The translations under genes and the position numbers were made by a program. From Streptomyces sp. HNM0574 (GTDB lineage: Bacteria > Actinomycetota > Actinomycetes > Streptomycetales > Streptomycetaceae), in NCBI RefSeq assembly GCF_012726235.1, contig NZ_JAASAH010000006.1, positions 124,001 to 188,000 on the forward strand: a stretch of 64,000 bases of DNA, in the 5' to 3' direction. Below the pieces are notes generated by a model. The model was not told the DNA's origin. It worked only from the letters and a program-made list of their open reading frames with translations, and did no database searches. The number at the start of each line of letters is the position of its first letter. Position 1 is the stretch's first letter. Of the stretch, positions 1 through 64,000 are shown piece after piece.

Positions 1-1
1 C

Positions 2-991
2 ACCCGGTGGCGCGAGGACCGCGCGGCCGGACGCTGCCCCGGCGAGGGCGTCATCGAGCTGGCGCACAGCGGCACCTGGCAGGAGCAGCTCGACTTCGAC
101 CTGGAGGCCGGCGACCGGCTCCAGCTGCGCTCCGCCGAGGGCACCCGCCCCGTCGTCCGGCTGCTCGACTGGTACAGCAACCGGCCCGACGCGCTCAACA
201 TCCGTGCCCCCGAGGGCGGTTGCCCGCCCGGCGAGGAACCGCGGATCGTGCTGGACGGGCTGCTCGTCACGGGCCGCGGGGTGCACGTGAGCGGGCCCGT
301 CGGGTCCGTCGTCGTCCGCCACTCCACGCTGGTGCCCGGCTGGACCCTGGAGGAGGAGTGCGACCCGCACTCGCCGCAGGAGGCCAGCCTGGTGCTGGAG
401 TCCACCACGGCCTGCGTCGAGATCGACCGCAGCATCCTCGGCACCATCGAGGTCATCGGCGACGAGGTCGGCACCGACCCGCTGCCGCTGCACCTGCGCG
501 ACAGCATCCTCGACGCGACGGCCCACCACCGCGAGGCCCTCTCGGCCCCCGACTGCCGGCACGCGCACGCCGTGCTGCACGCGCACCGCAGCACCGTCAT
601 CGGCGAGGTGCACACGCACGCCGTCCGGATCGCGGAGAACAGCATCTTCACCGGCCGGGTCTTCGTGGCCCGCCGCCAACTGGGCTGCGTGCGCTTCAGC
701 TTCGTGCCCGAGGGCTCGCGCACCCCCCGCCGGTACCGCTGCGTCCCCGACCGCGAACGCCCGGACACCCGGCTGCTGCGCCCGCTCTTCAGCAGCGAAC
801 GCTACGGAACACCCGCCTACGGACAGCTCGCCGACGGCTGCCCCGAGGCGATCCGGCGCGGCGCCGAGGACGGCGGCGAACAGGGCGCCTTCCACGACCT
901 GTTCCAGCCGCAGCGCACCGACAGCCTCCGGGCCAGGATCGCCGAGTACACCCCGGCGGGAACGGATGCCGGAATCCTCTTCGTCACCTGA
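2..991 (+). CDS. C-terminal part of a beta-helix-like protein, phage-tail-type locus (partial)
   Basis: The reading frame is open from the left edge to a stop at 989-991, so 329 C-terminal residues are visible and the N-terminus lies outside. The visible part alternates short hydrophobic strands with turns (for example STVIGEVHTHAVRIAENSIF), the rhythm of a right-handed parallel beta-helix. No catalytic motif or membrane segment is seen. It is followed 85 bp later by a DUF6519 protein. In Streptomyces such proteins accompany baseplate and tail genes of phage-tail-like (contractile injection) loci. Role as a structural or accessory tail protein is inferred from context only. Confidence 0.7.
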   Translation, partial: TRWREDRAAGRCPGEGVIELAHSGTWQEQLDFDLEAGDRLQLRSAEGTRPVVRLLDWYSNRPDALNIRAPEGGCPPGEEPRIVLDGLLVTGRGVHVSGPVGSVVVRHSTLVPGWTLEEECDPHSPQEASLVLESTTACVEIDRSILGTIEVIGDEVGTDPLPLHLRDSILDATAHHREALSAPDCRHAHAVLHAHRSTVIGEVHTHAVRIAENSIFTGRVFVARRQLGCVRFSFVPEGSRTPRRYRCVPDRERPDTRLLRPLFSSERYGTPAYGQLADGCPEAIRRGAEDGGEQGAFHDLFQPQRTDSLRARIAEYTPAGTDAGILFVT

Positions 992-1076
992 ACCACGCAC
1001 CGACACCGTTCCGTCCGCCGACTTCCGCCACGCACCGCCCGCAGAGCACAGGGCACATCCGAGGGGGATCCCTTCC

Positions 1077-2606
1077 ATGCACGCAGACCTGTCCCGCAGC
1101 ACGTTCCGGCCGCAGCGCCGCTACTCCGGCGTCCTCGCCCAGCAGGGCCGCGTCCAGCTGGACGCCGACGCCAACGAGCAGGCCGCCATCCAGCTGCACC
1201 ACACCCGCACCACCACCGCCGACCTGATCGGGCAGCACGGCGGGCCGAGCGGAGCCGCCGGCTTCCGTATCCAGTTCCTCGGCAGCAGCGGCGAACTCGA
1301 CGACCTCGCCATCGGCCCGGGCCGCTACTACGTCGACGGCATCCTCTGCGAGGCCGACCGCCCCGCACCCGGCGTCCCCGTCCCCGAGGAGGGCGCCGGC
1401 GAGGAGCCCGAGGACAAGGACGGGCCCCCCGAGCACTGGACCTACTGGGACCAGCCCGACGCCCACCTCGACCCCGAGCGCCCCGGCGACCGCCTCCCCT
1501 CCGGCTTCCCCTACCTCGCGTACCTGAAGGTCTGGGAGCGTGCCGTCACCGCCGCCGAGGACCCGGCGATCCGGGAGACCGCGCTCGGCGCCGCCGCCAC
1601 CGACACCGCCGCGCGCCGCAAGGTCGTCTGGCAGGTCCGCACCCTCGCCGGTGACGAACTCGGCCTGGACGACGACCGTCCCGGCAAGGACGCCGTCCGC
1701 GAGGCGTTCACCAAGTGGACCCGCGAGCAGGCCGCCTCCGACGCGAAACTCGCCGCCCGGAGCGAACGCCCCGACGGCGCCGACGACGACCCCTGCCTCG
1801 TCCGCCCCGACGCCCGCTACCGCGGCCCCGAGAACCAGCTGTACCGGGTGGAGATCCACCGCGGCGGGGACGCGAAGACCGCCAGCTTCAAGTGGTCCCG
1901 CGAGAACGGCTCCGTCACCTTCCCCGTCGAGGAGGTCGACGGCACCTGGGCCGTCCTCGGCAGCGTCGGCGGGGACGGCAAGCTCGACCTCGACGTCGGC
2001 GACCTCGTCGAGTTCACCGACACCGCCACCGCCGAACGCCTCGACGCCACCCGCCTGTTGCGCGTCGAGGAGGTCGACCTCCCCGGACGCCAGGTGCGGC
2101 TGTCCGCCGAGCCCGAGGCGTACCGCCCCGGCAGGAACCCGGTGCTGCGCCGCTGGGACCACCGCGACCCGGGCCACGGCCTGCGCCAGGGCGCGCTCCC
2201 CGTCGAGGAGGGCCGCTGGCTGCCGCTGGAGGACGGCGTGGAGGTGTACTTCGCCCAGGCCGAGCGCTACCGTACGGGCGACTACTGGCTGATCCCGGCC
2301 CGCACCGCGACCGGCACCGTCGAATGGCCCGCCGACACCGCCCGCCGCCCCCTGCTCCAGGACCCGTACGGCATCGCCGTGCACTGGGCCCCGCTCGCCT
2401 GGGTGCAGGGCGAGAAGGCCGAGGCGGACCTGCGGTACAGCTTCACGCCGCTCGCCTCCGCCGTCCCCGTCGCCAGCGAGCAGGAACTCGCGCTGGAGGA
2501 GGAGGCGGCCGAGCAGGAACGGTACGACCAGCGGCGGGCCCAGGCCGACGCCGCGGCCCAGGCCCCGCAGCAGCCGCCCGCCGGAGGGTCCGATGAGCCC
2601 AGGTGA
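1077..2606 (+). CDS. DUF6519 domain protein of a phage-tail-like locus
   Basis: 509 residues. The N-terminus (TFRPQRRYSGVLAQQGRVQL, then DADANEQ) is the typical opening of DUF6519 proteins, which carry the DxD-type 'QQGRVQLDAD' block. A longer frame opens at 966, but ATG 1077 has a GAGGGGG ribosome site ten bases upstream and avoids overlapping the previous stop at 991. The middle is rich in short beta segments; the last 40 residues are Glu/Ala/Gln-rich and probably helical or coiled. The family's function is unknown; it is regularly found beside baseplate and tail genes. Co-transcription with the upstream gene and the downstream amidase is likely. Confidence 0.85.
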   Translation: MHADLSRSTFRPQRRYSGVLAQQGRVQLDADANEQAAIQLHHTRTTTADLIGQHGGPSGAAGFRIQFLGSSGELDDLAIGPGRYYVDGILCEADRPAPGVPVPEEGAGEEPEDKDGPPEHWTYWDQPDAHLDPERPGDRLPSGFPYLAYLKVWERAVTAAEDPAIRETALGAAATDTAARRKVVWQVRTLAGDELGLDDDRPGKDAVREAFTKWTREQAASDAKLAARSERPDGADDDPCLVRPDARYRGPENQLYRVEIHRGGDAKTASFKWSRENGSVTFPVEEVDGTWAVLGSVGGDGKLDLDVGDLVEFTDTATAERLDATRLLRVEEVDLPGRQVRLSAEPEAYRPGRNPVLRRWDHRDPGHGLRQGALPVEEGRWLPLEDGVEVYFAQAERYRTGDYWLIPARTATGTVEWPADTARRPLLQDPYGIAVHWAPLAWVQGEKAEADLRYSFTPLASAVPVASEQELALEEEAAEQERYDQRRAQADAAAQAPQQPPAGGSDEPR

Positions 2607-2699
2607 CGGGCGGCGCAGGGGAGCACGCGCCGCCGCGGTGAGACACGCACAGGTCCGCGGAGCGGCAGCCCGCACCGCGGAGAGAAGGAGGACACGGCC

Positions 2700-3605
2700 A
2701 TGGCGAAACCGCTGAGCGCCGACCGGATGGTGAAGGCCCTCAAGGACGAGGGGCTCACGGTGCACGAGCACCGCAACTGGCGCCGCCACCACCGCAACGC
2801 CAAGGGCGCCTGGGGCCCGCTGAACGGGGTGATGATCCATCACACCGTCACCTCGGGCACCGAGAGCAGCGTCGAGCTCTGCTACAACGGCCGCTCCGGG
2901 CTTCCCGGGCCGCTGTGCCACGGCGTCATCGACAAGCAGGGCGAGGTGTGGCTCGTCGGCAACGGCCGCGCCAACCACGCGGGTCTGGGCGACGGCGACG
3001 TCCTCGACGCCGTCGTCGGTGAACGCAACCTGCCGGCCGACAACCAGGCCGACACCGACGGCAACGCCCGCTTCTACGGCTTCGAGTGCATCAACCTCGG
3101 CGACGGCGAGGACCCGTGGCCGAAGGCGCAGATGGAGGCCATCGTCCGGGTCTCGGCCGCGATCTGCCGCGCCCACGAGTGGAACGAACGCTCCGTCATC
3201 GGGCACAAGGAGTGGCAGCCGGGCAAGACCGACCCGCGCGGCTTCACCATGGACTCGCTGCGCGGGCGCATCAAGGACCGCCTCGGCAAGAAGCCGGGCG
3301 ACGGCGGCGGCGTCGGCGGGGGAGACGGCGACGGCGGAGGCGGCAAGCCCGCACCGGAGCTGGAGCCGTTCCCCGGCGCCGACTTCTTCCACGACCGCCC
3401 CGACAGCCCCGTCATCACCCGCATGGGCAAGCGCCTGGTCTCCGAGGGCTGCTCCCACTACGAGATCGGCCCCGGTCCCCAGTGGACCGAGGCCGACCGC
3501 CAGTCCTACGCGGCCTGGCAGCGCAAACTCGGCTACTCGGGCCAGGACGCCGACGGCATCCCGGGCCCGGAGAGCTGGAAGCGGCTGCGGGTGCCGAAGG
3601 GGTAG
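2700..3605 (+). CDS. N-acetylmuramoyl-L-alanine amidase with C-terminal binding module
   Basis: 301 residues, ATG preceded by a strong GAGAGAAGGAGG site. Residues about 35-185 form an Amidase_2/PGRP fold: the zinc histidine segment MIHHTVT, a second segment NHAGLGDGD, and GHKEWQPGKTDPRG, which carries the second zinc histidine and the tail Asp. The enzyme should cut the amide bond between MurNAc and the stem peptide. A Gly/Asp linker (about 200-215) leads to a C-terminal module ending in a peptidoglycan-binding-like repeat (YAAWQRKLGYSGQDADGIPG). No signal peptide is visible, so export may depend on lysis or on the tail-like particle. Its place behind the DUF6519 gene suggests a cell-wall-opening role for that locus (inference). 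Confidence 0.88.
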   Translation: MAKPLSADRMVKALKDEGLTVHEHRNWRRHHRNAKGAWGPLNGVMIHHTVTSGTESSVELCYNGRSGLPGPLCHGVIDKQGEVWLVGNGRANHAGLGDGDVLDAVVGERNLPADNQADTDGNARFYGFECINLGDGEDPWPKAQMEAIVRVSAAICRAHEWNERSVIGHKEWQPGKTDPRGFTMDSLRGRIKDRLGKKPGDGGGVGGGDGDGGGGKPAPELEPFPGADFFHDRPDSPVITRMGKRLVSEGCSHYEIGPGPQWTEADRQSYAAWQRKLGYSGQDADGIPGPESWKRLRVPKG

Positions 3606-3610
3606 CGAGA

Positions 3611-3646
3611 GGTTCCCCGCGTTCCTTTCGGGGGGCGCGGGGAACC
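3611..3646 (+). terminator. Hairpin terminator after the amidase gene
   Basis: A perfect 11-bp stem GGTTCCCCGCG / CGCGGGGAACC encloses a 14-nt loop, five bases after the amidase stop codon. No U-tract follows, as is usual in Streptomyces. Confidence 0.75.
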
Positions 3647-3707
3647 GCCGGGTCCTACGTCGGGAAGCGCCTGACACCGGCCGGTGGCGGTGGCTACGCT
3701 CCGGTGC

Positions 3708-5069
3708 ATGGGGGAGCGCGGGGGCAGGGACGTGGCGCACTCGCTGCGCCGCGTCTGGGCCGGGCGGCGCTCCGGCGGCAGCGGCCACGTCTACGCGCTC
3801 ACCCCTCAACTCCGGCACGGAATCGCCGCGTTCGGGGCGCTGGTGGCAACGGCCGCCATGCTGTGGCAGGTGTTCGGGCAGACCGGCAACTGGTGGAACA
3901 ACTGGGCGGCAGGTGTGACTACCGTCGGCCGGGCTGTGCTCGTCTTCGGAACCCCCGTCACCGTCGGCTTCGCCTGCTGGCTGGGGGTCGCGGACGCCAG
4001 GGAACGCACCGAATGGCTCGGCGCCACGGCCCCCCGGCGCCCGCTGCCCTGTGTCCTGATGCGCGTGGCGCCCGCCGTGCTCTGGCCACTGGTGGGTTAC
4101 CTGTTCGTGGTCGTGCTGGTCCTGTTCACTCTTGAGAGCACCGAGTACCGGAGCTCGAACCCGTTCGACGCCCTGGCTTCGGACATAGCGCTGTTCACCC
4201 TGGTCGCCTGCCTCGGCTACGCCTTGGGCCGGGCCGTCAGGCTCCGCCTTGCCGCCCCGGTCGCCGGGCTCCTCACCTCAGTGGGTATCTCCTTCCTTAT
4301 CGTCGGCCTGAACGTCTCCAGCGAGTATCCGCAGCCCTACCGAGGCAGTGGCGTACGAGGACTAAAAACGCTGTACCCCGACTCTCCGCCCGCGTGGCTT
4401 CCCTGGCTGGTTTCCGCCTTGTTCCTGGCTCTGGCCGTCGAGGTACTGCTTCTGTGTACCCGCCGTTGGCGCCCGGCCGCGCTGTGCGCCCTGGCGACGG
4501 TCTCCGCCCTGATCGGGACGGGTGTCTCCCACAATGGCTCCCAGGGATTCTTCTACCGTGCGGCGCCCGATCCCGTCGTGCTGGACTGCACCCGTTCCAC
4601 CCCGCACATCTGCCGAGCGGAGGACACCAGCGGGCCTCTTGCCCAAGACCCGGCTGAGGTAAAGAAGTTGGCTGAACGAATCGACGGCATTCCCGGCACG
4701 CCTACACACTTCGTTCTCACATATGCGCACAGCCGCAGCGTCAACGACTTCTCCTACGGCTCCATCGATGGGCTCCGCGGTCACAGCTGGTGGACGATCA
4801 CCATGCAGGCTGAGGAAGCCAACGATACGTACCTCTACGAGCTTGCCTCCTACATCGCTGATGCGCCGAGGACTCCGTGCGCCAAGGGCCTTCTCCGAGC
4901 TTGGCTGCTCCCGCCCCGCCACCGGTCCAAGGAGGAATCCGCCTGGGCGGCAGAACTCGACGCCTTCCCCGAGACCCAGCGCAAGGCCTGGCTCGCCGAC
5001 TACTTCTCCGGCCGAGACTGCGCCCCGCTCCCCGAACGACCCGCCCCGCACGCGAAAGCAGCCCCGTGA
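3708..5069 (+). CDS. ABC exporter membrane subunit with large C-terminal domain
   Basis: 453 residues from ATG 3708; a GTG at 3684 is also in frame. A TACGCT -10 box at 3695-3700, seven bases before ATG 3708, points to a leaderless transcript starting there. About six to seven hydrophobic segments occupy roughly residues 45-285. The last 180 residues are soluble, contain four Cys and Trp-rich stretches, and probably sit outside the membrane. No family is recognised with certainty. The stop overlaps the GTG of the next membrane gene, and an ATPase follows, so this is the first gene of a three-gene ABC-2-like exporter operon. Substrate unknown. Confidence 0.7.
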   Translation: MGERGGRDVAHSLRRVWAGRRSGGSGHVYALTPQLRHGIAAFGALVATAAMLWQVFGQTGNWWNNWAAGVTTVGRAVLVFGTPVTVGFACWLGVADARERTEWLGATAPRRPLPCVLMRVAPAVLWPLVGYLFVVVLVLFTLESTEYRSSNPFDALASDIALFTLVACLGYALGRAVRLRLAAPVAGLLTSVGISFLIVGLNVSSEYPQPYRGSGVRGLKTLYPDSPPAWLPWLVSALFLALAVEVLLLCTRRWRPAALCALATVSALIGTGVSHNGSQGFFYRAAPDPVVLDCTRSTPHICRAEDTSGPLAQDPAEVKKLAERIDGIPGTPTHFVLTYAHSRSVNDFSYGSIDGLRGHSWWTITMQAEEANDTYLYELASYIADAPRTPCAKGLLRAWLLPPRHRSKEESAWAAELDAFPETQRKAWLADYFSGRDCAPLPERPAPHAKAAP

Positions 5070-5731
5070 CCCGCACCGCACTCCGGCAACGCCCGGCCCC
5101 GCCCCCGTGGATGCCGACGTCCCAACTGCTGCGGCTGCCCTGGCTGTTGGCGGCCGTCGCGGTCTGCGGGGTCGGCGTCCTGCTGGCCCATCAGCACCAT
5201 GCAGCCTCGCTGCTGCCCCTGCTGCTGACCGTCGCCCCGGTCCTGCCGCTGCTGTGCGTGGCGGGCAGCTACGCGGGGCGCGGCGACCCCTTCGGCGAGG
5301 TGTCCCGTACGACGCCGACCGGCAACCTGCGGCTGCTCCTGGTCCGCACCGGGCAGGTGCTCGCGCTGTGCATGCCGCTGCTCACCGGCGTCGGCGCCCT
5401 GCTTCCCCGGAGCGGCACGACGCCCATGGCGGCGGCCTGGCTGCTGCCCTGCCTGGCGCTGACGCTGCTCGCCCTGGTCCTCGGCTCGTACGTCGGCTGC
5501 TGGCCCGCCGCCCTGCTCGTCATGACGGGGTGGATGCTCGGCGTCGCCTCGCTGGCGCAGGTGCTCGACGACGCCAAGAAGCCCACGCCCCTCCTGGACC
5601 TGCTCCCCGACGTGCTGAACCAACTCCTCGGTGAAGCGGGGCAGTTCTCCTGGGCCGTCGCCGGCGGAATCCTGACCTGGCTGCTGACGCAGCGACGCCA
5701 TTCCTTCGACCGCCCGGGGAGCCTTCGGTGA
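5066..5731 (+). CDS. Integral membrane protein, probable ABC-2 permease partner
   Basis: 221 residues, GTG start overlapping the preceding TGA (GTGA), the standard sign of translational coupling. Five to six hydrophobic segments are visible, starting at LLRLPWLLAAVAVCGVGVLL. The family is not recognised, but a short, all-membrane protein between a membrane gene and an ATPase gene is most simply a permease subunit. Its stop again overlaps the GTG of the ATPase gene. Confidence 0.7.
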   Translation: MTRTALRQRPAPPPWMPTSQLLRLPWLLAAVAVCGVGVLLAHQHHAASLLPLLLTVAPVLPLLCVAGSYAGRGDPFGEVSRTTPTGNLRLLLVRTGQVLALCMPLLTGVGALLPRSGTTPMAAAWLLPCLALTLLALVLGSYVGCWPAALLVMTGWMLGVASLAQVLDDAKKPTPLLDLLPDVLNQLLGEAGQFSWAVAGGILTWLLTQRRHSFDRPGSLR

Positions 5732-6438
5732 TCCACACATCCCGGATGTCCGTCCGTATCCGCCGGACCCTCGTCCTCGACGCCGTCGACCTCGACCTCG
5801 GCCCGGGCGTCCACGCCGTCCTCGGCGACAACGGTTCCGGCAAGACGACGCTGCTGCGCACGCTCGCCACCGCGACCGCGCACTCCGAGGGCACGCTGCG
5901 GCTGCTCGACCGCGACCCCGGCGGCTCCGCGCTGCGCGAGATCCGTCGCCGGCTCGGCTATCTGCCGCAGAGCTTCGGCCTCTACCGCAGCTACACCGTC
6001 CGCGAGTTCCTCGGCTACGCGGCCTGGCTGCGGGAGATGCCGGGCCGCCGCATCCCGGCCGCGGTGGAGGAGGCCGCCGAACGCACCGGCCTCGCGCACC
6101 GCATCGACGCCCGGATCCGCACCCTCTCCGGCGGCACACGGCAGCGCGTCGGCATCGCCCAGGCCCTCCTCAACACCCCCGAACTGCTGGTCCTGGACGA
6201 GCCGACCGTCGGCCTCGACGCCGGAACCCGCGCCGACTTCGTCGCCCTGCTCGGCGAACTGGCCGGCACCACCTGCGTGGTGATCTCCACCCACGCCCCC
6301 GAGGAACTCCAGGACGCCTGCACCACGGCCACCCTCCTGGACCGCGGCGGCGTCGCCCTGCACGGCGGCCTCGCGGAGGTCACCGCGCACCGGGGGAGCG
6401 CCCGCACCCCGTCGGGCCGGCTGCGCCCCGCCGACTGA
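5728..6438 (+). CDS. ABC transporter ATP-binding protein
   Basis: 236 residues. All nucleotide-binding motifs are present: Walker A GDNGSGKT (residues 33-40), Q-loop YLPQSFGLY, signature LSGGTRQRVGIAQAL, Walker B LLVLDEPTVGLD and switch His in VISTHAPEE. The GTG start overlaps the previous stop, so it is the last gene of the operon starting at 3708. The short subunit without its own membrane domain fits drug or lipid exporters of the ABC-2 kind. It energises transport through the two upstream membrane proteins. Confidence 0.92.
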   Translation: MIHTSRMSVRIRRTLVLDAVDLDLGPGVHAVLGDNGSGKTTLLRTLATATAHSEGTLRLLDRDPGGSALREIRRRLGYLPQSFGLYRSYTVREFLGYAAWLREMPGRRIPAAVEEAAERTGLAHRIDARIRTLSGGTRQRVGIAQALLNTPELLVLDEPTVGLDAGTRADFVALLGELAGTTCVVISTHAPEELQDACTTATLLDRGGVALHGGLAEVTAHRGSARTPSGRLRPAD

Positions 6439-6465
6439 GGCCGACGGGGCGCGAGAAGCCGGCGG

Positions 6466-6738
6466 TCACTGCGAACTGACGTCGTTCTCGCCGCGGTTGT
6501 TGTCGCCGAGGTTGAGGACGACGTGTTCCAGGACGTCCTCCATCGGGTCGTCGATCTGGCCGGTATTGATCAGTCCGATCTGCTCGGCGTAGATCAGCGT
6601 GTAGACCGGCCCGTCGTGCGAGCCGCTGTCCCGCTCGTCCGCCTGCGCGGTGCCGGAAGCGGTGAGGCCCAGGGCCGCCACCACTACGCTCGCGCCAACT
6701 GCCCAGCGCGCCATGCCCCTTGCCGTCTTCCTCGCCAT
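6466..6738 (-). CDS. Small secreted protein of unknown function
   Basis: 90 residues. ATG at 6738 is chosen over upstream starts because GGGAGGA lies eight bases before it. A twin basic N-terminus (RKTARGMAR) is followed by a hydrophobic core and an Ala-x-Ala site (GTAQA), giving a mature peptide of about 55 residues rich in Asp, Glu and Asn and without cysteine. No family recognised. It is convergent with the ABC operon, 27 bp away. Confidence 0.6.
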   Translation of the reverse strand: MARKTARGMARWAVGASVVVAALGLTASGTAQADERDSGSHDGPVYTLIYAEQIGLINTGQIDDPMEDVLEHVVLNLGDNNRGENDVSSQ

Positions 6739-6921
6739 CCGCTCGTCCTCCCGGACCGTGGTACGCGGCTCCCTCATGGAGCCCGGACATGGTACGTACC
6801 TATCCCTGCGTCACAGGGGCCACAGGTATGCCTCGACTTTCGGCCGATACGAGTGGGGGGCTCCGCTCGTGCGGTCAAGAGCGGATGAGCGGGCCTCGTC
6901 GGGCTGGCTAGAGTTGGCGCC

Positions 6922-7743
6922 ATGAGCGACCACTCCGTTCCTCATGTCGTCTCACCCGAACTGTTCGGGCTGCCCGGCGGCGACTGGCTGCCCGTCACCG
7001 CGGGCGAGTCCGGCGCCTACGTCTACCGGGGGACGGACGGTTCCCGGTACGCCAAGTGCGTGCCCCCGGCGGCCGTTTCCCAGCTGTCCGCCGAGCGCGA
7101 CCGGATCGCCTGGCTGAACGGCCAGGGCCTGCCCGGCGCCCGCGTCCTCGACTGGCGCTCCGGCGACCGCGGCGCCTGCCTGCTCACCAGCACCGTCCCC
7201 GGCGTACCGGCCGACCAGCTGCCCGCCGAGGAGCTGTGGTCCGCCTGGCGGCACATCGCCGACGCGGTCCGCCGGCTGCACGAACTGTCCATCCTGGACT
7301 GCCCGTTCAGCCGGGGCCTGGACAGCATGGCCGCCCTGGCCCACGACGTCGTGGCCCGGGACGCCGTGCATCCGGAGTTCCTGCCCCCGGAGCAGCGGCA
7401 CACTCCGCCCGCGGAACTGCTGGCCCGCCTCACCGGCCGGCTCGACCGGGTACGGCAGCAGGAGCCCGCCGACACGGTGGTCTGCCACGGCGACCTGTGC
7501 CTGCCGAACATCATCCTCGACCCGACGACCCTGCACGTCACGGGCTTCATCGACCTCGGCCGCCTCGGACTGGCCGACCGCCACGCCGACTTGGCCCTCC
7601 TGCTCACCAACGCCCGCGAGACCTGGCCCGACGAGTCCCGGGCCCGCGCCGCCGACTCGGCCCTCACCGAGCACTACGGCACGCCCCTGGACCCCGACCG
7701 CCTCCGCTTCTACCTGGACCTCGATCCGCTCACCTGGGGCTGA
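6922..7743 (+). CDS. APH(3')-like aminoglycoside/antibiotic O-phosphotransferase
   Basis: 273 residues, within the 260-275 range of APH(3') enzymes. The catalytic Brenner motif is CHGDLCLPN with base Asp191, followed by the magnesium segment FIDLGRLGLADRHADLAL with Asp211. A candidate ATP-binding Lys45 (YAKC) and its partner Glu58 (AERD) are present. The GFIDLGRLG-D--DLALL block is specific to the APH(3') group rather than to general choline-kinase-like proteins. It would transfer phosphate from ATP to the 3'-hydroxyl of kanamycin/neomycin-type drugs. A TAGAGT -10 box at 6909-6914, seven bases before ATG, suggests a leaderless transcript. No antibiotic cluster adjoins it, so the natural substrate is uncertain. 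Confidence 0.85.
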   Translation: MSDHSVPHVVSPELFGLPGGDWLPVTAGESGAYVYRGTDGSRYAKCVPPAAVSQLSAERDRIAWLNGQGLPGARVLDWRSGDRGACLLTSTVPGVPADQLPAEELWSAWRHIADAVRRLHELSILDCPFSRGLDSMAALAHDVVARDAVHPEFLPPEQRHTPPAELLARLTGRLDRVRQQEPADTVVCHGDLCLPNIILDPTTLHVTGFIDLGRLGLADRHADLALLLTNARETWPDESRARAADSALTEHYGTPLDPDRLRFYLDLDPLTWG

Positions 7744-7845
7744 CCCCGGCCGGAACCGGCCGCGCCCGACGCGGCGTCTCCTCCCGCGACAGGACAGGAG
7801 ACGCCCGAAGAGCCGGGCACGGCACGGAAGGGGGAGGCGGTGACG

Positions 7846-8241
7846 GTGTGGGGTGCGTTGTCGCTGCTGGCGGGTCTCGCCGTGCTCGGGTTCGGCATCC
7901 GTGAGGTGCTGACCCAACTCCGCCTGCAACGGGAGGGAATCCGGGCCGTGGGCACGGTGGTCCGCCACCACGAGAGCCACTCCGGCAACAGCGGCCCCAG
8001 CTATTTCGCCGTGGTCGAATTCCTCGACGCGCGGGGCGGGCGGCACACCTTCCAGGCCGCGTCGTCCGGAGTCAAGGGCCTTCCCGTGGGCGGCCCGGCC
8101 CCGGTGCTCTACCGCCCCGACGACCCGGAGACCGCGCGCATCGCCCTCACCGGCAGGCGGATCGGTGACGTCGTGCTGCTCCTCACCTTCGGCACCGTGT
8201 TCACGGCCACCGGAATCTGGCTCCTCGCCACCGGCCGCTGA
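7846..8241 (+). CDS. DUF3592-type membrane protein
   Basis: 131 residues from GTG 7846, which sits eight bases after GGAGG; GTG 7840 is too close to that site. One membrane helix at each end (WGALSLLAGLAVLGFGIREV and the C-terminal LLLTFGTVFTATGIWLL) flanks a small beta-rich domain with PVLYRPDDPETARI, the signature of DUF3592 proteins. Function is unknown; such proteins are scattered in actinobacteria. Confidence 0.8.
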   Translation: MWGALSLLAGLAVLGFGIREVLTQLRLQREGIRAVGTVVRHHESHSGNSGPSYFAVVEFLDARGGRHTFQAASSGVKGLPVGGPAPVLYRPDDPETARIALTGRRIGDVVLLLTFGTVFTATGIWLLATGR

Positions 8242-8276
8242 GCACGCGGGCACCCGCCAAGTCCCGGGCGGGGGCG

Positions 8277-8876
8277 CTACGTTGCGGTCGTACCGCCGGA
8301 GTCCGCCGAGGTGACCTCCCAGGCCGCCTCGATCATCCGGAAGATCTCATCCACCGCGGCCTCCGGTTCGGCCTGGTCACGGGCCAGCGCATAGGCGTCG
8401 ACCACGAAGCGTGCGATCGCCCGGCTCGCCGTCGCGCTGCGTGACAGGCCGGGGTTGGCGGAGACGGCCGTCGCCAGCGCCTCCGCGTGGCGCAGGCGCA
8501 TCGAGTCCTCGTACTTCCGCAGCGCGGGGGACGCGTCGATCATGTGCCGGATGGGGGCCGCGCCGTCCGCGGTGCAGTGGCGCACCAGCGCCCGGACCTC
8601 GCGGCGCAGTGCGGGGACGAGCGGCTCGTCCGGCGCCCGGTCGGTGACCGCCCGCGTGAGGCGCTGCTCGAAGTCCGCGTCCTGCTCGAAGACCAGGGCC
8701 TCTTTGGAGGCGAAGTGGGAGAAGAGCGTGGTGACGGCGACGTCGGCCTCGGCAGCCACCTCACGGATGCCCACCGCGTCGTACCCGCGTTCCAGGAAGA
8801 GCCGCAGGGCGGCGTCGGCGATCTTCTGGCGGGTCGCGGCCTTCTTGCGCTCACGGCGTCCGGTCGGCACGGTCAT
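8277..8876 (-). CDS. TetR-family transcriptional regulator
   Basis: 199 residues. The N-terminal helix-turn-helix is typical (AALRLFLERGYDAVGIREVA then AEADVAVTTLFSHFASKEAL). The C-terminal helical domain is the ligand-binding and dimer part. It is divergent from an oxidoreductase gene with 70 bp between the starts. A TAGCGT -10 box (minus strand, 8888-8883) lies six bases from its ATG, so its message may be leaderless. The palindrome at 8916-8934 is the likely operator; autoregulation and control of the neighbour are inferred. Confidence 0.92.
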   Translation of the reverse strand: MTVPTGRRERKKAATRQKIADAALRLFLERGYDAVGIREVAAEADVAVTTLFSHFASKEALVFEQDADFEQRLTRAVTDRAPDEPLVPALRREVRALVRHCTADGAAPIRHMIDASPALRKYEDSMRLRHAEALATAVSANPGLSRSATASRAIARFVVDAYALARDQAEPEAAVDEIFRMIEAAWEVTSADSGGTTAT

Positions 8877-8915
8877 GCGCCGACGCTATCAAGTGCAAAG
8901 CCATAACAGTTCCAA

Positions 8916-8934
8916 AACGCTAACCGTTAGTGTT
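8916..8934. promoter_or_regulatory. Palindromic operator between TetR and oxidoreductase genes
   Basis: AACGCTAAC-C-GTTAGTGTT: two 9-bp arms matching at 8 of 9 positions around one central base. It directly adjoins and slightly overlaps the TACGTT -10 box (8934-8939) of the gene starting at 8947, so a bound repressor would block that promoter. Confidence 0.8.
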
Positions 8935-8946
8935 ACGTTCCTCCGC

Positions 8947-9840
8947 ATGAAGAAGGTGAGCTTCGCCGAGTTCGGCGGTCCGGACGTCCTGCGTCTCATC
9001 GACGCCGAGGAGCCCCACCCGGGTCCCGGCCAGGTGCGCATCGCCGTACGCGCCGCGGGCGTGAACCCCGTCGACTGGCGGATCCGCGAAGGCCAGGTCC
9101 TGGGGGACCGCCCCGTCGAGCTGCCCTCCGGGGTCGGGCTGGACGCCGCCGGGGTGGTGGACGAGGTCGGTGAGGGCGTCGAAGGGGTCGGCATCGGCGA
9201 CCGCGTGTTCGGCGAAGGGGCGAGCACGTACGCCGAGTTCGCCGTCCTGTCGGCCTGGGCCCGGATGCCCGAGGGGCTGACGTTCGAGGAGGCCGCCGGG
9301 TACCCCTCCGTGGTCGAGACCGCGCTGCGCGTGCTGCGTGAGTCCGGCGTACGGCCCGGGCAGACGCTGCTGGTGAGCGGCGCGTCCGGGGGAGTCGGCT
9401 CGGCGGTGCTGCAGATCGCCCGGGACCGCGGCATCACGGTGATCGGCACGGCCGGCCCCGCGAACCAGGACTACCTGCGGAGCCTGGGCGCCCTCGCCAC
9501 GACGTACGGCGAGGGCTGGGTCGAACGGGTGCGGGCGCTCGGCCGGGCTGACGCGGCGCTCGACCTGGCCGGATCGGGCGTCATCCGCGAACTCGCCGAA
9601 CTCACCGGAGACGCACGGAAGGTGATCTCCATCGCCGACCTCGACGCCCCGCGACTCGGCGCCCGCTTCTCCGGCGCGGCCGGCAGCGTCCCCGAAGCCC
9701 TCACCGAGGCCGTCCGCCTCATCTCCCGGGGGATGCTCCACATCCCGGTCGAGAAGACGTACCCGCTCGCCGAAGCCGCGGAGGCGCACGCCGACAGCCG
9801 GGCCGGCCATGCGCGCGGACGGCGGGCGCTGATCGTCTGA
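8947..9840 (+). CDS. Quinone-oxidoreductase-like NADP-dependent dehydrogenase (MDR family)
   Basis: 297 residues, shorter than zinc alcohol dehydrogenases and lacking the structural-zinc cysteines, as in the quinone oxidoreductase branch. The N-terminal GroES-like part has AAGVNPVDWRIREG; the Rossmann segment is LLVSGASGGVGSAVLQIA, a G-x-x-G-x-x-G NADPH site. It should reduce quinones or enones with NADPH. ATG 8947 follows TACGTT by seven bases, giving a leaderless transcript. Divergent TetR and operator suggest induction by a small reactive compound (inference). Confidence 0.88.
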   Translation: MKKVSFAEFGGPDVLRLIDAEEPHPGPGQVRIAVRAAGVNPVDWRIREGQVLGDRPVELPSGVGLDAAGVVDEVGEGVEGVGIGDRVFGEGASTYAEFAVLSAWARMPEGLTFEEAAGYPSVVETALRVLRESGVRPGQTLLVSGASGGVGSAVLQIARDRGITVIGTAGPANQDYLRSLGALATTYGEGWVERVRALGRADAALDLAGSGVIRELAELTGDARKVISIADLDAPRLGARFSGAAGSVPEALTEAVRLISRGMLHIPVEKTYPLAEAAEAHADSRAGHARGRRALIV

Positions 9841-9857
9841 GGGCGTCCCCAACAGCC

Positions 9858-9894
9858 GCCCTGCCCGGGCGAGTCAGCCCCCGGCGGGCAGGGC
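9858..9894. terminator. Bidirectional hairpin between convergent genes
   Basis: A perfect 10-bp stem GCCCTGCCCG / CGGGCAGGGC with a 17-nt loop lies just after the oxidoreductase stop. Its right half covers the last codons of the convergent TetR gene. Confidence 0.65.
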
Positions 9895-10464
9895 CTGGGA
9901 GAGCGCGCGCAGGCTGATGTCGACGACCGTGCGGAGCTGCTCCGGGCTCGTTCCGGTCCTGCTCAGCACGGCCAGCGACTGGTTGACCGCCACGAGGTGG
10001 ACCGCGAAGTCGTCGGCGTCGCCTTCGGCCAGCCGTGCGGCGACCAGGGCGGCCCGCAGCCGCGCGTGCTGAAGGCCCAGGGCTTCGCTCGCGCGTGCGG
10101 CGACGGCGGGGCTGAGCTCCGGTGCCGCCATCGCGGTCCGGGCGATCAGGCAGCCGTCGGGTACGCCGGGGTCGGCCAGGCGCTCCAGGGTGACCTCGAA
10201 GAACGCCCGTACCGCCAGGAGCGGTTCCTCGGACGCGCGGGAGAGGGCCTGGTCGTACCTGTCTCCGTACCGCGCGGCGTAGCGGTCCAGGCAGCGCAGG
10301 TAGAGCGAGTCCTTGTCGCCGAACGAGGAGTAGAGGGAACTGCGGTTCAGGCCGGTCGCCCTGGAGAGCTCGTCGAGGGAGGTGTCGGCGTATCCGGCCC
10401 GCCAGAACTGGACCATCGCCGCGTCGAGCGCGACGTCCACGTCGAACTGCTTCTTTCCGGCCAT
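9874..10464 (-). CDS. TetR-family transcriptional regulator
   Basis: 196 residues from ATG 10464 (a GTG one codon upstream is less likely; GAGGT lies about nine bases before the ATG). The DNA-binding helix-turn-helix is SLDELSRATGLNRSSLYSSF followed by GDKDSLY. The C-terminal half contains DGCLIARTAM, seen in regulators of the same subgroup near hydrolases and reductases. It is divergent from an epoxide-hydrolase-like gene, and a near-perfect palindrome lies between the two. Confidence 0.92.
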   Translation of the reverse strand: MAGKKQFDVDVALDAAMVQFWRAGYADTSLDELSRATGLNRSSLYSSFGDKDSLYLRCLDRYAARYGDRYDQALSRASEEPLLAVRAFFEVTLERLADPGVPDGCLIARTAMAAPELSPAVAARASEALGLQHARLRAALVAARLAEGDADDFAVHLVAVNQSLAVLSRTGTSPEQLRTVVDISLRALSQALPAGG

Positions 10465-10513
10465 CACACACGCACCTCGTTCCCGGACCGGCCGTTGCGG
10501 CCCCGCCCATCCT

Positions 10514-10537
10514 ATCTTGAACTGACCAGTCCAAGAT
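10514..10537. promoter_or_regulatory. Palindromic operator between TetR and alpha/beta-hydrolase genes
   Basis: ATCTTGAACTG-AC-CAGTCCAAGAT: 11-bp arms matching at 10 of 11 positions with a two-base centre. It ends five bases before the TAGGCT -10 box (10542-10547) of the gene starting at 10554, so it covers the promoter spacer. Confidence 0.85.
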
Positions 10538-10553
10538 GCAGTAGGCTGCGGAC

Positions 10554-11489
10554 ATGACCGACGACGCCACGGCCCCGAACCGCCCTCCGACCGACGCGTT
10601 GCCGCTGCACGGCCTCGCGGGATTCACCCACCGCTGGGCCGACGCGGCGGGAGTCCGGCTGCACGCCGTGGAGGGCGGCCGGACGGACGGTCCCGCCGTC
10701 GTCCTGCTCGCCGGATTCCCGCAGACCTGGTGGGCCTGGCGGAAGGTGATGCCGGCTCTCGCCGAACGGTTCCACGTGATCGCCGTCGACCTGCCGGGAC
10801 AGGGCCACTCCGACCGTCCGCCGGGCAGCTACGACACGCACACCGTCGCCGCGCGCGTCCAGGCCGCGCTGACCGCGCTCGACGTGCCGAAGTACTGGCT
10901 CGTCGCCCACGACATCGGGGCCTGGGTGGCCTTCTCGCTGGCCCTGAAGTACGAGGAGCGCCTGCACGGTGTCGCCCTGCTGGACGCTGGCATTCCCGGC
11001 ATCACCCTCCCGGACGCGATCCCCACCGATCCCGAACGGGCCTGGAAGACCTGGCACTTCGCCTTCCACCTGGTGCCCGAACTGCCCGAGACGCTGCTCA
11101 CCGGCCGCGAGCGTGACTACGTCGGCTGGTTCCTGAAGGGCAAGGCCCTCTCCCCGGACACCTTCGACGGCGCCGAGATCGACCACTACGCCGCCTCCCT
11201 GGCGGCCGAGGGCGGGCTTTCCGCGTCGCTCGCCTACTACCGCGACGCCGCCGAATCCGCCCGCCGGAACCACGAGGCCCTCGCACGCGGGCACATGACC
11301 GTCCCGCTCCTGGGAATCTCCGGCTCCCACGGCTCGATCCCCGACATGGGAGCCTCCCTCAGCCCGTGGGCACGGAACGCGACCGGCGTCGTCATCCCCC
11401 GGTCCGGACACTTCATCCCCGACGAGCAACCCGGCGCGACGGCGGACGCGTTGACCGCGTTCATCGACCGCTCGCGCGCCGGACAGTGA
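10554..11489 (+). CDS. Alpha/beta hydrolase, epoxide hydrolase / haloalkane dehalogenase type
   Basis: 311 residues. The nucleophile elbow is VAHDIGAW with Asp120 in place of the Ser of esterases, which marks the epoxide hydrolase and dehalogenase branch. The oxyanion-hole loop GFPQTWWAW and the catalytic His286 (SGHFIPDEQP) are present. It should open an epoxide or remove a halogen; substrate unknown. TAGGCT six bases before ATG indicates a leaderless message. Controlled, by context, by the divergent TetR. Confidence 0.88.
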   Translation: MTDDATAPNRPPTDALPLHGLAGFTHRWADAAGVRLHAVEGGRTDGPAVVLLAGFPQTWWAWRKVMPALAERFHVIAVDLPGQGHSDRPPGSYDTHTVAARVQAALTALDVPKYWLVAHDIGAWVAFSLALKYEERLHGVALLDAGIPGITLPDAIPTDPERAWKTWHFAFHLVPELPETLLTGRERDYVGWFLKGKALSPDTFDGAEIDHYAASLAAEGGLSASLAYYRDAAESARRNHEALARGHMTVPLLGISGSHGSIPDMGASLSPWARNATGVVIPRSGHFIPDEQPGATADALTAFIDRSRAGQ

Positions 11490-11585
11490 GCGGAAACCCC
11501 GCGTGCCGCCCGTCCCCCGGTGGCAGCATGTCCACCACGGGGCGACCGCCTCTTGTTCTCGACGGGACGACGGAGAGGTCATGTC

Positions 11586-11876
11586 ATGCGCAACAGGATC
11601 AGGGCCGTGCTCACGACCGGAGTGCTGCTCGGTTCGGTGGTGGCGCTGCCGGTGGTGACGGCCGCACCGGCGCACGCCAACACCACCCAGTGCCTGAACT
11701 ATCTGCACCTGCAGAAGTACAAGATCGGGCCGAAGAGCAAGGCGGCCTGCAAGAAGGCCACGAAGAGCAAGACCGCACGCGCCGAGGCCGTCTACGACCT
11801 CCGCAGCCTGGGCGTGCGCCGGGGCCACGCGGAGACCGCGGGCGACTACGCGTTCTGGGGCCGCGACCGGCACTGA
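11586..11876 (+). CDS. Small secreted protein, paralogue of the one at 29655-29933
   Basis: 96 residues, with GGAGAGG upstream of ATG 11586. A classical signal peptide ends at APAHA. The mature part begins TTQCLNYLHLQKYKIGPKSK and is strongly basic. The pattern C-x2-YL-x4-Y-x-(I/V)-G-x-K-x4-C, followed by a Leu-rich (L/K)SL segment and a late YA(F/W), recurs in the protein at 29655-29933. Only two Cys are left here against four there. Function unknown. Confidence 0.7.
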   Translation: MRNRIRAVLTTGVLLGSVVALPVVTAAPAHANTTQCLNYLHLQKYKIGPKSKAACKKATKSKTARAEAVYDLRSLGVRRGHAETAGDYAFWGRDRH

Positions 11877-11887
11877 CCCCACGCGTT

Positions 11888-11914
11888 CCCCGCGCCCCGA
11901 ACAGGGGCGCGGGG
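11888..11914. terminator. Bidirectional hairpin terminator
   Basis: A perfect 11-bp G+C stem CCCCGCGCCCC / GGGGCGCGGGG with a 5-nt loop lies between two convergent genes, 12 bp after one stop and 6 bp from the other. Confidence 0.85.
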
Positions 11915-11919
11915 GACCG

Positions 11920-13056
11920 TCAGGCGTACGTGCGCCCCTTCCAGGCCGCGCCCCGGCCGCGGTGGTGACGGCGGGCCGAGTCCAGCGTCATCAGGGTGTA
12001 CAGGACGGCGGTGAACGGCAGCGTCAGAGCCCACCACAGCGGCTGCCCGTAGTACCGCAGCATCGGCACGTACGTCACCGTCATCACCAGCCACGCCGCC
12101 CAGCCCGCCCACGAGCCGCACAGCGCCGCCACCGGCGGCACGGCGTACACCAGCGCCAGGCCCGCGACGGTCCCCGCCAACAGCAGGCGGCTGTGCCGGA
12201 GTTGGGCGTACGCGGTGCGGGCGACCATGTCCCACAGCTCCGCCAGGCCCGCGTACGGGCGCACGCTCCAGGCGCGGTCCGCGAGCCCCAGCCAGATCCG
12301 GCCGCCGGCGCGCTGCACCGCGCGCGCCACCGTCACGTCGTCGATCACCGCGCCCCGCACGGAGTCCGGGATTCCGGCGCGGACGGCGGTCTCCGTGCGC
12401 AGCAGTACGCAGCCGCCCGCCGCCGCGGCCGTCCGCGAGGCGGGCCGGTTGACCCGGCGGAACGGGTACAGCTGCGCGAAGAAGTAGACGAACGCCGGGA
12501 TCACCAGCCGCTCCCAGCGACCCTCCACCCGCAGCCGCGCCATCTGCGACACCAGGTCCAGACCCCGGCCGCGGGCCGAACGCACCAGCGCCCGCAGCGA
12601 GTCCGGCGCGTGCGCGATGTCCGCGTCCGTCAGCAGCAGGAACTCGGTGTCGGTGCGTGCCCGGGCCAGCGCGATGCCGTGCCGCAGCGCCCACAGCTTG
12701 CCCGTCCAGCCCGGTGCGGGGTCGCCGGGGGAGCCGACCGTCAGCGGCAGTCCTCCGGGGCGCGCGCGGGCAAGCTCGCGCGCGACCTCGGCCGTGCCGT
12801 CCCGCGAACCGTCGTCGACGAGGAAGACCTCGGCCCGGCCCGGATACTCCTGCGCCAGCAGCGAGGGCAGGCTCGACGGCAGCACCGCCGCCTCGTCCCG
12901 CGCGGGGACGACGACCGCCACCGTCGGCCAGTGCGTCACCTCCGCGTCCGGGCCCGGCGGCAGCCGGACGTCCGTGCGCCAGAAGAAGCCCTGCCCGAGC
13001 AGCAGCCACAGCCAGACGGCGAGCGATGCGAGGGCGACCCATGTGACCAGGCTCAT
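11920..13056 (-). CDS. Family 2 glycosyltransferase, HpnB-like
   Basis: 378 residues. An N-terminal membrane helix is followed by the GT-A core: VVVPARDEAAVLPSSL, then VFLVDDGSRDGT (nucleotide-binding Asp), LLLTDADIAH (metal-binding D-x-D) and VIDDVTVARAV (catalytic acidic segment). Three more hydrophobic stretches are near the C-terminus. Length and order match HpnB, the glycosyltransferase associated with hopanoid genes, but no other hopanoid gene lies here. CAGACT seven bases before the ATG (minus strand) suggests a leaderless transcript; much longer frames extending upstream are not supported. Confidence 0.82.
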   Translation of the reverse strand: MSLVTWVALASLAVWLWLLLGQGFFWRTDVRLPPGPDAEVTHWPTVAVVVPARDEAAVLPSSLPSLLAQEYPGRAEVFLVDDGSRDGTAEVARELARARPGGLPLTVGSPGDPAPGWTGKLWALRHGIALARARTDTEFLLLTDADIAHAPDSLRALVRSARGRGLDLVSQMARLRVEGRWERLVIPAFVYFFAQLYPFRRVNRPASRTAAAAGGCVLLRTETAVRAGIPDSVRGAVIDDVTVARAVQRAGGRIWLGLADRAWSVRPYAGLAELWDMVARTAYAQLRHSRLLLAGTVAGLALVYAVPPVAALCGSWAGWAAWLVMTVTYVPMLRYYGQPLWWALTLPFTAVLYTLMTLDSARRHHRGRGAAWKGRTYA

Positions 13057-13141
13057 CCGCTGCAGTCTGCCCCAGCCCGCACGGCCCCCGGACCCGCCTC
13101 GCCGGACCGTCCGGACACCCGGTCGACTAGAGTGGCCTGCC

Positions 13142-13960
13142 GTGAAACCCCTGAAGATCGCTTTCGTGGACTCCGGAATCGGCCTGCTCGCAGCCGCGGC
13201 CGCCATGCGCAGGGCACGTCCCGACGCCGATCTCGTGCTCTCCTCAGCGCCCGACAGCATGCCGTGGGGGCCACGCTCCGCCGAGTACATCGCCGAGCAC
13301 GCGCTGGCCTGCGCCCGCGCCGCCGCCGCGCACGGCCCCGACGCCCTCGTCGTCGCCTGCAACACCGCCTCCGTGCACGCGCTGACCGCGCTCCGCGCCG
13401 AACTGGAGCCGGAGATCCCCGTCATCGGCACCGTCCCCGCCGTGAAGCCCGCCGCCGCGGCCGGGGCGCCCGTCGCGATCTGGGCCACCCCCGCGACCAC
13501 CGGCAGCCCGTACCAGCGCCGCCTCATCGCCGACTTCGGCAACGGCGCCGACATCACCGAGGTCCCCTGCCACGGCCTGGCCGACGCCGTCGAGAGCGCC
13601 GACGAGGCCGCCATCGACGCCGCCGTCACGGCCGCCGCCGCGCTGACCCCGGACGGCGTCGGCGCCCTCGTCCTCGGCTGCACCCACTACGAACTCGTCG
13701 GCGAACGCATCCGCGCCGCCGTCCGCCCCGACCTCGCGCGGCACCCCGCCGGGGACGAGACCCCGCTCGCCTTCCACGGCTCGGCCGGGCCCGTCGCCGC
13801 CCAGGCGCTGCGCCGCGTCGGCGCGGCCCCCGACCCGACGGCCGAGCCGACCGGCTCCCTCACGGTCCTGCTCGGCGGCCGCCCGTCCCCGCTCCCGCCC
13901 GCCGCCTCCACCTACGCCGAGGGTCGCCTCCTCGCGGGCGCGGAGGCCGTACGCGGCTGA
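13142..13960 (+). CDS. Aspartate/glutamate racemase family protein
   Basis: 272 residues, GTG start eight bases after TAGAGT (13128-13133). The two catalytic Cys segments are VVACNTAS and LGCTHYEL, and the N-terminus FVDSGIGLLAAAAAM corresponds to the substrate-binding D-S-G-I-G of glutamate racemase. The usual function is racemisation of glutamate or aspartate by a two-Cys mechanism. Because no other wall-synthesis gene is near, it may be a MurI paralogue acting on another amino acid. The start at the TAGAGT box is preferred to longer frames. Confidence 0.85.
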   Translation: MKPLKIAFVDSGIGLLAAAAAMRRARPDADLVLSSAPDSMPWGPRSAEYIAEHALACARAAAAHGPDALVVACNTASVHALTALRAELEPEIPVIGTVPAVKPAAAAGAPVAIWATPATTGSPYQRRLIADFGNGADITEVPCHGLADAVESADEAAIDAAVTAAAALTPDGVGALVLGCTHYELVGERIRAAVRPDLARHPAGDETPLAFHGSAGPVAAQALRRVGAAPDPTAEPTGSLTVLLGGRPSPLPPAASTYAEGRLLAGAEAVRG

Positions 13961-14039
13961 GGCCGCACGTCACCGCCCGTGTCCCCGCGGGCGCGGCGCG
14001 CGCTCTGCCGCCCCGCGGGACCCGACGTACGCTGGCCGC

Positions 14040-14621
14040 ATGAGCGACGACCACCGTCAGGGGGCGGCGTCACCCGGGGGACCCGCGCCACGCACCCCCG
14101 CACCGCCCGGCACGGGCGGCTCCACCTGGACCGGCGAGGCCACCGGCCACCACCAGTGGCTGCTCGCCGTGCTCGGCGCGGGCTGTCTCGCGCTCGGCAT
14201 CCTGCTCGCCGTCGACAGCGCCTGGAACGACTCGGCCCCGCTGTGGATGTCCGTCACCGGCTGCGTGGCGGGCGGGCTGCTCGCGCTGTTCGGCACGCTG
14301 GCCTTCGTCAAGGTGCACGTCCGCGTCGACAGCGAGTGCCTGGAGGTCCGCTGCGGGCACATGGGCCTGCCCCGGCACCGCATCCACCTCCGCGACGTCG
14401 TCGAGGCCGAGTTCGTCCCCCGCGTCACCCCCCGGCACTGGGGCGGCTGGGGCTACCGCTGGCGCCCCGAGAAGGGCACCGCCGTCGTCGTACGGCGCGG
14501 CGAGGGGATGCTGCTGCGCATGGGCGACGGCCGGACGTTCACCGTCACCGTCGACAACGCGGAGGCCGCGGTCCGCGCCGTCCGCGAACGCCTCCAGCCG
14601 CCGGGCCACCGCCCGGCCTGA
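14040..14621 (+). CDS. Two-helix membrane protein with a PH-like C-terminal domain
   Basis: 193 residues. A Pro/Gly-rich cytosolic head of about 40 residues is followed by two membrane helices (WLLAVLGAGCLALGILLAV and a second around residues 75-95) and a beta-rich soluble domain with the WGGWGYRW segment and TFTVTVDNAEAAV. This arrangement resembles DUF3093 or bacterial PH-domain membrane proteins. TACGCT six bases before ATG indicates a leaderless start. Function unknown. Confidence 0.75.
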   Translation: MSDDHRQGAASPGGPAPRTPAPPGTGGSTWTGEATGHHQWLLAVLGAGCLALGILLAVDSAWNDSAPLWMSVTGCVAGGLLALFGTLAFVKVHVRVDSECLEVRCGHMGLPRHRIHLRDVVEAEFVPRVTPRHWGGWGYRWRPEKGTAVVVRRGEGMLLRMGDGRTFTVTVDNAEAAVRAVRERLQPPGHRPA

Positions 14622-14673
14622 TCCCGACCCGTGGCGCGGCCCTCCGCCGCAGGTGAGACGTAGGGTCGGAGGC

Positions 14674-15153
14674 ATGGCGACACCCGATTTCATCCGCACC
14701 CTCCGCGCCGACGCCGGACACCAGCTCCTCTACCTCCCCGGCGTCAGCGCCGTCGTCTTCGACGCCGACGGCCGCGTCCTCCTCGGCAGGCGCGCCGACA
14801 CCGGCCACTGGTCGATCATCGGCGGCATCCCCGAACCGGGCGAACAGCCCGCCGAGGCCGCCGTCCGCGAGGTCCACGAGGAAACGGGCGTCCACTGCGT
14901 CGCCGACCGCGTCATCCTCGTCGACGGCCTCGCCCCCGTCACCTACGCCAACGGGGACATCTGCCAGTTCATGGACATCTCCTTCCGCTGCCGCGCGGAC
15001 AGCACCGACGCCTGGGTCAACGACGACGAGTCGCTGGAGGTCGGGTGGTTCGGACTGGACGAGCTGCCGCCGCTCTCGGACTTCGCCATGCGTCGAATCA
15101 AGCAGGGCAGGGAGGACGGGCCGGCGTGGTTTGAGGGGATGCCGGGGGCTTGA
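14674..15153 (+). CDS. Nudix hydrolase
   Basis: 159 residues with a complete Nudix box, from GIPEPGE through REVHEETGV (G-x5-E-x7-RE-U-x-EE-x-G-U). It should hydrolyse a nucleoside diphosphate linked to another group. The short N-terminal extension (ATPDFIRTLRADAGHQLLYL) is common in actinobacterial members that resemble ADP-ribose or oxidised-nucleotide pyrophosphatases. TAGGGT (14661-14666) lies seven bases before ATG 14674, and GGAGG overlaps the gap, so either leaderless or led translation is possible. Confidence 0.92.
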   Translation: MATPDFIRTLRADAGHQLLYLPGVSAVVFDADGRVLLGRRADTGHWSIIGGIPEPGEQPAEAAVREVHEETGVHCVADRVILVDGLAPVTYANGDICQFMDISFRCRADSTDAWVNDDESLEVGWFGLDELPPLSDFAMRRIKQGREDGPAWFEGMPGA

Positions 15154-15360
15154 TGCTGGTCTTCTGGGGGCGTGCGCTGTGTGGCGAGGGTGTGATGACT
15201 CGGAAGTGAGTGACCCCGCCTCGCTCATTGAGAATGGGGAGCCGGTCACGGAAGCTTTCGAGGAACTCGGGGACGGGTACGTCGCCCACTCTCCTTCGCG
15301 GCGGTGTTTCAGGGGTACGTAGCGGACCACGTATTTTCCCGACGAGTCTCTTACGCGAAC
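15154..15360. other. Gene-poor stretch before the DUF397 remnant
   Basis: No start with a ribosome site and no recognisable domain on either strand. Base composition is less G+C-rich than the neighbouring genes, fitting decayed DNA. Confidence 0.5.
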
Positions 15361-15474
15361 GATCTGCCTGCTGACGCGCAAATCCACGTCCGTGACTCGA
15401 AGGACACCACGATCGCGCCCCTCAGCGCGTCCCCGGCGGCTTGGACCGCCTTCATCGAGCACACCAGCGCCTGA
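15361..15474 (+). pseudogene. C-terminal remnant of a DUF397 protein
   Basis: The frame ending at the stop 15472-15474 reads IHVRDSKDTTIAPLSASPAA then WTAFIEH, which matches the end of DUF397 proteins (V-R-D-S-K-D ... F-x-x-x-A-W-x-A-F). No start codon, ribosome site or N-terminal half of the domain (W-x-K-S-S-x-S) is found upstream, so the gene is truncated. DUF397 genes usually follow an XRE-family regulator, which is absent here. Confidence 0.6.
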
Positions 15475-15485
15475 CCCGTGCTGGC

Positions 15486-15536
15486 GGAGGCTCCCCGACC
15501 GGTACCTGTCCAGTAGGCACCGCTCCGGGAGCCTCC
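15486..15536. repeat. Long inverted repeat, probably an old terminator
   Basis: The outer arms GGAGGCTCCC / GGGAGCCTCC are perfect. Inside them the complementarity continues imperfectly (CGGTACCT / AGGCACCG), giving roughly 24-bp arms. It sits 12 bp after the DUF397 remnant stop, consistent with its former terminator. Confidence 0.6.
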
Positions 15537-15724
15537 ACGCTCCATCATGCCCCGCACCACCGACATCCGACGCGCTCAACGCCCCAGCAGGCAAGCCCGC
15601 GAGAAGAAGTGAACAGTGTGTGGGCCCCCACGTCGGCAGGGGACCCACACGGACGTGGGTCAGCGAGTCACTCGCCCTGCTCGGGCCCTTCCTGCTCGCC
15701 CTCGTGCAGCAGGGACGACAGCAG

Positions 15725-15940
15725 CTAGTCCAGGCCGTTCAGGCCGTAAGGAACAAACTTCTCGTTCTCCGTTCCCCCGAAGCACGCGAAGCCGTAGCCG
15801 GACGCCTCGACGTGCCCGCCGCCTGCCTCACACTTCTTCGTGGTCGTCAATTCGCCCCACGCCGAGGCAGTGGATGCGTTGGCCAAACCCAGCGCCACGG
15901 TGGCAAGGGCGAGGGCGGTAGCAGTAGCGAAACGCTTCAT
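15725..15940 (-). CDS. Small secreted cysteine-containing protein
   Basis: 71 residues with AAAGGAG nine bases before the ATG. The signal peptide (MKRFATATALALATVALGLA) ends at Ala-Ser-Ala. The mature part of about 44 residues has two Cys and is Gly-rich (CEAGGGHVEASGYGFACFGG), which would allow one disulfide. No family recognised. It lies in a region with little other coding evidence. Confidence 0.65.
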   Translation of the reverse strand: MKRFATATALALATVALGLANASTASAWGELTTTKKCEAGGGHVEASGYGFACFGGTENEKFVPYGLNGLD

Positions 15941-16222
15941 GTCGTAATGCTCCTTTCAGGGCAGAGGTCACCTCATGGTGATCCCTGCAGAATGCTTTCC
16001 GCTTCATCAGTTAACGGCTCGCCATGAGTCAACGACCGATTGAGTCGAACGCAACGCCCCAAGCTGCGAAGTGCTGGGACTGCACAGGGAAGTGACCTCT
16101 TCCTCCCCTGGGAGGGGGCAGCGTCTCCAGCTTTGGCGATCACCCTCGCAGTGTCAGAACAAACGTTCCCTGCTGTGTGCCCGGTTGTCGGGTGCTGTGA
16201 CTGGGCTTCTCCGGGCGGTGCG
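15941..16222. other. Intergenic DNA without visible gene
   Basis: Apart from the ribosome site and promoter region of the small secreted gene ending at 15940, nothing is supported here. Frames are open only through lack of stops in G+C-rich sequence. Confidence 0.5.
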
Positions 16223-16247
16223 GTACCGAGCCCGAAGGGCTCGGTAC
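16223..16247. terminator. Perfect hairpin
   Basis: An 11-bp perfect stem GTACCGAGCCC / GGGCTCGGTAC with a GAA triloop. It would terminate transcription coming from 16.4 kb on the minus strand, immediately after the possible remnant gene there. Confidence 0.7.
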
Positions 16248-16403
16248 TACCCTGGAGTTCCAGGGCCGTTCGCGGCCTTCGTTGCTGTTCAGGCCCTTGG
16301 AAAATGTTCTGCGTTTGCAGATCGTCGACCACCGTCCAGTCGACGACCAGCTCATCGGGAAGCGCGTCGAGGATGTCCACGAACCCGCCCTTGACAGCGG
16401 TCG
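16248..16403 (-). pseudogene. Possible 3'-end remnant of an unidentified gene
   Basis: One minus-strand frame reads like real protein (VDILDALPDELVVDWTVVDD then LQTQNIFQ) and ends at the hairpin 16223-16247. Upstream the frame runs into a stop within about 60 bases of 16380, so no complete gene exists. The family is not recognised. Confidence 0.25.
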
Positions 16404-16449
16404 GTTCGAGTTCCTCACGTACGGCCAGGTCGGCATGCGCGGATCGTGG

Positions 16450-17352
16450 TCACCCCTGCTTCCGCGGTGAGCGGTGCGAACTGTCCGGGGGCGGGGGCCG
16501 GCGTGTTTCGTCGACGTCGTGCTCCGCCCACGCGATGTTGTCCGCCGTCAGGCTCGGGTCACCTGCCAGCGTCGACGGAGTCACTCCGGTGAACGCCACG
16601 AACTCCCGGTGAAGATGGGACTGGTCGGCGTACCCGCACTCCGTCGCCACGTCTGCCGCGCTCCCGCCCGCGAGCAAACGCTGGGCGGCGTGGCGGAAGC
16701 GGACCAGTGTCGCGGCGCGCTTGGGAGACAGGCCGATCTGCGACCGGAACCGGGACCACAGGCGTCTGCGGCTCCAGCCCACCTCGGCTGCCAGTTCATC
16801 GACCCTGACCCGGCCGCGGCTCACGAGGATCCGGGACCAGGCCCGGACCACCTCCGGGTCCACCGGTGGTCCCGTCCCGGAGTGACGGGAGAGGAAGGCG
16901 TCCGTCACCGTGAAACGGTCCTCCCAGGACGGGGCCTCGCCCAATTGCTGCCGCAGCCGTGCCGCGTTCCGGCCCCACAGGTCGTCGGGGGCGGCCACGG
17001 TACGTTCCAGCTCCGCCGGGCGGACGCCCAGCACGGCATGCGCGACCAACGGGGACAGGCGCACCTCGACGCACGTGATGTTCTCGCCCCGCATGCGCAT
17101 CGCACCGGGTGCGAGCCCGGCGACGAGACTTCCGCGCTGTTCCCGGCCGGCGGCGTCGCCCACGACGAGCGGGCCGTCGCCGAACTCGACGACGAAGGTG
17201 AGGGCCGGGTGAGGGATCACCGGCAGGTCGACGGGGCCCGTGCCCCGATCGCGGAATCCGGCCAGGCTGACGCCGGCTGTCCGGCCGCGCCACGAAGGCC
17301 CCGCGACCTCCCACCCGGCCACAGCCTCACGCTCACCAGCGGCGGATCGCAT
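16450..17352 (-). CDS. AraC-family transcriptional regulator
   Basis: 300 residues. The C-terminal 100 residues hold the double helix-turn-helix: VDELAAEVGWSRRRLWSRFR and AADVATECGYADQSHLHREF, then FTGVTPS. The N-terminal 170 residues are the sensor part and contain PHPALTFVVEFGDGPLVV, typical of DUF6597-type AraC proteins. ATG 17352 follows a TAGCAT box by six bases and has no ribosome site, so it is probably leaderless. It is divergent from the SnoaL-like gene at 17428, which it may control (inference). Confidence 0.9.
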   Translation of the reverse strand: MRSAAGEREAVAGWEVAGPSWRGRTAGVSLAGFRDRGTGPVDLPVIPHPALTFVVEFGDGPLVVGDAAGREQRGSLVAGLAPGAMRMRGENITCVEVRLSPLVAHAVLGVRPAELERTVAAPDDLWGRNAARLRQQLGEAPSWEDRFTVTDAFLSRHSGTGPPVDPEVVRAWSRILVSRGRVRVDELAAEVGWSRRRLWSRFRSQIGLSPKRAATLVRFRHAAQRLLAGGSAADVATECGYADQSHLHREFVAFTGVTPSTLAGDPSLTADNIAWAEHDVDETRRPPPPDSSHRSPRKQG

Positions 17353-17427
17353 CACCCCATGCTACGAGGAGACCGGTCGGAACATTTGTCCAAGACCCTG
17401 GCGCGCGCCGACGGTCACAGTGGCCTT

Positions 17428-17844
17428 ATGAGCAGCCACATCATCCAGAACGCCTTCCTGGCGTTCGCCAGTTACGACCCCGACCGGATCTCCGCGGTCC
17501 TCACCGAGGACGCCGAATGGCTCTCGCCCCCCGGGAACGCCGTCGCCGTCGCGCTCGGGACGACGCATCACATGGTCGGCAGGCAGGCGATCGTGCGCTT
17601 CTTCGCCGAGGGCTTCCCCCGCCTGTTCGTCCGCGACCTCGACGTCACCTTCCCGACGGTCCACGCCGACAGCGAGCGGGGGTTCGCGGAGGCGAGCGTG
17701 CAGGCAACGCTCGCCGACGGGAACCACTACAGCAACGACTACTGCTTCGTCTTCGAGTTCCGGGACGAGCTGATCCACCGGGTCCGCGAGTACGTGGACA
17801 CGGCCCGCGGGCACCGCATGATCTTCGCCGGGATGCCCCGGTAG
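17428..17844 (+). CDS. SnoaL/NTF2-like protein (ketosteroid-isomerase fold)
   Basis: 138 residues with the typical cone-fold pattern: N-terminal helix NAFLAFASYDPDRISAVL, then DAEWLSP, a helix VGRQAIVRFFAEGFPRLF, and C-terminal strands ending DELIHRVREYVDTARG. Members isomerise or hydrate small substrates or simply bind them. No ribosome site is seen; CACAGT at 17416-17421 is six bases from ATG. Divergent AraC regulator suggests a paired function. Confidence 0.8.
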   Translation: MSSHIIQNAFLAFASYDPDRISAVLTEDAEWLSPPGNAVAVALGTTHHMVGRQAIVRFFAEGFPRLFVRDLDVTFPTVHADSERGFAEASVQATLADGNHYSNDYCFVFEFRDELIHRVREYVDTARGHRMIFAGMPR

Positions 17845-17859
17845 CCGCCCACCCCCGGA

Positions 17860-18118
17860 CCGCCACCTCGATCCGCCTGGCGTACGGGGAGCCGGGCGCG
17901 ATCAGGGAGGCGTCGGGCTCGATGCCCTCCACGGAGCCTTCCCGCTCCAGCGTGCGCCAGTTCAGCCCGTCCGCGCAGCCGACGTCGAGGACCTTCGCCC
18001 GACCGGGATGCCAGGTGCGGCGGGAGCGGAGGGGCTGCCGCAGGTTGTGCTCCCGGGCGCGCCACCACCAGTGCCGCGCGTACATGTCCGCGTACACCCC
18101 GCCGTGAGAGGAGTCCAT
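17860..18118 (-). pseudogene. Methyltransferase, N-terminal fragment
   Basis: From ATG 18118 the frame reads a recognisable class I SAM-methyltransferase start (YADMYARHWWWRAREH ... AKVLDVGCADGLNWRTL, the glycine-rich SAM motif I) and then motif II (VEGIEPDAS). Similarity ends near 17865, where the frame runs into unrelated sequence and the end of the SnoaL-like gene. About two thirds of the usual protein is missing. Confidence 0.65.
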
Positions 18119-18137
18119 CAGATGAGTGGGGTCCGGG

Positions 18138-18569
18138 GCGCGCCCCGAACCCCGCCTCGGTGGAGGACAGGGTGGAGAAACCGAGGAGCCAGCGCACCGT
18201 GCTGACGTGCCAGCGGCAGGCGATCGCGGTGGCGCGGGTGGTGAGTTCGTGGTCGGCGTTGAGGTCGCCGGTGTGGTGCGTGCAGACGATGCGCGGCTCG
18301 GTCCTGGCCACCTCGTCGCCGAGGTGCCGGGCCGGGTCCAGCCTGCCATGGCCGGTGACGCCCAGTGCGGCGCAGGCGGCGGCCGTCTCGCCGCGGGACA
18401 GTTCCCCCTGGGCGTCCGCGGTTTCGGGACCGCGCGAGGTCTTGCCCTCGGCCAGGATGAGGACGTGCACCTCGTGGCGCGCGGCGGCGTGCCGGGCCAA
18501 CGTGCCGCCCGGGCCGATGACTTCGTCGTCGGGGTGCGAGAGGTCGACCGTCAGGCCATGACGGGCCAT
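18138..18569 (-). pseudogene. PIG-L (LmbE-like) deacetylase fragment
   Basis: From ATG 18569 the frame gives SHPDDEVIGPGGTLARHAAA, the zinc-binding H-P-D-D-E motif of PIG-L de-N-acetylases, and later THHTGDLNADHELTTRA with the second zinc His. The usual N-terminal strand is degenerate, and similarity stops at about 18138 (EAGFGAR), where the frame fuses with out-of-frame methyltransferase DNA. The family removes acetyl groups from GlcNAc-like sugars. Confidence 0.7.
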
Positions 18570-18604
18570 GAGCTCCCAGTCGAGGTAGTCGGCCGCGTGC
18601 GGGC

Positions 18605-19276
18605 TCAGGGCCCACTGCGGGGCGCGCCCTGCGTGTACGCGCTGGACGGCGTCCGCAGACCGTCCCGGGTGAAGAGCACGAAGTGCCGGGGGCAGTGGAA
18701 GCCTCCCCAGTTGCGGTGCCGGAAGATCCGGCAGTCCCAGGTGGCGGTGTTGGGCGTCTTGACGAGCAACACCCCGTTGTCGCTGAGCAGTTCGCTCGCC
18801 TGATGCAGGACCTGCGCCGGGTCGGGGACGTGCTCGATGACGCTCATCATCATGATGAGGTCGAACGTCTCGTCGGAGCTGAACTTCTCGACGGGCATGC
18901 AGTGGTACACATGCCCGGCACGCTCGGCGGCCGCCTGCACGTCGACCTCGTGCGTCTCGGCGACCCGCGGGCACACCCGGCGCGCCGTGGTCAGCAGCCG
19001 GCCCGCGCCGCCGCCCACATCCAGCACCCGGAGACGCTCGCCCGGGATTTTCCGGAGAATTTCCCCGAGTGTGCGTCCGTCGAGTTTCTCCTTGACGCGT
19101 TCCGTGAACGCCGTCGACCCCTCGATTCCGCCGTAGGAGTAGTAGTTCGAGGGGTAGATCTGCAGGTAAACGGCCGAGCAGGCGCCGTGCCGTGTGTACC
19201 GGTACTCGGCAAGGATCGTGAAGCATTCCTTTTCGTCGGCCCTGGTGAAGAGTTCCGCACCTCCCGCTCCGCACAC
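18605..19276 (-). CDS. Class I SAM-dependent methyltransferase, probably truncated at both ends
   Basis: 223 residues. Motif I is LRVLDVGGGAGRLLTTA, motif II region HEVDVQAAAE, motif III SVIEHVPDPAQVL, as in the UbiE/Coq5-like group. The first in-frame start, GTG 19276, falls inside a CPVC motif whose first Cys codon lies upstream of any start, so a zinc-ribbon N-terminus has lost its initiation codon. The C-terminus ends abruptly after FTRDGL with a short unrelated tail. It begins 19 bp after the desaturase gene stop, so the two were one operon. Confidence 0.65.
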   Translation of the reverse strand: MCGAGGAELFTRADEKECFTILAEYRYTRHGACSAVYLQIYPSNYYSYGGIEGSTAFTERVKEKLDGRTLGEILRKIPGERLRVLDVGGGAGRLLTTARRVCPRVAETHEVDVQAAAERAGHVYHCMPVEKFSSDETFDLIMMMSVIEHVPDPAQVLHQASELLSDNGVLLVKTPNTATWDCRIFRHRNWGGFHCPRHFVLFTRDGLRTPSSAYTQGAPRSGP

Positions 19277-19294
19277 GGGGCAGCCCTCAACGTG

Positions 19295-20293
19295 TCACCC
19301 ACGGTGCGCCTCCACCATCATTCCCTTCAGTACGGAGATGTATCCGGCCCGGCTGCTCTCCATTTCCCGGGCCAGCGGCGTGCGCTCGAAGAACTTCTCC
19401 ACCTCGCGGAACCGTGTGCAGGAAATCGCGGGGTCCCAGTGGTACAGCAGATGCTTGAATGTCGGGGAGAGCGGATCGTCTCCGAACAGCCGGTTCAGCG
19501 GCCCGTGTTCCACCACGGTGAAGTCCGTCGCGCACGGGGCGTCGAGGACGCGGTGCTCGGTCACTGTCCGGAGCAGCGCGCACAGGTGCAGCAGCGGCGT
19601 CCGGAGGCCGCGGAGCGCCTGCCGCGCGGCGCCGCGCCGCCGACGGCGCTTCCCGGGCGGCGCGCCGTTGTGACCGGCCCCGGCACGCGGGGGCCCGGCG
19701 GGCGCCTGCCGCCGGCCGGCCCGCCGGTCGCGCAGCAGGACCTCCAGCACGCGGAGTCCGGTCATCCCCTTGAGGATGTTCGTCACCGAAAGGCACAGGT
19801 GGTAGGTGGTTTCCGTGTCCCGGTGCGAGCCCAGGTGCGTGTGGTGCGTCATGTGCGTGCGCCGGTACTGCGCCGTGGTGGAGCCGAACAGCAGCCAGAC
19901 GCACCAGTCGCCGAGCCGGTCGTTCTTCCTGCGGCGGCGTGCGAGGTTGCCGTGCGCCGCCTCGTGTCCGAAGAGGAAGAGCGCGTGCAGCCACCACCCC
20001 GTCCACACGGCGGCCACCGCCGTCACCGGTACGAGTACGCCGGGCCCCGCCCCCATGGCGGGCGGCACGTCGGCCACCCCCGCCACGAGCGCCGCCCAGC
20101 ACAGCGCGATGTCCCGCCAGACGACGCGGTAGTGCGGTGTGAGCGTCCTGCGGTGGTCCGTCCACCGGACCCCGTCCCTGTCCACGACCGAGGGGAGGTG
20201 CGGTGATCCCGGGTTGCCCGAGGGGCTCTTTCCGGACTTCGCCGCCCCCTTTTCAGCCGTTCTTCTTCCGTCTTCTTCGGAGATCCTTGCCAT
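19295..20293 (-). CDS. Fatty-acid-desaturase-like membrane protein
   Basis: 332 residues, ATG 20293 with GGGAGG six bases upstream. Two of the three iron-binding His boxes are clear: GHEAAHGN (H-x3-H) and THMTHHTHLG (H-x2-HH). The third H-x2-HH near the C-terminus is not found; HLLYHWDPAIS stands where it is expected. A 45-residue Arg/Pro/Ala-rich insert (around residues 180-225) is unusual. The family inserts double bonds or hydroxyl groups in acyl chains at the membrane. With the missing box and decayed neighbours the protein may be inactive. Confidence 0.75.
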   Translation of the reverse strand: MARISEEDGRRTAEKGAAKSGKSPSGNPGSPHLPSVVDRDGVRWTDHRRTLTPHYRVVWRDIALCWAALVAGVADVPPAMGAGPGVLVPVTAVAAVWTGWWLHALFLFGHEAAHGNLARRRRKNDRLGDWCVWLLFGSTTAQYRRTHMTHHTHLGSHRDTETTYHLCLSVTNILKGMTGLRVLEVLLRDRRAGRRQAPAGPPRAGAGHNGAPPGKRRRRRGAARQALRGLRTPLLHLCALLRTVTEHRVLDAPCATDFTVVEHGPLNRLFGDDPLSPTFKHLLYHWDPAISCTRFREVEKFFERTPLAREMESSRAGYISVLKGMMVEAHRG

Positions 20294-20628
20294 GTACCCT
20301 CCCGGTGCCACCGACTGGTTTCTCGCACGCTTGAGGAAAACTGGCTCGACTCGTGATTCCGGCGGCCTGCCGGAAGAGTTCTGGTGAATTCCGCGGCAGC
20401 TGCCTGCGGCGTAAAACGAAGAGTTGTGGGCGTCGGTGAGGGGCGTTGTCGCCCGCCTCGTGGAACGCGCCAAAACGCTGCCGTACGCGCATTGTTCCGT
20501 GTACGGGGCGCACTTCCCGGAGCACTCTAATTCTCGTGCCCGTGCTCCCGCAACACCGGAAACGGATTCGCCTCCGGCTCGCTCCGTCCAATAGTATCTG
20601 GCCCGCTCTGCGACGAAGGAGGAGGAAA
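20294..20628. promoter_or_regulatory. Divergent promoter region between desaturase and GNAT genes
   Basis: 335 bp without a gene. The sequence is visibly less G+C-rich than its surroundings and carries the GGGAGG site of the desaturase at its left edge and the AAGGAGGAGG site of the acetyltransferase at its right. No clear palindrome was found. Confidence 0.5.
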
Positions 20629-21156
20629 ATGATCCGAGCCGCACGGGAAAGTGACGTGCCGCGCCTGCAGGACATCGAGCGTGCCGCGGGAAAGGTGTTC
20701 GCGGACATCGGCATGAAGGCCGTGGCGGAGGACGAGCCGCCGTCCCGGGAGGTCCTGCTGGGCTACCTGAACGACGGCCGCTCCTGGGTGCACGCGGACG
20801 CCGACGACGTCGCGGTCGCCTACATCCTGGTCGACGTGATCGACGGCTGCGCTCATCTGGAACAGATCTCGGTGCACCCCGACCACGGGCGCAGGCGTGT
20901 GGGCCGGGGCCTGGTCGAGCACGTGGCCGACTGGGCGCGTGAGCGCGGCCTCGCAGCGCTCACCCTCACCACGTTCCGGGACGTGGTGTGGAACGGCCCG
21001 TACTACGAGCGGTGCGGCTTCCGTTGGCTCTCGGACGCCGAAGTGACCTCCGGGCTGAGGGAGTTGCGGAAGGCGGAGGCGGATCACGGCCTCGACCGCT
21101 GGCCGCGCGGCTGCATGCGCCGCGAGCTCTCCGCCACGGAGCCGGCGGACGGCTGA
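20629..21156 (+). CDS. GNAT-family N-acetyltransferase
   Basis: 175 residues with a very strong GAAGGAGGAGGAAA leader before ATG 20629. The acetyl-CoA-binding P-loop is ISVHPDHGRRRVGRGLVEHV (Q/R-x2-G-x-G/A), preceded by the strand DVAVAYILVDVIDGCAHLEQ and followed by YYERCGFRWL. It should acetylate an amine of a small molecule or protein. The substrate cannot be deduced; no operon partner. Confidence 0.88.
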   Translation: MIRAARESDVPRLQDIERAAGKVFADIGMKAVAEDEPPSREVLLGYLNDGRSWVHADADDVAVAYILVDVIDGCAHLEQISVHPDHGRRRVGRGLVEHVADWARERGLAALTLTTFRDVVWNGPYYERCGFRWLSDAEVTSGLRELRKAEADHGLDRWPRGCMRRELSATEPADG

Positions 21157-21179
21157 CCCCGCTCCGGCGGGCCGCCGGG

Positions 21180-21219
21180 CCTCCCTCCCCGCGCCGGGCC
21201 TCCGGTCCGGGGAGGGAGG
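21180..21219 (+). terminator. Hairpin terminator after the GNAT gene
   Basis: A perfect 12-bp stem CCTCCCTCCCCG / CGGGGAGGGAGG with a 16-nt loop, 24 bp after the stop codon. Confidence 0.8.
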
Positions 21220-22219
21220 TGCAGGGTGCACGTGCGAAGGGCGGACACCTGAACCGGGCCCGCCGGGTAACGAACTGCCGCCGGTCTCCCGGCGGTTGTG
21301 CCGCGTCGCGCGAGCGCGCACGAGAATCCTCTCCACTGCTCGACAGTCGCAGAGATACCTTTCGGACACCTTCAAGAGAGCGGCGCCAAAGGTCAGTTGG
21401 CAGCACCCCTACTTGGCAAAGTCGGGGCAAAGGCAGAACGCGTGAATGGGCCCGGCAGTGGCACGGCGCGACGGTGTTACGTCGTCCGCTGCGGGCCGAC
21501 GGCTGCCGCGGCCTCGCCCACAGGGGGTCATCGGAAGTGACGCACGTCGCTCCAGGTCAGAGCTTATGCGGCGGACGCCCTGGCGGCTTTGACGGCAGGT
21601 GGGCGGGGGGTGCGTGCGCGCTCCCGGCACGCATTCGTCCGTAGGGCATGGAGAGACGGTAGGCGCGCCTGAGGTCCAAGGTCCAGCAAAGGGGAACGGA
21701 GGGGTGGGAATTCGGCCTGGCACGACATGGCCGCTTTTTCTGTGCTCTCGTCGAGGAGCAGGGCGGAGCGCACTCGCCTGACGTGTCCCCTGGCGGCGGC
21801 ACCTCTACCGGCCCTACGCGAAAAAGACCGGCCCGCTCCGCACGCTCTCCGGCCGTGTGCTTTCGGACATGCAGCCCACGCAACACCGCCCCCCGGACGG
21901 CGCCGCACTGGTCGGCAGCCGGCCGGTGCCCGGCATGTCGACAACCCATCCGCCGCACCATCTGAGCCCCGGCCCGGCCAACCCGGCGTGGATCGCCCGT
22001 CGTCGCTCAACTCGCCCCTCACGCAGGCACTTGACGGGCGCGGACCGGGGGCCCGGCATCGATGTCTCCGTATTCGGGTGTGGTCATCGGCCGGTGCTGA
22101 TCGCCTTCGACGCGCCTTGAGACAGGTCGCTCCGGTCGGATTCCACCGGCTGTGGCGGTACTTCACGGTGCATACGTTGTGCGACTTCCGGACGGGAGAG
22201 GGCACGGGGCAGGACGATC
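21220..22219. other. One kilobase without supported genes
   Basis: Several frames stay open, but none combines a ribosome site, normal third-position bias and a recognisable domain. The stretch from about 21.3 to 21.8 kb contains A-rich patches unlike real genes of this genome. Best read as decayed or intergenic DNA. Confidence 0.5.
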
Positions 22220-22470
22220 CGGTCCGCGGACCGACCGGATCGTCCTCGGCGTCACGGTGGTGCGCACGGCTGCCTTCGCCGGACGGGGCGCCCTGGCCCC
22301 CGGATCGCTGGACGGTGTGTCGTCGTCCGGACTCAACGGCGCGCTCGACGAGGGCGGTTGATCTTCTCGCTGGGCGCGACGGGCTTCGTGGTCTTCGCAC
22401 TGTGACCCGGTGCGGTGGATGTGCTGCCGCAGACGAAGGGGGAGAAGCCCGACTCGGCGGGGGTGTTGGC
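22220..22470 (+). pseudogene. Remnant of a BCCT (betaine/carnitine/choline) transporter N-terminus
   Basis: Pieces in two or three frames line up with the start of actinobacterial BCCT transporters: PRTDRIVLGVTVV and later LNGAL in one frame, then, after a frameshift, LIFSLGATGFVVFAL followed by a stop, then TKGEKPDS where intact proteins have an acidic E-x-P-E-F segment. No ribosome site and no downstream membrane segments exist. The assignment rests on my memory of the family pattern and is tentative. Confidence 0.45.
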
Positions 22471-22797
22471 GCTCCTGCCCGCGTGTCCGGAACGGCATGG
22501 CAGTGCCGCCCCCCCCGAGCTCCAGGAGCACCTCGCCACCCGTCCCGCGCCACCACCCCGCTCATGAAGGGGCGTTCCGGCGTCGAGCTTCCTGAGCCAA
22601 CTCAAGAACCGCCCCGCAGACAGAAGGTACGTGTTCGTCACCGCCGTGGCCCGCCAGGTGCAGGCGGGAGCCGGAGGCGGCGACGGTACGCGCCGCGTGG
22701 ACGAGGCGTGCGCGGCTGCGCACGAAGGGTGCCCGTACCGCGCTCGACGGCATGCCCGGATCCCAGGCCGGCCTGACGGTTGGGTACCGTCGAGTTC

Positions 22798-23151
22798 ATG
22801 GCGACATCGTGGCTGCGGGCGATCGAGGCGGGCGGGCGCATGGTGGAGGAGCCGTCCGAGGACGAACTGCACGTCCTGCTGGCAGACATGAACCTGTCCC
22901 ACCCCTTCGTGATCCTGCAGAGGTTCGACCGGGAACCTGCTGATCAGCACTACATGCAGGCCTGTCTGCGCGACGACATGACCTACCAGGTCGAATACCG
23001 CGAGGGCGGTGCGGATGAGCACTACCAGGCCCATGTCGGGGAGCAGTACAGCCTGAGCGGCCCGGAGGTCATCGCGCCGCTGATGGCCGATTGGGCGCGT
23101 GACGGCCGGCGGTGGCGGGAGGCACTCCCGTGGACTCCCCTGGAAATGTGA
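22798..23151 (+). CDS. Small hypothetical protein, possibly immunity-like
   Basis: 117 residues, TACCGT box (22785-22790) seven bases before ATG, so probably leaderless. The sequence is compact and acidic, with alternating strands (HPFVILQRFD, YMQACLRDDMTYQVEYREGG) and a terminal WARDGRRWREALPW. Similar small actinobacterial proteins resemble contact-toxin immunity proteins, but no toxin gene is adjacent. Function unknown. Confidence 0.65.
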   Translation: MATSWLRAIEAGGRMVEEPSEDELHVLLADMNLSHPFVILQRFDREPADQHYMQACLRDDMTYQVEYREGGADEHYQAHVGEQYSLSGPEVIAPLMADWARDGRRWREALPWTPLEM

Positions 23152-23185
23152 CGACTTCGGCGCTCGGAGCTCGGAACGGGTCTCT

Positions 23186-24007
23186 CTACGAGAGTGGCGG
23201 ACCGTCGGCGGTCTCGTTGCCGGGGTGTGCGTGGACAGGCCGGAGCTGTGGGCGCTTTGCCGTTCTGCCGTCTCCGGAGGAGCGGCCGCGCAGGCGTCTG
23301 CCGAGCCAGGGGCCGAGGAACGAGGCGGCCCAGCGCAGTTCGGCGCCGGTGGCGTGCCATCCGGTGGGGGCGGGTGCCTCGGGCGGAGGCAGGGGGTGCG
23401 TCCAGGAGCTGCTGCTGCCGGGCAGGCGGAGGGCGTGGGCGACGGCGGCGGCGATCCGTTCGTGACCGAGGGGGCCGGCGTGCAGCCGGTCCGGGCTCCA
23501 GATGCGGGGGTCGGTGACGACCTCGTGGCCGAAGGTCTCGGCGACGGCGACTCCGTGCCGGAGTGCCGCCTCGCGGATGCGGTGGTTGAGGGCGAGGACG
23601 CGGGAGCCGACCGGGCGGGCGAGTGCGGTGATCCGCGTGAGGTCGGGGAAGGTGAGGGTCGCCACGGAGGCACCCCGGGCGGTGAGCGTGGCGAACATCG
23701 CCTCCAGGTGGCCGGCGACCTCGTCCGCGTCGAACCGGGGACGCAGCAGGTCGTTGACGCCGGCGACGACGGTGGCCAGGTCGGGGCGCAAGTCGGTGGC
23801 GGGGCCGAGCTGTTCGGCGCGGACCTGCCCGGCGGTGCGGCCGCGCACGGCCAGGTTGGCGTACTGGACACCCGGGCTGTGCGCGGCGAGTTGCTCTGCG
23901 AGCCGGTCTGCCCACCCCCGCAGGCCCACGGTGTCGTCACCGTCGCCGAGCCCTTCGGTCTGGCTGTCGCCCAGGGCGACATAGCGCAGGTACTCACCGC
24001 TCGGCAC
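23186..24007 (-). CDS. SGNH/GDSL hydrolase
   Basis: 273 residues from GTG 24007, which has GGAGAGG nine bases upstream and overlaps the end of the PadR gene by 14 bases. Block I is YVALGDSQTEG with nucleophile Ser15, block II VRGRTAGQV, block III AGVNDLLRP (oxyanion Asn) and block V DRLHAGPLGH (catalytic Asp and His). No signal peptide, so a cytosolic esterase or lipase-like enzyme. The tail after LGPWLGRRL is basic and unstructured. Coupled translation with the PadR regulator suggests shared control. Confidence 0.88.
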   Translation of the reverse strand: MPSGEYLRYVALGDSQTEGLGDGDDTVGLRGWADRLAEQLAAHSPGVQYANLAVRGRTAGQVRAEQLGPATDLRPDLATVVAGVNDLLRPRFDADEVAGHLEAMFATLTARGASVATLTFPDLTRITALARPVGSRVLALNHRIREAALRHGVAVAETFGHEVVTDPRIWSPDRLHAGPLGHERIAAAVAHALRLPGSSSSWTHPLPPPEAPAPTGWHATGAELRWAASFLGPWLGRRLRGRSSGDGRTAKRPQLRPVHAHPGNETADGPPLS

Positions 24008-24563
24008 GAAGCGTCCGCCTCTCCCGCAGGATCGCCGCGCTGCGCTCGCACCAGTCACGGTTGCCCTGTTCGAAGCCGAGGCCGGCCAGGCAGGTGAGGT
24101 AGGGCCCGATCCGTTCGCCGTGGCGCAGGAACTCCTCCTCGCTGCGGTCACCGCGCATCTTCCGCAGGATCTTCCCGAACAGCTCGGCCTTGGCCCCGGC
24201 CACGGCGGCCCGCTCCAGGAGCTGCGCGACGATCTGCTCGGTGTCGGTGCGGTCGGAGGCGTGGACCTTGACGAGCAGGTCCTCCCGGATGAAGGAGGGC
24301 TTCGTGGAGGACGCCGCGAACCGCTCCAGCTCGGCGAGACCTGCCTCGGTGACCTTGAACAGCCGCTTGTTCGGCCGGGTTTCCTGAACCACCTCCCGGC
24401 CCGTAACCAGCCCCTCCGCCTCCAGCTTGGCCAGCTCGGCGTACAGCTGTTGAGGCAGCGCGTGCCAGAAGTTGGCCACACCCATGTCGAACGACTTGGC
24501 CAACTGGTAGCCGCTCAGCTCCTCGTCCAACAGCGCCGCCAGAACCGCTTGACGCAAAGCCAC
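23994..24563 (-). CDS. PadR-family transcriptional regulator
   Basis: 189 residues from GTG 24563 (GGAAGGGAG upstream); an in-frame ATG 48 bases earlier is possible but has no ribosome site. The winged helix covers residues about 1-85 (ALRQAVLAALLDEELSGYQL and LYAELAKLEAEGLVTGREVV). The C-terminal vir_act_alpha-type helical domain contains VAQLLERAAVAGAKAELFGK. PadR proteins repress detoxification or efflux genes. It is divergent from the SnoaL-like gene at 24652; the AT-rich intergenic TGACTAATCA (24616-24625) is a possible half-palindromic site. Confidence 0.88.
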   Translation of the reverse strand: MALRQAVLAALLDEELSGYQLAKSFDMGVANFWHALPQQLYAELAKLEAEGLVTGREVVQETRPNKRLFKVTEAGLAELERFAASSTKPSFIREDLLVKVHASDRTDTEQIVAQLLERAAVAGAKAELFGKILRKMRGDRSEEEFLRHGERIGPYLTCLAGLGFEQGNRDWCERSAAILRERRTLRAER

Positions 24564-24651
24564 CGGACCGCTCCCTTCCTCTGTCCACCGAGCCCCACGC
24601 ATGATACTCAAAAAAATGACTAATCAGATTCAAGAGTGCCGAGGAGAAGCC

Positions 24652-25101
24652 GTGGCCACCGCAGACCTGTTCCGCGCCGCCGTCGAAAACCGCGATCTCA
24701 CCGCCCTGGACGGCCTGTTCACCGACGACGTCCGCCTCTACAGCCCCGTGAAGTTCACTCCCTTCGAGGGCAAGCCCGCGGTCCTGGGCCTCTTCGACGT
24801 CCTGCTCCGCACCTTCGAGGACTTCCGCTACATCGGCGAGTTCGACGGCACGGCCGAGACGAGCGCCGAAGGCGACGAGGCCCCGTCGGCGATCCTTCTG
24901 TTCCGCGCCACCGTCAACGGAAAGCAGATCCACGGCATCGACCTGCTGCAGTTCGACGCGGAGGAACGGATCAAGGAGTTCACGGTCATGGTCCGCCCGC
25001 AGTCCGCGGTGCAGGCCCTGGGCCAGGCAGTCCTCGCGGGCCTGATCGCCGCCGGGCACCTCCCGGCGTCGGTGGAGCATCAGGCGGAGGGGACGGCGTA
25101 A
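24652..25101 (+). CDS. SnoaL-like NTF2-fold protein
   Basis: 149 residues from GTG 24652, six bases after GGAG; earlier in-frame ATGs at 24601 and 24616 lie in the A-rich promoter region. The fold signature is ADLFRAAVENRDLTALDGLF then TDDVRLYSPV, ending in FDAEERIKEFTVMVRP. Members bind or isomerise small polar substrates. Divergent from PadR, so likely regulated by it. Confidence 0.82.
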   Translation: MATADLFRAAVENRDLTALDGLFTDDVRLYSPVKFTPFEGKPAVLGLFDVLLRTFEDFRYIGEFDGTAETSAEGDEAPSAILLFRATVNGKQIHGIDLLQFDAEERIKEFTVMVRPQSAVQALGQAVLAGLIAAGHLPASVEHQAEGTA

Positions 25102-25164
25102 CCCTGGACGGGGCCGCCGGTCTGTGAGCCGGACCCCCCGGAGGCGGCAGGCAGGGGCAGGTGC

Positions 25165-25213
25165 GCGTGGCGCCACCTCGACTCCGCCCCCAGGGAGCCG
25201 AGGTGGCGCACGC
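25165..25213 (+). terminator. Hairpin after the SnoaL-like gene
   Basis: Arms GCGTGGCGCCACCTCG and CGAGGTGGCGCACGC pair over 15 bp with one bulged G; loop 18 nt. It lies 63 bp after the stop. The rest of 25.10-25.38 kb holds nothing supported. Confidence 0.55.
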
Positions 25214-25385
25214 CGAGTCGCGGTTCCTGCGCACGGGTGGACGGCGGGGCGGTGAACCTCGCCCGCCTGTTCGCCGCCCGCACCGTGCACCGGGGCCGCA
25301 ACTTCCCCCGTTGGTCCGGCGCGTCCCCGTGCTCAAGGCCGGGGGTCGGAGGGCGACTTGAGGCCGGGGACGTGCGACGACCGGG

Positions 25386-25775
25386 TCAGCATTCGCCGCC
25401 CCACTTCGCGGAGTGCAGGGTCACGGTCGTGTCGAGCGTGGTCATGCTGCTCGGGGAGTCGCCCGGGTAGTGGAGGCACCCGTTCCTGGGCCGGTCGTCG
25501 ACGGCGTACTGGTACGTGTAGTGGACGTGGTCCGCGCCGGGTTGGCGTACTCCGTTGTTGAGGCCCGACAGGCCGTGCGAGGACTTGTGCCTGCCGATGT
25601 TCCCCTGGGACTTCCAGTCCGGGGAGCCGGAGAACGAGTCGTTGTTCCACACGCAGACGTATCCCTTGGGGCAGGACCCCTTGCCCGTGACGACCGCGTC
25701 CGGGGCCGCCGAGGCCGTGGACGCGGCGCCCAAGGCCATGAGACCTGCGGCGACCAGCAGACCGGCCCTCTTCAT
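25386..25775 (-). CDS. Secreted peptidase-inhibitor I36-like protein (tandem copy 2)
   Basis: 129 residues. The signal peptide (MKRAGLLVAAGLMALGAAST) ends ASA. The mature domain starts CPKGYVCVWNNDSFSGSPDW, the C-P-x-G-x-x-C-(V/L)-(W/Y) hallmark of inhibitor family I36 (streptomyces metalloprotease inhibitor-type gamma-crystallin fold), and ends WGGEC. ATG 25775 lies only five bases after the stop of the paralogous gene upstream, so the pair is one operon. It probably blocks or is shielded from extracellular proteases. Confidence 0.82.
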   Translation of the reverse strand: MKRAGLLVAAGLMALGAASTASAAPDAVVTGKGSCPKGYVCVWNNDSFSGSPDWKSQGNIGRHKSSHGLSGLNNGVRQPGADHVHYTYQYAVDDRPRNGCLHYPGDSPSSMTTLDTTVTLHSAKWGGEC

Positions 25776-25780
25776 GCGGG

Positions 25781-26173
25781 TCAGCATTCGCCGCCCCAGC
25801 GCGCGTACACGAGGGTTCCCTCTTCGCCGATGGCGGTGGAGTTGTCGTCCGGCGGATAGTGCACGCATCCGACCCCGTAGGAGCCGTGCGGCCACACGTA
25901 CTTGTAGTGGATGTGGTCGGCGCCGGGGCTGGCCACGCCGTTGTTGACGATGGACACGCCCCTGGGCGAGTACATGTTCCGCTCCAGGTCGCCCTGGGAC
26001 TTCCACTTGGGCTTGCCGGACCAGCTGGTGTTGTCCCACACGCACACGTACCCCTTGGGGCAGGACGCCTTCCCTGTCACCGCCGGCCCGTTGGACGCGG
26101 TGGCGGCGCTCGCGGTGCTCGCGGCCATGAGGCCGGCGGCTACGAGCGTGAGAGCTCTCTTGAGTATGCGCAT
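25781..26173 (-). CDS. Secreted peptidase-inhibitor I36-like protein (tandem copy 1)
   Basis: 130 residues, close paralogue of the next gene: CPKGYVCVWDNTSWSGKPKW, a GADHIHYKY segment and the same WGGEC terminus. The signal peptide ends near STASA. GGGAGGA stands only one to two bases before the ATG, closer than normal, so initiation may be weak or the start may differ. The local duplication is direct and recent in appearance. Confidence 0.82.
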   Translation of the reverse strand: MRILKRALTLVAAGLMAASTASAATASNGPAVTGKASCPKGYVCVWDNTSWSGKPKWKSQGDLERNMYSPRGVSIVNNGVASPGADHIHYKYVWPHGSYGVGCVHYPPDDNSTAIGEEGTLVYARWGGEC

Positions 26174-26415
26174 TCCTCCCGTTTGGATCCGGCACGGCAT
26201 GCGGAATTCCGTGGGAAGCCGGTCAACTGCCCACCCGTGCCGTGCGGATGTGTCCGACATTAGGAGGTGCGGGCCCGGGCCAAGAAGGATGCAGGGTGCT
26301 CAATTCGGGGCGCGGATTGTGCAGGGTGCTCAGGCTTCTGAGGGCGCGCGGCCCGAGGGAGAATGGACAGCCGCCCCCACCATCTGCGGCACCCCCGCCC
26401 GAAGGACGGACCCCC

Positions 26416-26820
26416 ATGAGCCCGGTACCCGACCGTTTCGGCGTCCTCGCCCACTGTCGCGGCGGGCAGGCTCCCGCCGTGCTGCGGTGGACGGGCGAGT
26501 ATCACGACTACGTGGTCACCGCTGAGGGGCCGTGGGGACTGGTGACCGGCAGCGGGGAGGACTGTTTCGACGCGCTGGCCCGGGTGCGGGAGCGGATCGA
26601 GCCGGTGGGCTGGCTTCTGGGCGTCAACGGGGTGCGTCGTGACACGTGGCCCTCCGGGACCTGCCGGGGAACCGGAGGGTTTCTCGTCTACCGGCTCACC
26701 CCGGGCCGACGCCCCACCCGCGCCGATCTCGTGCAGACCTTCCACGAGGCGCCCCGCGAGACGCTCGCCACCGTCTCCGAGCAGGTCCGCTTCGAGCGGC
26801 AGTGGAGCCAGTCGCTGTGA
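26416..26820 (+). CDS. Hypothetical protein of about 134 residues
   Basis: ATG 26416 is preceded by GAAGGA. The protein alternates strands and turns (GVLAHCRGGQAPAVLRWTGE, WGLVTGSGEDCFDALARVRE) and ends with a Trp. No family recognised; similar short proteins in Streptomyces often pair with SseB-like genes. Its stop overlaps the GTG of the next, broken gene, so the two were translationally coupled. Confidence 0.65.
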   Translation: MSPVPDRFGVLAHCRGGQAPAVLRWTGEYHDYVVTAEGPWGLVTGSGEDCFDALARVRERIEPVGWLLGVNGVRRDTWPSGTCRGTGGFLVYRLTPGRRPTRADLVQTFHEAPRETLATVSEQVRFERQWSQSL

Positions 26821-27089
26821 CCACCCCGCCCGCCCCCGTCACCGAGGCCCTGTGGGCCCGGGCCTGGCCGCGAGCCGGAGCTGCTCGCCGCCTTCCGCGA
26901 CGCCACGCTCATCCTGTTCGCGCCGGAAGGGCAGAGCGGCCTCCACACCGTCACCGAGGGCGACGGGAGCCGCTGCATCCCCGGCACCGGAGGCAGCAGG
27001 CCACCGGCCTTCCGGTCCGCCTCAACCCGGGCCACCGCATCAGCCTCACCGTCCCGGCGCAGGACGGCACCACCGCCGACTTCGGCTGA
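26817..27089 (+). pseudogene. Frameshifted SseB-like gene
   Basis: GTG 26817 overlaps the previous stop and encodes VTTPPAPVTEALWARAWPR. Sensible sequence then continues in another frame (EPELLAAFRDATLILFAPEG, then QSGLHTVTEGDGSR), which resembles the L-L-x-A-F-R-x-A-T-L-x-V core of SseB-type proteins, and returns to the first frame for PVRLNPGHRISLTVPAQDG. Two compensating frameshifts, or a sequencing error pair, are needed to explain this. Confidence 0.5.
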
Positions 27090-27140
27090 GGCGGTCCTTC
27101 AACCGCCTCTGTTCAGCGAGGAGTTCGCCCCCCCCGACGG

Positions 27141-27377
27141 TCACTCGTCGGAGTCGTTCTGCTTCCTGCTCCGGCGGAAGCGCACGACGTTGTAGGCGAT
27201 GCCGCCCACCACGACCACACCGGCGAGGGCCCAGAAGACCGGGCTGGAATCGCCGTCGCGGTCGTACTTGTAGGAGGCGATCTCCGTGGCGGACGCCGGG
27301 GATGCGAACGCGGCACCGGTTCCCGGCCCGAGCCCCAGCAGAACTCCGAGGAGGAGCAGTGTCGTTGCGGTGCGCAT
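27141..27377 (-). CDS. Small membrane-anchored exported protein
   Basis: 78 residues with AGGAGA six bases before ATG 27377. An N-terminal signal sequence (RTATTLLLLGVLLGLGPGTG) is followed by a short acidic segment and a second helix (VFWALAGVVVVGGIAYNVV), then a basic cytosolic tail (RFRRSRKQNDSDE). The signal-anchor-plus-tail layout resembles a sortase substrate without its LPxTG, but no such motif is present. Function unknown. Confidence 0.6.
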   Translation of the reverse strand: MRTATTLLLLGVLLGLGPGTGAAFASPASATEIASYKYDRDGDSSPVFWALAGVVVVGGIAYNVVRFRRSRKQNDSDE

Positions 27378-27512
27378 GGATTCTCCTGATGTCGTGAGCA
27401 CGATGAGACGTCGGAAACCGTAGCTCACGGAGCTGGGACGCGTGGATGTCCTGCCGTCCCCGGCACACCCGGCCCCCGCGCACAGGTTTCAACCCGGCTG
27501 GACGGGAACCCG

Positions 27513-29632
27513 GTGCGGGAGACGGCCGTCGGCCTGGCCCCCGAGCAGGTGCCGGACGAGGAAGACGAGCGCGTACGCCGCTACCGGTCACTGCTGGACG
27601 GCCGGCGCATGCTGATCCTGCTGGACAACGCGGCCTCGGCCGAGCAGGTACGCCCGCTCCTGCCCGGTACCTCCACCTGCCGCGTACTCGTCACCAGCCG
27701 CAACCGGCTCGGCGGGCTGGTCGCCCGCGAAGGCGCCCAGCCGCTCGAACTCCCCGTCCTCGCCCCGCACGAAGCGCGGGCACTCCTCGTCGCGGCCCTG
27801 GGTGAACAGCGCGTGGCGGCGGACGTGGAGAGCGCCGAGCAGCTCGCCCGGCTGTGCGGCCACCTTCCGCTGGCCCTGCGGATCGCCGCCGCGCGGCTCG
27901 CCTGCGAACCCGGGCTCCGCATCGCCGACCTGGCGGCGGAGCTGGCCGCCGGTGACCGGCTGCGGACACTGGAACTGGACGACGACCCCTCCTCGGCGGT
28001 CCGCGCCGCCTTCGCCCAGTCCTACGGCGCTCTGGACCCGGAGGCCCGGCGCCTCTTCCGCCTGCTCTCACTCGTCCCGGGGCCCGAGGTGACCGCGCCC
28101 GTCGCGGCCGTTCTCCTCAAGAGCGACGAAGGGGACGCCGGACGGCTGCTGCGGACGCTGAGTGCGGGGCACCTCCTCCACTCGCCCGCACGGGGCCGCT
28201 ACGGGCTGCACGATCTGCTGCGGGAGTACGGGGCCGAGCGGGCCCGGCGGGAGATCCCGCCGCCCGAACAGGCCGCTGCCGCAGACCGGTTGAACGCCCA
28301 CTATCTGCGCACCGCCCGCGCCGCGGCGGCACGCGGCTACAGCCCCGTCGTCCGTCTGCCCCGCGAGCCCGGCATCCCGGACGGGGACGGGAGCCGGGTC
28401 CCGGCACCCGGCGGGTTCCCGGCCACGACGCGGCGCTGGAGTGGCTGGAGGCCGAGCGGGAGAACCTGACCGCCGTCGTCGTCCGGGCGGCCGAGTCCGG
28501 ACGGCACCGGTTCGCCTGGCGGCTCGCCGACGAGCTGCGCACCTTCTTCTACCGAAGGCGGCACCTGTCCGAATGGGAGACCACCACGCGGGCCGGGCTG
28601 CGCGCCGCCCGCCGGGCCGCGGACCCGCTGGGCCGGGCGGCCATGGAGCAGAGCCTCGGAGCGCTGTACCGCCAGAAGGGAGACGTGCAGGCCGCGCTGG
28701 AGTTCCACCACGCGGCGCTGGCCGGTTTCCGGCAGGCGGGGTTCGGTCCCGGCGAGGCCGCCATGATGTGCAACCTCGGCGCCTTGCACGAGGACTTGGG
28801 CGAGATGCGCCAGGCCGTTACGTGGCAGGAACGCGGTATCGACCGGTTCCGGGAACTCGACCTGCCGGAGCTGCTGGGCCCCGCCCTCGGCAACATTTCC
28901 TCGGTGTGCGTCTGCATCGGGGAACTCGACCGTGCCGTGGCGCACGCCACCGAGGCGATCGACGTCGGCGCCCGCAACGGCCACCGCTCGGCCGGCATCG
29001 CGCCGTTGATCAACCGGGCCTTCGCCCACCACCGGCGCGGCGACCACGGTCCGGCCACGGCCGACGGCGCCGAAGCGCTGCGTATCTGCCAGGAGCTGAG
29101 CCAGCGTCACCACGAGTCCACCGCACACGACCTCCTGGCCCAGATCCACGGCGAAACCGGTCACCTCGAAGTCGCCTGGGAGCACGCCCGCCACGCCCTG
29201 CGGGCCGCGCAGGAGACCCGGCACGTCAAGGACGAGGCGGACAGCCTCCTCACCTTCGCCGCCCTGCACCACCGTGCGGGCGAACCGGAGCGGGCGGAGG
29301 CCGCCCTGAGCCGCGTGCTGGAGATCGCCGAGGCGCACGGCCTGCAGTGGCTGCGGGCCGAGGCCCGGCTCGGGACGGCCCGCCTCCGGTACCTCTCGGG
29401 CAGCCACGACGCGGCGGACGCCCACGCCCGGGAGAGCCTCGGCATCGCACGTGGCCAGGGCCTGCGACTGGTCGAATGCCGTGCGCTGGACATCCTCGCC
29501 GCCGTGGCCCTGGCCACCGGCCGCCCGCAGGACACGGCCCGTTATTCCGCAGAGGCCGAGGAGCTGCGCGCGGTGACCGGTTACCGCCTGCGGTACGACG
29601 TCCTCGGCGTTGCCCGGGGGAGCGGTGCCTGA
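27513..29632 (+). pseudogene. AfsR-like regulator lacking its N-terminal half and frameshifted
   Basis: The first part (GTG 27513 to about 28425) encodes the C-terminal side of an NB-ARC ATPase: RYRSLLDGRRMLILLDNAAS (Walker B), VLVTSRNRLGGLV and CGHLPLALRIAAARL (GxP motif). The SARP DNA-binding domain and the P-loop GxGGxGKT are absent. Near 28330-28425 the frame shifts; the rest (DAALEWLEAERENL and TPR-like repeats such as ALGNISSVCVCIGELDRAVA) continues in another frame to the stop at 29632. Intact AfsR proteins are about 900-1000 residues. It is a decayed regulator. Confidence 0.75.
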
Positions 29633-29654
29633 CCCCGTTCCGAGGACGAGTACC

Positions 29655-29933
29655 TCACTCGTGCCACGCGTAGTAACACGCGCGCTTGGCCTGGGAGGTC
29701 CATACGTCGAGACTCTTGAGCATGTCCACGCACGAGGAGGCGTACTGCTTGCCGAGGGAGCCCACGGCGCAGGAGCGGGAGACCTTCGCGCCCACGGTGT
29801 AGCCCTCGCGCTTGAGGTAGTCCTTGCAGTGTGCGGTGGCGGCCGAGGCCGGGCTCGCGGTGGCCACCGGGACGGCCACGGCGGACACGAGCAGTCCGGC
29901 GGCGACGGCGAGGCTCTGGCATGTGCGGCGCAT
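29655..29933 (-). CDS. Small secreted protein, paralogue of the one at 11586-11876
   Basis: 92 residues. Signal peptide ends ASPASA. The mature part begins ATAHCKDYLKREGYTVGAKV and shares C-x2-YL-x4-Y-x-V-G-x-K-x4-C with the other copy. Four Cys allow two disulfides. Leader GGGGGAAG is weak. Convergent with the AfsR remnant, 22 bp apart. Confidence 0.7.
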   Translation of the reverse strand: MRRTCQSLAVAAGLLVSAVAVPVATASPASAATAHCKDYLKREGYTVGAKVSRSCAVGSLGKQYASSCVDMLKSLDVWTSQAKRACYYAWHE

Positions 29934-30246
29934 GTCTTCCCCCTGTCATGACATGTCGAATGGTCGGTAACCCACACTGATGCCGGATGTGTGCTTCTCC
30001 AAGCGCAAACAAGCCGGAATGGACGGCGGTATCGGCCCCTCCGCGCCGGCTTGCTCCACAAAAACGTTCCGGCGCCCCAACCGGCCGTCGCGCGCGGCCA
30101 GTTGGAGCGAGGCGGCTCCGGACGCCGTCCGGTCGCGGCTTCGACCAGCGCGGTGAACCTTGGACGGGCCACGCAGCGCCACACAGGCGATCAGGGAACA
30201 AGGCACTCGCCCCGCAGTGAGCTCACCTCAGTGAAAGGTCGTGGCG
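29934..30246. other. Intergenic region between divergent small genes
   Basis: About 310 bp containing the promoters of the secreted gene (minus) and of the gene at 30247 (plus, AAAGG leader). The sequence is less G+C-rich than coding DNA. No palindrome or RNA structure recognised. Confidence 0.5.
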
Positions 30247-30759
30247 ATGCCCCGGTCGTTAAGTTTTCACGACATCCTGCGTGACCAGGAAAGCGCCTGG
30301 TGCGACACCGCATGGAAACCCGTCGACGTCAGCGCCGACAGCGGTGCGTACCACGGCTCCTACCGCGTCGACATCGCGTCCGACGTCGAGGACGGCGCCT
30401 CCTACCGCCCCCTGCTGCACGCCTCGCTCCTGGCCGAGCTGGTGAACTTCCACACCCTCGCCTCGATAGCCTTCGCCTACTCCCGGCGGGACCGCCCGGA
30501 ACTGGCCCGGCTCCCCGACGTCCCCCTGGTGGAATTCCGGCGACGCGCGCTCCTGACGTCACTGCAACTCTCCCTGGTGCGGCCCGTGTTCGACAGCCCC
30601 GTCCCGATGTCGCTGACCGTCGACGACGTCACGGACAAGTGGAAGACCCACCGGCTGATGTTCTTCAACCTCTCCGTCGAGGTGGCGGAGGGAAAACAGA
30701 CGGCCAAGGTGGGTGGCTGCCTCAACTTCCGCGACGCCATTTCCCCGGAGGACGCGTAG
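30247..30759 (+). CDS. Hypothetical protein, possible hotdog-like fold
   Basis: 170 residues from ATG 30247; GTG 30241 is too close to the AAAGG leader. Predicted order is strand-helix-strands: ASLLAELVNFHTLASIAFAY is a long helix, then RALLTSLQLSLVRPVF and SPVPMSLTVDDVTDKWKTHR and a final NLSVEVAEGKQTAKVGGCLN. The pattern recalls single hotdog thioesterase-like domains (DVT-x4-H-x-M-F-F-x-L-x-V-E-V), but no catalytic residue is assured. No membrane segment or signal. Confidence 0.6.
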   Translation: MPRSLSFHDILRDQESAWCDTAWKPVDVSADSGAYHGSYRVDIASDVEDGASYRPLLHASLLAELVNFHTLASIAFAYSRRDRPELARLPDVPLVEFRRRALLTSLQLSLVRPVFDSPVPMSLTVDDVTDKWKTHRLMFFNLSVEVAEGKQTAKVGGCLNFRDAISPEDA

Positions 30760-30762
30760 GGC

Positions 30763-30810
30763 GGAACCGCTGTCCGCGGCCCGGGAGCACGGGCCGCGGA
30801 CAACGGTTCC
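30763..30810. terminator. Very strong bidirectional hairpin
   Basis: Twenty-bp arms (GGAACCGCTGTCCGCGGCCC and GGGCCGCGGACAACGGTTCC) pair at 19 of 20 positions with an 8-nt loop, between convergent genes ending at 30759 and 30818. Confidence 0.9.
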
Positions 30811-30817
30811 GGTGGTG

Positions 30818-31216
30818 CTACTTGCAGTTGACCCACTTGTTGGAGCGCAGGTGCACCCCGTCGCCGTAGCTCTTCTGGCCCTTCTTGAACACGTACGTCC
30901 TGCCCTGGTAGTTCTTCTGCTCGAAGACGCGGACGTCGCAGCTGGTGCCGTTGTTGTGGGCCGAGCGGACCTTGTTGCCGAAGGCGCCGCCGAAGCGGGT
31001 CAGGTCCTTGTTGTTCCCCGCGACCTTCTGCATCGCGCCCTGGTAGTGCTTCTTCGGCCACACGCAGAAGTAGCCCTTCGGGCAGGCCGCGGCGCCCTGC
31101 CCCGTCGTCTTCCCCTCGGCGCCGGCCGCACCGGCGACGCCGCCGAACACGGCCCCCGAGAGCGCGATCGCCGCCGCGCCGATTCCGACGCGCCTGTGTG
31201 CCCTGCTGATCCGCAT
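30818..31216 (-). CDS. Secreted peptidase-inhibitor I36-like protein (distant third copy)
   Basis: 132 residues with GGGAGG six bases before ATG 31216. Signal peptide ends about AGAAGA. The I36 start is CPKGYFCVWPKKHYQGAMQK, and later strands NNGTSCDVRVFEQKNYQGRT and YVFKKGQKSYGDG repeat the crystallin-like key. More basic than the tandem pair at 25.4-26.2 kb, and it ends in NCK instead of WGGEC. It is divergent from the betaine/carnitine operon. Confidence 0.78.
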   Translation of the reverse strand: MRISRAHRRVGIGAAAIALSGAVFGGVAGAAGAEGKTTGQGAAACPKGYFCVWPKKHYQGAMQKVAGNNKDLTRFGGAFGNKVRSAHNNGTSCDVRVFEQKNYQGRTYVFKKGQKSYGDGVHLRSNKWVNCK

Positions 31217-31416
31217 GGTCGTCCTCCCCGTCGTTCCGTCGCACCTGTCCGTGCCCCACAGACTCTGCGCCGCCGCTCCGCCCAACCGCCAGCGCCCGCC
31301 GAGCGGTTGGGCCCGTGTGGGACGTCACCCCGCTGACCTGCTGGGACGCGCCTTGAGGGAGGACGGGTGTGGGACGCCGGACGCGGACGCGCGCCACCGG
31401 AGAAACTGGACGATCA

Positions 31417-31457
31417 TTCAACCCGGGATTGAACGAGCGTACAAACCTGCCTATGGT
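31417..31457 (+). promoter_or_regulatory. Promoter and overlapping operator of the carnitine/betaine operon
   Basis: TTGAAC (31429-31434), a 17-bp spacer and TATGGT (31452-31457) form a textbook promoter ending seven bases before ATG 31465. The palindrome TTCAACCC-G-GGATTGAA (31417-31433; 14 of 16 arm positions symmetric) overlaps the -35 box. It is the likely target of the TetR protein at the end of the operon or another regulator. Confidence 0.75.
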
Positions 31458-31464
31458 CGTCGGC

Positions 31465-32625
31465 ATGGTTGCTCTCACCGCGGACGAGTTCAGGACGATC
31501 GCCTCCGGGTACGACGCCGACCCCGGGCGCTCCATGTCGCTCCGGGCGGAGGCGTACACCGAGCAGAAGTGGCACGACGTGGACCTCGGCGCCGTCTTCG
31601 CGCGTACCTGGCAGTGGGTGTGCCACGTGGAGAAGCTGGCGGCGCCGGGCAGTTACGTCGCCGTCGAGGTCGCCGGGATGCCGGTGGTCGTGGTGCGGGA
31701 CCGGGAGGGGCGGCTGCGCGCCTTCTACAACGTGTGCAAGCACCGGGCGCACGAGCTGCTGTCCGGCTCGGGGACGACGCGCATGATCGTGTGCCCGTAC
31801 CACGCCTGGACCTACGATCTGGGCGGCTCCCTGGTGGGCGCCCGGCAGACCGACCGGATGGAGACCTTCGACAAGTCCCGGATCTGCCTCGACCAGGTGC
31901 GGGCCGAGGAGTTCTGCGGCTTCGTCTACGTCAACCTCGACCCGGAGGCCAGGCCGCTGGCCGAGCAGGCCCCCGACCTGGCCGCCCAGATCACCGAGCG
32001 GGCCCCGGACGTCGCGCGGCTCACGCACGCCAAACGGCTCCGCTACGACATCCGGTCCAACTGGAAGAACGTCGTCGACAACTTCCTGGAGTGCTACCAC
32101 TGTCACGTCGCGCACCGGGAGTTCGTGTCACTCGTCGACATGGACACCTACGACGTGCGGACGCACGGAATCTGGTCCAGCCACTTCGCCGACGCGGGCA
32201 GGAGCGAGAACGCCGCCTACGACGTGTCCGGCGCGACCGTCACCGAGCACGCGGTGTGGTGGCTGTGGCCCAACACCTGCCTGCTGCGCTATCCCGGACG
32301 CGGCAACCTCATGGTGCTCCAGATCCTCCCGGCCGGCCCGGGGCGCACGCTGGAGACACTCGACTTCTTCCTGGAGAGCACCGAACTCGACGAGACCGAG
32401 CGGCAGTCGGTGCGCTACATGGACGAGGTGCTGCAGGTGCAGGACATCGGTCTGGTGGAGAGCGTGCAGCGCGGAATGGCGACGCCCGCCTTCGAGCAGG
32501 GCCGGATCGTGCACGACCCGGAGCGCGCGCCGGGGCTCTCCGAGCACGGGGTGCACCATTTCCACGGCCTGCTGCTGGACGCCTACCGGAAGCTCGTGAG
32601 CGGCCCCGCACCCGCGTCCGCCTGA
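31465..32625 (+). CDS. Rieske-type oxygenase large subunit, glycine-betaine/carnitine monooxygenase-like
   Basis: 386 residues. The Rieske 2Fe-2S ligands are Cys91 and His93 (CKHRAH) and Cys110 and His113 (CPYHAW). The mononuclear iron site is DNFLECYHCHVAH with His212 and His217, Asp205 bridging to the cluster of the neighbouring subunit. Sequence and length fit the quaternary-ammonium group (GbcA, CntA) rather than aromatic-ring dioxygenases. It would demethylate glycine betaine or cleave carnitine, but needs a reductase that is not encoded nearby. ATG 31465 gives a leaderless transcript; ATG 31453 overlaps the -10 box. First gene of the operon to 34596. Confidence 0.88.
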   Translation: MVALTADEFRTIASGYDADPGRSMSLRAEAYTEQKWHDVDLGAVFARTWQWVCHVEKLAAPGSYVAVEVAGMPVVVVRDREGRLRAFYNVCKHRAHELLSGSGTTRMIVCPYHAWTYDLGGSLVGARQTDRMETFDKSRICLDQVRAEEFCGFVYVNLDPEARPLAEQAPDLAAQITERAPDVARLTHAKRLRYDIRSNWKNVVDNFLECYHCHVAHREFVSLVDMDTYDVRTHGIWSSHFADAGRSENAAYDVSGATVTEHAVWWLWPNTCLLRYPGRGNLMVLQILPAGPGRTLETLDFFLESTELDETERQSVRYMDEVLQVQDIGLVESVQRGMATPAFEQGRIVHDPERAPGLSEHGVHHFHGLLLDAYRKLVSGPAPASA

Positions 32626-32653
32626 CGCCCGAACCGAGTCGAGGTGAGCCCGT

Positions 32654-32980
32654 ATGCCCGAGCCCGTCATCGTCACCTGCGCTCCGACCGGGGGCATCCA
32701 CACGCCGACGATGTCCCCGTACCTGCCCGTCACGCCCGGGGAGACCGCCCGGGAGTCCGTCGCGGCCGCCGAGGCCGGCGCCGCCGTCATCCGTCGGCAA
32801 CATCTCGACCGGTGGTGGGCCGGGCATGTCCCGCTCGGCCCGGGCGAACTGGCCGCGTCCGACGCCGCTCGGGTGCGGAAGATCCGCTCCGTCGTCGAGT
32901 CCCTCGGACGGACCGTGGTGACCCCCGGCGAAGCCCGTACCCGTCTCGGCCTGAAGGGAGCGGACCGTGTCGCGTTCTGA
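32654..32980 (+). pseudogene. BKACE (beta-keto acid cleavage enzyme) with large internal deletion
   Basis: ATG 32654 with GAGGTGAG leader. Residues 1-45 (VIVTCAPTGGIHTPTMSPYL ... AAAEAGAAVI) are the N-terminus of DUF849/BKACE proteins; residues about 48-108 (LAASDAARVRKIRSVVESLG ... LGLKGADRVAF) are their C-terminus. Full proteins have about 300 residues; here 108 remain and the frame is kept. The metal-binding His-x-His and catalytic core are gone, so the remnant cannot work. In intact operons this enzyme cleaves 3-dehydrocarnitine with acetyl-CoA. The stop overlaps the next gene. Confidence 0.85.
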
Positions 32981-33959
32981 GCACCCCGTCGCACGGAACG
33001 GTCAACACCGAAGCGACCAGGGCGGTTTCGGCCGGGTGGCGAGTCTCGGGGGCGGGGTGATCGGGCGGAGCTGGACCGCGCTGTTCCTGGCCGCGGGGAA
33101 GTCCGTCGCCGTCTTCGACCCGGACCCGGAGGCCGAGGCGCGGGTGCGCCGGGCCGTCGAGGACGCCTGGCCCACGCTCACCCGGCTCGGGCTCACCGAG
33201 CACGGCGACCCGGACGGCCTGCACTTCTGCGCCGACCCGCGGCAGGCGGTCGAGGGCGCCGGCTTCGTGCAGGAGAGCGTCCCGGAACGGACCGCGCTCA
33301 AGCACGAGGTGTACGCGGCCGTCGAACCCGCGCTCGGCGACGGCACGGTGGTGGCCTCCTCGGCCTCCGGCCTGACGCTGACCGAGATGCAGCGGGGCTG
33401 GCGGGACCCGGCACGGTTCGTTCTCGGCCACCCGTTCAACCCGCCGCACCTCGTCCCGCTGGTCGAGGTGATGGGCAACGAGCGGACCGCGCCGGGTGTG
33501 GTGGACCGGGCCCGCGCGTTCTACGAGTCGGTCGGCAAGGTGACGATCGAGGTCCGGCGCGAGGTCCCCGGCCATGTCGCCAACCGGCTCCAGGCGGCGC
33601 TGTGGCGCGAGGCCATCCACCTCGTCAACGAGGGCGTGGCCGGCGTCGAGGACGTCGACACCGCCGTCTCGGCCGGACCGGGGCTCCGCTGGGCGACGAC
33701 GGGCCCGACACAGCTGTTCCACCTCGGCGCGGGCGACGGCGGACTGGCGGCCTTCTGCGAACGCTACGCCGACAGCTTCAACCGCTGGTTCGACAGCCTG
33801 GGCCGGCCGCACCTGGACCGGGCCACGGCCGAACGGCTCGTGGCGGGCCTGCGCCCGATCAGCGAGGCACATTCGGTCGACGAACTGTCGCACCGGCGGG
33901 ACGAGCTGATCACCGGCGTGCTCGCGCTCCTCCGGAACGGGCCGCGGTCACCGTCCTGA
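32967..33959 (+). CDS. L-carnitine 3-dehydrogenase-like (3-hydroxyacyl-CoA dehydrogenase family)
   Basis: 330 residues, GTG 32967, overlapping the BKACE stop by 14 bases. The NAD site is VASLGGGVIGRSWTALFLAA (G-x-G-x2-G). The 3-hydroxyacyl dehydrogenase motif HPFNPPHLVPLVEVM and VANRLQAALWREAIHLVNEG are intact. This length and the linkage to BKACE and a Rieske oxygenase mark carnitine dehydrogenases, which oxidise L-carnitine to 3-dehydrocarnitine with NAD+. Without a working BKACE the product could not be processed by the usual route. Confidence 0.83.
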   Translation: MSRSEHPVARNGQHRSDQGGFGRVASLGGGVIGRSWTALFLAAGKSVAVFDPDPEAEARVRRAVEDAWPTLTRLGLTEHGDPDGLHFCADPRQAVEGAGFVQESVPERTALKHEVYAAVEPALGDGTVVASSASGLTLTEMQRGWRDPARFVLGHPFNPPHLVPLVEVMGNERTAPGVVDRARAFYESVGKVTIEVRREVPGHVANRLQAALWREAIHLVNEGVAGVEDVDTAVSAGPGLRWATTGPTQLFHLGAGDGGLAAFCERYADSFNRWFDSLGRPHLDRATAERLVAGLRPISEAHSVDELSHRRDELITGVLALLRNGPRSPS

Positions 33960-34014
33960 GCGGCGACCGTGGCCGCCGTGCCGCGCGTCTCCCGCAGCGG
34001 CTAGTCTCGGGCGG

Positions 34015-34596
34015 ATGAGCGAAGGGAACGCGGAAGCCGGGAAGAAGACCGACCGGGAGGAGCGCATCCTCGACGCGGTCCTCGTTCTCCTGTCGCAGCA
34101 CGGCATTTCGGGCATCAGCATGCGTGCGGTGTCCCGGGAGGCGGGCGTCTCGCTCGGGCTGGTCAACTACTACTACGACGACAAGGTCACCCTCATCGGC
34201 GCCGCGCTGCGCCGGATCGAGCGGGAGGACATGACCATGGTCGACCCGGACCCGGACAGGTCCCCCGAGCAGAACCTCCGGGCCGCCCTCCGCCGCGTCG
34301 CGCACGCCGAGTTCCTCACCACCGAGTACCTCTCGCTCCGGCTCCAGCTCTGGGCGCTCGCGCAGGCCCACCCGGACTTCGGGGAGATCAACACCGCGGC
34401 CCAGAAGCGCTACCGGGCGGCGATCGCCACGCTGATCCGCGCCGCCAGGCCGGACCTCTCGCGAGCCGAGTCGAACAAGCGGGCCGCCGACATCGACGTC
34501 GTCCAGAACGGCATGTGGCTCACCGCCCTGCTCGGCCTCGACCGCGCCGCCATCCGGCGCAGCGTGACCCGGTGCGAGGAGATCGCCTTCGGCTAG
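34015..34596 (+). CDS. TetR-family regulator of the carnitine/betaine operon (BetI-like)
   Basis: 193 residues. Helix-turn-helix: ISMRAVSREAGVSLGLVNYY followed by YDDKVTLI. The C-terminal domain (LQLWALAQAHPDFGEINTAA) resembles BetI-type sensors. It has its own TAGTCT box (34002-34007) seven bases before ATG, so it can be expressed separately as a leaderless message. The palindrome at 31417-31433 is a plausible target. Confidence 0.88.
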   Translation: MSEGNAEAGKKTDREERILDAVLVLLSQHGISGISMRAVSREAGVSLGLVNYYYDDKVTLIGAALRRIEREDMTMVDPDPDRSPEQNLRAALRRVAHAEFLTTEYLSLRLQLWALAQAHPDFGEINTAAQKRYRAAIATLIRAARPDLSRAESNKRAADIDVVQNGMWLTALLGLDRAAIRRSVTRCEEIAFG

Positions 34597-34623
34597 GGGG
34601 CCCGTTCCGCGAGGCGAACAGCC

Positions 34624-35183
34624 CTACGACAGCCCGGGGTTGAGCGGCGAGGCGGCGGTCAGGCCGCCGTCGACGGACCGGGACTCGTCGGAGGCCGGCC
34701 GGGCCACCGCGCCGGCGATGTCCTCCGGCTCGCCGACACGAAGGCCTTCGACGCGTTGTAGAGCGCCATCGAGGGGTCGGCGACCTTTCCGGACACGGAA
34801 CCGATGTTGACGATCACCACGCCGTGTTCGGTCATCCGGGGCAGCACGGCCCGGCAGGTGTGGAACACACCGCGGCAGTTCACGCCCGTCACCGGGTCCC
34901 AGTACTCGTCGGTGGTGTCCGGGACGGTCTTCTCGACCTGCACCCCGCGTTGTTGACCAGCAACGAGACCGGGCCGAAGGCGCGTTCCGCCTCCGCGTCC
35001 GCGGCACGCGAGACGTCCGCCCGCACCCACCGGACCTCCTCCGCCAGATGGCCGGGACGCGCACCGCGGCCGCAGGCGAGGACGCGGGCCCCGTCGCGCC
35101 GCTCCGCCACGGCCCGCCCGATGCCACGGCCACCGCCGGTGACGACGGCTGGGTGCGGGGCGGAGGCGGTGCTTGTGGGTCAT
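34624..35183 (-). pseudogene. Decayed short-chain dehydrogenase (SDR)
   Basis: Fragments in three frames assemble into an SDR: AFGPVSLLVNNAG (N-N-A-G motif), then in another frame VTGVNCRGVFHTCRAVLPRM and VIVNIGSVSGKVADPSMALY with N-A-S-K (catalytic Ser, Tyr, Lys), then GEPEDIAGAVARPASDESRS near the end. The nucleotide-binding start is scrambled and about 80 residues after the active site are missing. At least three lesions, so a pseudogene. Confidence 0.78.
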
Positions 35184-35262
35184 GGCGATCGCCGTCCCCT
35201 TCTGCTCGGGTGCGTGGTGAGGGGAGGTGCCGGGTGGGCCGGACCGGACGCCCCGGTCCGGT

Positions 35263-36690
35263 TCACGAAGTGACCTCCGCGTCCCGGGGTGTGGGGATGA
35301 GGTAGGAGGTGGCCCAGGCCGCGGCGACGACGAGCATGCCGACGGCGACGGCCGCCGTGTACCCGGCCGTCGAGGCGCTGCCCGGCGGGCTGCCCGCGAC
35401 CTGGACGGGGGAGAGCAGGGCGAAGCTCAGTCCGGCGCCGAGGCCGAACGCCGCCGAGACCAGCCCGGGCAGGAAGCCGGGATGGTCGGCCGGGGCCAGG
35501 ACGACGCCGAGCAGGTTGAGGACGATGTTCGCCATGCCCGCGTAGGTGACCCCGAGCAGCACCGTGCAGGCGATCAGCACCGGCGGCGAGTGCACCCCGG
35601 CGAAGGCCGTCACCGCGAGCACCGCCACGCTGCCCAGCAGGCCGCAGCGCAGCAGCCGCAGATAGCCGAACGTCGGCGCGAGCCGCCCGGTGAACGGCCC
35701 GACGAGCCAGCCCACCAGGGCGAACGGAGTGAGGAAGGCGAGCGAGGCGGTGCCCGCGCTCATGCCGAATCCGGCCTGCTCGTTCTGCACGAGGGACATC
35801 AGCACGCCGTTGACGACGGCGAAGACGCCGACGAGGGTGAGCAGCGTGGTCAGCAGCGGTGCCCAGGTGGCCCGCCGGCGCAGATCGCGGATGCGTACCA
35901 GGGGGTGCGGGCTGCGGCTCTCCACCCGCCGGAACAGTGCGAAGGCCGCGCCGGCGAGCACCAACAGCCCGGCGCACAGCGCCCAGTTCGCCGTCGCGGG
36001 ATGCTTGGCCTCCTCGACGGCGACGAGCAGGGCCACCAGGCCCACCGCGATCGGCAGTACCCCGGGCCAGTCCATCGGGGTGCCGGCGGACGGGCGGGAC
36101 TCCCGGCAGCAGAGGCCGACCAGCCCCAGCGCGAGCAGCGCGGACACGGCGATCACCCAGAAGATGCTGCGGAAGCCGTGGGCCCCGGCCAGCCAGCCCC
36201 CGGCCAGCGCGTCGATACCGGCCACCCCGCCGTTGACGGCCGTCACCACGCCCATCAGGGCGCCGAGCCGGCGGCGGTCGGTGACCTGCGCGCGCAGCAT
36301 CAGCAGCGCGATCTGCACGACGGGACCGGTGACGCCCTGGACCACCCGGGCGAGGCCGAGCACCACGATGTTCGGCGCGAGCGCGGCGAGCACCGAGCCC
36401 GCCACGAGCACCGCGAGCATGCCCTGGAGCACCCGCTTGCGGCCCGCGATGTCGCTGAAGCGGGGCAGGAACAGCGAGAACATGCCGCACGAGGTGAAGA
36501 ACAGGGTCTGCGACAGGCCCGTCGCCGCCTCGTCGGTACGCAACTCGCGCGCCATCGTGACCAGGGCGGGGCTGAGCATGCTGGCGTTGAGCTGGAAGGC
36601 CACGCAGGCCGCCAGCAAGGCGGCCAGCGCGGCGGCCGTACCGGACCGTGCGGGTGCCGCCGGCGAAGGGCGCGCGGGCGGGGCGCTCAT
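35263..36690 (-). CDS. MFS transporter
   Basis: 475 residues, 12-14 hydrophobic helices. The loop 2-3 motif is RFSDIAGRKRVLQGMLAVLV (G-x-L-a-D-r-x-G-r-k-x). It starts ATGA-overlapped with the stop of the nucleoside hydrolase gene, so both are one operon. Role: import or export of a nucleoside or related product is inferred from this coupling. Subfamily resembles the DHA2-like drug/H+ antiporters by length. Confidence 0.88.
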   Translation of the reverse strand: MSAPPARPSPAAPARSGTAAALAALLAACVAFQLNASMLSPALVTMARELRTDEAATGLSQTLFFTSCGMFSLFLPRFSDIAGRKRVLQGMLAVLVAGSVLAALAPNIVVLGLARVVQGVTGPVVQIALLMLRAQVTDRRRLGALMGVVTAVNGGVAGIDALAGGWLAGAHGFRSIFWVIAVSALLALGLVGLCCRESRPSAGTPMDWPGVLPIAVGLVALLVAVEEAKHPATANWALCAGLLVLAGAAFALFRRVESRSPHPLVRIRDLRRRATWAPLLTTLLTLVGVFAVVNGVLMSLVQNEQAGFGMSAGTASLAFLTPFALVGWLVGPFTGRLAPTFGYLRLLRCGLLGSVAVLAVTAFAGVHSPPVLIACTVLLGVTYAGMANIVLNLLGVVLAPADHPGFLPGLVSAAFGLGAGLSFALLSPVQVAGSPPGSASTAGYTAAVAVGMLVVAAAWATSYLIPTPRDAEVTS

Positions 36691-37679
36691 CGGTCGGTCT
36701 CCGTCGCCCGCCCGGCCCCGGTCAGCCGCTCCACGAGCAGGTCACCGAAGGTGCCGTCGGTCTCCAGCACGACGGTGGCACCGGCGCCGTCCGTCTCCGG
36801 GTAACCGCGGTGGAGTCCGCGGGTGTCGGCGACGAGGGCGCCCCGCGCCGCTCCGTGCGCCGTGTCGACGGTGACGGGGAGGCGGGGCGCGAGCCGGGGG
36901 ACGACCTCGCCGACGGCGATCGCGGCGGCCAGCGGGTCGTGGCAGGCGCAGCCGCGGAAGGGCAGGCAGGTCGTCTCGTGGAAGGTGAAGTAGCAGTCCA
37001 GGATCTCCCCGGCGAGCCGGCCGGCCGGTGTGCCGGAGCCGAGCAGCCGCCGCCGGTGCTCCTCGGTCAGGTTCTCCCGCATCGTCACGTCGAGCGGGAC
37101 GAGGGTGAGGTCGAAGCCGGCCGCCAGCACGGCCGCCGCGGCCTCCGGATCGTGGCCGATGTTGGCCTCGGCGACGGGGGAGATGTTGCCCGGGTGGTGC
37201 ACGGCGCCGCCCATCACCGTGACGTGGCGGACGAGTTGGGGCAGCCGCGGCTCCTCGTGGAGGGCCAGGGCGAGATTGGTGAGCGGGGCCGTGGCGAGGA
37301 TGTCGAGCGCGCCGTGGGCTGCGCGCGCGGTCTCGACGATCAGGTCGACGGCCGGGCGCGGGTCCGGCTCGGCGGCGGGTGCGGGCAGCGCGACGCCGCC
37401 GAGCCCGCCCTCGCCGTGCACGGTGCTGACCTCGTCGTGTGCGGCGCCCGACAGCGCGGCCTCGGCGCCGGCGGCCACCGGTACGTCCGTGCGTCCGACG
37501 GTCTCCAGCACCTGGAGGGTGTTGAGCGCGGCGCGTTCGGCGCCGGTGTTCCCGGCGACGGTGGTGACGGCGCGCAGGTCGGTGCCGGGGGTGAGGCAGA
37601 GGTAGAGCAGCGCGAGGGCGTCGTCGATGCCGGTGTCGCAGTCCATCAGCAGCGGTCGGCGGGCAGGGGGAAGGGGCAT
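36687..37679 (-). CDS. Inosine/uridine-preferring nucleoside hydrolase
   Basis: 330 residues. The calcium site is LLMDCDTGIDDALALL (D-x-D-x-G-x-D-D). Further family segments are TTVAGNTG, LAPLTNLAL-like ILATAPLTNLALAL, VTVMGGAV and the catalytic-region CACHDPLAAA. It splits ribonucleosides into base and ribose. The ATG has only a weak GAGAG site. With xdhABC at 43.5-48.2 kb it could feed purine bases to xanthine dehydrogenase. Divergent GntR regulator, with a palindromic site at 37751-37763 in its upstream region. Confidence 0.9.
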   Translation of the reverse strand: MPLPPARRPLLMDCDTGIDDALALLYLCLTPGTDLRAVTTVAGNTGAERAALNTLQVLETVGRTDVPVAAGAEAALSGAAHDEVSTVHGEGGLGGVALPAPAAEPDPRPAVDLIVETARAAHGALDILATAPLTNLALALHEEPRLPQLVRHVTVMGGAVHHPGNISPVAEANIGHDPEAAAAVLAAGFDLTLVPLDVTMRENLTEEHRRRLLGSGTPAGRLAGEILDCYFTFHETTCLPFRGCACHDPLAAAIAVGEVVPRLAPRLPVTVDTAHGAARGALVADTRGLHRGYPETDGAGATVVLETDGTFGDLLVERLTGAGRATETDR

Positions 37680-37750
37680 GGGGCTCTCACAGGTGGCTGG
37701 GGTGCGGGCGCGGCGGCAGGGCGTACCCGCGGGCCGGCACCGTCCGGAAG

Positions 37751-37763
37751 TTTGTCTGACAAA
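37751..37763. promoter_or_regulatory. GntR-type operator in the nucleoside hydrolase / GntR intergenic region
   Basis: TTTGTC-T-GACAAA is a perfect 6-bp inverted repeat and fits the FadR-group GntR consensus T-N-G-T-N3-A-C-N-A. Confidence 0.8.
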
Positions 37764-37900
37764 GTTGGCCGCGAGGCTAGCCCCGGCCGCACGCGCGCAC
37801 AAGGGGTCGCACCGCGCCGACGGCCCTTAAGAGAGCAGAAGTTGCCCGCAGGTGACTGCGGGTGAAGAGCCCGTACTACGCTGGGGGTGCCGGACCGAAT

Positions 37901-37913
37901 GAGTCAGACAAAG
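37901..37913. promoter_or_regulatory. Second, weaker GntR-type site in the GntR leader
   Basis: GAGTCAGACAAAG keeps the GTC-N-GAC core and the right arm GACAAA of the site at 37751-37763; the outer left arm is degenerate. It lies 16 bp before ATG 37929, suited to autoregulation. Confidence 0.6.
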
Positions 37914-37928
37914 AGAACGGGAACCGCG

Positions 37929-38678
37929 ATGCCTCGCCAGGGAAACCGCCGCCACTCGCCCCGCGTCGAGCTGTACCAGCGCCTCGTGGCCGCGATCGAC
38001 GACGGCACCTTCCCGCCCGGCGCGCGGTTGCCCCCCGAGCCCGAACTGGCCACCCGTCTCGGCGTGAGCCGGCCCGCGCTGCGCGAGGTGCTGATCCTCC
38101 TCCAGGAGGACGGCGTCATCAGCCGCCGGCGGGGCGCGGGCAGCACCGTCAACCAGTCGCCGCCCGCGCCTGGCCTCGAACACCTGCTGCCTGTCGAGGA
38201 GTTGCTGGGTCCGTCCGGTGTCCGCTGCCGGCGGCTCGCCGAGGAGGACGAGGAGCCCACCGACTTTTCGGGGCACCATCTGCGGCTGGCACCCTCGGCC
38301 CGCACCCGCTTCTGGGAGACGGCCGTCGACACCGACGGCGCGACGGCCTGCTTCGCGCACGAATGGTCAGCGGACCCGGCCGTCCTGAACACCGTCGAAC
38401 CGGCCCTCACCGGGGCACTCGCTCCCGCACCGGACGAGGCCGCCACCACCATGCTCGCCGCCTTCCTCACCGCGGCGCCCGGACTGCCGCTCCACGCCCG
38501 CAGCACGATGGGCGCCACCGTCCTCGGCAAGGAACGCGGCCACGCCGTCGCCCGCCCGCCCGAGACCCCCGCCCTCCTCCTCACCCAGACCGTCTCGGCC
38601 TCCGGGCAGCCCCTGTTGGCCGCCAAATACCTCTTCCCTGGCGGCTCCCCGCTCCTCCGGATGTCGCACCGGAGGTGA
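37929..38678 (+). CDS. GntR-family regulator with UTRA-like sensor domain
   Basis: 249 residues from ATG 37929; in-frame ATGs at 37887 and 37899 would place the second operator inside the gene. N-terminal winged helix: ARLPPEPELATRLGVSRPAL then REVLILLQEDGVISRRRGAG. The C-terminal 150 residues resemble the UTRA/HutC sensor (TPALLLTQTVSASGQPLLAA). A TACGCT box near 37878 could be its promoter. It probably represses the divergent nucleoside hydrolase and MFS operon and itself; the effector may be a nucleoside or ribose product (inference). Confidence 0.85.
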   Translation: MPRQGNRRHSPRVELYQRLVAAIDDGTFPPGARLPPEPELATRLGVSRPALREVLILLQEDGVISRRRGAGSTVNQSPPAPGLEHLLPVEELLGPSGVRCRRLAEEDEEPTDFSGHHLRLAPSARTRFWETAVDTDGATACFAHEWSADPAVLNTVEPALTGALAPAPDEAATTMLAAFLTAAPGLPLHARSTMGATVLGKERGHAVARPPETPALLLTQTVSASGQPLLAAKYLFPGGSPLLRMSHRR

Positions 38679-38782
38679 CCTCGACAGCCGCCTGCCGTCC
38701 GGACGTTGCGCGTGGTGTGGCCCCACATCCCCCGGGGCAGCTCTCCTCCCGTACAGGGGCGGCACAGGGCGGGAGGCGCGGT

Positions 38783-39874
38783 ATGGCGGTGCTGGTGACC
38801 GGGGGCACGGGGTTCGTGGGGTCGCGGCTGTGCGCGGAGCTGTTGCGGCGTACCGACGGGGCGGTGATCTGTCTGGTGCGGGCCGAGGGCGAGGCGGGGG
38901 CCGGGCGGCGGATGCGGGAGGCGCTGGCCGGCGTCGACGGGGAAGCGGCCGCCTCGCCGCGGTTACGGGCCGTGCCGGCGGACCTGCTGGCCGACCGGTT
39001 CGGCCTGGCGGAGGACGCCTACCGGCGGCTGGCGGACGAGGCCGGCGCCGTCTACCACTGCGGGGCCTCGGTCCATCTGGCCGCGTCCTACGAGCGGGTG
39101 GCCCCGGTCAATCTCGGCGGGACCCGGCGGGTGGTCGATTTCTGCGCCACGGGCAGGCCCAAGCACCTGCACCACGTCTCGACCCTGGGGGTGTTCCTCG
39201 CCGCACGTGAGGCGGGGCTGCCGCGGGTCGACGAGTCGACCGTGCCCACGCTCCGCACCTGCGGCCCCTTCGGCTATCTGCGTACCAAGGTCGAGGCCGA
39301 ACGGATGGTGGCGGAGAGCGGCGTCGCCGCGTCCTTCTACCGGCCCGGCATGATCCTGGCCGACTCACGGGACGGGGCCGCGCCCGCGAACGACGTCACC
39401 ACCTGTCTCATCGCCGCGGCCGTCGTCACCGGCTGCTACCCGACCGCGCTGGGCGCGCTGCCGGCCTCGACCGTCGACCACACCGCGCAGGCGATCGCCG
39501 CACTGTCCCTGGCGCCGGAGGCCACCGGGAGCGTCTTCCATGTCATGCGGCCCGAACCGCTGCCCATGCGGGAGCTGTTCGAGCGGGCGGTCGGGTACGG
39601 ATTCCGCCTGCGCGAGGTCTCCGCCGGGCAGTGGCGCGAAGCGCTGCACGCGCACCGCGACAACCCGTGGGCCAGGGCGGCGCACGCCCTGGACATCTGC
39701 GCCCGCATCCTCGGCTTCACCCCCGTCCGCCGCCCGCCCGAGGTACGGGGCGACGCCACCGCGCTCGCCATGGCGGCGGCAGGCGTACGGGCGCCGGACA
39801 CGGGGTCCGCGTACTTCCACCGCCTGCTGTCCCGTCTGGAGCGGGACCACGGCACGACCCTCGCCGGCGGCTGA
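38783..39874 (+). CDS. Stand-alone thioester-reductase-like NAD(P) epimerase family protein
   Basis: 363 residues, ATG 38783 with GGGAGG seven bases upstream. Rossmann start VLVTGGTGFVGSRLCAELLR, then YHCGASVHLAASYERVAPVN and LGGTRRVVDFC, and the Y-x3-K of the extended SDR family in FGYLRTKVEAERMV. This is the pattern of thioester reductase domains that release aldehydes from carrier-bound acyl chains in non-ribosomal peptide synthetases, here without adenylation or carrier domain. Orphan location; substrate unknown. Confidence 0.82.
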   Translation: MAVLVTGGTGFVGSRLCAELLRRTDGAVICLVRAEGEAGAGRRMREALAGVDGEAAASPRLRAVPADLLADRFGLAEDAYRRLADEAGAVYHCGASVHLAASYERVAPVNLGGTRRVVDFCATGRPKHLHHVSTLGVFLAAREAGLPRVDESTVPTLRTCGPFGYLRTKVEAERMVAESGVAASFYRPGMILADSRDGAAPANDVTTCLIAAAVVTGCYPTALGALPASTVDHTAQAIAALSLAPEATGSVFHVMRPEPLPMRELFERAVGYGFRLREVSAGQWREALHAHRDNPWARAAHALDICARILGFTPVRRPPEVRGDATALAMAAAGVRAPDTGSAYFHRLLSRLERDHGTTLAGG

Positions 39875-39896
39875 CACCGGAGCCCGCCGGACACGG

Positions 39897-39941
39897 CAGG
39901 GCGGCGCCGTCCGGCCACGACGGCCGGGCGACGCCGCCCTG
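39897..39941. terminator. Bidirectional hairpin terminator
   Basis: Twenty-bp arms CAGGGCGGCGCCGTCCGGCC / GGCCGGGCGACGCCGCCCTG pair at 18 positions plus two G-T pairs, loop ACGAC, between convergent genes. Confidence 0.88.
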
Positions 39942-39949
39942 ATGGTGCG

Positions 39950-40234
39950 CTACTTCGTCCGCGCGCCGTTGACGAACTCCTTCTTGGACATCTCCCCGTC
40001 CTTGTTGGTGTCCACCTTCGAGAACGCCTTGTGGACATCGGACTTGGAGACACCCTGCGCCTGACCGGCGGCGAGCAGCTCCTGCTCGTTGATGGTGCCG
40101 CTGTTGTCCTTGTCGATCTGGTGGAAGGTGGGCGGGGAGCCGCCCTGGCCGGTCGCGGCGAGGGCGCTGCCCGTGGCGCCGAGAACCCCGGCCGCCGCGA
40201 GGACGGTGGCGAGTACGGCGGTGCGCTTGTGCAT
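39950..40234 (-). CDS. Secreted EF-hand calcium-binding protein
   Basis: 94 residues, TAGGAG five bases before ATG 40234. Signal peptide ends SALAA. Two canonical EF-hand loops: DKDNSGTINEQE (41-52) and DTNKDGEMSKKE (75-86), each with Asp/Asn/Ser ligands, invariant Gly and final Glu. It should bind two calcium ions outside the cell, as a buffer or signalling protein. Paired EF-hands without any other domain. Confidence 0.9.
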   Translation of the reverse strand: MHKRTAVLATVLAAAGVLGATGSALAATGQGGSPPTFHQIDKDNSGTINEQELLAAGQAQGVSKSDVHKAFSKVDTNKDGEMSKKEFVNGARTK

Positions 40235-40534
40235 CTCAACTCCTATCGGCCCCCGCCACGGGCGGAGGCGGGACAAGTACGTCTTGTTCCCCCGTTCGGG
40301 CACCAAACGTAATCGATACACCACTGTCCGTCACGCAGGGGGTCCGGGACGAGGTCGCCCGGCGCATCTGTCACCGCGTGAGGCATTCCATGACTCCTTC
40401 GTGGGAATTCGCGCTTTCCTCGGAACGGCATGCGGATCCCCAACTGTAGGATTCCGGGCGGGAATTGCGTCGAACGGGCCGGAATCCGGGCCCGATCCGA
40501 TCCCCCGCGTGCCCCCCCACGAACAGGAAAACCC

Positions 40535-40669
40535 ATGCGTATTCCTCTCGCGCGCCGTCTCGCCGCCATGGCCTTCGCGCTCCCCCTCTTCTCCGCGGGC
40601 GGAGTCGCCTTCACCGCGACCCGGTCAACCGCCGCTCCGGGCCCCGCCGGTGCCGCCCAGATCGACTGA
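40535..40669 (+). CDS. Very short exported peptide or broken secreted gene
   Basis: 44 codons with AGGAAA before ATG 40535. Residues 1-33 are a clear signal peptide (RRLAAMAFALPLFSAGGVAF ... STAA), leaving only about 12 residues before the stop. The following 150 bases have coding-like composition in other frames, so the gene may have been truncated by a frameshift near 40665. Neither reading can be proved. Confidence 0.35.
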   Translation: MRIPLARRLAAMAFALPLFSAGGVAFTATRSTAAPGPAGAAQID

Positions 40670-40910
40670 AACTCCTGCTCCAGGCGCCTCCAGCGGCACG
40701 TCCGACACCGGGATCTTCCTCGCGGACCGGAGACCGACAACGACCGGGGCGACGGCCCCGGCGACGGCACCGTCACGGAGTACGGCTGCCGGCCGGTCCG
40801 ACAACACGGCGGCAGGAAACCCCGGTTGAGTGAAACCCGGGAATTGAGCCGCCGGTGAACAGGGAACGGGAATTCCTCCCGGCCCTTCCCTTTCTTGGCA
40901 TGATTCCGGG

Positions 40911-41399
40911 GTGACTTCTCAGCCGCCCTCCCGCACCGCCTCCTGGCCCGGTTACGCCGCCTTCGCGCTGGGCCTGTTGTACGCCGCCGTCAGCGCGTAC
41001 TGGGCGGCGGGCGGTACGGCCGGACTCGACTCCGTCGGCGGCGGGCCGGCCCGGCTGACCCGGGACCGCGACCCGGGCATGGTCGCCGTGCTCTGGGTGA
41101 CCGTCGGGCTCAAGCTCCTCGCCGCGCTGCCGGGACTGGCCCTCGCACGGCGACGGTGGTGGCTGCCGCGCCGTCCGCTGCTCGTCCTCGCGGGGATCGC
41201 CGCCGCCGTACTCGCCGTGTACGGCGGGGTGTTGACCGGTGTGCAGGCCCTGGTGAAGGCGGGCGTCGTGGAGTCCTCGGGGCAGACGGACCGGACGGCC
41301 TTCCACGGTCACCTGTTCCTCTGGGACCCGTGGTTCCTCGTCTGGGGCCTGCTGCTGGGCCTGGCCGTGTACCGCGAGGTGCGGTCGGGGAGCCGCTAG
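40911..41399 (+). CDS. DUF3995 membrane protein
   Basis: 162 residues, four membrane helices. The opening AAFALGLLYAAVSAYWAAGG then TAGLDSVGGG is diagnostic of DUF3995. GTG 40911 follows a CATGAT box by six bases, so the message is likely leaderless. A conserved HLFLWDPWFLVWGLLLGL ends the protein. Function unknown. Confidence 0.85.
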   Translation: MTSQPPSRTASWPGYAAFALGLLYAAVSAYWAAGGTAGLDSVGGGPARLTRDRDPGMVAVLWVTVGLKLLAALPGLALARRRWWLPRRPLLVLAGIAAAVLAVYGGVLTGVQALVKAGVVESSGQTDRTAFHGHLFLWDPWFLVWGLLLGLAVYREVRSGSR

Positions 41400-41461
41400 C
41401 GCCCCACGTACCCCCGGAAGTTCGCCTACCCTCGGTTGCCACCGGGAGAGCGGAGTCGAAC

Positions 41462-42238
41462 ATGCGGTTGGCGGAGAGAGTCGCCCTGGTCCATGGCGCG
41501 GGCGGATCGGTGGGAGGCGCCGTCGCGAGGGCTTTTGCCGCCGAGGGCGCGGTGGTCCACCTGACCGGGCGCACCGCGGAGAAGGTCGCCGCGACGGAGC
41601 GGGAGATCAGGCGACGTGGCGGGCGCGCCCGGTCGTACGAGGTGGACGTCACCGACGCCGAGGCGGTGCGGCGCCGTACCGAGGAGGTCCTCGCGGAGGA
41701 GGGCCGGGTCGACATCCTCCACAACGCCGTCACCTACGAGGAGGTCCAGGGCGCCGCCCTGCACACGCTGGAACCCGAGGCCGTCGAGCGCACCCTGGTC
41801 ACCGCGACCCGCGCGCACCTGAACACGGTCCGGGCCGTGGTGCCCGCGATGACCGGTCAGGGCTCCGGCGTGATCCAGACGACCGTGGGGTTCGGGCCGC
41901 CGTACCCGCTGATGGGCTCGACCGCGATCGCGTGGCACACCGTGGAGGCCCTCTACCGCCAGTTCGCCGTCGAACTCGGCGAGTTCGGCATCCGGGTGCA
42001 GAGGTTCCGGACCGGCGGCTACCGCGAGTCGGTCCTGAATGCCCCTGACTACGGCAGCAGTTACGCGGGCGACAGCACCCCCGAAGATCTGCTCGCCGGC
42101 CTCGAAGCCGGGACGCCTCTCCACCGCCTGCCCTCGCTCGACGAGGCCGGCGCGTACGCCGTCTTCGCCGCGAGCCCCGACGCGGCCTCGCTCACCGCGA
42201 CGGCCTTCAACCTCACCGCCGGAGCCGTCCCGGACTGA
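41462..42238 (+). CDS. SDR-family protein lacking the catalytic Tyr-Lys pair
   Basis: 258 residues, leader GGGAGAGCGGAG. NAD(P) site ALVHGAGGSVGGAVARAF (G-x3-G-x-G), ADVT-type DVTDAE, and HNAVT in place of NNAG. In the active-site region PPYPLMGSTAIAWHTVEALY no Y-x3-K is present: Tyr occurs but the Lys position is filled by other residues. It may bind a cofactor without oxidoreductase activity, or use another base. Orphan gene. Confidence 0.82.
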   Translation: MRLAERVALVHGAGGSVGGAVARAFAAEGAVVHLTGRTAEKVAATEREIRRRGGRARSYEVDVTDAEAVRRRTEEVLAEEGRVDILHNAVTYEEVQGAALHTLEPEAVERTLVTATRAHLNTVRAVVPAMTGQGSGVIQTTVGFGPPYPLMGSTAIAWHTVEALYRQFAVELGEFGIRVQRFRTGGYRESVLNAPDYGSSYAGDSTPEDLLAGLEAGTPLHRLPSLDEAGAYAVFAASPDAASLTATAFNLTAGAVPD

Positions 42239-42309
42239 CCGTCACCACGGCCCGCGGGCTTCGGGAAAACCCGGTGACCCCGGAAGGGGGGCTGCGTAGG
42301 ATCCCCGGC

Positions 42310-43053
42310 ATGACTATGCGGCTGGTTCAGATTGCGATGAACGCCCGGGACGACGCCGAGCTCGGCCGGTTCTGGGCGGCGGCCCTCGACTGGGAGTCCT
42401 CCGTCGAGGAACCCGGCATCGTCACCAACCTCGAACCCAAGGGCTTCAGCTATCCCGATGCCTCCGCCGTGGTCATCGACGTCATCACCGTCGACGACCC
42501 CAAGACGGTGAAGAACCGCGTGCACGTCGATCTCGCCACCACCTCGGCCGAGCATCACGCGCAGCTGGTCGCACGGCTGACGGAACTCGGCGCGACGCCC
42601 GTCGACATCGGCCAGGGCGACGTCCCGTGGACGGTGCTGGCCGACCCGGACGGCAACGAGTTCTGCGTGGCGGAGCCCCGCGAGGACCACCGGGACACCG
42701 GCCCCATTGCCGCCGTCGTGGCCGACTGCGCCGACCCGCGGGCCATGGCCCGGTTCTGGGACGAGGCGATGGACTGGACGCTGCACTCGGTCACCGACGA
42801 GGAGGCGGTGCTGCGCTCCGCCCAGGGCGTCGGCCCGTACCTCCGGCTCGTCCGCACGCCCGACGTGAAGACGGTGAAGAACCGCGTCCATCTCGACCTG
42901 CGGCCCTACCGGGGCGGCGACCGGGCGGCGGAGGCGGAACGGGTGCGGGGCCTCGGCGCCGCCGACATCGACCTCGGGCAGGGCGACGAGGTGCCCTGGA
43001 CCTGCCTCGTCGACCCGGAGGGCAACGAGTTCGACATCCTCACCCCGGCCTGA
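42310..43053 (+). CDS. Two-domain VOC (glyoxalase-like) protein
   Basis: 247 residues. Two homologous halves of about 120 residues each: QIAMNARDDAELGRFWAAAL with KNRVHVDLATTS and DPDGNEFCVAEP, then VADCADPRAMARFWDEAMDW with KNRVHLDLRPYR and DPEGNEFDILTP. The metal-ligand His and Glu of each half are present (VHVDL/NEFCV and VHLDL/NEFDI). Substrate unknown; such proteins often bind or degrade reactive metabolites or drugs. TAGGAT box seven bases before ATG implies a leaderless message. Confidence 0.88.
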   Translation: MTMRLVQIAMNARDDAELGRFWAAALDWESSVEEPGIVTNLEPKGFSYPDASAVVIDVITVDDPKTVKNRVHVDLATTSAEHHAQLVARLTELGATPVDIGQGDVPWTVLADPDGNEFCVAEPREDHRDTGPIAAVVADCADPRAMARFWDEAMDWTLHSVTDEEAVLRSAQGVGPYLRLVRTPDVKTVKNRVHLDLRPYRGGDRAAEAERVRGLGAADIDLGQGDEVPWTCLVDPEGNEFDILTPA

Positions 43054-43081
43054 CACCGGGCCCGGTCACGCGTCACCACCG

Positions 43082-43121
43082 GGCGGCGCTCCCCACGCGG
43101 CAACGCGGGGGGAGCGCCGCC
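43082..43121 (+). terminator. Terminator hairpin with GNRA tetraloop
   Basis: Outer perfect 13-bp stem GGCGGCGCTCCCC / GGGGAGCGCCGCC and inner CGCG / CGCG closed by the tetraloop GCAA, starting 29 bp after the VOC stop. Confidence 0.88.
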
Positions 43122-43504
43122 TTCCGCTTGCCCCGGACTCTTGACCTTGGGATCCCCGCCGAACTACGTTGCGTCACACGCCCGACCCACGACGACCGGA
43201 AGGAGGCGACCGGCGGATGTACACCTGCTCTGATCTGAGTCGCCTCGCCCGCAGTACGGTCTGGGTCCCGGGGCGGATCGCGCACGGCAGCTGACGCCGT
43301 CGCACGGCTGCCGAGCAGGCCGTGCCGATGCGCCCGCCGCGGCGCACTCCCGGGGTTTCCCCCGGCCTCCCGTCTTCCCTTTTTCCTTCCGGCACGCCGC
43401 TGCCGCGTGCCCTCGCGCGCCCCTCATCGCGACGCGGCGCGCCGGAAATCACAGAAAGCTGCCCGAAATTGGCGAACAAGCCGCCTGAAATCGATGAATG
43501 TGAC
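43122..43504 (+). promoter_or_regulatory. Upstream region of the xdh operon
   Basis: About 380 bp without a supported gene. The last 80 bases before GTG 43505 are A-rich (AAATCACAGAAAGC, GAAATTGGCGAAC, GAAATCGATGAATG), unlike coding DNA, and presumably hold the promoter. No perfect palindrome seen. Confidence 0.45.
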
Positions 43505-45006
43505 GTGTCGGCACCGTCCGACGGCGTACCGGAACGCGGGCCCGGCACGGTAGGCGCGCGGATCACGGTCAACGGCGAGGAGACCCCGCTCGCCCCCGCC
43601 GCGCCGCACACCACGACGCTGGACTTCCTGCGCGAGCGCGGCCTCACCGGCACCAAGGAGGGCTGCGCCGAGGGGGAGTGCGGCGCCTGCTCGGTGCTGG
43701 TGGCCCGCCCCGGCGTGGACAAGCCCACCGACTGGGTGGCGGTCAACGCCTGTCTCGTCCCGGCCGCCGCGCTCGACGGCCAGGAGATCGTCACCTCGGA
43801 GGGCCTCGCCACTCCCGGTGCGGCGGGCGGGACGCCCGAACTGCACCCGGTGCAGGAGGAGATGGCCGTCCGCGGCGGCTCCCAGTGCGGGTACTGCACG
43901 CCCGGGTTCGTCTGCAGCATGGCCGCCGAGTACTACCGCCCCGGCCGCTGCGCGCACGCGGCCGACGGCACGGAGCCCGACGCCGAGCACGGTCCGAACG
44001 GATTCGACCTGCACGCGCTCAGCGGGAACCTGTGCCGCTGCACCGGGTACCGCCCGATCCGCGACGCGGCGTTCGCCGTCGGCGCGCCCGCCGACGAGGA
44101 CCCGCTGGCCCGGCGGCGCGAGCAGGCCCCGCCCGGGCCCGTCAGCACCGAGTACGCCCGCGACGGGGCCACGTTCCTGCGGCGGAGCAGCCTGGCCGCG
44201 ACGCTGGAGCTGCTGCGCGAGCGCCCGGACGCGGTGGTCGTCGCCGGCTCCACCGACTGGGGTGTGGAGGTCAACATCCGCTCCCGCAGGGCTGGTTGCG
44301 TCGTCGCCGTCGACCGGCTGCCCGAACTGCGGGAGCTGCGGACCGGTCCCGACGCCGTCGAGATCGGCGCCGCGCTGACGCTCACCGAGATCGAACGCCG
44401 CCTCGACGGCGAGGTCCCGCTGCTGGCGGAACTCTTCCCGCAGTTCGCCTCCCGGCTCATCCGCAACGGCGCGACCCTCGGCGGCAATCTCGGCACCGGC
44501 TCCCCGATCGGGGACAGCCCGCCGGTGCTGCTCGCGCTGGAGGCGTCGGTGGTGCTCGCCGGCGCCGACGGGGAGCGCGAGGTCCCGCTCGCCGAGTACT
44601 TCACCGGGTACCGGCAGAGCGTGCGCCGCCCCGGCGAGCTGATCCGCGCGGTGCGCATCCCGCGCCCGCTGTCGCGGGTCACGGCCTTCCACAAGATCGC
44701 CAAGCGGCGCTTCGACGACATCTCCAGCGTCGCCGTCGCGCTCGCGCTCGACATCGAGGACGGGGTCGTCCGCAAGGCGCGCATCGGCCTCGGCGGCGTC
44801 GCCGCCACCCCGATCCGCGCCCTCGTCGCCGAGGCGGCGCTGGAGGGCAGGCCGTGGACGGCGGACACCGCCGAAGCCGCGGCGCGGGAACTCCGCGCCG
44901 CGGGCACGCCGATGGACGATCACCGGGCCAGCGCCGCGTACCGCTCCGAGATGCTCGGCCAGAGCCTGCTGAAGCTGTACGCGCAGACCACCGAGGCGGT
45001 GTCTTC

Positions 45007-45010
<4 letters not shown>
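43505..45010 (+). CDS. xdhA: Xanthine dehydrogenase small subunit, 2Fe-2S plus FAD domains
   Basis: 501 residues from GTG 43505; the frame is open earlier but without coding character. Residues about 25-180 carry two 2Fe-2S clusters: CAEGECGACSVLVARPG (plant-type) and CGYCTPGFVCSM with CRCTGYRPI (alpha-helical type). The rest is the FAD domain (VVAGSTDWGVEVNIRSR, IRNGATLGGNLGTGSPIGDS). It passes electrons from the molybdenum subunit to NAD+. The stop overlaps the ATG of xdhB (ATGA). Translation start is the least certain point; the ribosome site is weak. Confidence 0.92.
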
Positions 45011-47379
<2,369 letters not shown>

Positions 47380-47380
47380 C

Positions 47381-48187
47381 ATGACGTGGGTCGCCGCGGT
47401 CGCGCGGTTGCGGGCACGCCGGGAGCCCGGCGTGCTGGTGACCGTCGCGGCCGTGCGCGGCCACGCCCCGCGCGACGCCGGCGCGAAACTCGTGGTGGGC
47501 CGTACCGAGGCGTGGGGCTCGATCGGCGGCGGCAACGTGGAGGCCGTGGCCATCGACCGGGCCAGGGAACTGATCGCCGCCTCCGGCGCCGGACCGGAAC
47601 TGATGGACTTCGCGCTGAACGACAAGGTGACCAACCAGCACGGCGTGCAGTGCTGCGGCGGCACGGTCTCGGTCCTGCTCGAACCCCTCGCGGTGGTACG
47701 GGCCGTGGCGGTCTTCGGCGTCGGGCACGTCGGGCTGGAACTGGCGCGCATCCTGGCCCGCCAGGACCTGGACCTCCATCTGGTCGACACCCGCGCCGAC
47801 CTCCTCACCGGGGAGCGGCTCGGCGTGCTCGACGACGCGGTGGCGCAGGTGCACGTGCACCACACACCGCTGCTGCCCGAGGAGGTGCTGGCGCAGCTGC
47901 CGCCCGGCACCCACGTCCTGATCATGACCCACGACCATGCCGAGGACGCCGCGCTCTGCGACGCCGCACTGCGCACCACCGGCCTCGGCTCCGTCGGGCT
48001 GATCGGCTCGGCGGCGAAGTGGGCCCGGTTCCGCAAGCGCCTGGCCACCGAGGGCGGCCACGACGAGGCCGTCATCGACCGGATCAAGACCCCGATCGGC
48101 CTCGCCGAGATCACCGCCAAGGACCCGGCGGCCATCGCCGTCAGCGTCGCCGCCGACCTGCTCCGCACCTTCGAGGAGGAGGGCTGA
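47381..48187 (+). CDS. xdhC: XdhC-type molybdenum cofactor insertion/sulfuration protein
   Basis: 268 residues. N-terminal XdhC/CoxI domain with ATVRGHAPR-like VAAVRGHAPRDAGAKLVV and WGSIGGGNVEAVAI, CCGG segment (HGVQCCGGTVSVLL), then a Rossmann-like C-domain (VFGVGHVGLELARILARQDL) and GLIGSAAKWARFRKRL. XdhC binds molybdenum cofactor and hands the sulfurated form to XdhB. Completes the operon; a terminator follows at once. Confidence 0.93.
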   Translation: MTWVAAVARLRARREPGVLVTVAAVRGHAPRDAGAKLVVGRTEAWGSIGGGNVEAVAIDRARELIAASGAGPELMDFALNDKVTNQHGVQCCGGTVSVLLEPLAVVRAVAVFGVGHVGLELARILARQDLDLHLVDTRADLLTGERLGVLDDAVAQVHVHHTPLLPEEVLAQLPPGTHVLIMTHDHAEDAALCDAALRTTGLGSVGLIGSAAKWARFRKRLATEGGHDEAVIDRIKTPIGLAEITAKDPAAIAVSVAADLLRTFEEEG

Positions 48188-48199
48188 GGGGGAGAGCCG

Positions 48200-48228
48200 G
48201 GCCAGGCGGCCGGAAGGGCCGCCTGGCC
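48200..48228. terminator. Bidirectional hairpin after xdhC
   Basis: Perfect 12-bp stem GGCCAGGCGGCC / GGCCGCCTGGCC with loop GGAAG, 13 bp after the xdhC stop and 8 bp from the convergent gene end. Confidence 0.9.
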
Positions 48229-48235
48229 TCCCCGC

Positions 48236-48610
48236 CTACAGATACGGCCGGGTGATCAGCTCGATGAAGTGGCCGGCGGGGTCCTTGAAGTACACGCCCC
48301 GCCCGCCGTGGCCGTGGTTGATCTCGCCGGGGCGGCGCATCTGCGGATCGGCCCAGTGCTCGACGCCCCGGTCGCACAGGCGCCGGTACGCGCGGTCGAA
48401 CAGCTCGTCGTCGAGCAGGAACGCGTAGTGCTGCATCTGGATCTCCACCGGCGGTTCGGCGAACTGCAGCAGCACGCCGTCGGCGAGCTGGACGTTGGTG
48501 AACACGCCCCAGGAGGGCGCCTCGGAGAGCTCCAGCAGCTCCCGGAAGAACAGCGCCGATTCCGCACGGTCCTCGGCGGCGATGATGGTGTGGTTGAACG
48601 TGGCTGTCAT
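48236..48610 (-). CDS. Single-domain VOC family protein
   Basis: 124 residues, the length of one VOC domain pair. Metal-site segments: FNHTIIAAEDRAESALFFRE with His, MQHYAFLLDD with His, and DPAGHFIELITRPY with Glu. Proteins with this pattern include glyoxalase/fosfomycin-resistance-like enzymes and binding proteins. The RGVYFKDPAGHFIEL ending is typical of actinobacterial members of unknown substrate. Monocistronic. Confidence 0.88.
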   Translation of the reverse strand: MTATFNHTIIAAEDRAESALFFRELLELSEAPSWGVFTNVQLADGVLLQFAEPPVEIQMQHYAFLLDDELFDRAYRRLCDRGVEHWADPQMRRPGEINHGHGGRGVYFKDPAGHFIELITRPYL

Positions 48611-48843
48611 ACGGCTGACCTCGTGTGTCGCTCGGCACGGAAGGGGACTCGCGGGGTGCGCGAGCGCCGGGAGGTCCGCGTGCCGAGGGGCGGGGGAGCG
48701 TTCTCCGCCCCCGCCGTGCGATCAGCCGCCCACCGGGTTGCCGATCCGTGCGTGGCGTGTCGCCGGTCCGGTGTTCACACCGGTGACCCTACGGCACCGG
48801 CCCGGGGGCCACAACGGAATTGCGGGCCAACCGGCCCCGTACG

Positions 48844-49383
48844 TCAGTGAGTTGCGCGCAGCGCGGCGTCCAGGGCGCTCATCAGCCGGGCGACGCGGCT
48901 CCGGCTCTGCGGGGCGAGGGGGTACCGGGACAGCACGGCGGCCAGCTCCGGTGTGGCCCGCCGCCGGGCCTGTTCGACGAGCCGGTCACCGACCGCGGGA
49001 TCGCCGCCCGCGCGCAGTTCGCCGATGCGGGCGGCACTCGCGGCGGCCCGCAGGATGTGCCCGACCTGGGTGGCCCGCGCGATCGGGTGCAGATACGCGG
49101 CGGAGGCGGCGTCCCCGGCCGACCGCGCCGCGAGCCCGGCCACCTCACCGCCCGCCTCCCGCGCGGCCCGGTGCGCCTCCAGCGAGGCCGTGCGCTGCAA
49201 CGTCGTCCGCCGCGCGCCGTGCACGAACTCCCAGGCCGCGTCGAGGGCCGCACGCGGGCGCGGGTCCCCGGGCACGGCCTCCTCGAACACCGGCAGGACC
49301 TCCTGGGCGCTCTCGGCCGCGAAGCGGGCCACGGTGCGCAGCTCGTCCATGGTCAGCTCGAAATCACCGGAGACCGTACTCAT
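48844..49383 (-). CDS. Imm5-like putative immunity protein
   Basis: 179 residues from ATG 49383; longer frames upstream lack support. All-helical, Ala-rich repeats (AAWEFVHGARRTTLQRTASL, AARSAGDAASAAYLHPIARA, ASAAARIGELRAGGDPAVGD) match the Imm5 group often annotated as putative immunity protein. Members would protect against a toxin delivered by contact systems. No toxin is adjacent, so an orphan immunity gene or a different role is possible. The stretch 48611-48843 between this gene and the VOC gene holds no gene. Confidence 0.75.
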   Translation of the reverse strand: MSTVSGDFELTMDELRTVARFAAESAQEVLPVFEEAVPGDPRPRAALDAAWEFVHGARRTTLQRTASLEAHRAAREAGGEVAGLAARSAGDAASAAYLHPIARATQVGHILRAAASAARIGELRAGGDPAVGDRLVEQARRRATPELAAVLSRYPLAPQSRSRVARLMSALDAALRATH

Positions 49384-49482
49384 GGCCCCGATCCTGCCAC
49401 CGACGCCCCCGGCGCTGTCGGTACCCGCCGCTAGACTCCCCAACTCCAGTGTTCACGACGGGGGTTGCGCGGAGCTTTGACC

Positions 49483-52212
49483 ATGGATCAGCTCGGGGGC
49501 GGCGGACGGGGCGACGGCACGGAGCGCCCGGAGGCGGAGAGCGGGGAGACGACCAGGACCGAAGCGGAGCATCCCGAGCTGGGCCGCCTGCTGCGCACGT
49601 ACCGTCCGGCGCGCCGCGGCCCCGCCCGGCACGCGCTGAACGTGCTCGCCCTGCTGCCCTTCTCGTTCCTGCTCCTGATCGCGGCGCTGGTCCTCCGCGA
49701 GGTCTTCGGGGTGCAGAGCTTCCTCGCGGCCGGAGCGCTGTCCGGCCTGGTGCTGCTGGCCCCGTCCGTGATCCGGATGCGACGGCACCGGAAACGGGCC
49801 CTGGGGATGCGGCTGTACGAGCACGGGCTGCTCCTCGTCGCGGCCGACGGCTCGGACGTCGTCCACCCCTGGGCGTCCACCACGCTCTTCGCGGACGGCT
49901 GGAACCGCTACAAACTGGCCACCCCCGAGGGCCTGGTGAGCACCATCGGGGCGGCGCACCGCACGCCCCTGGCCGGCGGCGAGCGGATACCCGGCCTGCG
50001 CACCCGCACGGTGGTCCGGGGCGCCCGCTTCCCCGAGGAGGCGGAGTGGGGCCCGGCGATCCGGCGGGGAGTGCGGGACGCGCAGCTGCCCTCGGCGCTC
50101 GCGACGGTCCGGGACGGCGGCGAGGTCACCTTCGGCGATCTGGTGGTGAGCCGGGAGCGGCTGAGGGTGCGGCGCCCTCGCGGCCGGGACGACTTCACCC
50201 CGTGGGCGGACGTCGACTCCGTCGGGCTCGGCAGGGACGGCTGGATCGAGATCACCTCGCGGAGCGGCGACTTCCCGTCGGCGTGCCTCAGGTCGCCGTA
50301 CCACCTGCCCGGTGCCGACGTCTTCCTCGCCCTCGCCCACCACCTCCACGAGGGGCGCGAGGCGGGGGAGCGGCCTGCCTCCAACACCCCGGATTCCGAG
50401 GACACTTCGAGCCTCGTCTCCCTCTATGTCGCCTTCGGCATCGGCGCCTGCGCGGCCTGGCGGATGGGGACGGGGGTCGAGATCGAGGACGGCTGGGACG
50501 TCCTGCTGGCGGCCCTCGTCGCGGTCCTGTCCGGAGGCATCGGCTCGGCCCTCGGGCTGGGCGTGGCCGCCGGGGTCGACATGGCGCGCGAGCTGCTCGT
50601 CGGGACGGTGCGGCGCTGGTACCGGCACCGCCGGTACCTGGCGGCCGGCGCCCTGGTGCTCGGCGCGGGCGGCCCGCTGCTGGCGCTCCTCGTCCACCTG
50701 TTCCGCGAATTCCCCGACCGGTTCGTCCCGTTGGCGGCGCTGCTCTTCTTCGGCGGCTGGACGCTGCGGCTCGCGATCCGGCGGTGCGAGGGCGCCGAGC
50801 GCCGCCTCGTGCGCCACCTCCCCGACCTGCCCGGCATCGCCCTCTTCGCCCTGGCGGCCCAGCAGCTCCTCTCGGGGGACGTGCTCACCACGGGCCTGGT
50901 CGCCGGGCTGTTCTTCCCGCTCGCCGCCTGGCTGTCCTGGCACGGCTGGCGGACCATGAAGGACGCGCCGCGCCCCTCGCTCAAGGCGGCCGCCGACCTC
51001 GTCCTCGCCGTCGAACTCGGCGTACTCCTCGTCCTGTTCACGGTGTGGCTGGCCAATCTGCTCACCCTCTCCCCGTCCCAGGTCGACGCCGTACGCGCGG
51101 TGTGGACGGCGCTCCAGGGCCTCACTGAGGTGGACTGGCAGTACTGGCTGGCGGCGTACACCGCGCTGGCCCTCGGCAGTTACGCGGTGCTGCGGTGGCC
51201 CGAGCGGACGGAGCGGCTCAGGCAGCGGCTCCGTCCGGCCCGCCTCGGCGAGGCCCGGCTGCCGCTGGGCGCCCTGGTCAACTTCGCCCGCCGGTTCGCC
51301 ACCGGCCTCAACGTCGGCCTGATGGTGGCGCTGCTGTTCGCCGTCTCGCTGGTCCCCGTGTCCGAGGGGGTGTGGCGGAAACCGGTGGCCGAACGGTACG
51401 CGCTGGAGACGCAGCGCCGGCAGCACGCCGAGGGCGCGGAGGCCGCGTACGAGGAGATCCGCGAGCACGTCACGGCGCACCCGGCGGCCGCGGCACGGCT
51501 GCGCGCCGTGGTGGAGTCCGTCGACCGGACGGCCCCTTCCGAGCCGGGCGAGCCCGTGAACCCGGCGGCGCTGGAGACGGCCCGCCAGATGGGCCGCTTC
51601 CAGGCCGGCACCCTCGACGTCGAGGAGCCGGACGCGCCGGAGCCGGAGCCCGAGACATCGGAGGACGGCCTCGGCGGGGAGCTGGAACAGCTCGACGAGG
51701 GCCAGGAGCGCACCGCCGAACGGGAGCAACGGGCCGACCGCTTCGCCGAGTTGGCCTCGCTGGCCGTCACCCGCACCTTCGACATCCCCGACCTGGGCGA
51801 CAACGGTGCCGTGCAGATCCTCAAGGAGTACTTCGGCGGCCTCGTCGAGGACGGCCCGGTGAAGCGGCTCTTCCTCCGCTGGGCCCAGCGCACGGGCCCC
51901 ACCCCGCCGGACACCCCGCCCCCGCCCGACGGCGAACGGCTCGTCCGGATCGACGTCGGACGCCTGGCCGACGAGGCGTACACCGGCACACGCGGCGCCG
52001 TGGAGCGCGCCGGCGCCGACCGCGTCGACTTCATCCTCCGCTTCGGCCTCGGCGCCACCACCGGGACCCCCTCCATGGCGGAGATCGCCGAACTGGCCAA
52101 CCAGCACCGCTACCTGCGCCACGGCACCGGCACCTGCTCCGGCTGTGTCCACCCCGACCGGGGCGGCGGCGCCGGCCCGGACGGCGGAGGCGGCGGAGGC
52201 CGCCGGGGCTGA
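49483..52212 (+). CDS. Large multi-pass membrane protein with DUF6585-like N-terminus
   Basis: 909 residues, ATG 49483 with GGAG eight bases upstream. Order: acidic head (1-50), two helices (65-110), a beta-rich soluble part with LYEHGLLLVAADGSDVVHPW (the DUF6585 pattern), then about nine hydrophobic helices (300-620), and a C-terminal cytosolic region of 280 residues with an acidic Pro-Glu repeat (EEPDAPEPEPETSEDGLGGE) and a Cys-containing end (GTCSGCVHPDRGGG). Full-length combination not recognised. No operon partner. Confidence 0.7.
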   Translation: MDQLGGGGRGDGTERPEAESGETTRTEAEHPELGRLLRTYRPARRGPARHALNVLALLPFSFLLLIAALVLREVFGVQSFLAAGALSGLVLLAPSVIRMRRHRKRALGMRLYEHGLLLVAADGSDVVHPWASTTLFADGWNRYKLATPEGLVSTIGAAHRTPLAGGERIPGLRTRTVVRGARFPEEAEWGPAIRRGVRDAQLPSALATVRDGGEVTFGDLVVSRERLRVRRPRGRDDFTPWADVDSVGLGRDGWIEITSRSGDFPSACLRSPYHLPGADVFLALAHHLHEGREAGERPASNTPDSEDTSSLVSLYVAFGIGACAAWRMGTGVEIEDGWDVLLAALVAVLSGGIGSALGLGVAAGVDMARELLVGTVRRWYRHRRYLAAGALVLGAGGPLLALLVHLFREFPDRFVPLAALLFFGGWTLRLAIRRCEGAERRLVRHLPDLPGIALFALAAQQLLSGDVLTTGLVAGLFFPLAAWLSWHGWRTMKDAPRPSLKAAADLVLAVELGVLLVLFTVWLANLLTLSPSQVDAVRAVWTALQGLTEVDWQYWLAAYTALALGSYAVLRWPERTERLRQRLRPARLGEARLPLGALVNFARRFATGLNVGLMVALLFAVSLVPVSEGVWRKPVAERYALETQRRQHAEGAEAAYEEIREHVTAHPAAAARLRAVVESVDRTAPSEPGEPVNPAALETARQMGRFQAGTLDVEEPDAPEPEPETSEDGLGGELEQLDEGQERTAEREQRADRFAELASLAVTRTFDIPDLGDNGAVQILKEYFGGLVEDGPVKRLFLRWAQRTGPTPPDTPPPPDGERLVRIDVGRLADEAYTGTRGAVERAGADRVDFILRFGLGATTGTPSMAEIAELANQHRYLRHGTGTCSGCVHPDRGGGAGPDGGGGGGRRG

Positions 52213-52296
52213 TCCGCGGGCCGCCGCGCGGGTCGGGTGGCTGTACGCGCTCCGCACGCGGCGGCGCCGTGGGGTGTCCTCAGCCGGGGACGGCGC

Positions 52297-52626
52297 TCAC
52301 GAGACGGTCAGCTTCTCGTAGCGGAACGTGACCACCTGCTGGGGCGAGTCGCCGGGCGGGTTCTGCACTTTGGTGACCACGGGAAGGTCCATCGTGTAGG
52401 TCTTGTACGGCGCGCCCTCGTGGAGAAGGACGAGGGCGACATGGGTGAACTTCAGCCCCTTGATCCAGTTGTCGAAGATCTCGGAGTGCTCCTTGCCGCG
52501 CACCACCGTCGCGGTCCTGCCCTCCGTGTCCAGGCTGACGACCTCGCTCAGCCTTTCGGCCTCCTGGCCGCCGATGTTGATGACGATGCCGCCGTCTGAC
52601 GACGGAATGCCCGGGTCGATGGACAT
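52297..52626 (-). CDS. Small beta-rich protein, faintly Hcp/tail-tube-like
   Basis: 109 residues with a GGGGGG leader. Strands alternate through GLKFTHVALVLLHEGAPYKT, YTMDLPVVTKVQNPPGDSPQ and QVVTFRYEKLTVS. The last segment resembles the C-terminal strand of Hcp and phage tail-tube proteins, though the rest is too divergent to assign. No signal peptide, no Cys. Confidence 0.55.
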   Translation of the reverse strand: MSIDPGIPSSDGGIVINIGGQEAERLSEVVSLDTEGRTATVVRGKEHSEIFDNWIKGLKFTHVALVLLHEGAPYKTYTMDLPVVTKVQNPPGDSPQQVVTFRYEKLTVS

Positions 52627-52757
52627 GTCGATCCCCCCCTGTGTGGTCGGTCGTTTCGCAAGCTGACGACGCCGATACTTCCGGGCCGCCGTGGCGATCT
52701 TGTCCCGGCCGTGTCACCTCCCTGCTACGGCCGCCTCCCGTCCGCCGGACGCCGCCC

Positions 52758-53948
52758 TCACCCCCGCAGATGCGTCCCCATCCGCAAGAACGCCTGGAGC
52801 AGCGGCGGTTGGGAGACCGCTGGGGAGACGACCTGGGAGGCGTAGTGCACGACGACCAGGTCGAGGCCGGGGGAGACGAAGAGGCGCTGGCCGTGGATGC
52901 CGCTGGCCAGGAAGGAGCCGTAGGGGTCGTTCGGTATCCACCACAGGTCGTGGTACGAGAGGGTGGCGGGCGCGTCGGCCGGTGCCGCGGGGAAGCGGAC
53001 GCGGCGCGGGCAGCAGTCGGGGACGCCGGAGACGATCGTGGAGGCCACGGCCTCGGGGACGATCTGACGGTCACCGAGCGCGCCGCCGAGCCGGATCATC
53101 TCGCCGAACCTCGCCAGGTCGCGCGCCGTGGAGCTGAATCCGCCCGAGGCGGCCTCGTTGCCGTCCGCGTCGAGCAGGTAGTACGCGTCCTCCTCGGCGC
53201 CGATCCGGGACCAGATCATCTCGGACAGCAGCGCCGAGGTGGTGGTGCCGGAGACCCGCCGCAGCACCTCGGCGAGCGCCTCGACGTTCCCGTTCTCGTA
53301 CCGGAACCCGCCGCCGGGATCGCCCGTCGCGCGTGCGGTGGCGAGGTGTTCGCGGATGGTCGCGGGACCGGTGTAGCCGTAGGGGCGCAGGCGCGGCGCG
53401 AGGACGGCGAAGTAGCGCTGCGCCTCCAGCGCCTTGTCGTACGGGCGGCCCGCGTAGCTCATCCGGGTGCCCATGTGCAGCAGGTGGTCCACCCGCGCCT
53501 CGCCGAAGGCGGTCCCGGCGAGCTCGGGGACGTAGGTGGTGACGCGGGCGCCGCGGTCGAGCCGGCCCTCGTGGGCGAGGACGGCCGCGACGAGGCCGAG
53601 GTAGGACTTGGCGGCCGAGGCGTTGAAGTGCGGGGCCCGGGGCTGGAATCCGTGCAGGTACTGCTCGTGGACGAGCCTGCCGCGGTGCAGCACGAGGAGG
53701 GCGTCGGTCTCGGCCTCGGCGAGCAGTTCGGGGAGCGTGAGCCGCTGCCCGTGCGCCCCGTCGAAGGTGAGCGCGTCGAGCCCGCCGTCCCGGGGGCCGC
53801 CGGGCAGCGGCGACGGGACGCCGGGGCCCCGCCAGACGCGACGGCTGGGGAGCAGTTCCCGGCCCGAAGTCGTGTGCCACCGTGCCCAGTCGGGGTCGGT
53901 GTAGCCGCGTGCCCAGAAGAGGTCGGCCAGGGGAGGCGTACCGGTCAT
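52758..53948 (-). CDS. Serine hydrolase of the NylB/class C beta-lactamase group
   Basis: 396 residues, GGAG leader before ATG 53948. Active-site motifs: S-x-x-K in SAAKS (Ser111, Lys114) and Y-x-N in FRYENGN; the third motif (H/K-x-G) is SGIHGQRLFV. The spacing and SAAKSYLGLVAAVLAHEGRL block match 6-aminohexanoate-dimer hydrolase-like enzymes rather than true beta-lactamases. It would hydrolyse a linear amide or ester. Promoter box TATGGT (53994-53989) lies beside a half-site of the TetR operator found at 54793. Confidence 0.85.
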   Translation of the reverse strand: MTGTPPLADLFWARGYTDPDWARWHTTSGRELLPSRRVWRGPGVPSPLPGGPRDGGLDALTFDGAHGQRLTLPELLAEAETDALLVLHRGRLVHEQYLHGFQPRAPHFNASAAKSYLGLVAAVLAHEGRLDRGARVTTYVPELAGTAFGEARVDHLLHMGTRMSYAGRPYDKALEAQRYFAVLAPRLRPYGYTGPATIREHLATARATGDPGGGFRYENGNVEALAEVLRRVSGTTTSALLSEMIWSRIGAEEDAYYLLDADGNEAASGGFSSTARDLARFGEMIRLGGALGDRQIVPEAVASTIVSGVPDCCPRRVRFPAAPADAPATLSYHDLWWIPNDPYGSFLASGIHGQRLFVSPGLDLVVVHYASQVVSPAVSQPPLLQAFLRMGTHLRG

Positions 53949-53999
53949 GTTCGCTCCGCTCGTGATCGCTGTCGCCACTGAGCGCGAAACCATACGCGA

Positions 54000-54008
54000 T
54001 GTTCAGTA
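54000..54008. promoter_or_regulatory. Half-site of the 54793-54813 operator before the NylB-like gene
   Basis: TGTTCAGTA, identical over 9 bases to one arm of the palindrome at 54793-54813, lies next to the TATGGT -10 box of the hydrolase gene. Confidence 0.55.
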
Positions 54009-54051
54009 ATTCGACCACGGCGGGTGACCGGCCCCGGGAGGGCCCCGGCGC

Positions 54052-54684
54052 TCAGGGGGCGAGGTCGAGGGCCCCGGGGGCGTCGGACGGGGTGAGGCCG
54101 GTGGCCCAGACGCGGCCGTAGACGGACAGGTCGCGCAGGTGGGCCGTGACCTCGGTGGCGCTGTACCCGGTGTCGTTCTCGACCCACCAGGTGAGCAGGC
54201 CGATGAGTTCGCCGGTCCAGGCGCGCGCGACGATGTCGAGCGGAATCCTGGGCGTGACGCCGAGTTCCCCGGTGCGCGCGCGGAACGCGGCCTCCGCGTG
54301 CCGGCAGGTGAGGTCGGTGAACTCGCGCAGCGCGCGCCCGTCGCCCTCGCCCCGCAGGATCACCCGGTACACGTCCCGCTCCTGCTCGGCGTGCTCGAAG
54401 ATGTACTTCACCGGCAGCCCCGTGAAGCCCTCGGTGTGGGCCTGGCGCACCGCGGGCAGCAGGCGTTCGCGGTCCTCGGCGAGGTCCCGCACGACGCCGA
54501 TCAGCAGGTCCTCCTTGTCGCGGTAGTGCGCGTAGAAGGTGGCGCGGCTCACGTCGGCGCGTTCGGTGATCTCCTCGACGGTGACCGTCTGGAACCCCTT
54601 GTCCAGGGCGAGTTCGACCAGGGCCCGGCGCAGTGCGGCCCGCGTCCTGCGTACCCGGCGGTCTCCGGCCGGCTTCGTCTCCAC
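54052..54684 (-). CDS. TetR-family regulator
   Basis: 210 residues from GTG 54684 (GAGGG seven bases upstream); upstream ATGs would put the promoter inside the gene. Helix-turn-helix VTVEEITERADVSRATFYAH then YRDKEDLL. The C-terminal domain resembles TetR_C_7-type sensors. It is divergent from the acyl-CoA synthetase gene and the perfect palindrome at 54793-54813 lies between them. Confidence 0.9.
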   Translation of the reverse strand: METKPAGDRRVRRTRAALRRALVELALDKGFQTVTVEEITERADVSRATFYAHYRDKEDLLIGVVRDLAEDRERLLPAVRQAHTEGFTGLPVKYIFEHAEQERDVYRVILRGEGDGRALREFTDLTCRHAEAAFRARTGELGVTPRIPLDIVARAWTGELIGLLTWWVENDTGYSATEVTAHLRDLSVYGRVWATGLTPSDAPGALDLAP

Positions 54685-54792
54685 GTCGGTTCCCTCGTTC
54701 TCGTGCTCTCCGGACCCCTCGGTCCGTCCGGCTCCTCCGGGCCGTTGACCCGAGCCTAACGCTGCCTTTACGTTGCCGGACATCATGCTTGG

Positions 54793-54813
54793 TACTGAAC
54801 ACATTGTTCAGTA
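54793..54813. promoter_or_regulatory. Perfect 9-bp inverted-repeat operator
   Basis: TACTGAACA-CAT-TGTTCAGTA: arms are perfectly complementary with a three-base spacer. It lies midway between the divergent TetR (54684) and acyl-CoA synthetase (54856) starts. A degenerate third arm follows at AACTGTTGA. Confidence 0.9.
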
Positions 54814-54855
54814 ACTGTTGAGCAGGGAACCACCCCTCAGGGAACGGGAGTTGTG

Positions 54856-56412
54856 ATGAATCTCGGGCGGTACGTGCGCCGGACAGCAGGCCACCAACCC
54901 GATGCCGAGGCCGTGGTCTGCGGACCCGTCCGGCTCACCTACGCGGAACTCGACGACCACAGCGACCGCCTCGCCGTCGCCCTGCGCCGCCTGGGCCTGG
55001 ACCGGGGCGACCGCGTCGCCACCCTCGCCGCCAACCGCGCCGAACTGGTCGTCACCGAAGTCGCCCTCTACAAGGCCGGGCTGGCCCGCGCCCCGATCAA
55101 CGCGCGGCTCGGCACCGCGGAGGTCCGGCAGCTGCTCACCGAGTCGGACGCCAGGGTCCTGCTCGCCGACGCGGCCCACCTCGACGCCGTCCGCGACGCC
55201 ATACCCGGCACCGGCGTGCGGACGGTCCTCGGCTACGACGGCCCGAGCGACCTCGGCCCCGGCTACCGGGAGACCCTCGCCGCCACCGAGCCCGAACCCG
55301 TGGCGGCCGACTGCGCCGAGTCCGACATCGCCGTACTGCACTTCACCTCCGGCTCCACCGGCAGGCTCAAGGCGGCGGTGCAGACCTACGGCAACCGGAC
55401 GGCGCTGCTGCGCAAGACCGTGATGAGCGCCGCCACCCGGGTCGGCCCCGGCGACCGGCAGATCCTCGCGGGCCCCGTCACGCACGCCTCCGGCATGCCG
55501 CTGATGGGCATCTTCTTCGCGGGCGGCTGCGCCGTCGTCCTCCCGCGCTGGGACGCCGCCGAGTTCCTCGCGACCGTCCAACGCGAGCGCGCCACCCACG
55601 CGTTCGTCGTCCCGACGATGGTCAACACCGTCCTGGCACTGCCCACGGCACGGGAGTATGACCTGAGCAGCCTGCGCCAGCTCACCTACGGGGCCGCGCC
55701 CATGTCCCCGGCCCGCATCCGCGCCGCCTGGGACCTGTTCGGCCCGGTGCTCTCCCAGGGCTTCGGCTGCGGCGAGACCACCTCGGGCGTGCTCTTCCTC
55801 ACCACCGAGGACCACCGGCGGGCCATCGAGAACGGGGACGAGGAACTGCTGCTCTCCTGCGGCCGCCCGCTCGCCGAGGCCGAGGTGCGGATCGTCGACG
55901 ACGGCGGCACACCCGTCCCGGACGGCGAGATCGGCGAGATCGCCGTCCGCGGCCCCGACGTCGTCCCCGGCTACCACGACGCGCCCGCGCTCACGGCCGA
56001 GTCCTTCCACGACGGCTGGTTCCGCACCGGAGACCTGGCCCGTCGCCGCTCCGACGGCTACGTGTTCATCGTCGACCGCAAGAAGGACATGATCATCTCC
56101 GGCGGGTTCAACATCTACGCCGTCGAGGTCGAGTCCGTACTGCACCAGCACCCCGGGGTGTACGAGGCCGCCGTCGTCGGCGTCCCCGACGAGCGCTGGG
56201 GCGAGGCCGTGCACGCCGTCGTCGTCCCCCGCGAGGGCGCCGCGCTGGACGCGCCCGGGCTGACCGCCTTCTGTGCCGAACGGCTCGCCCGGATGAAGAA
56301 GCCCCGCTCCGTCGAGTTCACCGACGCGCTCCCGCACAACCCCAACGGCAAGATCGACCGCCGCGCCCTCCGCGAGCCGTACTGGGCCGGCGCCGAGCGC
56401 CGCGTCCACTGA
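54856..56412 (+). CDS. Acyl-CoA synthetase (AMP-forming)
   Basis: 518 residues, GGGAG leader; GTG 54853 also possible. Adenylation motifs: HFTSGSTGRLKAAVQ (P-loop, A3), YGAAPMSPARIRAAWDLFG (A4/A5 region), GYHDAPALTAESFHDGW then FRTGDLA (A7), YVFIVDRKKDMIISGGFNIY (A8) and the catalytic Lys in NPNGKIDRRAL (A10). It should activate a carboxylic acid to its CoA thioester. Leads the operon 54856-59046 (43 bp then 48 bp gaps). Confidence 0.93.
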   Translation: MNLGRYVRRTAGHQPDAEAVVCGPVRLTYAELDDHSDRLAVALRRLGLDRGDRVATLAANRAELVVTEVALYKAGLARAPINARLGTAEVRQLLTESDARVLLADAAHLDAVRDAIPGTGVRTVLGYDGPSDLGPGYRETLAATEPEPVAADCAESDIAVLHFTSGSTGRLKAAVQTYGNRTALLRKTVMSAATRVGPGDRQILAGPVTHASGMPLMGIFFAGGCAVVLPRWDAAEFLATVQRERATHAFVVPTMVNTVLALPTAREYDLSSLRQLTYGAAPMSPARIRAAWDLFGPVLSQGFGCGETTSGVLFLTTEDHRRAIENGDEELLLSCGRPLAEAEVRIVDDGGTPVPDGEIGEIAVRGPDVVPGYHDAPALTAESFHDGWFRTGDLARRRSDGYVFIVDRKKDMIISGGFNIYAVEVESVLHQHPGVYEAAVVGVPDERWGEAVHAVVVPREGAALDAPGLTAFCAERLARMKKPRSVEFTDALPHNPNGKIDRRALREPYWAGAERRVH

Positions 56413-56454
56413 CCCGCGCGCACACCACACCCACAGGAAACAGGAACCCCGACC

Positions 56455-57642
56455 ATGCCCTACACCCTCGAACCCTCCTACGACGACAACCCCCGCCTCC
56501 AGGAACTCGTCGGCCGGCTGCGCACCTACCTCACCGACGAGCTGCTGCCCTACGAACAGGAGCACGGCATCACCGCCGAGAGCGCGCTCGACCGGCCCAC
56601 GCTGGAGCACGTCTGGAAGCGCAGCGCCGAACTCGGCTTCTACGGCATCAGCCTGCCGCCCGAACTCGGCGGACAGGGACTGAACTTCACCGAACTGTGC
56701 GCCCTGAAGGAGGAACTCACCGCCTCCGGCGCAGCGCTGTCCCACTCGGTACTGGGCGACATGGGCGGCCCGCTGCGCGTCGGCGCGGTCGTCAAGTACG
56801 CCACCGCGTACCAATTGGAGCGCTACCTGATGCCCGTCGTACGCGGGGAACTCGCCTGCTGCTTCTCGATCACCGAACAGGACGCGGGCTCCGACGTCCG
56901 GCGGATGCGCACCACCGCCACCCGGGACGGCGACAGCTACGTCCTCGACGGGCACAAGGTCTTCTCCTCCGCCGCGCCCTTCGCCGACTTCGCGATCGTC
57001 GTCGCGCGCATGGCCGGTACGGGCACGGACGGCGGGGAGGAGGAGGCGTACAGCGCGTTCCTCGTCGACCTCGACACCCCCGGATGCCGCGTCCTGGAGG
57101 GCGAAGTGCCCATGTCCGGGCAGCGGATGGAGGGCGATCTGGTCTTCGAGAACTGCCGGATCCCGGCCGCGAATCTGCTCGGCGAGGCCGGCCAGGGCCT
57201 GCGCATCGGCATCGGCCGGATCACCCTCAACCGGCTGCTGCACTGCCCCTCCCTGATCGGCGCCGCGCGACGCTCCTGGGACCTGTCCGTCGCCTGGTCC
57301 AAGAGCCGCGTCGCCTTCGGCCGGCCGCTGCTCGCCCTCCAGTCGGTGCAGCACAAACTCGCCGACATGGCCACCGAGTTGTACGCGGCCCGCTCCATGG
57401 TGCAGGCCACCGCGGCGCGGGCCGACCGGGGCGAGAACATCGCCGTCGAGGCCAACATGTGCAAGCTCTTCACCTCCGAGAGCTGCTTCCGCGTCGCCGA
57501 CGAGGCCGTACAGCTGCACGGCAAGGCGGGGCTGACCCAGGGCCACGAGGTCGAGCGGATCTTCCGCACCCTGCGCATGTTCCGGATCGTCACCGGCACC
57601 ACCGAGATCCACAAGAACGCCATCGCCAAGGCCCTCGTCTAG
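56455..57642 (+). CDS. Acyl-CoA dehydrogenase family protein without the usual catalytic Glu
   Basis: 395 residues. N-terminal, middle and C-terminal ACAD domains are complete: CCFSITEQDAGSDVRRMRTT (FAD/substrate loop), FEPARV-like VFENCRIPAANLLGEAGQG, and GLTQGHEVERIFRTLR. At the position of the medium-chain catalytic base (Y-E-G-T) the sequence reads IVTGTTEIHKN, with Thr instead of Glu; the isovaleryl-type Glu of L-E-R-L is Asn in TLNRLL. The reaction may therefore differ or use another residue. Substrate is presumably the CoA ester made by the preceding enzyme. Confidence 0.9.
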   Translation: MPYTLEPSYDDNPRLQELVGRLRTYLTDELLPYEQEHGITAESALDRPTLEHVWKRSAELGFYGISLPPELGGQGLNFTELCALKEELTASGAALSHSVLGDMGGPLRVGAVVKYATAYQLERYLMPVVRGELACCFSITEQDAGSDVRRMRTTATRDGDSYVLDGHKVFSSAAPFADFAIVVARMAGTGTDGGEEEAYSAFLVDLDTPGCRVLEGEVPMSGQRMEGDLVFENCRIPAANLLGEAGQGLRIGIGRITLNRLLHCPSLIGAARRSWDLSVAWSKSRVAFGRPLLALQSVQHKLADMATELYAARSMVQATAARADRGENIAVEANMCKLFTSESCFRVADEAVQLHGKAGLTQGHEVERIFRTLRMFRIVTGTTEIHKNAIAKALV

Positions 57643-57690
57643 CCGGTCCGCGTCACGGAGCCAGGCCCTACCCGCAGGAGTCACTCACCC

Positions 57691-59046
57691 ATGGCCTCCC
57701 AGCCCTCCGCACCGCCCGCCCCGCTCCCCGCCGAGGAGCGGGACGCCCCACCGGAGTACGACCGGGTACGGGCCTGGCTCATCACCGCCATGATCGTCGT
57801 GTTCATGGTCGTCAACTTCGCCGACAAGGCCGTCCTCGGCCTCGCCGCCGTCCCGATCATGGACGAGCTGAACATCAGCCACGGCACCTACGGGCTCGTC
57901 TCCAGCTCCTTCTCCCTGCTCTTCAGCCTCTCCGGGCTCCTCGTCGGCTTCCTCTCCTCCCGCGTCACCAGCCGCGTCCTGCTCCTCGTGATGACGCTGA
58001 CCTGGGCGCTCGCCCAACTGCCGGTGCTCGTCGTGGCGTCCGTGCCCACCCTGATCGCGGGCCGGGTCCTGCTCGGGGCCGCCGAGGGGCCGGCCGCCTC
58101 GATGTCCATGCACGCCCTGTACAAGTGGTTCCCGCCGCACCGGCGCGGGCTGCCCTCCGCGCTCCAGATCAGCGGCGCCGCCCTGGGCACCCTGGTCTCG
58201 GCCCCCGTCCTCACCTGGCTGATCACGGAACACGGCTGGCGCTCCGCGTACGTCGCGCTCGCCGTCGTCAGCACGGCCTGGGCGCTGGTCTGGTGGCGCA
58301 TCGGGTACGACGGGCCCTTCGACGACGACCGCGCCGCGCGTGCGGAGGCGCGGCGGGGGAGCGGCCGGCCCGCCGCGCGGCTGCCCTACCGCAGGCTGCT
58401 GCTGAACGGCACCGTCCTGGGCAGCATCGCCAGCGCCTTCGGCGCCTCCTGGGCACTGTCCCTCAGCCACGCGTGGGTGCCGTCCTACCTCAGGACCGAA
58501 CTCGGCATGACGCCGGGCGCCGCGGCGAGCACCATCAGCGCGGTCGCCGGCTTCAGCCTCGTGCTGCTGCTGACGGTCTCGCCGCTGATGGACCTGCTCA
58601 AGTCTCGTGGCGTCAGCAGCCGTTGGTCCAGCGGCGCCACGCAGGGGTTCGTGGTCTGCGCCGCGGGCTGCGCCATGGCCGCCTTCCCCTTCGTCGAGGG
58701 GACGGTGCCCCGGCTGCTGCTGATCGGGCTGGCCTTCGGCACCGGCGCCGTCGCCGTGCCGCTGCACTACATGACCGTCGCCGAGGTCGTGCCCACCGCG
58801 CAGCGCGGCGCGGTCTTCGGCATCGTCGCCGCCACCGGCACCCTCCCCGGACTCGTCGGGCCCACCCTCACGGGCCACCTCATCGACGCGGCGGGGACGA
58901 CGGCCGACGGCTACCGGCTCTCCTTCCTCATCACCGCCCTGGTCATGCTCCTCACCGGCCTGCTCGCCGTGGCCTGCATCCGCCCGGAACGGGACGCCGC
59001 ACGCCTCGCCACGGTCCCGAACGGGACGCTCCCGCAGGGGGGTTGA
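57691..59046 (+). CDS. MFS transporter, ACS (anion:cation symporter)-like
   Basis: 451 residues with 12 hydrophobic helices. First helices: AWLITAMIVVFMVVNFADKA with the N-F-x-D-K/R of organic-anion (ACS-type) carriers, and VGFLSSRVTSRVLLLVMTLT in the loop 2-3. It likely imports the acid used by the pathway. Last gene of the operon led by the acyl-CoA synthetase; terminator hairpin follows. Confidence 0.9.
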   Translation: MASQPSAPPAPLPAEERDAPPEYDRVRAWLITAMIVVFMVVNFADKAVLGLAAVPIMDELNISHGTYGLVSSSFSLLFSLSGLLVGFLSSRVTSRVLLLVMTLTWALAQLPVLVVASVPTLIAGRVLLGAAEGPAASMSMHALYKWFPPHRRGLPSALQISGAALGTLVSAPVLTWLITEHGWRSAYVALAVVSTAWALVWWRIGYDGPFDDDRAARAEARRGSGRPAARLPYRRLLLNGTVLGSIASAFGASWALSLSHAWVPSYLRTELGMTPGAAASTISAVAGFSLVLLLTVSPLMDLLKSRGVSSRWSSGATQGFVVCAAGCAMAAFPFVEGTVPRLLLIGLAFGTGAVAVPLHYMTVAEVVPTAQRGAVFGIVAATGTLPGLVGPTLTGHLIDAAGTTADGYRLSFLITALVMLLTGLLAVACIRPERDAARLATVPNGTLPQGG

Positions 59047-59076
59047 CGTCCCGGCCTGGCACCCGGGGACGGTGCG

Positions 59077-59119
59077 GCCCGCGTGGAGAACCGGCCGTCG
59101 GGCCGTGCTCCACGCGGGC
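59077..59119. terminator. Bidirectional hairpin terminator
   Basis: Perfect 12-bp stem GCCCGCGTGGAG / CTCCACGCGGGC with 19-nt loop, between convergent MFS and metallo-hydrolase genes. Confidence 0.85.
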
Positions 59120-59123
59120 GTTC

Positions 59124-60470
59124 TCAGCCGTCCGCCTTCGCCCGCTCCTCGGCCACCCTGCGGTGCGGTTCGGAGAAGGCGAGCTTGCCCATCAGCGAGC
59201 CCTCGGCCGCGCGGCGCAGGTCGAAGACCTCCACGTAGCAGTCCTGCGCGGTGGGCGAGTCCGGCTCGGCGAGGAACGCCCACTCCGCCAGATGGCAGGC
59301 CAACCGCAGGTCGCTTCCGGCGAGTTCACGCGCCCGCGCCGCCAGCGCCCCGACGCCGCCCGCCAGCCGGGCCACCTCCCGGGCGCGCTCCCCGGCCGGC
59401 GCGGGCAGCAGGTTCGCGGCGTGACCGTCCCACCAGCCGCCGTAGCGCCGGATCACGTTGCGGCAGATGAACTCGGGCCGGTCGTAGTGCGGCTGGAGAC
59501 GCGGGTGCGCGGCGAGGTGCCCGGGCACCTCCAGCGCGTCCACGATCTCGTCCGGGCGCAGGCCGGAGTTGAGGCCGTCGAGCGTGTGCCGTACCAGGTA
59601 CCGGAGGTACTCGGCCATCGTCAGCAGTTCCTCGCGGACCGGCTCCGCGCCGTGCACGCAGTCGCCGTGCCCGGTGATCACGCACTCGGCGCCGAGTGAC
59701 GCCATCTCCTCGGCCGCCTCCGCCCACTCCTCCGCGTACCGCTGGACCTTGCGCGGGTTACCGGCGTTGGGCAGGTAGCCGACGACGAGGTCGCCCGCCG
59801 CGATCACCCGCCGCTCCGGTGCCCACACCCACGCGGCGTCGTCCGTCTCGCCCTTGGCGTGGCGTACGACGAACCGTTCGCCGCCGAGGCGCAGTTCGAG
59901 ACTGTCGCGGAAGGTGACGTCCGGGACGGTGAAGTCCTCCGGCGCGCTGGGCCAGCTGCGGCCGTTGGCGCCGGGGAGCTGCCCGTTGACCGCGGCGTTC
60001 AGGCCCGGGGTCCTGGCGTAGCGGGCGTAGTGGGCGAGCAGGTTCTCGTGGCCGACGACGCGGGGCCGCTCGCCCGCTTCGAGGAAGGCCCACAGACCGA
60101 AGGCGTGGTCGACGTGCCCGTGCGTGAACACGACGGTGTGCAGGGGCTGCCGGCTGATCCCGCGCACGGCGCGCAGCAGCGCCGGGCCGTCGCCCGCGCA
60201 GCCGGCGTCGACGAGGAGCAGGCCCTCGTCCGTCTCGAACAGGGCGACGTTCGCCATCCCGGGCCGGATCATGAACGTCCGGGCGGCGACCTCGGTCACC
60301 TCGGGCGGGTGCGGTGCGCCGATCTCGCGGGCCGCGACGTGCCGGAACTGTGCGTTGCCGATGTTGCCGAAGTTCTGCCGCATCAACGCCTGGGCGCCGG
60401 GGCCCAGTTGCCGGTCAGCGGGCGCGTCCCGCTCTTCCGTCCTGACGGGTCCGCCGGGTGTTTCGGGCAT
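59124..60470 (-). CDS. Alkylsulfatase-like metallo-beta-lactamase-fold hydrolase (copy 1)
   Basis: 448 residues. Metal motif FTHGHVDHAFGLWAFLEAGE (H-x-H-x-D-H), then VITGHGDCVHG with the third-site His. After the MBL domain comes the dimerisation segment NVIRRYGGWWDGHAANLLPA of alkylsulfatases and a helical tail; the C-terminal SCP2-like domain of SdsA1 is absent, so it is a short form. It should hydrolyse a sulfate or other ester with two metal ions. Divergent from TetR 60593; operator 60515-60536. Confidence 0.88.
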   Translation of the reverse strand: MPETPGGPVRTEERDAPADRQLGPGAQALMRQNFGNIGNAQFRHVAAREIGAPHPPEVTEVAARTFMIRPGMANVALFETDEGLLLVDAGCAGDGPALLRAVRGISRQPLHTVVFTHGHVDHAFGLWAFLEAGERPRVVGHENLLAHYARYARTPGLNAAVNGQLPGANGRSWPSAPEDFTVPDVTFRDSLELRLGGERFVVRHAKGETDDAAWVWAPERRVIAAGDLVVGYLPNAGNPRKVQRYAEEWAEAAEEMASLGAECVITGHGDCVHGAEPVREELLTMAEYLRYLVRHTLDGLNSGLRPDEIVDALEVPGHLAAHPRLQPHYDRPEFICRNVIRRYGGWWDGHAANLLPAPAGERAREVARLAGGVGALAARARELAGSDLRLACHLAEWAFLAEPDSPTAQDCYVEVFDLRRAAEGSLMGKLAFSEPHRRVAEERAKADG

Positions 60471-60514
60471 GGGGATCTCCTCACCGTGAAGGCGTGGGAA
60501 GGAACATTGACGCG

Positions 60515-60536
60515 GATTAAACCACGCGGTTTAATC
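60515..60536. promoter_or_regulatory. Perfect inverted-repeat operator
   Basis: GATTAAACC-ACGC-GGTTTAATC: 9-bp arms, perfectly complementary, 4-nt spacer, between divergent hydrolase (60470) and TetR (60593) genes. Confidence 0.9.
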
Positions 60537-60592
60537 GATGGGCAGGGAGAGGCGGTGCACGGCACCGCGTACGGAACAGCAGAGGCAGGACC

Positions 60593-61210
60593 GTGGAATC
60601 TTCGACCCGATTGCAGATCCTTCTCGCCGCGGAGCGTCTGTTCGCGACGCAGGGAATCGACGCGACCTCGCTGCGGCAGGTCAGCTCCGAGGCCCGGCAG
60701 CGGAATACGGCCGCGGCGAAATACCATTTCGGGGACAAGGAGACCCTGATCCGGGCCATCTTCGAGCACCGCCTCGGCGTGCTGGACGCCCGGCGCGGGG
60801 AGCTGTTGAGGTCCGCCGGTGAGGACGAGCGGCTCGACGACCCGAAGGTCCTCGTCGCCATCCTGGTCCGCCCGCTCGCCGAACAGGCCACCGTGCCGGG
60901 CAGTACCTACGTCCGCTTCCTGGACCGCGTGCTCGAACACGTCGGACGGGACGTCACCGCGCTCCCCGGCGTGGGCGGCCTGGAGGAGGCGGTGAACGTC
61001 GGACACCTGGTCACCGGCCGGCTCCCGTACCTGACAGAGCCCCGGCTCCGCCCCCGCATCCGCTGGGCGGGCCAGCTGATCATCTCGGCCCTCGCCGACC
61101 TGGAGGGCGCCGGACAGCCCGCCGCCGGCGAGCCGGACGCCGAGACGTACGTCGCGGCGCTGATCGACGCCGTCACCGGCCTGCTCACCGCCGACACCTC
61201 CGCGCCCTGA
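60593..61210 (+). CDS. TetR-family regulator
   Basis: 205 residues from GTG 60593, AGGA leader. Helix-turn-helix ATSLRQVSSEARQRNTAAAK then YHFGDKETLIRAIF. The C-terminal part ends in helices (QLIISALADLEGAG). The start of a three-gene run with the small membrane protein (40 bp later) and the second metallo-hydrolase. The palindrome at 60515-60536 is its probable operator. Confidence 0.9.
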   Translation: MESSTRLQILLAAERLFATQGIDATSLRQVSSEARQRNTAAAKYHFGDKETLIRAIFEHRLGVLDARRGELLRSAGEDERLDDPKVLVAILVRPLAEQATVPGSTYVRFLDRVLEHVGRDVTALPGVGGLEEAVNVGHLVTGRLPYLTEPRLRPRIRWAGQLIISALADLEGAGQPAAGEPDAETYVAALIDAVTGLLTADTSAP

Positions 61211-61250
61211 GTGCAGGGCGCGGAGACCCCGACGGAAGGAAGGACGCCGG

Positions 61251-61619
61251 ATGACGCTGCGGATCGCGTACGTCGTCGCCGGGCTCGCCATCGGCGGGGC
61301 CTGGGCGTACGGGCGGGACATGCCGCTGTGGGAGCACGCGCTGCGGCTGTGCGTGATCGTGGTGGTGGTCCCGCCCGTGCTGCACCTCGTCCGCCGCCGG
61401 CTGCGCCGCCCGGCGGCCCGGCACCTGCCGCTGCGGCAACTGGTGCTCGCCAAGGTGCTGCTCGTCCTCGGCGCCGTCGCCGTCGAGCTGCTGCTCGAAC
61501 CGCTGACCGCCGGCGCCTCCCTCATCACCGCGGCGGCCCTCGCAGCCGTGGTCGCCCTCGGCGGCCCGTCCTGGCACCGCAACCGCCACGGGGCGGCGGG
61601 ACCGCCCCGTACCCCATGA
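61251..61619 (+). CDS. Small membrane protein with three to four helices
   Basis: 122 residues, ATG 61251 after GGAAGGAAGGA. Helices: IAYVVAGLAIGGAWAYG, LRLCVIVVVVPPVLHLV, LAKVLLVLGAVAVELLL and a final Ala-rich one. No family recognised. Between a TetR gene and a hydrolase gene, it could help transport of the hydrolase substrate (inference). Confidence 0.65.
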   Translation: MTLRIAYVVAGLAIGGAWAYGRDMPLWEHALRLCVIVVVVPPVLHLVRRRLRRPAARHLPLRQLVLAKVLLVLGAVAVELLLEPLTAGASLITAAALAAVVALGGPSWHRNRHGAAGPPRTP

Positions 61620-61641
61620 ACCCAGCAGAGGATGCCCCCGC

Positions 61642-62910
61642 ATGGATGAGAACCCCGCAGGCCAGTGGCTCTCGGAGGGTCAACGCGACCCGCAGGACGC
61701 CGCGTTCTTCTGGACGGGCGGGCCCGTCGAGGTCGCCCGGGACACCTGGTTCACCTCGCTGGGCTCCGGCGTCACGGCCTTCGCCACCCGGGACGGACTG
61801 GTGCTCGTCGACTCCGGCACCCGCCTGTTCGCGGGCGAGATGGCCGGGCACGTCCGCTCCCGCACCGGCCTCCCGGTGCACACCGCCGTCTACACGCACG
61901 GCCACATCGACCACGCCTTCGGGCTCGACGCCTTCCTCGCCGAGGGACAGACCGCACCGCACGTCGTCGCACAGGAACGGATGGCGGAGCGGTTCGCCCG
62001 GTACGCGCGCAGCCCCCGGCACAACGCGGTGATCAACAGCCGCCAGTTCGGCGGCCGCAGCGACGACCCGACCTTCGAGGGCCCGGAACTGCGCTTCGGA
62101 TTCCCCGCGCACGAGCCCACCCGCTACTACCGGGAATCCCTCGAACTCGACGTCGGCGGCACCGCGTTCGAGCTGCACGCCTGCCGTGGCGAGACCGACG
62201 ACCACACCTGGGTCTTCTGCCCCGAGCGCCGGGTGCTGTGCACCGGCGACCTGATCATCTGGGGCGTGCCCAACGCGGGCAACCCGCAGAAGGCGCAGCG
62301 CTACCCATGGGACTGGGCCGCCGGCCTGCGGGCCATGGCCCGGACCGGCGCGGCCTCGCTGTGCCCCGGGCACGGCGGCCCGGTGGTGGACGACGAACGG
62401 CTGGTCCGGCGCATCCTGCTGGACACGGCCAGCTTCCTGGAGGACGTGGTCGAACGCACCCTAGCCGTCCTGGAGGATGGCTCGCCACCGCACGTGGACG
62501 TCGTACGCCGGGTGAAGCTGCCGGAGTCCGACGCGCCCTGGCTCCAACCCGTCTACGACGAGGCCGAGTTCATCGTCCGCAACGTCATCCGCTACTACGG
62601 CGGATGGTGGAGCGGACGCCCCAGCGAACTCAAGCCGGCCCCGCGCGCGGACGTGGCGGGGGAGCTGGCGGCGCTCAGCGGCGGCGCCGGCGCGCTCCTC
62701 GCCCGCGCCGTCGAACTCGCGCCCCGCGACCTGGCGCTGGCCTGCCACCTCGCCGACTACGCGCTGGAGGCGGCCCCCGACGACGCCGTCGTCGCCGCGG
62801 GCGTGGCCGCCCTCTACACCGAGCGCGGCACCCGGGAGACCGGCCTGATGGCGACGAACCTCTACCGCTCGGCGGCCGCCGAGGCACTGGCGCGGCACCC
62901 TTCGGCGTAG
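61642..62910 (+). CDS. Alkylsulfatase-like metallo-beta-lactamase-fold hydrolase (copy 2)
   Basis: 422 residues. Paralogue of the enzyme at 59124-60470: YTHGHIDHAFGLDAFLAEGQ (H-x-H-x-D-H), LCPGHGGPVVDDERLV for the third site, NVIRYYGGWWSGRPSELKPA for the dimerisation block. Preserved motifs mean it is probably active; its different N-terminus (DENPAGQWLSEGQRDPQDAA) may alter substrate choice. Same operon as TetR 60593. Confidence 0.88.
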   Translation: MDENPAGQWLSEGQRDPQDAAFFWTGGPVEVARDTWFTSLGSGVTAFATRDGLVLVDSGTRLFAGEMAGHVRSRTGLPVHTAVYTHGHIDHAFGLDAFLAEGQTAPHVVAQERMAERFARYARSPRHNAVINSRQFGGRSDDPTFEGPELRFGFPAHEPTRYYRESLELDVGGTAFELHACRGETDDHTWVFCPERRVLCTGDLIIWGVPNAGNPQKAQRYPWDWAAGLRAMARTGAASLCPGHGGPVVDDERLVRRILLDTASFLEDVVERTLAVLEDGSPPHVDVVRRVKLPESDAPWLQPVYDEAEFIVRNVIRYYGGWWSGRPSELKPAPRADVAGELAALSGGAGALLARAVELAPRDLALACHLADYALEAAPDDAVVAAGVAALYTERGTRETGLMATNLYRSAAAEALARHPSA

Positions 62911-62972
62911 AAACCCGGGGGCGAATGCCGCGTCCGGAGAATCCGGCGGACGGTGAATCCGGCGGCGAGAAT

Positions 62973-63010
62973 CCCGGGGAGGGGAATTCCGGGGGATTCC
63001 CCTCCCCGGG
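62973..63010 (+). terminator. Perfect 15-bp hairpin with upstream direct repeats
   Basis: CCCGGGGAGGGGAAT / ATTCCCCTCCCCGGG with an 8-nt loop, 63 bp after the hydrolase stop. Upstream, GAATCCGGCGG occurs twice (62939 and 62955 onward) and AATCCCGG once more at the stem, giving a repeat array of about 50 bp. Confidence 0.85.
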
Positions 63011-63125
63011 AAACGCGTCCGGAACGGTTCTCAGGAAACTCCCAGAAGTCACTCCGGAAGCGGTCAAGCAAAGGTGCCACTCTTGCCCCCGTTCTGTTGA
63101 TCAGCAACATGACTGGGGGCCCTTG

Positions 63126-64000
63126 GTGGCTGCTTTCCTCTACAAAACCGGCAAGTTCTCCTACCGCTGGAGGTGGTGGGTCACCGTCCTGTGGGCCGGA
63201 CTGCTCGTCCTGACCGGCGTTCTGGCCTCCCGCGCCGACGCCGCGCCGCCCAACGACTTCTCGCTGCCCGGCACCGAGGCCCAGCGCGCCTACGACCTGC
63301 TGGACGAACGGTTCCCCGGGATGAACGCGGACGGCGCCTCGGCCCGCGTCGTCTTCAAGGCCGGGGACGGCAAGGTGACGGCGCCCGACACCCGGCGCGC
63401 CGTCGAGGACACCGTCCGCGCGCTCGGCGCGGGATCACAGGTGAGCGCGGTCACCAACCCGTTCGAGACCGGCACCGTCAGCAAGGACGGCAGCACCGCC
63501 TACGCGCAGGTGTCGTACAGCGTGCCGGTCGCCGAGCTGACCGACGCCTCCCGCGAGGAGCTGACGGACACCGTCGGGGACGCGCACTCCCCGGAGCTCA
63601 CCGTCGAGGCGGGCGGCAACGCCGTCTCCGACGCGATGGGCGGCCACTCCTCGGAGGCGGTCGGCCTCGCGGTGGCGGCCGTGGTGCTCGTCCTCACCTT
63701 CGGCGCCCTGATAGCCGCCGGACTCCCGCTGCTCACGGCCCTGTTGGGGGTCGGCATCGGCACCTGCGCCATCAAGGTGCTGGCGGCCCCGCTCGGCCTG
63801 GGCGGGACGACCTCCGTCCTGGCCACCATGCTCGGCCTGGCCGTCGGCATCGACTACGCGTTGTTCGTCGTCTCCCGCTACCGGGACGAACTGGCCCGCG
63901 GCAGGAGCCGCGAGGAGGCCGCCGCGCACGGGGTGGGCACGGCGGGCTCCGCCGTCGTCTTCGCCGGACTGACCGTGGTGATCGCGCTCGCGGGCCTGTC
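63126..64000 (+). CDS. MMPL/RND-family transporter (partial)
   Basis: The frame is open from GTG 63126 (TTG 63123 also possible) to the right edge, 291 codons. An N-terminal helix (WWVTVLWAGLLVLTGVL), a large extracytoplasmic domain of about 150 residues (FSLPGTEAQRAYDLLDERFP), then helices with the MMPL signature LATMLGLAVGIDYALFVVSR, whose Asp-Tyr pair relays protons. ActII-3-like exporters of Streptomyces have this order. It would export lipid or drug-like molecules. C-terminal half lies outside. Confidence 0.9.
   Translation, partial: MAAFLYKTGKFSYRWRWWVTVLWAGLLVLTGVLASRADAAPPNDFSLPGTEAQRAYDLLDERFPGMNADGASARVVFKAGDGKVTAPDTRRAVEDTVRALGAGSQVSAVTNPFETGTVSKDGSTAYAQVSYSVPVAELTDASREELTDTVGDAHSPELTVEAGGNAVSDAMGGHSSEAVGLAVAAVVLVLTFGALIAAGLPLLTALLGVGIGTCAIKVLAAPLGLGGTTSVLATMLGLAVGIDYALFVVSRYRDELARGRSREEAAAHGVGTAGSAVVFAGLTVVIALAGL

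Follow-up and report, generated by a model that had tools for sequence, protein, structure and literature searches.

The described system closest to the first half of the locus studied here is the Pme-Fcs-Pcd pathway of Pseudomonas fluorescens SBW25, in which Pme, a NylB-like methyl esterase, acts together with a feruloyl-CoA synthase and an acyl-CoA dehydrogenase, and whose clusters, in the portions of the source available to us, have a transporter and a TetR gene nearby (PMC12642758). For the second half, the relevant enzymes are the type III alkylsulfatases SdsA1, SdsAP and Pisa1; the available part of PMC5426288 gives such enzymes two Glu zinc ligands. CD175_30230, an SdsA homologue without the SCP2-like C-terminal domain, showed no SDS activity in E. 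coli, although there were expression problems (PMC6107682). In the qsd lactone/AHL operon of Rhodococcus a TetR-controlled hydrolase, the lactonase QsdA, feeds an acyl-CoA ligase, and the part of that source at hand mentions no NylB-like hydrolase or alkylsulfatase-fold enzyme (PMC6476934).

Our locus lies in a window of 64 kb (the whole stretch of DNA that was analysed), comes from a soil bacterium that is probably a Streptomyces, and consists of two gene sets side by side, each with its own TetR regulator. Module A (52758-59046) comprises a NylB-like serine hydrolase of the class C beta-lactamase fold (52758..53948, minus strand; PF00144, 93.8 bits), the regulator TetR1 (54052..54804, minus; TetR_N and TetR_C_8 in Pfam), an acyl-CoA synthetase (ACS; 54853..56412, plus; AMP-binding and AMP-binding_C, top NCBIfam match PRK06187 at 447.4 bits, short of its cut-off of 476), an acyl-CoA-dehydrogenase-fold flavoenzyme (ACAD; 56455..57642, plus; Pfam N, middle and C domains) and an MFS carrier (57691..59046, plus; top NCBIfam match TIGR00893 at 153.9 bits, short of its cut-off of 395). 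Module B (59124-62910) comprises a short metallo-beta-lactamase-type enzyme, MBL1 (59124..60470, minus), TetR2 (60593..61210, plus; Pfam TetR, closest NCBIfam model PsrA at 60.7 bits, cut-off 300), a 122-residue probable membrane protein (61251..61619, plus; no Pfam match, membrane nature judged by eye) and a second short enzyme, MBL2 (61642..62910, plus). All genes named by the first-pass annotation are present where it put them and with the families it gave (in Pfam, PF00144 of beta-lactamase/NylB type, TetR twice, AMP-binding, acyl-CoA dehydrogenase, MFS, and Lactamase_B with Alkyl_sulf_dimr twice); it had overlooked the small membrane protein and a lone half-site at 54000-54008. Comparison with relatives suggests that two annotated starts are probably over-long, the serine hydrolase being likelier to begin from 53948 and TetR1 from about 54684. 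Each enzyme belongs to a known family, but the literature we found assigns no job to this combination or to the shortened sulfatase-like enzymes in it.

At the family level, rather than by Pme or Pcd sequence, module A appears to resemble the Pme-Fcs-Pcd pathway: both place a NylB-like esterase, a CoA ligase, an acyl-CoA dehydrogenase, a transporter and a TetR gene close together. Unlike the Streptomyces island, that pathway has no alkylsulfatase-fold enzyme in the gene table available to us, and it has ech, vdh and thiolase genes that the island lacks (PMC12642758). The serine hydrolase, a PF00144 member, has 4gb7 as its top PDB match (E 7e-64), matches NylB (1wyc) at E 3.5e-41, and in alignment with NylB keeps SxxK and YxxN. 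We take SxxK and the YxxN tyrosine to be motifs of NylB and of class C beta-lactamase-fold esterases, and Y170, D181 and N266 to be the NylB residues of nylon-oligomer amide hydrolysis; in this numbering the Asp region appears to be kept and a Ser to stand where NylB seems to have Asn. A simple nylonase is rejected, NylB being only a distant match and the nearest functionally demonstrated gene set being an ester pathway.

Our best reading is that the substrate would be an ester or sulfate-ester acid, taken up under TetR control, hydrolysed and activated with CoA; both modules probably serve the import, cleavage and activation of an ester-type compound. More specifically, we put at roughly 0.45 the probability that these are two neighbouring catabolic modules in which MBL1 and MBL2 supply module A with the same or a related compound. 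TetR1 leaving its operator would switch module A on, the MFS carrier would import an organic anion, the serine hydrolase would cleave an ester bond (an amide being less likely), the synthetase would make the CoA thioester, and the ACAD-fold enzyme would perform the next flavin-dependent step, with general beta-oxidation to follow. TetR2 would control MBL1 and MBL2, short metallohydrolases of alkylsulfatase fold, which may take off an acidic ester group, sulfate-like or of another kind, and hand the product to module A. Some relatives of our strain have a full-length SdsA-type alkylsulfatase, probably exported, next to module A instead of module B.

The claim that each regulator has its own perfect palindrome holds: both sites have perfect 9-bp arms. 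The putative TetR1 operator (54793..54813) is a 9-3-9 palindrome, TACTGAACA-cat-TGTTCAGTA, some 40 bp upstream of ACS, and the half-site TGTTCAGTA on the plus strand at 54000..54008, upstream of the serine hydrolase gene, may be an extra TetR1 site. The putative TetR2 operator (60515..60536), between the divergent MBL1 and TetR2 genes, is a 9-4-9 palindrome, GATTAAACC-acgc-GGTTTAATC, whose 4-bp centre is not itself palindromic; the two operators are unrelated to each other. The 64 kb hold 13 palindromes with arms of at least 9 and spacers of at most 6, against a mean of 6.4 in 20 simulated sequences, and these two alone among the 13 have an arm with at least 5 A/T (simulated mean 0.1). Across the 6.37-Mb genome the TetR1 site is single-copy, with 7 other places at 3 mismatches, and the inner pattern of the TetR2 site is the sole match at up to 2 mismatches. 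The TetR1 half-site recurs with at most 1 mismatch in the TetR1-ACS gap of 17 of 19 module-A loci, relatives having imperfect copies of the palindrome in the same place. L020 and L024 have the TetR2 palindrome unchanged, L022 has it with 8-bp arms and a changed outer base, and in L021 and L023 it is degenerate. Presumably both regulators act as repressors at these sites.

Module A is a recurrent block with two arrangements. Its dehydrogenase is found in 26/295 same-genus genomes, and the carrier adjoins it in 20 of the 25 besides our own. In 19 fetched loci, which were chosen for the presence of both dehydrogenase and carrier, TetR1, synthetase, dehydrogenase and carrier are together every time, TetR1 being near ACS in 19/19; the serine hydrolase is present in 14 (copies 70-84% identical in 13, and two lower-identity pieces of one copy in L152). 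Module B is rarer, TetR2 occurring in 1/295 same-genus genomes. TetR2 copies of 56-78% adjoin MBL2 in L020-L024, accompanied in L020, L021 and L024 by 60-78% copies of the 122-residue protein. Of the genomes seen, just one besides our own, that of Streptomyces sp. B-S-A6, has the two modules next to each other; all nine genes lie together there, with one extra gene inserted. Of the synteny check that had been proposed, one part came out as expected, module A being kept together, and the other did not, the nine genes being together in only one other genome seen; a nine-gene island as a general unit is rejected, a tenth gene being inserted even there. The first-pass picture of one island for one compound is therefore not demonstrated, and a one-pathway reading is weakened because the modules adjoin in only 2 genomes seen.

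Could two unrelated modules simply abut by chance, A acting on an ester-linked acid (e.g. a phenylpropanoid methyl ester) and B on a different compound? We hold this to be a possible explanation, although we lean against it. Module A lacks module B beside it in 19/19 fetched same-genus loci, module B stands without an adjacent module A in L020, L021, L022 and L023, and the two have separate TetR genes with unrelated operators. However, the module-A dehydrogenase is present in 4 of the 5 other genomes with TetR2 and MBL2 (in three of them not adjacent), against a background of 26/295 same-genus and 7/65 Actinomadura genomes, and the adjacency is kept in two strains whose proteins at this locus are 76-89% identical. 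Moreover, a full-length SdsA-type alkylsulfatase lies within 5 kb of module A in 8/25 other ACAD genomes, in both arrangements, and an Alkyl_sulf_C domain above cut-off occurs anywhere in only 175/392 same-genus genomes; within the fetched stretch only, 12/19 module-A loci are without an alkylsulfatase match (in L140 that stretch reaches 1.3 kb beyond the carrier). Because of these adjacent full-length alkylsulfatases and the co-occurrence, we consider a functional link between modules A and B likely. In Actinomadura a short MBL is present in 7/7 dehydrogenase genomes versus 15/58 others (p 2.4e-4, uncorrected for kinship and multiple tests); these MBLs are mostly 42-46% paralogues and never lie close to the dehydrogenase (different contigs or >100 kb apart). 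The same comparison in our own genus is not significant (2/14 vs 5/136, p 0.13; p 0.43 with our own genome excluded; both likewise uncorrected for kinship and multiple tests).

Over 350 aligned positions MBL1 and MBL2 share 46% identity, and both have the metallo-beta-lactamase and alkylsulfatase dimerisation domains (Lactamase_B and Alkyl_sulf_dimr) above Pfam cut-off. The term "paired" is misleading for them because they belong to separate clades in a tree of 91 rows, MBL2 in one of 33 rows (100/100) and MBL1 with L074 of Actinomadura (100/98); a tandem or local duplication is rejected on the same tree, which shows the short alkylsulfatase-like enzymes to be a broad family reaching as far as haloarchaea. 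With SdsA1, SdsAP and Pisa1 they share the two domains, HxHxDH and the first zinc Glu (E184, kept in 40/40 aligned sequences), and the predicted, SdsA1-like fold of MBL2 matches alkylsulfatases over the whole chain (Z 29.1-29.7, 19-22% identity). They differ in having 422-448 aa at about 20% identity, no C-terminal SCP2-like domain (PF14864, Alkyl_sulf_C) in Pfam, and an Asp (D203, 40/40) in place of the second zinc Glu, the correspondence of both residues to the alkylsulfatase ligands being taken from alignment with L158; the two-Glu ligand set is absent. Below the alkylsulfatases, the structure-search rows include 8d2z, the chlorothalonil dehalogenase 6uxu and PqsE. Judged by eye, the translations of MBL1 and MBL2 have no N-terminal export signal; the relatives in L141 and L151 have an RRGF Tat-like start, and the L158 frame does not. 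Our genome has two full-length alkylsulfatases elsewhere, PF14864 matching at C13 and C3 only in a whole-genome search; L141, of the type neighbouring module A, also has this domain.

Sulfate-ester cleavage by MBL1 and MBL2 is unproven, and SDS or long-chain alkyl sulfates are disfavoured as their substrates because the C-terminal domain is missing. Hydrolysis of an alkyl sulfate yields an alcohol, but Pfam and NCBIfam profiles find no alcohol or aldehyde dehydrogenase gene in the 52758-62910 region, a point against the preferred two-module scheme. The two enzymes may instead be esterases, lactonases or thioesterases on a sulfatase fold that yield the acid for the synthetase, an alternative to be taken seriously even though we rather doubt it. 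It would suit the Asp at the second zinc position, the missing domain, the SDS inactivity of CD175_30230, the qsd precedent of lactonase, acyl-CoA ligase and TetR in the available part of its source (PMC6476934), and the finding that in L038 and L043 the gene immediately preceding MBL2 is one for an acyl-CoA ligase. Yet the aligned sequences all retain the first zinc Glu of the alkylsulfatase type, alkylsulfatases are what the fold matches along the whole chain (Z 29.7), module A repeatedly has a full-length alkylsulfatase next to it, and CD175_30230, although likewise an alkylsulfatase relative without the C-terminal domain, has a signal peptide, clusters with SdsA and was the homologue with expression problems (PMC6107682). 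A non-sulfatase activity would be compatible with one or two pathways.

Within the preferred scheme of two cooperating modules, the step after CoA activation also needs qualification. ACAD has the three acyl-CoA dehydrogenase domains, and in 24/24 aligned sequences carries Thr at the loop-JK Glu position, mapped by alignment, and Asn at what we take to be the isovaleryl-type position, placed via the isovaleryl-CoA dehydrogenase sequence; neither position has the catalytic Glu. The available parts of PMC11659651 and PMC12369846 describe these two positions (loop-JK; isovaleryl/long-chain) and some acyl-CoA dehydrogenases with a moved catalytic base. The oxidation step proposed in the first-pass annotation is uncertain because both known positions are altered. 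ACAD might catalyse another CoA-ester reaction, e.g. elimination of a sulfur group as in 3-sulfinopropanoyl-CoA desulfinases of the same fold, and the changed residues, the sulfatase genes in the context of module A and a desulfinase model third among the NCBIfam matches point that way; we nevertheless judge it unlikely, since that score is far below cut-off (189.9 bits vs 600), acryloyl-CoA reductase is the top-scoring model (221.3 bits, cut-off 640), and a relocated base is found in other acyl-CoA dehydrogenases. Less likely still is an undescribed actinobacterial pathway for a sulfur-bearing ester acid, in which carrier and synthetase would bring the acid in as CoA thioester, the SCP2-less MBLs remove or unmask an acidic group, and the Glu-less ACAD-fold enzyme finish taking off the sulfur group or perform another non-oxidative step.

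Among the matches listed, the open-licence PMC literature gave no description of the module-A/B gene set, and no open-licence PMC paper was found on a gene cluster of alkyl sulfatase, acyl-CoA dehydrogenase and acyl-CoA synthetase. Module A is an operon-like block recurrent by its dehydrogenase and without a published description found, and its repeated partnership with alkylsulfatases points to a class of substrates that can be tested. None of the papers found assigns a reaction to the family of short alkylsulfatase-like enzymes; the present locus, self-contained, under TetR control and from a genus that can be cultured, would allow one to be assigned.

A survey of 20 hand-picked neighbours at 16 MBL2 loci, whose ORF calls include wrong-frame calls, gave catabolic or transport-type neighbours of several kinds in 8 loci and none in the other 8: CoA ligases (L038, L043), MFS (L042), a TauD-type dioxygenase (L022), a solute-binding protein (L023), a PF00884 sulfatase (L029), esterases (L045, L060) and, also in L060, TctC. 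We place little weight on it because no neighbour gene is shared across the 16 loci; apart from the MBL, only a wrong-frame artefact was widely shared in a first clustering. In favour of the preferred scheme, MBL2 in L038 (Hyphomicrobiales) is flanked by an ADP-forming acyl-CoA ligase on one side and an MFS gene on the other. Against it, a CoA-transferase match follows module A in three loci (L148, L150 and, partial, L154). Finally, and again in its favour, the third short MBL of our own genome adjoins an MFS gene, as it does in G080, G065 and G086, and this arrangement is found at 4/7 loci seen of the third-MBL branch.

The nine genes spanning 52758-62910 of the window (G000:C31:124001-188000; genome size 6.37 Mb) are two modules, and it is their combination that is new, the gene families themselves being known. 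Module A (52758-59046) consists of a NylB-like serine hydrolase, the regulator TetR1, an acyl-CoA synthetase (ACS), an enzyme of the acyl-CoA dehydrogenase fold (ACAD) and an MFS carrier, while module B (59124-62910) consists of MBL1, TetR2, a small probable membrane protein and MBL2, where MBL1 and MBL2 are short alkylsulfatase-like enzymes (short MBLs). The genes and palindromes reported by the first-pass annotation are real, and the genes lie where it placed them. The arms of both palindromes are perfect over 9 bp. One palindrome (54793-54813) is situated between TetR1 and the synthetase, the other (60515-60536) between MBL1 and TetR2; a scan of the window shows no further A/T-rich palindrome of such size, and both are unique at low mismatch in the genome. 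Directly before the TetR1 operator lies a conserved block (54743-54774, CGTTGACC...CTAACGCTGCCTTTACGTT), well kept in module-A loci with the window's arrangement, which may be a promoter or the site of a second regulator.

Are the nine genes kept together across Streptomyces, as expected of the single catabolic island first proposed? For module A they largely are. Scoring was limited to the top six candidates of each genome, and ACAD was found at E 1e-110 or better in 26 of 295 same-genus genomes, 25 besides our own. Twenty of the 25 have the carrier no more than about 3.1 kb away on the same contig; the remaining ones are G059, G086, G102 (separate contigs), G187 and G236. We compared 19 of the 20 as long loci. 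TetR1, ACS, ACAD and MFS are present in all 19 and the serine hydrolase in 14 (no match in L146, L149, L150, L157 and L158), but MBL2, TetR2 and a close MBL1 relative were found in none. The order is serine hydrolase/TetR1/ACS/ACAD/MFS, as in the window, in 8 loci and serine hydrolase/MFS/TetR1/ACS/ACAD in 11. In 17 of 19 loci (exceptions L140 and L148) the gap between TetR1 and ACS holds a TetR1 half-site carrying no more than one mismatch, which in some overlaps an over-long TetR1 match; the second half-site is imperfect in relatives with the window's arrangement. Among the 14, L152 has a possibly decaying serine hydrolase gene next to module A (5463-6101), which matches only as two pieces of lower identity. 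In L148 and L150 ACAD is followed by a CoA-transferase match, and in L154 by a partial one.

Of the systems we found, the one functionally most like module A is formed by the clusters treated in PMC12642758. Growth on phenylpropanoid methyl esters there depends on a methyl esterase of NylB type together with a CoA ligase and an acyl-CoA dehydrogenase; a transporter and a TetR also occur in the clusters. The qsd operon, described in PMC6476934, pairs a lactonase with a ligase. Two usual catalytic-Glu positions of acyl-CoA dehydrogenases are described in PMC11659651 and PMC12369846; all 24 aligned ACAD sequences (window, 19 long loci, L174-L177) carry Thr at the loop-JK position and Asn at the isovaleryl-type one. 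Judged from this alignment, either the enzyme has its catalytic base at some other position or it catalyses a different reaction.

Module B is rarer than module A. TetR2 occurs in 1 of 295 same-genus genomes, our own, and an MBL2 search of 150 same-genus genomes at E 1e-60 otherwise returned 45-48% paralogues, in six genomes, and two more in our own. Six peptide patterns, scanned against 84,980 species genomes, picked out 191 relatives; among the best 80 of these, TetR2 adjoins MBL2 in five (L020-L024: two Streptomyces, Amycolatopsis, two Actinomadura). L020 and L024 have its palindrome unchanged; in L022 the arms are 8 bp long and an outer base differs, and the L021 and L023 copies are degenerate. 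The adjacency of all nine genes recurs in Streptomyces sp. B-S-A6 (L024/L177), with a 525-aa beta-propeller gene inserted between carrier and MBL1, but not in the other module-B loci or the 19 module-A loci. In Actinomadura violacea one contig carries an MBL1-like gene and, with it, a divergent TetR, and another carries MBL2 with TetR2. A membrane protein gene, its product presumably MMPL-like, follows MBL2 in the window (63126-64000, running past the window end); relatives occur in L020, L021, L023 and L024, in L024 directly after MBL2. Both Actinomadura loci have a 312-aa gene after MBL2 (L022 11322-12257, L023 11355-12293); that of L022, the one scanned, encodes a TauD-family dioxygenase, and type II alkylsulfatases such as Rv3406 belong to this family. 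Rv3406 is the alkylsulfatase covered in PMC3675115.

MBL1 and MBL2 are placed apart in the tree, and neither has a Pfam match to PF14864, the SCP2-like C-terminal domain. MBL2 as modelled by AlphaFold (mean pLDDT 91) matches SdsA1 (2cg2) over its whole length, with 400 residues aligned at Z 29.7, rmsd 3.1 and 20% identity. H88, D90, H91, E184, D203 and H244 are invariant over 40 aligned sequences; E184 is the counterpart of the first alkylsulfatase-specific Glu and D203 occupies the place of the second, as these are given in PMC5426288. According to PMC6107682, an SdsA homologue lacking the SCP2-like domain was inactive on SDS, though its authors admit expression problems. Gln replaces H86 in L027, L028 and L033, MBL2 orthologues of Myxococcota and Alphaproteobacteria, changing HxHxDH to TQGHxDH. 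Another orthologue (55%, L047) is plasmid-borne in the haloarchaeon Halomarina halobia, which suggests transfer between domains.

Sulfatase-type enzymes and module A are likely to be functionally linked. A search of the 26 ACAD genomes for the dimerisation domain PF14863 found an alkylsulfatase no further than 5 kb from module A in 8 of the 25 besides our own, after MFS in G118, G190, G282 and G246 and after ACAD in G195, G072, G133 and G116; no alkylsulfatase matched within the fetched stretch of 12 of the 19 long loci. The eight open frames are at least 627 aa, and the C-terminal domain was confirmed by Pfam in L141 and, among the matches listed, lies at the same places in seven of the eight genomes, G133 not among them. 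Since this domain passes the cut-off anywhere in only 175 of 392 same-genus genomes, the probability of chance adjacency in a given genome is expected to lie well under 1 in 100, a rough estimate from genome size rather than a computed test. Module-A ACAD is also present in four of the five other TetR2+MBL2 genomes: adjacent to module B in B-S-A6, on another contig with ACS, MFS and TetR1 in B-S-A8, and with ACS and TetR1 in the two Actinomadura, where no carrier matched at the cut-off used; it was not found in the Amycolatopsis at E 1e-80. Among 65 Actinomadura genomes, all 7 with ACAD are among the 22 with a short MBL (p 2.4e-4) and both with an MBL2 orthologue are among the 7 (p 0.010), values that ignore kinship and multiple tests; these short MBLs are mostly 42-46% paralogues, none within 100 kb of ACAD on the same contig. 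In our own genus, taking the 150 MBL2-searched genomes as G000-G149, the association is not significant (2/14 with ACAD vs 5/136 without, p 0.13; own genome excluded, p 0.43).

Some other alkylsulfatase-like genes have MFS neighbours. A third short gene of our own genome (L159, G000:C1:18000-37999) lies directly beside an MFS gene, with similar pairs in L160, L161 and L164. Short MBLs of this other branch adjoin MFS in our own genome, G080, G065 and G086; no MFS matched in the fetched stretch in G148 and G106, and in G096 it is about 17 kb away. Two full-length alkylsulfatases lie elsewhere in our own genome (L167, L168), and about 4.5 kb from that of L167 is an MFS with 41% identity.
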